From positions 1-22,730 of IMG/VR virus record IMGVR_UViG_3300027896_000243: a stretch of DNA of 22,730 nucleotides, one strand, 5' to 3'. This document shows, in pieces, positions 1-22,730 of the stretch. Each line of letters begins with the position of its first letter. The stretch's first letter is position 1. The notes beneath the pieces were generated by a model. That model was not told the origin of the DNA and did no database searches. It saw only the letters and a list, made by a program, of their open reading frames with translations. The stretch is from a virus. Both the position numbers and the translations under genes were made by a program.

Positions 1-446
1 TCGCCGATAATCTCCCGCTCGAACTGGGCGAAGGACAGGAGGACGTTCAGCACCAGCCGGCCCATTGAGGTCGCGGTGTTGAACTGCTGGGTGACGCTGA
101 CGAACGAGACGCTATGCCGGTCGAGCGCCTCGATGATACGGGCGAAGTCGAGGAGCGACCGCGACAGGCGGTCCACCTTGTAGACGACGATGCAGTCGAC
201 CTTCCCGGCCTCGATGTCGGCCAGAAGGCGTTTCACCGCCGGGCGGTCCATGTCGCCGCCGCTGTAGCCGCCGTCGTCGTAGCGATCCTTGAGGCAGACC
301 CATCCCTCGTTCTTCTGGCTGGCGACGAACGCCTCGGCCGACTCGCGCTGCGCGTCCAGGGAGTTGAAGTCCTTGTCGAGCCCCTCATCCGTGGACTTGC
401 GGGTGTAGATGGCGCAGCGGACGGTCTTCGTGGCAGGTTTGATCAC
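1..446 (-). CDS. Large serine recombinase (site-specific integrase), 3' end missing
   Basis: The protein reads leftward from a GTG at 446-444 and is still open at base 1, so only about 148 N-terminal residues are visible. These form the serine resolvase/invertase catalytic domain: the nucleophile lies in IYTRKS (Ser about residue 18), followed by DAQRE, YDDGGYSGG, the VYKVDRLSRS segment (about 89-97) and the QFNTATSMGRLVLNVLLSFA helix (about 121-140) with QFERE after it. Family knowledge: such enzymes make a covalent 5'-phosphoserine link and integrate or excise phage DNA between short att sites. The DNA-binding and coiled-coil regions that would confirm the large serine integrase class lie off the edge. 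The start overlaps the upstream DUF2924 stop as GTGA, so translation is probably coupled. The att site should lie beyond the left edge. Confidence 0.93.
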   Translation of the reverse strand, partial: MIKPATKTVRCAIYTRKSTDEGLDKDFNSLDAQRESAEAFVASQKNEGWVCLKDRYDDGGYSGGDMDRPAVKRLLADIEAGKVDCIVVYKVDRLSRSLLDFARIIEALDRHSVSFVSVTQQFNTATSMGRLVLNVLLSFAQFEREIIG

Positions 447-937
447 GCGTTGTCTCCCTTCTTGCCGGCGAGTCCGAAGAAGAGGTGCCCGCTCCAGTGG
501 GCGCCCGTAACCTTCTGGGCCACGGCGCTCAGGGAGCGGAAGACCTCGCCCTCGTACTCGAAGCCTCCATCGAGCACGGTCACGCGGACGATCTGACGTT
601 TGTACTCGCGTACAAGTACAGTCCCTGGCACTGGCAGGCGGCTGTCGGGCGGCGCCGCGACTTTGCCGCACACGGTCGGGCCAGCCCCGGCCGCCCTGAC
701 CCTCGGGCCGCTCAACCGCAGGTCGGCGTCTTTGGCGAGTTCCTCAGCCCGGCGCCGTGCCCGCTCTGAGAGGCCGCCTTCCTCATTCGCCTGCATCCGC
801 CAGATGATGCGTTTCCACAGGAGCTGCTTGTGCCGCGACCGGCACTCTTCGCCGAACACCTCGGCGTACCGCGTTCGCAGCTCCGGGACGGTCATCGCCT
901 TCAGGGCGGCGACCTCCTTCTCGACGTTCAGCTTCAT
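443..937 (-). CDS. DUF2924 family protein, integrase partner
   Basis: This 164-residue protein starts at the ATG at 937-935, preceded on the minus strand by a strong GGAGG site. The N-terminal half is charged and helical (EVAALKAMTVPELRTRYAEVF, then SRHKQLLWKRIIWRMQ) and the C-terminal half has a beta-rich pattern: PGTVLVREYKRQIVRVTVL, then FEYEGEVFRSLSAVAQKVTG and HWSGHLFFGL. This is the DUF2924 pattern as I know it, a family commonly found beside serine recombinases in phage-like islands. Its biochemical role is not established; directionality or accessory functions have to be considered but nothing in the sequence proves them. The stop overlaps the recombinase GTG by four bases, so the two proteins are made from one message. 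Confidence 0.88.
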   Translation of the reverse strand: MKLNVEKEVAALKAMTVPELRTRYAEVFGEECRSRHKQLLWKRIIWRMQANEEGGLSERARRRAEELAKDADLRLSGPRVRAAGAGPTVCGKVAAPPDSRLPVPGTVLVREYKRQIVRVTVLDGGFEYEGEVFRSLSAVAQKVTGAHWSGHLFFGLAGKKGDNA

Positions 938-1015
938 CCCTTACCTCCTATCTTGCGCTCTCGATACCTGTTAACCACTGGCACCATGAGGGCTCGGGGC
1001 GCAAGACACCTCCAG

Positions 1016-1198
1016 TCAATTCCGGGAGAATTCCGGAGGTTCTTCGGAGGCCGGCGGCGGCTCGGCCTGCTCGGGTGGTTCCTCGGGCACGTACCCGCGT
1101 CGGCACTTCAGGCGCAGGAAACCCGTGGCGAGAATGGCGGCAAGTTCGCCGACAATGTCCTCGGCGGTGGTCACGTCAGGCTCACGTGTGGCGGGCAT
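1016..1198 (-). CDS. Small hypothetical protein, first gene of integration operon
   Basis: A 60-residue reading frame begins at the ATG at 1198-1196 with a well-placed GGAGAG ribosome site just upstream on the minus strand. The first half is a plausible helix (TTAEDIVGELAAILATGFLRLKCRR) and the second half is rich in Pro and Glu (VPEEPPEQAEPPPASEEPPE), probably disordered. I do not recognise a family. It lies 78 bases upstream of DUF2924 and 28 bases downstream of the conserved 39-bp element at 1227-1265, so it is probably the first gene of a leftward operon ending in the recombinase. Its short length leaves some doubt that it is a gene, but the ribosome site and position favour it. Confidence 0.6.
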   Translation of the reverse strand: MPATREPDVTTAEDIVGELAAILATGFLRLKCRRGYVPEEPPEQAEPPPASEEPPEFSRN

Positions 1199-1226
1199 AG
1201 GCTTCTCTCCGTCGGCTGTTGAAGGC

Positions 1227-1265
1227 CCTATTAGTTACCTACCGGAGCCGGACGCAAAGCGCCGG
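1227..1265 (-). promoter_or_regulatory. 39-bp conserved element, copy A, leftward promoter candidate
   Basis: Read on the minus strand this matches the element at 3031-3069 at about 36 of 40 aligned positions, with one base inserted and one deleted. Conserved blocks are CCGGCGCTTTGC, TCCGGCT, CCGGTAGGTA and AATAGG. A TTGCGT hexamer is followed 18 bases later by TAATAG, which would pass as a sigma-70-like -35/-10 pair. The element ends 28 bases before the start of the first gene of the integration operon. Conservation of the spacer as well suggests an overlapping regulator site. Confidence 0.6.
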
Positions 1266-1425
1266 AAACTACCGCCGAAAAATCCGCCCGCGGAGCGCCG
1301 AAAAAAAACTGGTGAGGGTCATGTTTTTTGCTTGGCGCGCGGGGGGCAGGTTTTAGAATCCGTTTAGAAAGCGCAACGAGTTCCCACATCGGCAGCTGAG
1401 AGAACAGGGCGTTCCCGGAATCTCC

Positions 1426-1887
1426 TGGCGCTTGCGCCATAACGCAACGAAAAGGCGCGGGCTACGGCCCGCGACACCATAAAGCCATGAAAACCCCAAC
1501 GTTACCCGCCGTTCGTGGAACCCCGCCCTCAACGGGGTCCTGCCGTTGCCTTCCTATCGGATGCCCCAAGTCGACTCAGGACCAGTCTTCAGCCCGGAGC
1601 CCGGACGCAATAGTCGGGCGGCGCTAGAGCGGTTCTGACTCCGAGTTAGAAGACCTGGGGCGGAATCTCTCGACGTGTGCGCGGATTCCCTCCTCCTGAC
1701 TTGGCTGGCTGGCGTCTTTGGGGCCATCCAAGCGGTCTTCTTCTCGCGAAGAACGGACCCACTCTAGCGGCCGCAGCCCTGCTGCGGCCGGCTCTCTTTC
1801 AGGGAGAGCCCAAGACCGGTCCGACTGCGCGCCGAGATAGCCCTTCGCCGGTTGAGCACGACCGCCTATGTCGTGGCTGAGCGAAGG
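1426..1887 (+). ncRNA. Candidate structured RNA or structured leader (serial stem-loops)
   Basis: No convincing gene lies between 1199 and 1927, but this part is full of inverted repeats: palindrome 1426-1439; 1456-1462/1467-1473 (7 bp closed by a C(UACG)G tetraloop); 1520-1525/1533-1538; one near 1630-1650 with a G-U pair; GGAATC/GATTCC arms near 1660-1690; 1738-1743/1748-1753; 1768-1776/1782-1790 (9 bp); 1790-1796/1804-1810; and 1842-1848/1881-1887 enclosing 1857-1862/1870-1875. At least two stems need G-U pairs if transcribed rightward and would be C-A mismatches leftward, hinting at plus-strand RNA. It could be a phage non-coding RNA or the leader of the gene at 1928. High GC makes chance hairpins common, so this is a hypothesis. 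Confidence 0.4.
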
Positions 1888-1927
1888 CCGGGGGTCATCT
1901 GTTGTGCGTGTTGCAGGGGACAAGACC

Positions 1928-2266
1928 ATGAAGACCGTGTCCGGAAGTGGTGATGAGTTCGGGATTCTTCCCCCCAGCTCCCAGCGTCTGCTCCGGTTGA
2001 TGCAGGAGGTCAATCACGGGCGGATCGAGCGGCTGTTCTTCCGAAACGGCGAGCCGGTCTGGGACCCGGCGCCGAAGCCGTTCTACAGCGGGAAGGCCGG
2101 GGGCGAGATCGGCGTCCGGCCCGAGAGGGAGGCCGCCAACTTCGCGCTCAAGACGGCCGTGAAAGACCTGCGCAAGGACCTCGCGCGGCACGGGAGCGGC
2201 CTCGTGAGGTTCATCGTGGTGAAGAACGGGCTGCCGCTCGTCTGGGAGATCGAGAAGACATCGTAG
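1928..2266 (+). CDS. Hypothetical 112-residue protein before the sigma genes
   Basis: I place the start at the ATG at 1928, preceded by a GGGGA site about seven bases away, rather than at an upstream in-frame codon inside the hairpin at 1842-1887. The protein has an N-terminal helix (PPSSQRLLRLMQEVNHGRIERLFFRNGEPVW), a proline-rich middle (DPAPKPFYSGKAGGEIGVRPERE) and a C-terminal helix-strand unit (FALKTAVKDLRKDLARHGSG, then VRFIVVKNGLPLVWEIE). It reminds me of small uncharacterised proteins common in planctomycete genomes with a similar GRIE...GEPV...RPE...KNGLP layout, but I cannot name a function. There are no membrane segments or cysteines. It precedes two sigma-like genes, so a role in regulation is possible but unproven. 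Confidence 0.8.
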   Translation: MKTVSGSGDEFGILPPSSQRLLRLMQEVNHGRIERLFFRNGEPVWDPAPKPFYSGKAGGEIGVRPEREAANFALKTAVKDLRKDLARHGSGLVRFIVVKNGLPLVWEIEKTS

Positions 2267-2447
2267 GCGCAAGGGCGCCAAGATACATACAAACCGATAA
2301 CACTAGACAACTGACTGGCCGCCAAGCGGAGGCAGTTGTGGGTGTCGCCGAAACCGGCGTACTCGCAACCGTCTTTGCCCCTGGTGCCGCGGCCGTCCTG
2401 GTGTTCGTCGACATCCGCAACGCCTCCCCGGCCAGGGGGAGGCGGAC

Positions 2448-3023
2448 GTGGCGATTCAGGATGTCGGTCCCGAGGCCTGGGAGAGCATCCGGCGCGGAGC
2501 CCGGAAACTCATCGGCCACTTTGGATTCACGAAGTCCGATCGCGAAGAACTCGAGCAGGAGTTCTGGTTGGACCTCGTCGAGAGGCGGGGGAAGTTCAGC
2601 CCTGCCTTGGGCACTTGGCCAGCCTTTGCCGAGTGGGTTGTCCGGAAGAAGGCGGCGTCGATCATCGAGGCCCGGAAGGCCGGATGCCGGGACTATCGAC
2701 GGCACGAGTGTTCCCTGAACGAGGAGCGGCCGGAAGGCGACGACGAAGTCGTCGAACTCGGTGACGCGGTAGCCGAGGCCGCCGCTCGCCGGCACCGGGA
2801 CGTGGTCCCGCCCGATCCAGGACAGGCCTCGGACCTGGCCGCCGACCTCGCGCAGTTCGCTGCCCGCCTGCCTGAAGACCTGCGGGACATTTTCCTCCGC
2901 CTTCGTACAGGCACACCCACCCAAGTGGCCCAAGACCTGGGCATTCCCCGCGGGACCCTTTACGAGGCCCTTGAGGCACTGCGCCGCCGGATGGGAAAGG
3001 CGGGCTTTGCAGAATATTTGTGA
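2448..3023 (+). CDS. Sigma-70-like protein 1
   Basis: A 191-residue protein starts at GTG 2448 behind a GGGGGAGG ribosome site. Residues about 11-80 resemble sigma region 2 (REELEQEFWLDLVERRGKF, then WPAFAEWVVRKKAASIIEARKAG), and residues about 138-185 resemble region 4: LPEDLRDIFLRLRTGTPTQV followed by the helix-turn-helix AQDLGIPRGTLYEALEALRR. Length and order match group 4 (ECF-like) sigma factors, which direct RNA polymerase to alternative promoters. Region 2 is divergent and the linker is long and acidic, so a DNA-binding regulator derived from a sigma factor is an alternative. It is followed 113 bases later by a second protein of the same design. The 181 bases before it (2267-2447) hold small hairpins but no convincing gene. 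Confidence 0.8.
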   Translation: MAIQDVGPEAWESIRRGARKLIGHFGFTKSDREELEQEFWLDLVERRGKFSPALGTWPAFAEWVVRKKAASIIEARKAGCRDYRRHECSLNEERPEGDDEVVELGDAVAEAAARRHRDVVPPDPGQASDLAADLAQFAARLPEDLRDIFLRLRTGTPTQVAQDLGIPRGTLYEALEALRRRMGKAGFAEYL

Positions 3024-3030
3024 CCAACTC

Positions 3031-3069
3031 CCGGCGCTTTGCTCCGGCTTCCGGTAGGTACCCAATAGG
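3031..3069 (+). promoter_or_regulatory. 39-bp conserved element, copy B, before second sigma gene
   Basis: This is the plus-strand counterpart of the element at 1227-1265 and has the same orientation relative to its downstream gene. TTGCTC is followed 18 bases later by CAATAG, aligning with TTGCGT/TAATAG in copy A. It starts eight bases after the first sigma gene stops and ends 67 bases before the second sigma start, so the second gene probably has its own promoter or regulator site. Confidence 0.6.
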
Positions 3070-3136
3070 GACTTGATCGACTCGCGGCGGGATTCGCGAG
3101 CCGGAGAATGGGAATTTTGCAGCAGGAGATTTGCAG

Positions 3137-3700
3137 ATGGCCACCTCACACAGCGTGCCTACGGCTTCTGAGTTCCTGGACGATGTGACCCAGCGGCGTA
3201 TTCGCCGCCGCGTTGCCCGCCTGGGCCGGAAGTTCGCCCTGTCTCGGGAGGACATGGAGGATCTCCGGCAGGATTTCCGCATGGCGCTGGTCTCGGCCCG
3301 GGTTCAGTACGACCCCGCCAAGTGCCCGTTGCGCCGGTTCATCACGATGGTCCTGAACCGGCGCTACAAGTACCGGGTCCGGCAGTTGTACCTGCTCAGT
3401 CACCACCGCGGGTTGACGCCGAACGCTATCCCCCTGGACGACCTCGCCCCCGACGGCGACGCCCCGATCACCGATCCACGGCTGGAAGCGGCGCTGGTCC
3501 AGGTGGAGCTTAGCCACGACATCGAGCAGGCATCCAAGGGGATGACGGACCTCGAGCGCGGCGTGTGTGCGCTCCTGATGTCCGGTCACACGCAGACCGA
3601 GGTGTCGCGGAGGCTGGGTGTCGTCCCGTCCACGGTGACGCGGGCTATGGACCGCATCCGCTGCCACCTCTCCCGGGCCGGCCTGAACCCGACCGCCTGA
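3137..3700 (+). CDS. Sigma-70-like protein 2
   Basis: The ATG at 3137 is chosen because an AGGAG site lies eight bases upstream; an in-frame TTG at 3131 is less well placed. The 187-residue product has a region-2-like N-terminus (RIRRRVARLGRKFALSREDM, EDLRQDFRMALVSARVQYDP, then RRFITMVLNRRYKYRVRQLY; about 20-85) and a region-4-like C-terminus with a clear helix-turn-helix, HTQTEVSRRLGVVPSTVTRA, at about 151-170. It shares the domain order of the preceding sigma-like gene but little identity, so the pair may be anciently related or recruited separately. Family knowledge suggests promoter selection with host RNA polymerase. The gene is immediately followed by the conserved element at 3703, which heads the replication operon and could be its target. 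Confidence 0.8.
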   Translation: MATSHSVPTASEFLDDVTQRRIRRRVARLGRKFALSREDMEDLRQDFRMALVSARVQYDPAKCPLRRFITMVLNRRYKYRVRQLYLLSHHRGLTPNAIPLDDLAPDGDAPITDPRLEAALVQVELSHDIEQASKGMTDLERGVCALLMSGHTQTEVSRRLGVVPSTVTRAMDRIRCHLSRAGLNPTA

Positions 3701-3702
3701 GA

Positions 3703-3746
3703 TTTCACGCAAAAATTACACCCCGACCGCAAAAAGACATAGGTGG
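3703..3746 (+). promoter_or_regulatory. Phage promoter candidate, copy C, heads replication operon
   Basis: Two blocks match the element at 20401-20444 with identical spacing: TTTCACGCAAA at 3703 and a 24-base identical block at 3723-3746 that includes GCAAAAAGACATAGGTGG. The intervening bases differ, so the conservation looks functional rather than a recent duplication. The element starts three bases after the second sigma gene ends and 83 bases before the first replication gene. No standard -35/-10 pair is obvious, which fits recognition by an alternative sigma factor or activator. Confidence 0.6.
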
Positions 3747-3785
3747 GGGAGACGCACAAATGGGGCCTCTCACAAGGAGCACACG

Positions 3786-4529
3786 ATGACCCTGATGGAC
3801 TCGTTGATCAGAACCACGCACCTTGCACCCCCGAAGATGATCGTCTATGCCCCGCCGGGCACGGGCAAGACGACGTTCGCCGCGTCGGCGAAGGCCATCC
3901 TCGTCGACTGCGAGAACGGGGCCGGTGCCGTGCCAAACCTGGCGCGGACGCCGTACCTGCAGAGCTGGCCGGAAATGCGGAAATGGCTGGTCGAACTGGC
4001 CTCGAAGCCGCCCGAGGGCGTCCCGGCCGTGGCCATCGACACCATCGACTGGATGGTCCAGCGGATCGTCGAGCACGTGGTGGTGGACCTGGACGGCAAG
4101 TCGCCCAAGGACGTCACGAACACCCTCGGCACGGCCCACGGCGGGTACTTCAAGGCCCGCGAGATCGTCCAGAACATCGTCTACCGCGACCTTCTGCCGA
4201 TGCTCAATGCCCTGGCCAACAGCGGCTTGGCGATCATCCTCTTGGCCCACGCGGCGAACACCAAAATGACCACACCGGAGGGGTTCGACATCCGGCTGGC
4301 CGGCCCCGACCTGCCCCAGTGGATCGCCCCGCCGTTCATCGAGTGGGCCGACGCCGTGCTCTACGCCGTGCGCGACGGGGACCGTCGCATCCTGAAGACG
4401 GAAGGCTCGAACGTCATCCTGGCGAAGAACCGCTACGGCCTCCCGGCGGAGTTGCCCCTCTCGTGGTCGGCCCTGATGCAGGCGCTGGCAGGCAACCGGA
4501 ACGACACAACGGGGCACGACCATGAGTGA
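3786..4529 (+). CDS. RecA-like phage nucleotide-binding ATPase (AAA_24 type)
   Basis: This 247-residue protein starts at ATG 3786 with an AAGGAG site six bases upstream. A Walker A motif APPGTGKT is at residues 22-29, followed by DCENGAG and a Walker-B-like strand AVAIDTIDW at about 81-89. LAIILLAHAANTK near 154-166 resembles the sensor segment of RecA-fold ATPases. The arrangement matches phage AAA_24/TIGR01618-type proteins, which include Sak4-like ATPases in single-strand annealing or recombination modules. The neighbouring DUF669 and RusA genes support a role in phage recombination or replication. Residue-level evidence does not separate a recombinase from a general nucleotide-binding accessory factor. 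Confidence 0.85.
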   Translation: MTLMDSLIRTTHLAPPKMIVYAPPGTGKTTFAASAKAILVDCENGAGAVPNLARTPYLQSWPEMRKWLVELASKPPEGVPAVAIDTIDWMVQRIVEHVVVDLDGKSPKDVTNTLGTAHGGYFKAREIVQNIVYRDLLPMLNALANSGLAIILLAHAANTKMTTPEGFDIRLAGPDLPQWIAPPFIEWADAVLYAVRDGDRRILKTEGSNVILAKNRYGLPAELPLSWSALMQALAGNRNDTTGHDHE

Positions 4530-4773
4530 GCCGTTCTCACAGCACGCCCTCTGCTTCACGTGGCGGAGCTACCACAACGACGAGCTGTCCGAGTGGGCCG
4601 TCGACTACTCCCCCTGCATGGGGGACGTCGAGGCGTTCGAGATCAAGACGCCGCTCGGCGAGTGCCAGATCGACGACCTGGATACCCTGCGGGGAATACA
4701 CGCCATGCTCGGCGAGGCGATCAAGAAAGCCGAGGAACTGCACCACAACGAAAGGACGAATGGCAATGGCTAA
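4522..4773 (+). CDS. Small hypothetical protein between ATPase and DUF669
   Basis: An 83-residue frame starts at ATG 4522, overlapping the ATPase gene by eight bases, and ends eight bases inside the following DUF669 gene. The product is acidic, with aromatic strands near the start (CFTWRSYHNDELSEWAVDYS), a middle strand segment (VEAFEIKTPLGECQIDDLDT) and a terminal helix (GIHAMLGEAIKKAEELHHNE). I do not recognise a family. The tight overlaps on both sides and a codon pattern favouring G or C in third position support it as a real gene. Its place inside a recombination cassette suggests an accessory role only by context. Confidence 0.7.
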   Translation: MSEPFSQHALCFTWRSYHNDELSEWAVDYSPCMGDVEAFEIKTPLGECQIDDLDTLRGIHAMLGEAIKKAEELHHNERTNGNG

Positions 4774-5224
4774 TCTGAACGGATTCAACGCGCACGAAGT
4801 CGAGCCGACCACCCCCTATAGCCCGGTCCCGGCCGGGAAGTACCTGGCGGCCATCACCGCGAGCCAGGTGAAACCCACGAAGTCGAAGGACGGCAGCTAC
4901 CTGGAGCTCGAGTTCACGATCCTCGACGGCTCCTGCAAGGGCCGGAAGGTCTGGGACCGGCTGTGCCTGGTCCACACGAACCAGCAGACCGTGAAGATCG
5001 CCCGGGCGAACCTGTCAGCCCTCTGCCGGGCCGTCGGCGTCATGCAGCCGAAGGACTCGCTGGAGCTCCACAACCTGCCGGTGCTCGTGACGGTGAAGTG
5101 CAAGAAGCGCGACGACAACGACGAGCTCACCAACGAGGTCAAGGGCTACGCCCGCAAGGAAGCCGCTGCCGGGCAGCCGCAGCAGGCGGCGCCCTCCGAC
5201 AACACGCCGCCGTGGAAGCGGTAG
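4766..5224 (+). CDS. DUF669 family phage protein
   Basis: I prefer the ATG at 4766 (protein begins MANLNGFNAHEVEP) over the one at 4760 because the AAGGA site is then nine bases away. The 152-residue product shows the DUF669 layout: a VPAGKYLAAITASQVKPTKS strand, then YLELEFTILDGSCKGRKVWD, then a helix with VKIARANLSALCRAVGV, and a C-terminal disordered tail rich in Gln, Ala and Pro ending PPWKR. Family knowledge: DUF669 proteins sit in phage recombination operons beside AAA_24 ATPases and are suspected single-strand DNA-associated factors, although their activity is not firmly established. The basic-aromatic tail end is typical of this family. Confidence 0.88.
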   Translation: MANLNGFNAHEVEPTTPYSPVPAGKYLAAITASQVKPTKSKDGSYLELEFTILDGSCKGRKVWDRLCLVHTNQQTVKIARANLSALCRAVGVMQPKDSLELHNLPVLVTVKCKKRDDNDELTNEVKGYARKEAAAGQPQQAAPSDNTPPWKR

Positions 5225-5233
5225 GAGGACACG

Positions 5234-5506
5234 ATGGAAAAGGCCGGCGAACCTATCCCGGGCAGTAGATTCCTCCGCGCGTTCTGCAGTGTCTGCGGCG
5301 AACCTATGCGGGTGTCCTCGGATGCCTGCCGGGGAGGTGCCGCGCTCTGCTGTGTCGCATGCAGCCCGCCGCGTCCTCCTAACTTCGGTTGCGTGACGTC
5401 GGTCCGGGCGATTCGGCAGGAACAGGAGGAGGACGCCATCGCCGACATGCCGCGCGAAGAAGGCGAATGGGATAACGCCGTGCGAATGCTGGAGGACGCG
5501 AGTTGA
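5234..5506 (+). CDS. Small Cys-rich hypothetical protein
   Basis: A 90-residue product starts at ATG 5234 behind AGGAGG. Six cysteines lie at about residues 18, 21, 32, 39, 40 and 43 in FCSVCGEPMRVSSDACRGGA and ALCCVACS, consistent with one zinc-binding knuckle pair. The C-terminal third is acidic and helical (IRQEQEEDAIADMPREEGEW). I do not recognise the family. Its stop overlaps the RusA TTG start as TTGA, so it is probably translated together with RusA. A zinc-stabilised DNA- or protein-binding role is possible but rests only on the cysteine spacing. Confidence 0.7.
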   Translation: MEKAGEPIPGSRFLRAFCSVCGEPMRVSSDACRGGAALCCVACSPPRPPNFGCVTSVRAIRQEQEEDAIADMPREEGEWDNAVRMLEDAS

Positions 5507-5901
5507 TATCCACCTTGCCGTGGCCACCGTCGGTCAACCACTACTGGCGCCATGTGGGCCCGCGCACCTTGATCAGCCGGGAGGGCCGGACGTTCCGCAC
5601 GAACGTCTGTGCCCTCCTCGGCGGGGGCGGGCCCCGAAAGCCGCCGGCGGGCGGGCGCATCGCCCTGGCGATGGATGCCTTCCCGCCGGACGCACGGCGC
5701 CGGGACCTGGACAATCTCCTGAAACCGACCCTCGACGCCCTCCAGCACGGGGGCGTCTACGAGGACGATAGCCAGGTCGACCTCCTTCTGGTTCGCCGGT
5801 GCACAGCGGACCGGCCCCATGGCCACATCGAAGTCGCCGTCCGCGAACTGCCACTCGCACAGTGCCCGCTCTGTGGCGGGCCCATGCATAGCGAGAACTG
5901 A
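5503..5901 (+). CDS. rusA: RusA-type Holliday junction resolvase
   Basis: The start is a TTG at 5503 that overlaps the preceding stop (TTGA), with GGAGGA upstream inside the previous gene. The 132-residue product opens with LPWPPSVNHYWRHVGP and carries the RusA core RRDLDNLLKPTLDALQHGGV, with Asp 68 and Asp 70, followed by VYEDDSQVD (Asp 88/89). These line up in order with the three metal-binding aspartates of Escherichia coli RusA. The enzyme resolves four-way junctions arising during replication and recombination. Unusually, the C-terminus adds a short CPLCGG knuckle (about residues 121-126) after the core fold. Only two cysteines are present, so zinc binding there would need a dimer or partner. 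Confidence 0.9.
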   Translation: MISTLPWPPSVNHYWRHVGPRTLISREGRTFRTNVCALLGGGGPRKPPAGGRIALAMDAFPPDARRRDLDNLLKPTLDALQHGGVYEDDSQVDLLLVRRCTADRPHGHIEVAVRELPLAQCPLCGGPMHSEN

Positions 5902-5904
5902 ACC

Positions 5905-6540
5905 ATGATCGCCATCCGACGCGTGTATGTCGCCGGGCCAATGACCGGCTACGAGGACCACAACTTCCCCGCCTTCCATGCCGCCGCCGACCGGTTCCGC
6001 CAGGCCGACTGGGAGGTCGCCAATCCGGCCGAGAACTTCGGAGGCCGGACCGACCTGCCGCGGGAATCGTATCTGCGGGCCGACCTTGTGCTCCTCGCGC
6101 GGTGCGACGCCATCGCCGTGCTACCCGGCTGGCAATCCTCCCGCGGCGCGCAGATGGAGTACCTCCTGGCCCGCGCCCTCGGCATGGCCGTTCTCGACGC
6201 GGAGTCGCTCGGGCCGCTGGCGAACCCACCTGACGCCGACGTCATGCTGTCGTGGGAGCTTCAGCCGGAGTCCGTCCTGGACGAGGCCAAGCGAATCACC
6301 GCCACGGACCGCCAGGCGTCCTATGGCCACCCCGTCGACGACTTCACGAAGACAGCCCACATGTGGACTGGCATCTTCGCCGGCCGCCTGCGCGAGGGCG
6401 CGGCCGTGACGCCGATGGACATCCCAATCTGCATGATCGCCGTGAAGCTCGCCCGCCAGGTCCACCGCCACAAGCGCGACAACCTCGTTGACATCGCCGG
6501 GTACGCCCGGACCGCCTCGATGGTGGCCGGGGACGAATGA
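5905..6540 (+). CDS. DUF4406-DUF6378 two-domain protein
   Basis: The 211-residue product starts at ATG 5905, three bases after the RusA stop. Residues 1-105 show the DUF4406 fold, related to nucleoside 2-deoxyribosyltransferases: VYVAGPMTGYEDHNFPAF (7-24), an RADLVLLARCDAIAVLPGW segment (58-76) and SRGAQMEYLLARALGM (79-94). Residues about 123-211 match DUF6378: SVLDEAKRITATDRQASYGH, then FTKTAHMWTGIFAG and a helix with IPICMIAVKLARQVHRHKRD and NLVDIAGYAR. Both halves occur in phages, where a role in nucleotide metabolism is suspected. No catalytic test is possible by eye. The gene ends in an ATGA overlap with the phosphoesterase. Confidence 0.85.
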   Translation: MIAIRRVYVAGPMTGYEDHNFPAFHAAADRFRQADWEVANPAENFGGRTDLPRESYLRADLVLLARCDAIAVLPGWQSSRGAQMEYLLARALGMAVLDAESLGPLANPPDADVMLSWELQPESVLDEAKRITATDRQASYGHPVDDFTKTAHMWTGIFAGRLREGAAVTPMDIPICMIAVKLARQVHRHKRDNLVDIAGYARTASMVAGDE

Positions 6541-7310
6541 TGGCCAAGCCCGACGTGAAAACCGTGCTGGCCTTCGGTGACGTCCACGTGCCCCACCAGC
6601 ACGCCGGGGCCGTCGAGGTGCTCTGCCACGTGGCCGAGCGCCTGCGCCCGGACCTCATCGTCTGCCTGGGCGACCTCCTGGACTGCGGGCAGTTCTCCAT
6701 ACACCCGCCGACCTTCGGTATGCCGGAGACGGACTACGCCGGGGACCTTCGCGTCGCCAACGAACTCTTGAACCGCCTGGAGGCCGTCTGCGGCCGGCTC
6801 GTGATCATCGAGGGGAACCACGAGTACCGCCTGGACCGCTGGGCTGCCGGCACGGCCGAAGGACGAGGGGCCTACTCGATGCTCGCGCCGCGCCTCCAGC
6901 TCATGAAGGGCCGGTCGCGGGCGATGTACGTCCGCTACGGCTCCGTCGACGGAGAGTACCCGCACTACCGGCTCAACTCGCGCGTCATCGCCGTGCACGG
7001 CTGGTCCTATGCGCGGCACGCCACCAAGCAGCATCTCCAGATCAGCCAGGGAATGAGCGTGCTGCACGGTCACACCCACCGGGCCGACGCCAGCATCGTC
7101 CAGAACATCTGGTCGCCCGGGAAGATCATCCAGGCCCGTAGCGCCGGCTGCCTCTGTAAGCCCATCCCCCTCTACGGCACGGGTCGGCCCGTCGAGTGGG
7201 TCAACGCCTTCATCCTCGGCTACCTCGGCCAGGGGAGCGACACGTTCTACACGATCCCGATCCTGGACGGCGCGTGCGTCCTGCCCGGCGGGGCCGAGGT
7301 GCGGGCATGA
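6537..7310 (+). CDS. Calcineurin-like metallophosphoesterase
   Basis: A 257-residue protein starts at ATG 6537, overlapping the previous stop; a second in-frame ATG follows immediately. All five metallophosphoesterase motifs are visible: GDVH (14-17), GDLLD (45-49), GNHE (93-96), VHGW (153-156) and HGHTH (177-181). These residues bind two metal ions and hydrolyse phosphate mono- or diesters. In phage replication cassettes such enzymes are proposed to act on DNA ends or nucleotides, but this substrate is not shown here. The segment after GNHE (YRLDRWAAGTAEGRGAYSML) is typical of the phage-type branch. The stop overlaps the helicase ATG (ATGA). Confidence 0.9.
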   Translation: MMAKPDVKTVLAFGDVHVPHQHAGAVEVLCHVAERLRPDLIVCLGDLLDCGQFSIHPPTFGMPETDYAGDLRVANELLNRLEAVCGRLVIIEGNHEYRLDRWAAGTAEGRGAYSMLAPRLQLMKGRSRAMYVRYGSVDGEYPHYRLNSRVIAVHGWSYARHATKQHLQISQGMSVLHGHTHRADASIVQNIWSPGKIIQARSAGCLCKPIPLYGTGRPVEWVNAFILGYLGQGSDTFYTIPILDGACVLPGGAEVRA

Positions 7311-8998
7311 TCACACTGCGCCCTTACCAAGAGAAGACCGTCGTCTCCGTTTACGACTTCCTCCACCGTCGGGACGGCAACCCGTGCGTCGTCCTGCCGA
7401 CGGCCAGCGGCAAGACCCCCGTCATAGCCACGATCTGCCGCGATGCCGTCGAGCGCTGGGACGGGCGCGTGCTCGTCGTGGCCCACGTGAAGGAACTCCT
7501 CGAGCAGGCCGTCGACAAGCTGCACGTCATGGCGCCGGACCTCTGGATGCGGATCGGCGTCTACTCGGCGGGTCTCCGGAGCCGCGACACCGACCACCCG
7601 ATCATCGTCGCCGGTATCCAGAGCATCTACCGCCGCGCGGCCGAGCTCGACCGGTTTGATCTTATTCTCGTGGATGAGTGTCATCTTCTTCCACCCGACG
7701 GCGAAGGCATGTACCGCACGTTTCTCGCCGAGGCGAAGGTCGTGAACCCCCAAGTGCGCCTCGTGGGCTTCACGGCCACGCCGTACCGCATGTCGAGCGG
7801 CATGATCTGCGGGCCGGACAACCTCTTGAACGAGATCTGCTACGAGGTCGGCGTCCGCGAGTTGATCGTCCAAGGCTACCTCTGCCCGCTGAAGACGAAG
7901 GCCGGCAAACGCAAGGTCGATACGGGCGGGCTTCACATCCGGGGCGGCGAGTTCATTGCCGGCGAGGTCGAGGCCCTGATGGACGACGACGCCCTGGTGC
8001 GGGACGCCTGCCACGAGATCGTCGACCACACGCAGAACCGCCACTCGGTGCTCATCTTCGCGAGCGGCGTTCAGCACGCCCAGCACGTCCAGCGTGTCCT
8101 CGGCGGAATGGGCCACGAGTGCGGCTTCGTCTGCGGCGACACGTTGCCCTTCGATCGCGCCGATACGCTTAAGCGGTTCCGTGAGGGCCTGCTCAAGTAC
8201 CTGGTGAACGTCAACGTCCTCACGACAGGCTTCGACGCGCCGAACATCGACTGCGTGGCGATGCTCCGGCCGACGAACTCGCCGGGCCTCTACTACCAGA
8301 TGGTCGGCCGCGGGTTCCGCCTGCACCCGTCGAAAGAGAACTGCCTGGTCCTCGACTTCGGCGGGAACATCCTCAGGCACGGGCCCGTCGACGCGCTCGA
8401 GATCAAGGATCGGCCGCCCGGCACGGGCGAGGCGCCGGCCAAGGAATGCCCCCAGTGCCAGGCGGTGATCCATGCCGCCTACACCGTCTGCCCGGAGTGC
8501 GGGTTCGAGTTCCCGCCGCCGGAACGTGAGAAGCACGACCGCGCGGCCAGCGCGGCCCCGATCCTGTCGGGCGAGGCCAAGACGAACGAGTATACGGTCT
8601 GCGAGGTCTCCTACCACGTCCACACCAAGCGCGACGCCCCGCCCGAGGCACCCAAGACCATGCGGGTCGAGTACCGCAATAGCTGGGACCAGTGGCGCAG
8701 TGAGTGGGTCTGCTTCGAGCACATGGGCTACGCCCGGGTGAAGGCCGAGGCCTGGTGGCGCCGGCGCTCGGATCTTCCCGTTCCCGAAGGCGCCGCTGAG
8801 GCAGTCAACATCGCTCAGGCCGGCAACCTGGCCGAGCCCGTCGCCATCACTGTTAGGAGCGTTTCCGGCGAGAAGTACGACCAGATTGTGGACTACCGCT
8901 TCGCCGACGCGCCAGCGACAGATGCCCCGTTTGCGCCCGAGGGCGCCGCCACGTCCGACGACGACAGCAACCTCGATCTAGACGCCGTTCCGTTCTAA
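7307..8998 (+). CDS. SF2 DEAD/DEAH-box helicase with zinc ribbon
   Basis: The 563-residue protein starts at ATG 7307 (ATGA overlap). It opens with LRPYQEKTV and has Walker A PTASGKT (31-37), DECH box (123-126), motif III-like FTATP (155-159) and motif VI QMVGRGFR (331-338), so both RecA lobes are complete. Four cysteines follow in CPQCQAVIHA and TVCPECGF (381, 384, 395, 398), a zinc ribbon. The region after about 430 is a separate substrate-binding or regulatory tail (EVSYHVHTKR, VEYRNSWDQWRSEWVCFEH). The last residues, DDDSNLDLDAVPF, are acidic and end in Pro-Phe, like the C-terminal tail of bacterial SSB. The helicase is expected to unwind or remodel phage DNA during replication. Confidence 0.93.
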   Translation: MITLRPYQEKTVVSVYDFLHRRDGNPCVVLPTASGKTPVIATICRDAVERWDGRVLVVAHVKELLEQAVDKLHVMAPDLWMRIGVYSAGLRSRDTDHPIIVAGIQSIYRRAAELDRFDLILVDECHLLPPDGEGMYRTFLAEAKVVNPQVRLVGFTATPYRMSSGMICGPDNLLNEICYEVGVRELIVQGYLCPLKTKAGKRKVDTGGLHIRGGEFIAGEVEALMDDDALVRDACHEIVDHTQNRHSVLIFASGVQHAQHVQRVLGGMGHECGFVCGDTLPFDRADTLKRFREGLLKYLVNVNVLTTGFDAPNIDCVAMLRPTNSPGLYYQMVGRGFRLHPSKENCLVLDFGGNILRHGPVDALEIKDRPPGTGEAPAKECPQCQAVIHAAYTVCPECGFEFPPPEREKHDRAASAAPILSGEAKTNEYTVCEVSYHVHTKRDAPPEAPKTMRVEYRNSWDQWRSEWVCFEHMGYARVKAEAWWRRRSDLPVPEGAAEAVNIAQAGNLAEPVAITVRSVSGEKYDQIVDYRFADAPATDAPFAPEGAATSDDDSNLDLDAVPF

Positions 8999-9016
8999 CG
9001 AGAAAGGACTCCCGCA

Positions 9017-10024
9017 ATGACCCCTCATCAGCACGTCAATCACGGCCTGCATCACCCGGACGTTCACTACGCCTCGGGTCCCTGGTCCGAGGCCGCCACG
9101 CTGTACGTGGCGTCGGCCTACATCAACCCGCAGCGCTGGGAGACCCGCCGGCGACTCTTCAACAACTTCCGCCGCCACATGGAGGCGACGCCCAACGTGA
9201 AGCTCTACGTCGGCGAGCTGGCCTACGGCGACCGGCCGTTTGAGGTCACGCAGGAGAGCCAGCCCGGGGACTGTCAGTTCAGGACCACGACGGAGCTATG
9301 GCACAAAGAGAACCTGCTGAACCAGACCATCGCCCGTTTCCCGCCCGACTGGCAGTACGGGGCCTACCTGGACGGCGACTTCCACATGACGCGGCAGGAT
9401 TGGGCGCTGGAGACGATCCACCTGCTCCAGCACTTCGACTGGGTGCAGCTCTTCTCCAGCTACTCGGACCTGACGGCCGATCACCGGCCGATGTCGGTCG
9501 TGCCGTCATTCGCGTACCACTGGGTCGAGCGGATGGGGCGCCAGCCCAGGGGTTACCAGGCCGGCTCCCCCGGCGGCGGCTGGGCCTTTCGCCGGTCGGC
9601 GTTCGAGGCGTGCGGCGGTCTCCTGGACATCTGCATCCTGGGGTCGGGCGACTGGTACATGGCCTGCGGCCTGGCCGGCGTCGCCGATCACCGTCCGGAG
9701 ACCGAGCGATGCCGGCAAGACTATCGGCGGGCGATCCAGACCTGGCAGGGACGCGCCGCGCGTCTGCGGCAGAACATCGGCTGCCTCCGTAACCATGCCA
9801 TCCACCACTTCCACGGCAGCAAGAGCCGTCGCGGCTACAGCAGCCGCTGGCAGATTCTCCGGGAGCACGCCTTTGACCCTCATACCGACCTCTACCGCGA
9901 CTGGCAGGGCATCTACCAGCTGACGCCCGACAAGCCCGGCCTGCGGGACGCCATCCGGCGGTACTTCGCGGCCCGGAACGAGGACGATGTGTCGCGCGGC
10001 CCCGGCGACAGGACGCTCGTCTGA
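9017..10024 (+). CDS. Glycosyltransferase-like protein (GT-A type fold)
   Basis: A 335-residue protein starts at ATG 9017 behind GAAAGGA. Its middle has the layout of a nucleotide-sugar transferase: ELWHKENLLNQTIARFPPDW (93-112), then YLDGDFHM with a DxD-type Asp-Gly-Asp at 119-121, then FDWVQLFSSYSDL, an acceptor-side segment SPGGGWAFRRSAFEACGG (184-201) and CILGSGDWYMACGL (207-219). I recognise it as a glycosyltransferase-like family seen in phages but cannot name donor or acceptor. No signal peptide or membrane segment is visible, so it should act in the cytoplasm, for example on DNA or a phage protein. It interrupts a replication operon between helicase and primase. Confidence 0.65.
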   Translation: MTPHQHVNHGLHHPDVHYASGPWSEAATLYVASAYINPQRWETRRRLFNNFRRHMEATPNVKLYVGELAYGDRPFEVTQESQPGDCQFRTTTELWHKENLLNQTIARFPPDWQYGAYLDGDFHMTRQDWALETIHLLQHFDWVQLFSSYSDLTADHRPMSVVPSFAYHWVERMGRQPRGYQAGSPGGGWAFRRSAFEACGGLLDICILGSGDWYMACGLAGVADHRPETERCRQDYRRAIQTWQGRAARLRQNIGCLRNHAIHHFHGSKSRRGYSSRWQILREHAFDPHTDLYRDWQGIYQLTPDKPGLRDAIRRYFAARNEDDVSRGPGDRTLV

Positions 10025-10067
10025 CGAAGGTGCCGTCCCGTTCTGACCACGGAGAGCCGGTAACGCT

Positions 10068-12230
10068 ATGCAGCAGTTCATCGAGACCATGTTCGGCGAT
10101 GCGCTCGCGCCCGACCGGCGACTGTGCATCTTCACCACGCCGGACAAGCGATCCGCGTTCTTTGCCGATGCTGGTCAGGCCGTGGCCTATGTCCGCGAGC
10201 GGGCCGCCGCGCAGAACGTGTACTACGGCGTCGGCCTCGTCAGGGGCCAGCCCGCGGGGCGCGGCGCGGCCGAGGACGTCGCCGCCATCGGGGCGCTCTG
10301 GGCGGATATCGACATCGCGGGGCCGGCCCACGCGGGCAAGGCGCTGCCGCCGACCGTCGAGGACGTGGAGCGGTTGCTCCACCAGTTGCCGCACGCGCCC
10401 TCCATCTTGGTCCACAGCGGCCACGGCGTCCACGCCTACTGGCTCCTCAAGGAACCGTGGGTTTTCGACAGCACCGAAGAGCGCAACCGCGCCGCCCGCA
10501 TGGCGAGAGGCTGGCACGGCGCCGTCTGCGCCATCGGTGAATCATTCGGCTGGCACATGGAGAACCTCGGCGACCTGGCCCGCATCCTGCGGTTGCCGGG
10601 CACGCTCAACCACAAGATCGCGCCGTCGGCCGAGGTCCGCATCATCGAGACGTCTGAGGACCGCTACAACCCGACGGACTTCGAGCCGTACCTGGCCAGC
10701 GACCCGTCGCCGCCGGCCACAGCCGGCGACCTCGTGCTCAGGCCGGACGTCATGCCGCCCCTCGACAGGATGATGGAGGCCGCCTCGGCCAGTCCCAAGT
10801 TCGTCGAGACCTGGCAGCGGAAACGCACGGATCTCTCGGACCCGTCCCAGAGCGCTTACGACCTGAGCCTGGCCACCCTCGCAGCCACGCTCGGCTGGGC
10901 GGATCAGGAGATTGCCGACCTCATCATCGCTGCCCGTCGGCACCACAACGACAAGCCCGACAAGGCCCTGCGCCGCGACTACATTGCCGCCACCTTGGCG
11001 AAGGCACGGCAGGCGGTTGCCGCGATGCCGACCGAGGGCCCCGACGTGGACCTGTCGGGCATCGTCGGCCAGGCGGCCGCTTCGAAGGCCGGCGTCGATC
11101 CCGCCGTCATGGTCGGCGGCCTACGCGTCGATGCCGTCTGCCTGGCCGACGTGGTGCCCGAGCCTGTCCGCTGGCTCTGGCCGGGCCGATTTGCCCTCGG
11201 CAAGCTCTCCCTCATCGCGGGCGAGCCGGGCCTCGGGAAGTCTTTCGTGACTCTGGACATGGCGGCCCGCGTCTCGCGCGGCGACGGTTGGCCGTGCAAC
11301 GAGGGCGCCACGTGCGAGCCCGCCGGCGTCGTCCTCTTGAGCGCCGAGGACGAGGTCAACGACACGATCGCGCCGCGTCTCATTGCGGCCGGGGCCGATC
11401 GCTCGCGCATCCTGGCCATGCGGGCACTCTACAAGCCGGTGCTTAACCTCGGCGGCGAGATTGAGAAGTCCGTGCATTTCAGCCTGCTCGAACACATCCC
11501 CCAACTGGAGTCGCTGATCCAGCGGGCCGCCCCGTGCCGCCTGGTCGTCGTCGATCCGGTGAGCGCCTTCCTGGGCAGTACCGATTCCCACAACAACAGC
11601 GAGGTGCGGGCCGTCCTTGCGCCCCTGGCTGAGATGGCCGCCCGTAACCACGTGGCCGTCGTGGCCGTGACGCACCTCAACAAGGGCCAGGGCAGCGCCC
11701 TCAACCGCGTGATCGGCTCGATTGCCTTCACGGCCGCCGCCCGGGCCGCCTACGTCGTCACACGGGACGAAGACGATCCAGCCAGGCGGCTACTGCTCCC
11801 GGCCAAGAACAACCTGGGCCGCGATGAGGACGGCTTCGCCTACCGCCTGGAGGGCGAGGGCATTCCGTGCGTCGAGTGGGAGCCGATGCCAGTGACCATG
11901 ACGGCCGACGAAGCGGTGGGCGTCGAGCACCATGCGCGTGGGCCGGAACCGGATGCACGCCACGATGCAGAGGCGTGGTTGCTGGACTTCCTGGCCGTCG
12001 GTTCGCAACCCGCGCAGGAGGTCTACGATGCGGCTGCCAGGGACGGGCACACGAGGGCCACCATCCGCAGGGCCAAGGCCACGATGAACATAGTCGCCAC
12101 GAAGGACGGCTATCAGGGCGCGTGGACCTGGACGTTGCCGGGCTCGGGGCCGCTCATGGCTGTCAGTGAACCGCCCTCCGTCAAAGGTGCGCCCAAAGGT
12201 GCTCAAAGGGGCCTGCCATCAGAAACTTGA
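10068..12230 (+). CDS. Primase-helicase fusion (AEP-like primase plus RepA-like AAA_25 ATPase)
   Basis: The 720-residue product starts at ATG 10068; GGAG upstream is rather far (13 bases). The N-terminal third resembles an archaeo-eukaryotic-type primase of plasmid/phage kind: IGALWADIDIAG with Asp 80 and Asp 82, SILVHSGHGVHAYWLL (112-127) and RILRLPGTLNHK (172-183). A helical linker follows (about 235-360). The C-terminal half is a hexameric RepA/AAA_25 helicase: Walker A GEPGLGKS (385-392), LLSAEDE (423-429), Walker B RLVVVDPVSAF (491-501) and VAVVAVTHLNKGQGSALNRV. It should prime and unwind at the phage origin. The final codons (KGAPKGAQRG) overlap the first 12-bp iterons, so coding sequence and origin seem to interlock. 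Confidence 0.9.
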   Translation: MQQFIETMFGDALAPDRRLCIFTTPDKRSAFFADAGQAVAYVRERAAAQNVYYGVGLVRGQPAGRGAAEDVAAIGALWADIDIAGPAHAGKALPPTVEDVERLLHQLPHAPSILVHSGHGVHAYWLLKEPWVFDSTEERNRAARMARGWHGAVCAIGESFGWHMENLGDLARILRLPGTLNHKIAPSAEVRIIETSEDRYNPTDFEPYLASDPSPPATAGDLVLRPDVMPPLDRMMEAASASPKFVETWQRKRTDLSDPSQSAYDLSLATLAATLGWADQEIADLIIAARRHHNDKPDKALRRDYIAATLAKARQAVAAMPTEGPDVDLSGIVGQAAASKAGVDPAVMVGGLRVDAVCLADVVPEPVRWLWPGRFALGKLSLIAGEPGLGKSFVTLDMAARVSRGDGWPCNEGATCEPAGVVLLSAEDEVNDTIAPRLIAAGADRSRILAMRALYKPVLNLGGEIEKSVHFSLLEHIPQLESLIQRAAPCRLVVVDPVSAFLGSTDSHNNSEVRAVLAPLAEMAARNHVAVVAVTHLNKGQGSALNRVIGSIAFTAAARAAYVVTRDEDDPARRLLLPAKNNLGRDEDGFAYRLEGEGIPCVEWEPMPVTMTADEAVGVEHHARGPEPDARHDAEAWLLDFLAVGSQPAQEVYDAAARDGHTRATIRRAKATMNIVATKDGYQGAWTWTLPGSGPLMAVSEPPSVKGAPKGAQRGLPSET

Positions 12231-12342
12231 GCCTCTTGAGCCCCTTTGAAGAAACCTGAGCACCTTTGCTTTAGAGAGAGAGAATCCAAAGGTGCTCAAG
12301 AGGCTCAAGTTGTTTGGGGCAGGAAGGGCGTGAGCACCTTTG
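12182..12342. repeat. Iteron cluster with long inverted repeat, candidate replication origin
   Basis: The 12-mer CAAAGGTGCTCA occurs perfectly at 12194-12205 and 12287-12298, and its exact reverse complement at 12257-12268 and 12331-12342. Near copies are at 12182-12190 (nine bases), 12204-12211 (degenerate) and 12237-12248 (inverted, 11 of 12). A larger inverted repeat, 12224-12248 with 12287-12311, pairs 24 of 25 bases around a 38-base loop. The cluster begins inside the primase gene and continues into the non-coding stretch before 12525. Iterons next to the initiator/primase gene are the classical arrangement of a theta-type origin; protein-mediated transcription control is an alternative. 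Confidence 0.6.
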
Positions 12343-12524
12343 GGCGAGGCGTAGGTACTACCCGGGTACCGCCCTCGACGGTGGGCATAGGGAGCAGTCG
12401 GAAGGTTCCTTTTAATTTGTTGCGAGTAGCGAACACGGGGCCGCCGCTCCTTTGTCTGGAGCTTTGCTGAGCCTTTGGGAACTGGAATGACAGGGGATCG
12501 TATCAGCCAGGGAGGTGAACATGG
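12343..12524. other. Gene-free stretch beyond the iterons
   Basis: No convincing gene lies here. It contains an AT-rich patch, CCTTTTAATTTGTTG, near 12408, unusual in this GC-rich region and compatible with a DNA unwinding element beside the iterons or with a promoter -10. The end holds the GGAGG ribosome site (12511-12515) for the next gene. Confidence 0.4.
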
Positions 12525-12959
12525 ATGGCGAACCTCACGGAATCGAGAGCATCGACCTCGGCCCAGGAAACCGTCAGGGGAATGACGGCGCAAGCGGCAC
12601 AGCAAGTGGCGCGGCGGGGGTCTCCGTCGTGGCGCGCAGCGGCGCCCAGCCTGGTCGCGCGGCTGTGTGGGGATCGGCACAACGGCCTGATGCTGGCCGA
12701 CCCCTGGTCACGAGCGGCCCACTGCATGGTACAGGGATGGGGAATCCGACTCAGTCGGGCGCCGGCCAAGGACAACGCCTCGATAAGGGCCCGGCCGAGG
12801 CCGACGTGGAAGGTGTTCGCCCGCCTAGCGGTGGGCATTGCCTTGCGGGCGGCGGACGATGCGAAGAGGAGCGACTGGAATCTCTGGGCCATTCGTCGGG
12901 GGAATCAGACACTGGCCGTCGGCGGTCGTTACATTCGCAAGAGCAATCGCAGTTGGTAA
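12525..12959 (+). CDS. Basic hypothetical protein upstream of HNH
   Basis: The frame starting at ATG 12525 has a GGAGG site nine bases upstream and mostly G or C in third codon positions, unlike the competing frame that starts at 12515 or 12521 and runs through to the HNH stop. The 144-residue product is strongly basic, with Trp-rich C-terminal segments (DPWSRAAHCMVQGWGIRLSR, then RSDWNLWAIRRGNQTLAVGG). I do not recognise a family. If the competing frame is the real one, the HNH gene would instead carry a long low-complexity N-terminal extension. Codon bias favours the call given here, with moderate confidence. Confidence 0.5.
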   Translation: MANLTESRASTSAQETVRGMTAQAAQQVARRGSPSWRAAAPSLVARLCGDRHNGLMLADPWSRAAHCMVQGWGIRLSRAPAKDNASIRARPRPTWKVFARLAVGIALRAADDAKRSDWNLWAIRRGNQTLAVGGRYIRKSNRSW

Positions 12960-13258
12960 ATAGCGCGGCCCCGCATGGCGCGGTCTCCACGGACAATGTG
13001 CTGCGCCTGCTGGATCACCAGCACTACCGCTGCGCCTTGACCGGCCGTTGCTTGACGCCGCAGACAGCCGCCCTTGACCACGTCATGCCCATGCGCCGTG
13101 GCGGCCAACACGCCATCGAGAACACCCAGGTACTCCACAAGGATGTGAACCGGGCCAAGGGATCGCTTTCCAACGAGGAGTTCCTCGCGATGTGCCGCGA
13201 GGTCGTTCAATGGACGGATTCAGCGTCGGAAAAAAGGAGAAGTAACCATGCAAGTTGA
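12953..13258 (+). CDS. HNH endonuclease
   Basis: The HNH domain is clear: LRLLDHQHYRCALTGRCLTP, then AALDHVMPMRRGGQHAIENT, then QVLHKDVNRAKGSLSNEEFL. The Cys-x-x-x-Gly zinc-knuckle-like start, the LDHVMP His and the Asn-x-x-Lys (VNRAKG) segment fit the beta-beta-alpha-metal nuclease. Start choice is uncertain: TTG at 12953 overlaps the preceding stop and is used here; GTG at 12998 would leave an 86-residue domain-only protein; and an in-frame codon at 12515 or 12521 would give about 245 residues. Family roles include DNA packaging nicking near terminase, homing or restriction. Its stop overlaps the following methyltransferase start by 11 bases, so a restriction-like partnership with that methylase is possible. 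Confidence 0.75.
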   Translation: MVNSAAPHGAVSTDNVLRLLDHQHYRCALTGRCLTPQTAALDHVMPMRRGGQHAIENTQVLHKDVNRAKGSLSNEEFLAMCREVVQWTDSASEKRRSNHAS

Positions 13259-14636
13259 ACTGCGAGACATCGAGAGCATCCGGCCGTACGAGCAGAACCC
13301 GCGCCTGAACGACGGTGCGGTCGAAGCGGTGTCGAAATCGCTGCGGGAATTCGGGTTCCGCCAACCCATCGTGGTCGACGGGGACGGCGTCATCATCTGC
13401 GGGCACACGCGGTGGAAGGCCGCGCAGAAGCTCGGGCTCAAGCAGGTGCCGGTCCACGTGGCGAAGGACCTGTCGCCGGCCCAGATCAAGGCGTACCGCC
13501 TGGCCGACAACCAGACGGCCACGCTGGCGGAGTGGAACTACGAGCTCCTGCCGCTTGAGATACGGGACCTCCAGGGCATGGACTTCGACCTGTCGCTGCT
13601 GGGGTTCGACGAGACCGACCTGGCGGAACTCCTGGCGCCGGCGGGCAACGACGGGCTGACCGACCCGGACGCTGTGCCGTTGCCGGGCGACGCCGCCATC
13701 ACGCAGCCCGGCGACCTGTGGGTGCTCGGCAACCACCGGCTGCTCTGTGGCGATAGCAGCAAGGCCGAGGACGTGGACCGGTTACTCGACGGCGCGCCCA
13801 TCCACCTGGTGAATAGCGATCCCCCGTATAACGTCAAGGTCGAGCCCCGAAGCAACAACGCCATCGCGGCCGGCCTCTCGTCTTTTCCAGGCGACGACCT
13901 CCAGCAGAAGAAGCTCCTGAACAAGACGTGCCGCATGGAGACCGCCCACCGGGGCCTCACGCACCACCAGTCCTTCGACGTGGCTCGCCAGGGCGTGAAG
14001 GGCGCCACGACCAAGAAGATGCGCCCCAAGGACCGGCCGCTGGAGAATGACTTCCTCACCGCCGAGGCATTCGACGCGATGCTTCTGGCGTGGTTCGGGA
14101 ACATGGCTCGCGTCCTGCTGCCCGGCCGCTGCTTCTACATCTGGGGTGGGTACGCGAACCTCGGCAACTACCCGCCGGTCCTGAAGGCGTGCGAACTCTA
14201 TTTCTCGCAGGGCATCGTGTGGGATAAGGAGCATCCGGTCCTCACACGAAAGGATTACATGGGTGCATTTGAGCTTGCCTTTTACGGGTGGCGCGAGGGC
14301 GCGGGGCACGAATACTTCGGCCCCAACAACGCGACCGACCTCTGGCACGTGAAGAAGGTGAATCCCGCCAGCATGATCCACCTCACGGAAAAGCCCGTCG
14401 AGCTCGCGGTCCGCGCCATCGAGTACTCGTCGCGTCAGGGCGAAAACGTGTTGGACCTCTTCGGGGGCAGCGGCTCCACGCTGATCGGGTGCGAAAAGAC
14501 GGGCCGGCGGGCCTATCTCATGGAACTCGACGAGCTGTACTGCGACGTCATCGTCAAGCGGTGGGAGGAATTCACGGGCAGGAAGGCCGAGCGCGTCGCA
14601 GCCGAGCTGCCGGCCGTTGCGGAGGTGACCGCGTGA
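13248..14636 (+). CDS. ParB-domain DNA methyltransferase fusion
   Basis: A 462-residue protein starts at ATG 13248 behind GGAG. Residues 1-100 form a ParB/sulfiredoxin-like nuclease-type domain: IESIRPYEQNPRLN, LREFGFRQPIVVDGDGVIIC and GHTRWKAAQKLGLKQVPVHV (52-71). Residues about 155-450 are a DNA amino-methyltransferase: DPPY catalytic motif at 191-194 and the AdoMet-binding loop VLDLFGGSGST at 401-411, in the order of beta-class enzymes (DPPY before FxGxG). The middle segment (about 200-290) should contain target recognition. It probably methylates adenine N6 or cytosine N4 in phage or host DNA. DPPY alone does not fix which base. It ends in a GTGA overlap with the radical SAM gene. Confidence 0.93.
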   Translation: MQVELRDIESIRPYEQNPRLNDGAVEAVSKSLREFGFRQPIVVDGDGVIICGHTRWKAAQKLGLKQVPVHVAKDLSPAQIKAYRLADNQTATLAEWNYELLPLEIRDLQGMDFDLSLLGFDETDLAELLAPAGNDGLTDPDAVPLPGDAAITQPGDLWVLGNHRLLCGDSSKAEDVDRLLDGAPIHLVNSDPPYNVKVEPRSNNAIAAGLSSFPGDDLQQKKLLNKTCRMETAHRGLTHHQSFDVARQGVKGATTKKMRPKDRPLENDFLTAEAFDAMLLAWFGNMARVLLPGRCFYIWGGYANLGNYPPVLKACELYFSQGIVWDKEHPVLTRKDYMGAFELAFYGWREGAGHEYFGPNNATDLWHVKKVNPASMIHLTEKPVELAVRAIEYSSRQGENVLDLFGGSGSTLIGCEKTGRRAYLMELDELYCDVIVKRWEEFTGRKAERVAAELPAVAEVTA

Positions 14637-15478
14637 CAATCGCGCGAGTGTTCCCCCGTCGCACGCGAGCCACGCCCGACGACGCCTTGGCGTTTGTCGG
14701 CGACCCGCCCCTCTTTCTGCCGCAGGCGGACGAGGTGCATGTCTCGTGCTGCTTTACGTGGGACCGCCCGGAGGCCGAGCGGCTCGGCCGGGCCTGGGCG
14801 GCGCAGGGGTACCGCGTCCAGCTGGGCGGGCCCGCCTACGGTTCCGCCGCCGGTGCCTTCGAGCCGGGCATGTACGTCAAGGCCGGCATGACGATCACGA
14901 GCCGCGGCTGCATCCGCCGCTGCCCCTTCTGTTTCGTGCCGGGCCGGGAAGGCAGGCTGTGCCTCCTGGAGATCAAGCCCGGCTGGGACATCCTCGACAA
15001 CAACCTCCTGGCTTGCCCGAAGGGGCATATCGAGGCGGTGCTCGGCATGCTGGACGGGCAGCCGAAACCGGCCCGGTTCACCGGTGGCATCGACGCGCGG
15101 CTGTGCCGGCCGTGGTTCGCGCGTCGTCTGGCGCGGATGCGCGTCCAGATCCTCTACACCGCGTTCGACCACCCGTCGGCGGAACCGGACGTGGAGCGGA
15201 CGGTCAGGATGCTGCGCGACGCGGGCCTCAGCCAGCGCCAGGTCGGCTGCTATGTCCTGGTGGGCTACGAGGGCGACACGACAGCGGCCGCCGAGGAGCG
15301 GCTCCAGTGGGTCTTCGACACGGGCGGGACGCCGTTCGCCATGTACTACCGCCCGCCCGACGACCGGCGGCCGCACATCCCGATGGCGTGGAAGGGCCTC
15401 GTGCGTCGGTGGGTCCGGCCGGCGTGCATCTTCGCCCGCCCGGAGACCGCCCCGGCCGAATGCTTGACCGGCGCGTAG
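14633..15478 (+). CDS. Radical SAM protein
   Basis: The start is GTG 14633, overlapping the methyltransferase stop, with GGAGGTGA upstream. The 281-residue product carries CIRRCPFC (Cys 93, 97, 100), the CxxxCxxC motif that binds the 4Fe-4S cluster of radical SAM enzymes. The N-terminal 80 residues (ADEVHVSCCFTWDRPEAERL, then GRAWAAQGYRVQLGGPAYGS) have a Rossmann-like pattern and later strands include FTGGIDARLC and VQILYTAFDHP, then VGCYVLVGYEGDT, as in the TIM barrel. The reaction cannot be read from sequence. Its coupling to a DNA methyltransferase suggests nucleic-acid modification as one possibility; a metabolic or protein-modifying role is equally open. Similar phage radical SAM proteins exist but are little characterised. 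Confidence 0.88.
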   Translation: MTIARVFPRRTRATPDDALAFVGDPPLFLPQADEVHVSCCFTWDRPEAERLGRAWAAQGYRVQLGGPAYGSAAGAFEPGMYVKAGMTITSRGCIRRCPFCFVPGREGRLCLLEIKPGWDILDNNLLACPKGHIEAVLGMLDGQPKPARFTGGIDARLCRPWFARRLARMRVQILYTAFDHPSAEPDVERTVRMLRDAGLSQRQVGCYVLVGYEGDTTAAAEERLQWVFDTGGTPFAMYYRPPDDRRPHIPMAWKGLVRRWVRPACIFARPETAPAECLTGA

Positions 15479-15531
15479 CAGCCCAGCAGCGCAACTCATA
15501 GCTGTGATTGGGAGACTTGAGGGGTACCCGC

Positions 15532-15729
15532 ATGGACGCCGACCGCCAGAATCCTGACAAGCTGACCCCCGCGGCCCTGACCGTGGCCGACCTCGCGCGC
15601 CTGGTGGGCCTACCGGCTGAGGCCGTCGAAAAGGACGTGGTCGAAGGGGCCCCCAGGAACGCCGACGGCAGCGTGAACCTCGTGCACTATGCCGCGTGGC
15701 TCAACCAGAAGGCTGCCGATGCCGATTGA
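15532..15729 (+). CDS. Small DNA-binding-like protein upstream of terminase (possible small terminase subunit)
   Basis: A 65-residue product starts at ATG 15532 behind GAGGGG. It has a helix-turn-helix-like N-terminus (LTVADLARLVGLPAEAVEKD) followed by a second helix (VNLVHYAAWLNQKA). The same layout is repeated at the start of the following large terminase (LSQTDLLQLVNATPLGT, then VHLVRYVRWLAQEA), so the two share a domain. Its position immediately before the large terminase and its likely DNA-binding fold suggest a small terminase subunit, although it is shorter than usual ones. It overlaps the terminase gene by 11 bases. Confidence 0.7.
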   Translation: MDADRQNPDKLTPAALTVADLARLVGLPAEAVEKDVVEGAPRNADGSVNLVHYAAWLNQKAADAD

Positions 15730-18004
15730 CATCACCAACCTGAGCCAGACGGACCTCCTGCAGCTCGTGAATGCGACGCCGCTGGGGACGGTTCTTACGC
15801 GCTCGCGTCTGCGCCGGCAGATGGACGCGGCGGCACTGCGGTTCGGCGACGGCACGCACGTCCACCTCGTGCGGTACGTCCGCTGGCTCGCCCAGGAGGC
15901 CCACCGGCCCCGGTCCAAGCCCATCGACTATGCGGAAGCCCGCAAACGCCAGGCCGACCGGAACCGGGCGGCCACGAAGGCCAGCCAGGATATCACGCCC
16001 ATCCCCGAGGTTGAAGACTATCCCCGCCGAAGGGCCTGTGGCGAGTCGTTCCAGCAGTTCTGCGAGACGTACTTCCCGGTGGCGTTCCACCACGCGTGGT
16101 CCGACGACCACCTCCGCGTCATCGCCAAGATCGAGAAGGCCGTCCGGGAAGGCGGCCTGTTTGCCTTCGCCATGCCGCGCGGGTCGGGGAAGACGACCCT
16201 CGCGCGGACGGCGGCGCTCTGGGCGGTGCTCTACGGGTACCGGCCGTTCGTCTGCCTCATCGGGGCGGCCGACGACCGGGCGAAGGAACTCCTGCTGCCG
16301 GTCAAGAAGCACGTCCTCGAAAACCCGCTTCTCCTCGCGGACTTCCCCGAGGCCGTCTACCCATTACGTTCCCTGGAAAACTCCTCGAAGCGCCAGCTCC
16401 AGCAGCATTGCGGGGGGCGGCTGACCCACGTCCATTGGGGCCAGGAGAAGCTCGTCTTTCCGACCATCGAGGGAGAGGAACTGCCAGCGGCATTGCGGCA
16501 GGAAGGGCTCGAGGCCAGCCCGTCGTGTGGCTCCATCATCACGACGACCAGCCTGGACGCCAACATCCGGGGCCAGCAGCACACCCGGGCTGACGGCTCG
16601 ATCATCCGGCCGTCGCTCGTCCTGCTCGACGATCCCCAGACCCGCGAGGCGGCAAGGTCGGTCGACCAGACCCGGAAGCGTCTCGAACTCCTGAACGGCG
16701 ACGTCCTCGGCATGGCGGGGCCGGGCGAACAGATCTCGGCGCTCATCACCTGCACGAAGATGTACGAGGGTGACCTGGCCGACACGATCCTCGACCGGGA
16801 GAAGTCCCCGGAATGGGATTCGGAATGCACCCGCCTCGTCTACGCCTTCCCCGTCAACGAGAAGCTCTGGGAGGACTATGCCGAGATCCGCCGCACGCAG
16901 GGGAAGGACGCCGCCACGGAATTCTACCGCCGGCACCAGGCCCGGATGGACGAGGGCGCCCACGTGGCATGGCCCGCGAGGTTCGATGCGAAATCCGGCG
17001 AGGTCTCCGCTGTCCAGCACGCCATAAACTTGCGCCTGAAGGTCGGGCTGGAGGCGTTCGCCGCCGAGTATCAGAACGAGCCGGCCGTGCCGCAGATGAG
17101 CACGGCGGTCCTGACCGTCGACGAGGTGATGGAGAAGACCAGCGGGTACCGGCGCGGGGATGTGCCCCTGGCGGCAACGAAGCTCACCATGTTCATCGAC
17201 GTCCACGACCGGCTGCTTTTCTACTGCGTGTGCGCCTGGGAGGAGACGTTCACGGGGTACGTCCTCGACTATGGCACCTTCCCCGACCAGCGCCGCTCCA
17301 CATTCACCTTGGCCGAGGCCCAGCGGACGCTGGGCCGTGCCTTCCCTGGTGCCGGCGTCGACGGGGCGATCCACGCGGGCCTCGAGCAGCTTGTCTCCAC
17401 GTACCTGGCGAAGGAATGGTCGCGCGGCGGGGGCCTGATGAGGCTCGACCGTGTGCTCGTCGACATGGGGTACAAGCCCGGCATCGTCGCGGACGTGAAA
17501 CGCAAAGTCGGCGGCTCGGCCGTGATGCTCTCGAAGGGCATCGGCATTCGGGCGAGTCGAAAGCCTATTGCCGAGTATGCAAGGAAGCCGGGTGAGACCC
17601 TCGGGCACTACTGGTACATCCCCAACGTCCGGCGGACGGGTCAGTTCCCCCATGTTCTGGTGGACGTGAACTACTGGAAACGGTTCGTTCACGGGGGTCT
17701 GGCGACGGCCGAGGGCGACCGGGGCTCGATCAGCCTGTTCGGGAAGGATGCCCGCCCGCACGAGCTCTTCGCTGAGCACGTGGCGCGGTCGGAGAAGTGG
17801 GTCGACGTCACGGGGCCGGGCGGCGCCGTGCGGGAATGGTCGTCGATGCCCACGCGGCCGGACAACCACTGGTTCGATTGCCTGGTGGGCTGCGCCGCGG
17901 CCGCGTCGATGTGCGGCGTGGCTGTCGAGGGCATGGCCCGGAGCGCCGGCGCCGCCCGCGGCCGGCTTCGGCTGTCGGACCTCCAGAAGGGGCGCCGGTG
18001 GTGA
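15719..18004 (+). CDS. Phage terminase large subunit
   Basis: The 761-residue protein starts at ATG 15719 inside the preceding gene. Residues 1-62 repeat the helix-turn-helix-like domain of that gene. The ATPase has Walker A PRGSGKT (153-159) and Walker B SLVLLDD (299-305). A nuclease-type C-terminal domain follows with acidic positions in MFIDVHDRLLFY (about 487-498), VLVDMGYKPGIVADVK and PDNHWFDCLVGC near residues 717-728. The enzyme drives DNA into proheads and cuts the concatemer. The length is greater than most terminases because of the N-terminal domain and a long linker (63-100). The last residues contain RLRLSDLQ (749-756), which recurs near the start of the following zinc-ribbon protein. 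Confidence 0.92.
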   Translation: MPIDITNLSQTDLLQLVNATPLGTVLTRSRLRRQMDAAALRFGDGTHVHLVRYVRWLAQEAHRPRSKPIDYAEARKRQADRNRAATKASQDITPIPEVEDYPRRRACGESFQQFCETYFPVAFHHAWSDDHLRVIAKIEKAVREGGLFAFAMPRGSGKTTLARTAALWAVLYGYRPFVCLIGAADDRAKELLLPVKKHVLENPLLLADFPEAVYPLRSLENSSKRQLQQHCGGRLTHVHWGQEKLVFPTIEGEELPAALRQEGLEASPSCGSIITTTSLDANIRGQQHTRADGSIIRPSLVLLDDPQTREAARSVDQTRKRLELLNGDVLGMAGPGEQISALITCTKMYEGDLADTILDREKSPEWDSECTRLVYAFPVNEKLWEDYAEIRRTQGKDAATEFYRRHQARMDEGAHVAWPARFDAKSGEVSAVQHAINLRLKVGLEAFAAEYQNEPAVPQMSTAVLTVDEVMEKTSGYRRGDVPLAATKLTMFIDVHDRLLFYCVCAWEETFTGYVLDYGTFPDQRRSTFTLAEAQRTLGRAFPGAGVDGAIHAGLEQLVSTYLAKEWSRGGGLMRLDRVLVDMGYKPGIVADVKRKVGGSAVMLSKGIGIRASRKPIAEYARKPGETLGHYWYIPNVRRTGQFPHVLVDVNYWKRFVHGGLATAEGDRGSISLFGKDARPHELFAEHVARSEKWVDVTGPGGAVREWSSMPTRPDNHWFDCLVGCAAAASMCGVAVEGMARSAGAARGRLRLSDLQKGRRW

Positions 18005-18210
18005 TGATCCAGGACGCGCCAAGCCAGGATGTCAGCCGCCTGCGGCTCTCGGATCTCCAGAACCGTGACGGGCCTGGCCTCGTCTGCCGCAAGTGCGGGT
18101 GCCGGCACTTTTACACCGTCTACACGCGCCCGAAGCCGGGCTGCATCCTGCGCTCGAAGGAATGCCGCCACTGCGGGGCCCGGATGGTCACGCGCGAACG
18201 GGCCGAGTAG
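18004..18210 (+). CDS. Small zinc-ribbon protein
   Basis: The 68-residue product starts at ATG 18004, one base inside the terminase stop (TGATG). Cysteines at 28, 31, 33, 47, 54 and 57 (LVCRKCGCRHFYTVYTR, then GCILRSKECRHCGARM) make a zinc ribbon reminiscent of NrdR or Mom-associated ribbons. Residues 12-19, RLRLSDLQ, duplicate the terminase C-terminal peptide exactly. Such small ribbons often bind nucleic acid or a packaging partner. Its function is not known; the tight coupling suggests that it works with the terminase. Confidence 0.75.
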   Translation: MIQDAPSQDVSRLRLSDLQNRDGPGLVCRKCGCRHFYTVYTRPKPGCILRSKECRHCGARMVTRERAE

Positions 18211-18244
18211 CCGCCATGTTGGTGTCCCACTGGCCGCGGGGCTA

Positions 18245-18338
18245 CCCATGTCGCGGTCGGGCCACTTCAGGATTCCGGAGACATTTTCCTCGGTCGCACA
18301 CAAGTCGCGCCCCCGGCGCGACATGGGGCCGCCGGAAT
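18245..18338. repeat. Interlocking inverted repeats, possible pseudoknot
   Basis: An 11-base perfect inverted repeat (CCCATGTCGCG at 18245-18255 with 18317-18327) is interleaved with a 7-base pair (ATTCCGG at 18272-18278 with 18332-18338). The order A-B-A'-B' is that of a pseudoknot. It lies in the 223-base gap between the zinc ribbon and the next gene, where I see no credible gene. The 7-base pair could be chance. Confidence 0.3.
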
Positions 18339-18433
18339 TATGCACCGCCCTCCATTATTCGCCTTGCCTGGGGGCCAGTCGCATGGCTTAATGTCAATGA
18401 GAAGGGCGAGCACGAACCGCCAAGGAGGCGACG

Positions 18434-18721
18434 ATGAAGACGACGCAGATGACGGTCGAGGGCGCGAGGGGCGAGGCGAGGCTCTGCCGGGCCGACGGCA
18501 ACATCCGCATCGAGGCCAAATGGCTGGGGCGGATCATCGAGACGGCGAAGCGCGACGTGCCGGTGTTCGAAACGGCGGTCTGGGAGGTCGCCGCCCGTAG
18601 CGGGGACGAGCAGCTCCTGGAACGCACCGCCCGCCGGCTCCAGGCGACCCTCGACGGGTACGAGGGCACCGAGGGCGACGTGGCCGACTACCTGGCGGCT
18701 ATCCAGACCTTCGCCGACTGA
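18434..18721 (+). CDS. Small hypothetical protein, start of terminase-portal insert
   Basis: A 95-residue product starts at ATG 18434 behind a strong AAGGAGG. It begins with a possible strand pair (TQMTVEGARGEARLCRADGN, then IRIEAKWLGRIIETAKRD) and ends in two helices (EQLLERTARRLQATLDGY and DVADYLAAIQTFAD). I do not recognise a family, and no cysteine cluster or membrane segment is present. It is the first of four genes that separate terminase from portal, spaced 24-66 bases apart, each with its own strong ribosome site and therefore probably one operon. Confidence 0.75.
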   Translation: MKTTQMTVEGARGEARLCRADGNIRIEAKWLGRIIETAKRDVPVFETAVWEVAARSGDEQLLERTARRLQATLDGYEGTEGDVADYLAAIQTFAD

Positions 18722-18745
18722 GGCGACCCACACAAGGAGAGCACG

Positions 18746-19174
18746 ATGAAAACGACGACACGCAAGACGGAGCTGGTGCTGGGCAAGGACCTGAAGGTGG
18801 GCGACGTCGTGGTCCGCGGCGGCTACGAGTGGCAGATCGACAAGATCGCCTTCGAGCCGGACTTCCCGCGCTACACCTGCACCTGCCACTGGACGGGCAA
18901 CGGGGCCGACCCGCAGTTCTTCAACAACGAGTTCGACACTGCCCAGCGCGACGACATCCCTTGGTGCCGGGTGGTCAGCCCGAAGCCCCGCCGCCTGGCC
19001 TGCCGCACCGACGCCCCCGCGTGGTACGCGACCCAGGTCGGGCGCAAGGTCGAGCTCCGCCAGGTGAAGACCGACACGCTGCTCGCGACCATCCGGCCGC
19101 CGGCCGCCTGGGGCGACGCATGGGGCTGGAACCTGATCGATGGCGGCGTCCTCGTGGAACGGACGGGCCGCTAA
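18746..19174 (+). CDS. Hypothetical 142-residue protein
   Basis: The protein starts at ATG 18746 with AAGGAG upstream. It is rich in strands and aromatic residues: LGKDLKVGDVVVRGGYEWQI suggests a small beta-barrel, then FPRYTCTCHWTGNGADPQFF and a C-terminal WGDAWGWNLIDGGVLVERTG. The KVGDVVVRGG pattern is often seen in SH3-like or KOW-like folds but I cannot confirm one. Cysteines are not arranged as a zinc site. No function is suggested beyond its membership in the insert between terminase and portal genes. Confidence 0.75.
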   Translation: MKTTTRKTELVLGKDLKVGDVVVRGGYEWQIDKIAFEPDFPRYTCTCHWTGNGADPQFFNNEFDTAQRDDIPWCRVVSPKPRRLACRTDAPAWYATQVGRKVELRQVKTDTLLATIRPPAAWGDAWGWNLIDGGVLVERTGR

Positions 19175-19198
19175 CGGCCCACAGAAAGGAGCATGCCC

Positions 19199-19543
19199 AT
19201 GATCACCAAGAAGCAAGCCGAACAGTTGGTGCCGACCGTGCGAGCCGCCGTTGCCGCCCTGCACGAGGTGTGGGCGAAGTGCCGCGAGGTGGAGCGGGTC
19301 CTCGGCCGCGACCTCGACGGCCTCGAAGGCATCATCCAGGACATGGCGGCCGGCGTCGACGACGCCGAGTCGATGGACGTGGACTTCGTCCGCGACGCCC
19401 TGAATGCCCAGCTCGACGACGAGGTGGCCGAGGCCGACGCCTGCCCCGGCTGCGGCGAACGGAACGCCGACAAGCTCGTGTGGCAAAACGACGACGAGGT
19501 GCGTTGCGAGACCTGCGGCAAGACGTACCGGCCGCGCCGGTAG
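19199..19543 (+). CDS. Hypothetical protein with C-terminal zinc ribbon
   Basis: I choose ATG 19199 over 19193 because AAAGGA then lies eight bases away. The 114-residue product is helical and acidic at first (KKQAEQLVPTVRAAVAALHE, DDAESMDVDFVRDALNAQLD) and ends with a clear four-cysteine ribbon: CPGCGERNADKLVWQ and VRCETCGKTYRPRR (Cys 82, 85, 103, 106). Such ribbons bind zinc and often nucleic acid or protein. I do not know a named family. It is the third gene of the terminase-portal insert. Confidence 0.75.
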   Translation: MITKKQAEQLVPTVRAAVAALHEVWAKCREVERVLGRDLDGLEGIIQDMAAGVDDAESMDVDFVRDALNAQLDDEVAEADACPGCGERNADKLVWQNDDEVRCETCGKTYRPRR

Positions 19544-19609
19544 AGGGGCCCGGCGACGGGCCGCGCGAGCGACCCCCAGCCCGGCAATTCCGCCGAGAGG
19601 AGCAGAGCC

Positions 19610-20272
19610 ATGAAGAAGAACGAGGTGAAGGTGGGCGGGCGTTATGTTGCCAAGGTGTCGGACAAGCTGACGCTGGTGCGGATCGACCGCGAGAACCCGC
19701 ATGGCGGGTGGGACGCGATCAACGAAAAGACCGGCAAGCCCGTCCGCATCAAGGGCGCCCAGCGCCTGCGAAGCGCGGTCCGCGACCACGCGAAGGAGAC
19801 GGCCGAGGTCCTGGGCCGGGGCCGCGCAGCGGCCGAAGCCAAGGCGGTCACCAAGGCCGAGGCGGTGGACGACGCCATGAAGGCCGCCCACGCCGCCAAG
19901 ACGCCGAAGGACGGCGCCCCGGCGGCGGACGGGCCCGCGACGTTGGCCCACGGGCCGCGATCGGACGCCGCCGCGGCCAAGGATGCCAAGGGCGGCAAGA
20001 AGGCCCGCAAGGCCGCCACGGGCGGCGAGGGGAAGAAGGGCATGAGCGGTCTGGACGCTGCCGCCAAGGTCCTGGCCGAGGCCGGCAAGCCGATGAAGTG
20101 CAAGGAGATGGTCGAGGCGATGCTCGCGAAGGGGTACTGGAAGACGGACGGCAAGACGCCCTCCGCCACCATCTACTCCTCCATCATCCGCGAGATCGCG
20201 GTGAAGGGCAAGGACGCCCGGTTCCGCAAGACCGACCGGGGCCTCTTCGAGGTGAGCCCGGCCAAGCAGTAA
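19610..20272 (+). CDS. HARE-HTH winged-helix protein with Ala/Lys-rich linker
   Basis: The 220-residue product starts at ATG 19610 behind AGAGGAG. Residues 1-50 form a small basic beta domain (VGGRYVAKVSDKLTLVRIDR), 51-144 are an Ala/Lys/Gly-rich linker of histone-H1-like composition, and 145-217 are a HARE-HTH winged helix: GLDAAAKVLAEAGKPMKCKE, MVEAMLAKGYWKTDGKTPSA and SIIREIAVKGKDARF, ending RGLFEVS. Family knowledge: HARE-HTH domains occur in RNA polymerase delta, restriction enzymes and chromatin proteins, and are thought to bind DNA or modified bases. A nucleoid-binding or transcription role fits. A terminator-like hairpin follows at 20293-20319. Confidence 0.85.
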   Translation: MKKNEVKVGGRYVAKVSDKLTLVRIDRENPHGGWDAINEKTGKPVRIKGAQRLRSAVRDHAKETAEVLGRGRAAAEAKAVTKAEAVDDAMKAAHAAKTPKDGAPAADGPATLAHGPRSDAAAAKDAKGGKKARKAATGGEGKKGMSGLDAAAKVLAEAGKPMKCKEMVEAMLAKGYWKTDGKTPSATIYSSIIREIAVKGKDARFRKTDRGLFEVSPAKQ

Positions 20273-20292
20273 CGTCAGGTCCTTCCCACCCC

Positions 20293-20319
20293 ACGCCCGG
20301 GCGCGACGCGCTCGGGCGT
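20293..20319 (+). terminator. Probable transcription terminator after HARE-HTH gene
   Basis: An 11-base stem (20293-20303 with 20309-20319, one G-U pair) closes a 5-base loop CGACG and is followed by CTCTT rather than a strong U-tract. It starts 20 bases after the HARE-HTH stop and just before the next promoter candidate, as expected for an operon boundary. The G-U pair fits rightward RNA. Confidence 0.55.
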
Positions 20320-20365
20320 CTCTTCGGCCTCGCCTTGGCTGTTCGGTCCTGGTGAACCCCCAATC

Positions 20366-20381
20366 GTTACACACCTGTAAC
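20366..20381. promoter_or_regulatory. Palindromic operator-like site
   Basis: GTTACA at 20366-20371 and TGTAAC at 20376-20381 make a perfect 6-base dyad with a 4-base spacer. It ends 19 bases before the conserved element at 20401. Such dyads are typical of dimeric helix-turn-helix regulators. I did not find a second copy in the window. Confidence 0.35.
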
Positions 20382-20400
20382 AAATCTCGCGCCGCAGCTT

Positions 20401-20444
20401 TTTCACGCAAAGATCGGGGGCCGACCGCAAAAAGACATAGGTGG
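20401..20444 (+). promoter_or_regulatory. Phage promoter candidate, copy D, heads portal operon
   Basis: This repeats the element at 3703-3746: TTTCACGCAAA at 20401 and the identical 24-base block at 20421-20444, both at the same relative distance. A further CTCTCAC follows at nearly the same offset (20464 versus 3767). It precedes the small gene at 20490 and the portal. Because the two copies head the replication and head modules, a shared phage-specific activator or sigma factor is the simplest explanation. Confidence 0.6.
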
Positions 20445-20489
20445 AGGGGCAACGCGTCCGCGGCTCTCACGCACGCAAAGGTGCCGGCA

Positions 20490-20687
20490 ATGCCCGACGA
20501 ACTCGACAGCACCATTCAGGAAAACGCCTCCGGCCCCAAGCAGGCCTCCGGTGACGGCGTCAGCGTCGAGCAGCACCCGCTCCAGGATCAGATCGCGGCC
20601 GACCGGTACCTGGCATCGAAGAAGGCCGCGCGATCGAAGCGTCTCGGGCTTCGCCTCACAAAGGTCGTTCCCCCAGGAGCCGCATGA
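20490..20687 (+). CDS. Small head-tail-joining-like protein upstream of portal
   Basis: The ATG at 20490 follows AAAGGTG. The 65-residue product has an acidic, disordered start (MPDELDSTIQENASG) and a basic helix (DQIAADRYLASKKAARSKRL) ending in LRLTKVVPPGAA. It occupies the slot held by gpW-like joining proteins between terminase and portal in lambdoid phages, and resembles small proteins I have seen in that slot, but the match to gpW itself is not clear. It overlaps the portal gene by four bases (ATGA), so it is co-translated with it. Confidence 0.65.
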   Translation: MPDELDSTIQENASGPKQASGDGVSVEQHPLQDQIAADRYLASKKAARSKRLGLRLTKVVPPGAA

Positions 20688-22165
20688 CGATGGGGATCTG
20701 GAACCGAATTCGGTCGCTCGCGAGGCCCGCCATCCGTGGCGGGCAGCGGCTCGCGGTCCGCCTCGTGCGGGCCCGGTACGATGCCGCGCAGACGACCGAA
20801 GGCAACCGGAAGCACTGGGCGGGGGCCGACGGCTGGGCGGCCGACGTGGCCGCGAGGCCCGAGATCCGGCGTATCCTGCGGAACCGGGCACGCTACGAGG
20901 TCGCCAACAACAGCTACGTCCGCGGCATCATCCTCACGCTCGCCAACGACGTGGTCGGCACGGGTCCCCGGCTCCAGATGCTCACCGACGACGCTGAGGT
21001 CAACCGGCAGGTGGAGCGCGAGTTCGCCCGGTGGGCCACGCGTGTGAGCCTGGCCGCCAAGCTCCGCACGATGCGGATGGCCCGGGCCCAGGACGGCGAG
21101 GCGTTCGCGCTCCTCATCTCCAACCGGAACCTCGGTTCCCCCGTGACGCTGGACCTGCGCCTGATCGAGGCCGACCAGGTCGCGACGCCCACCCTCACCG
21201 GCAGCGTCTTTACCGACCCGAACGCCGTCGACGGCATCGCGTTCGACCCGTTCGGGAACCCCGAGGCCTACTACATCCTCAAGACCCATCCGGGCGCCCG
21301 GCTGTCGCTCGGCCTGGAATTCGACCGTGTGTCGGCCGACGCCGTCCTCCACTGGTTCCGCGCCGACCGGCCCGGCCAGCACCGGGGCATCCCGGACATC
21401 ACGCCAGCCCTCCCGATCTTCGCGCAGCTTCGGCGGTTTACGTCGGCGGTCCTGGATGCCGCTGAGACGGCAGCCAACATCTCCGGCACGGTCGAGACGG
21501 ATGCGCCGGCGAACGGCGAGGCCGAGGCCATCGAGCCGATGGACACCATCGAACTCGAACGCAACATGCTCCTCACGCTCCCGGGCGGCTGGAAGATGAG
21601 CCAGGTCCGGCCCGAGCAGCCGGCGACGACCTACGTCGAATTCGTCCGCGAGAAGCTGAACGAGGCGGCGCGGTGCCTCAACATGCCGCGGAACATCGCC
21701 CTCTGCGATTCGTCGGCCTACAACTACGCGAGCGGCCGGCTTGATCACCAGACGTACTTCAAGAGCATCCGTGTCGAGCAGGCCCACCTCGAAGACGTTG
21801 TGCTCGATCGGATCTTCGAGGCGTGGCTCGAGGAGGCGGTGCGCGTGTTCGGCCTTCTCCCCGCGCGCGCCCTGGCGATGCTCAACTATCCCCACCAGTG
21901 GTTCTGGGACGGCATGCAGCACGTCGACCCGGCCAAGGAAGCCAATGCCCAGGCCACGCGTCTTACGAGCCACACGACGACGCTGGCTGCCGAATACGCG
22001 CAGGAAGGCAAGGACTGGGAAACGGAGCTCCGGCAGCGGGCGAAGGAAGTGAAGCTCACGAAGGAACTGGGCTTGGACCTGGCCCAGGCCGGGCCGAAGC
22101 CCAAGACCGACACTTCGCAGGCAGACGAGGAGACCGGCAGTGGAGACGAACGTGCAGCCGCGTGA
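20684..22165 (+). CDS. Lambda-type portal protein
   Basis: The 493-residue protein starts at ATG 20684 (ATGA overlap) with AGGAG upstream. It shows the lambda portal family (gpB-like) order: ARYDAAQTTEGNRKHWAGAD, then RNRARYEVANNSYVRGIILT, LANDVVGTGPRLQM, RLIEADQVATP, VLHWFRADRPGQHRGIPDIT, then NMPRNIALCDSSAYNYASGR and LDHQTYFKSIRVEQAHLEDV. A dodecameric portal ring at the capsid vertex is expected, through which the terminase pumps DNA. The C-terminal 60 residues are acidic and probably disordered. Overlap with the next gene is 26 bases. Confidence 0.94.
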   Translation: MTMGIWNRIRSLARPAIRGGQRLAVRLVRARYDAAQTTEGNRKHWAGADGWAADVAARPEIRRILRNRARYEVANNSYVRGIILTLANDVVGTGPRLQMLTDDAEVNRQVEREFARWATRVSLAAKLRTMRMARAQDGEAFALLISNRNLGSPVTLDLRLIEADQVATPTLTGSVFTDPNAVDGIAFDPFGNPEAYYILKTHPGARLSLGLEFDRVSADAVLHWFRADRPGQHRGIPDITPALPIFAQLRRFTSAVLDAAETAANISGTVETDAPANGEAEAIEPMDTIELERNMLLTLPGGWKMSQVRPEQPATTYVEFVREKLNEAARCLNMPRNIALCDSSAYNYASGRLDHQTYFKSIRVEQAHLEDVVLDRIFEAWLEEAVRVFGLLPARALAMLNYPHQWFWDGMQHVDPAKEANAQATRLTSHTTTLAAEYAQEGKDWETELRQRAKEVKLTKELGLDLAQAGPKPKTDTSQADEETGSGDERAAA

Positions 22166-22730
22166 ACTGCGCCTGATGGCGCCGCTGAATCTGGAAGCGG
22201 CCGGCCCCGACGGCCAGAGCCAGCGCCCTCGCCGGTTCCACATGGACGCCTACTCGGGCGCCCCGATGGCTGTCGGCGGCTGGCGGTTCCCGGTTGTGGT
22301 GGACCTCAACGGCTTGACGGTCCGGGGCGGCGCGAAGGTGTATCTGGACCACGATCGGGCCGCGCGTGTCGGGCACATCGAGGGCCTCCAGGTCGAGAAC
22401 GGGGCGCTTCGGGTGTCGGGCATGATCAGTTCGACGAGCCATGCGGCCCGCGAGGTCGTGGCGGATGCCGACAACGGATACCCGTGGCAGGCGAGCATCG
22501 GCGCCACGGTGGTCGATGCCGAGTTCGTCGGCGAGGGGAAGACGGTGAACGTCAATGGCCGCGAGGTCGCCGGGCCCGTGAACGTCGCGCGGCGGGCGGT
22601 CCTTTCGGAGGTGAGCTTCGTAGGGAGCGGCGCGGACGATCAGACCCGCGCCAGCATCGCGGCAGGCGCCGCCAAGGAGAACGTGGCAATGGAGACGACC
22701 GAGAAGACGGAAGGCGTGGAGACGAAGACG
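22140..22730 (+). CDS. Prohead protease (HK97/U35-like), C-terminus missing
   Basis: A GTG at 22140 inside the portal gene has GAGGAGA six bases upstream and opens a frame that remains open to the window end (197 codons). The protein contains VYLDHDRAARVGHIEGLQVE with a likely catalytic His at 71, then VSGMISSTSHAAREVVADAD, and YPWQASIGATVVDAEFV with a likely catalytic Ser at 119, then ARRAVLSEVSFVGSGAD. This His/Ser order matches HK97-family prohead proteases, which trim the scaffold and capsid protein during maturation. The visible end is Glu/Thr/Lys-rich (VAMETTEKTEGVETKT), possibly the start of a scaffold or major capsid fusion beyond the edge. Confidence 0.85.
   Translation, partial: METNVQPRELRLMAPLNLEAAGPDGQSQRPRRFHMDAYSGAPMAVGGWRFPVVVDLNGLTVRGGAKVYLDHDRAARVGHIEGLQVENGALRVSGMISSTSHAAREVVADADNGYPWQASIGATVVDAEFVGEGKTVNVNGREVAGPVNVARRAVLSEVSFVGSGADDQTRASIAAGAAKENVAMETTEKTEGVETKT

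Follow-up and report, generated by a model that had tools for sequence, protein, structure and literature searches.

Gene content of the locus

The DNA analysed here, called the window below, is an entire viral record of 22.7 kb from IMG/VR and is probably a fragment. Its plus strand encodes a 132-aa ORF, two sigma factors (sigma1 and sigma2), a Sak4-like ATPase, a helicase, a primase/helicase, a ParB-methylase, a terminase and a portal protein, while an operon containing a serine recombinase runs in the opposite direction at its left end. Two kinds of short non-coding element, A and B, stand at the heads of operons (Table 1). The small head-operon protein is conserved, as a similar ORF also precedes the portal gene in relatives. 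An Rfam scan of the window gave no match, leaving an explanation by RNA families unsupported there.

Several other genes of the window can be described. A protein encoded at 12515-13258 has an HNH part resembling its counterparts in IscB and Cas9d (E 1.6e-4 with NCBIfam, short of the cut-off), and ahead of its gene, at about 12200-12330, lies an AT-richer stretch bearing repeats. Between the methylase and the terminase, at 14642-15478, there is a possible radical-SAM protein (weak match, below the cut-off). A HARE-HTH domain protein (PF05066, 2.5e-12) is encoded at 19610-20272; in most relatives, the HARE-HTH gene lies on the opposite strand, between the methylase and the terminase.

Table 1. 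Positions of the genes and elements of the window that are discussed in the text
Feature	Position	Strand	Evidence
Serine recombinase, N-terminal part, truncated at window edge	1..446	-	PF00239 8.1e-33
DUF2924 protein	443..937	-	PF11149 6.3e-43
60-aa ORF, first in integrase operon behind element A(-)	1016..1198	-	ORF call; no Pfam match
Element A, heads divergent 60-aa ORF / DUF2924 / serine recombinase operon	1226..1268	-	23.0 bits, matrix without window
132-aa ORF ahead of sigma1	1868-2266	+	no family match
sigma1, ECF-like sigma factor, A clade, 191 aa	2448..3023	+	TIGR02937, AlphaFold sigma2+sigma4 domains, sigma tree
Element A, heads sigma2; predicted sigma1 promoter	3028..3070	+	19.0 bits, matrix without window
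sigma2, ECF-like sigma factor, B clade, 187 aa	3137..3700	+	TIGR02937, Sigma70_r2, AlphaFold, sigma tree
Element B, heads replication operon; predicted sigma2 promoter	3703..3749	+	17.0 bits, matrix without window and L224
Sak4-like AAA ATPase, first gene past element B, replication/recombination operon	3786..4529	+	phrog_124 1.9e-31; PF13479 5.1e-25
Element B, heads small head gene / portal operon	20401..20447	+	12.3 bits, matrix without window
Small conserved head-operon protein (MPDELDSTI...), first gene past second element B	20491..20688	+	sequence
Portal protein (lambda family)	20684..22165	+	PF05136 8.9e-60

Two ECF-like sigma factors

An earlier, sequence-only reading of this DNA had placed two sigma-like genes back to back, each with its own ribosome-binding site, and had proposed a profile search for sigma regions 2 and 4. 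Both ORFs are present as described: sigma1 has a GTG start with AGGGGGAGG upstream, and sigma2 has an ATG start with AGGAG upstream (and an in-frame TTG at 3131). Against the NCBIfam sigma70-ECF profile TIGR02937, for which the cut-off is 42.9 bits, sigma1 scores 45.6 bits and sigma2 scores 43.3 bits, so that both pass, and the match covers nearly the full length of each protein. The Pfam profile Sigma70_r2 matches sigma2 above the gathering threshold (4.3e-6) and sigma1 weakly, below it (0.0061), but is matched at E<1e-3 by 25 of the 29 members of the sigma1 family.

The AlphaFold models (pLDDT 84.9 for sigma1 and 85.9 for sigma2) both comprise a helical sigma2 domain, a low-confidence linker and a helical, C-terminal sigma4 domain of four helices. 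Region 2, on which the sequence-only reading depended, is therefore supported by the profiles, by the matches within the sigma1 family and by the models. The best matches of both models found by Foldseek in the PDB are sigma factors, mostly of the ECF type, with a probability near 1; the whole-chain TM against PDB sigma factors is only about 0.3, since the two domains are not fixed in their relative position. Regions 1.1 and 3 are lacking from both proteins, which have 187-191 aa and a linker alone between domains sigma2 and sigma4. Both genes encode ECF-like sigma factors (domains sigma2 and sigma4, without sigma3). When the proteins of the window were scanned against Pfam, PHROG and NCBIfam profiles, no anti-sigma neighbour of sigma1 or sigma2 was recognised, nor, among the scanned proteins of what is a fragment, a phage anti-sigma factor directed against the host sigma-70.

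Elements A and B

Both elements consist of two blocks. In the A element at 3028, the upstream block is CCGGCGCTTTGC and the downstream block is CCGGTAGGTACC; in the B element at 3703, CACGCAAA is followed, at a fixed spacing, by GCAAAAAGACATAGGTGG. The two copies of A lie on opposite strands and share 89% identity over 44 nt, and the two copies of B share 83% identity over 47 nt, including an invariant core of 24 nt. No shuffled window reached two copies of the A core or of the B core. Two families of repeated elements, of 39 bp and about 44 bp, had been noticed at module boundaries in the sequence-only reading, and both stand, with two copies each, A(+) heading sigma2 and the other three heading operons.

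The four copies can also be recovered from relatives, since the matrices that score them were trained without the window and, for the B copy at 3703, also without L224. With the A matrix, the 1226 copy is the best site in the window (23.0 bits) and the 3028 copy the second (19.0), with the next site at 9.6; with the B matrix, the 3703 copy is the best (17.0) and the 20401 copy the second (12.3), with the next at 8.6. Three relatives (L004, L013, L018) have B at the position equivalent to that of the 20401 copy, and the relatives' sites ahead of the integrase operon, i.e., at the place of A(-) in the window, are of the type of their own sigma. A search of viral contigs for the exact A core pattern gave no match. 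One match to the B core, in the unrelated phage L003, falls within a coding ORF and was set aside as chance.

Layout of sigma gene and element in relatives

No relative was found when viral contigs were searched with sigma1 or sigma2 as a single sequence, or when 50,697 phage records were searched with sigma2 by tblastn. Relatives were gathered with the portal protein and the helicase as baits, which gave 80 viral loci, 80 bacterial contigs and 80 further viral loci; the bacterial contigs, among them CP050848 (with prophage L147) and CP087563 (with prophages L166 and L167), come almost exclusively from MAGs and genomes of Planctomycetota. In most near-complete relatives, the gene order is sigma, Sak4, helicase, methylase, terminase, portal, often with DUF2924 and the serine recombinase nearby (conclusions on the integrase operon in relatives rest on the positions of DUF2924).

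When the region before the portal gene was compared with the rest of the same genome, the best match was often the stretch directly 3′ of the sigma gene (G000, G006, G007, G017, G019, G031, G041). The DNA 3′ of 85 plus-strand sigma genes mostly has an A-type or B-type element directly behind the gene or overlapping its stop codon. A-type elements have a GACA-like upstream block and, 22 nt on, a TAGGTAAC-like downstream block, and B-type elements have a CGCAACAGA-like block followed by a GCAGATGTAGAGGG-like block; in both types, the two blocks stand at a constant distance, across a weakly conserved spacer. A de novo motif search around the stop codons of 78 nonredundant sigma genes gave a log-likelihood of 208, against 35-40 in shuffled sets.

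An A or B element stands ahead of the replication operon in 52 of the 60 relatives with a plus-strand sigma gene, a count obtained with matrices trained on most of those relatives; in five-fold cross-validation, 38/46 A sites and 15/16 B sites are recovered. By comparison, such an element is found there in none of the 18 relatives whose sole sigma gene is divergent and on the minus strand, and in one of the 10 with no detected sigma gene. Thus, the elements keep company with the plus-strand sigma genes, as a pairing of the two would lead one to expect.

The minus-strand sigma-like gene of these 18 loci is of a third, more distant kind (L154, L156-L159, L175, L178, L184, L198, L203, L217, L236, L247, L253, L256, L281, L289 and L294). 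It diverges from the replication operon, some 0.9-1.5 kb away, and several of the loci have it leading into DUF2924 and the serine recombinase; all of them lack A and B there and may use a third promoter type. In two genomes, G007 (L108/L109, at about 24205-24303 of the record) and G001 (L006, at about 6258-6399), the portal gene is preceded by a tandem array of two or three B-type elements, of two subtypes, GCAGATGTAG and GCAAAAAGACA. A common GC-rich repeat (CGCCCGGGCGG...) occurs just after the sigma genes of L257, L263, L286 and L287, and is possibly a mobile element or a structured RNA inserted between the sigma and replication genes.

Element type follows sigma clade

A tree was made of 73 sigma factors, with element labels (48 A, 19 B) that had been set by eye from the sequence, after a look at 15 sigmas had suggested a pairing but before the tree existed. 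The A and B labels split on the deepest branch of this tree (support 100), i.e., with one change, a fit matched by none of 500 shuffles. The window's sigma1 falls in clade A and its sigma2 in clade B; the two proteins stem from two anciently separated clades. On the post-sigma regions, the A matrix finds sites in 42/48 of the A-clade and 0/19 of the B-clade regions, and the B matrix in 15/19 of the B-clade and 3/48 of the A-clade regions. The same labels need 13 changes on the helicase tree (shuffled mean 14.7) and 13 on the methylase tree (shuffled 13.6). Because this is no better than in shuffles, the sigma type appears to have been exchanged between phage backbones, with the element travelling along.

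The elements could instead bind a separate regulator of the phage, a repressor or an activator, for instance as operators, with the sigma genes adjoining them by chance. Operators can likewise be few, long and placed at the heads of modules. However, a site of this kind would not be expected to change once on the sigma tree and 13 times on each of the helicase and methylase trees, to consist of two blocks at constant spacing around a weakly conserved spacer, to lie behind a sigma gene in most relatives, or to be missing ahead of the replication operon in the 18 loci without a plus-strand sigma gene. Binding sites of a separate regulator are thus an improbable explanation, and most likely sigma1 reads A and sigma2 reads B.

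The post-sigma site is physically linked to the sigma gene, so that even perfect covariation there could by itself be hitch-hiking; the unlinked copies of the elements therefore weigh more.

Sites distant from the sigma gene

The sites before the portal gene were outside the training of the matrices. Among 76 such regions, 36 score above the 99% background level, where about 1.5 would be expected. In single-sigma phages, the pre-portal site has the type expected from the sigma clade in 26 of 29 cases (3 discordant; Fisher p 1.7e-4), although the concordant sites stand about 15 kb from the sigma gene. The discordant sites differ in quality: that of L173 is weak, and that of L280, a phage with a B sigma and an A-type pre-portal site, is the one real exception. 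The B-type match in L182 is a spurious one within the coding end of the small head gene, yet it is kept in the count as discordant. No pre-portal site was detectable in G039 and L240. Before DUF2924, i.e., ahead of the integrase operon, there are 11 clear sites, all of the type of the locus's own sigma.

Agreement extends to the individual letters of the elements. For type A, when the pre-portal site is compared with the same phage's own post-sigma copy, the two blocks score 7.68/10 and 13.11/15, against 4.75 and 9.56 when permuted (0/20000), whereas the likeness of the spacers is weaker (3.84/8 against 2.68, 1/20000).

These observations bear on the notion that the covariation reflects nothing but shared descent, a sigma gene and its adjacent element recombining together and the distant copies agreeing through the sampling of close kin. 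The physical linkage of the post-sigma element fits this notion, and a tree-based independent-pairs test on the helicase tree yields no more than 3 supported pairs, of which 2 are concordant and none is discordant, a number too small for significance. Against it, the sigma type is scattered over the backbone trees as in shuffles, yet sites about 15 kb away agree with it, and pre-portal blocks match the site of their own sigma far better than the spacers do. Shared descent as the whole explanation is accordingly very improbable. The pairing of sigma and element, which the sequence-only reading had offered as an inference to be checked by co-occurrence in relatives, is now strongly supported: element type matches sigma clade behind the sigma genes, with the single change on the sigma tree, and at 26 of 29 pre-portal sites, and matrices made without the window put its four copies at the top.

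A predicted two-step cascade

The layout of the window, sigma1 - A - sigma2 - B - replication, can be read as a second, B-clade unit of sigma gene and promoter placed behind a first. In phages with one sigma factor, which are the common case, the same element heads the replication, head and often the integrase operons. With two, sigma1, once made, would guide the host core RNA polymerase to two A promoters: A(+), just behind its own gene, would drive sigma2, and A(-), on the other strand, would drive the DUF2924/serine recombinase operon. Sigma2 would then guide the polymerase to two B promoters, of which one, just behind its gene, would drive the Sak4 replication operon and the other, about 17 kb downstream, the head/portal operon.

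An A-clade sigma gene directly precedes a B-clade sigma gene in four other phages (L162, L231, L285, L286). L286 has A between the sigma genes and B behind the second, as in the window; A lies between them in L162 as well and is visible in L285, while none is detectable there in L231, and no clear B site follows the pair in L162 and L285. Where a pre-portal site is found in two-sigma phages, its type is B in three of them (the window, L231, L285) and A in L286, and therefore the wiring of the head operon varies. Tandem sigma pairs with both members in clade A occur in L191 and L287.

The pairing could be right without there being a cascade, if sigma1 and sigma2 formed one early operon and were made simultaneously, each with a separate regulon (A, the integrase side; B, replication and head). 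The gap between the two genes is only about 113 nt, and no terminator was found in it, so that transcription from the promoter of sigma1 itself may also reach sigma2 (a simple sigma-70 scan gave no convincing host promoter ahead of sigma1); moreover, the head operon of L286 has an A site despite the presence of both sigma factors. Simultaneous production is nevertheless rather unlikely, as A lies exactly between the sigma genes in the window, L286 and L162 and is visible in L285, and as the same position in single-sigma phages heads the next operon, which implies a real output site.

It is thus highly probable that the window encodes two ECF-like sigma factors with A and B as their cognate promoters, sigma1 acting on sigma2 and the integrase operon, and sigma2 acting on the replication and head operons. 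We infer transcription initiation by each sigma factor, the temporal order and the dependence of sigma2 on sigma1. The sequence-only reading had suggested that the 39-bp element lets one sigma control the second, and that the second acts through the 44-bp element on the replication and head operons, which is what the pairing predicts. To this are added here the predicted promoter of sigma1 that also heads the integrase operon, and the A-then-B pair in four other phages.

Significance of the predicted sigma-promoter units

Sigma factors encoded by phages have been described before, but promoters have been identified for few of them. In this group, where the promoter stands behind the sigma gene, the sequence itself yields about sixty matches between sigma and promoter, with two specificities that clearly differ. 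These matches amount to a large natural collection of ECF-like sigma factors paired with promoters, in which the evolution of specificity can be studied. Gene regulation of phages in Planctomycetota, from which few phages have been studied, thereby becomes directly testable. The predicted two-sigma cascade suggests a step-wise gain, in which a second sigma-plus-promoter unit was inserted behind the first.

Perhaps, and this is put forward tentatively as a possibility short of an even chance, the ECF-like sigma is the master regulator of the integrase, replication and head operons, matched sigma/promoter sets being swapped between phage lineages, and two-sigma phages have split this regulon, with integration under sigma1 and the lytic side under sigma2, a sigma-based logic of lysis and lysogeny that would replace a switch made of a repressor only.

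Comparison with known systems

Phage sigma factors as such are not new; what seems to be new here is the predicted two-step arrangement of ECF-like phage sigmas in a phage group with serine recombinases; a literature search of partial coverage found no paired sigma-promoter units like these. The best structural and profile matches of sigma1 and sigma2 are host ECF sigma factors (SigE, SigL, SigH, RpoE), which they resemble in domain layout and fold. Host ECF sigmas are usually tied to an anti-sigma factor and to envelope stress, whereas those described here lie in a phage operon and apparently read phage promoters.

Among phage-borne sigma factors, Xpf of the PBSX prophage of B. subtilis, the positive control factor, is a sigma2-sigma4 (group IV) sigma (PMC10141391). 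By this description, it has the layout seen here, but PBSX has a single sigma rather than two. To our knowledge, neither a paired cascade nor an integrase output is known for Xpf. Phages phiEco32 and 7-11 have a phage sigma with low-copy, well-conserved middle and late promoters that can be found by pairwise intergenic comparison (PMC4331800). The window resembles them in having phage sigmas with predicted promoters of that kind; they differ in being lytic, with one sigma and an anti-sigma factor, whereas here there are two sigmas, no anti-sigma factor was seen in the window, and the gene order of sigma followed by promoter is repeated.

A further analogy is with SPO1, a large lytic phage of Bacillus in which gp34 works with gp33. 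Its successive phage sigmas, gp28 and gp34, direct the middle and late gene classes (PMC9429907). The window has two phage sigmas with separate predicted promoter sets and a sigma1-type element ahead of sigma2, and the likeness to SPO1 would lie in their predicted action in sequence. The window differs in that the two sigma genes are adjacent and ECF-like, each followed by its own predicted promoter, that the integrase operon is among the outputs, and that the phage has a portal of the lambda type together with a serine recombinase. By analogy, the system in the window would work like the SPO1 cascade, in a presumably unrelated, temperate group of phages.
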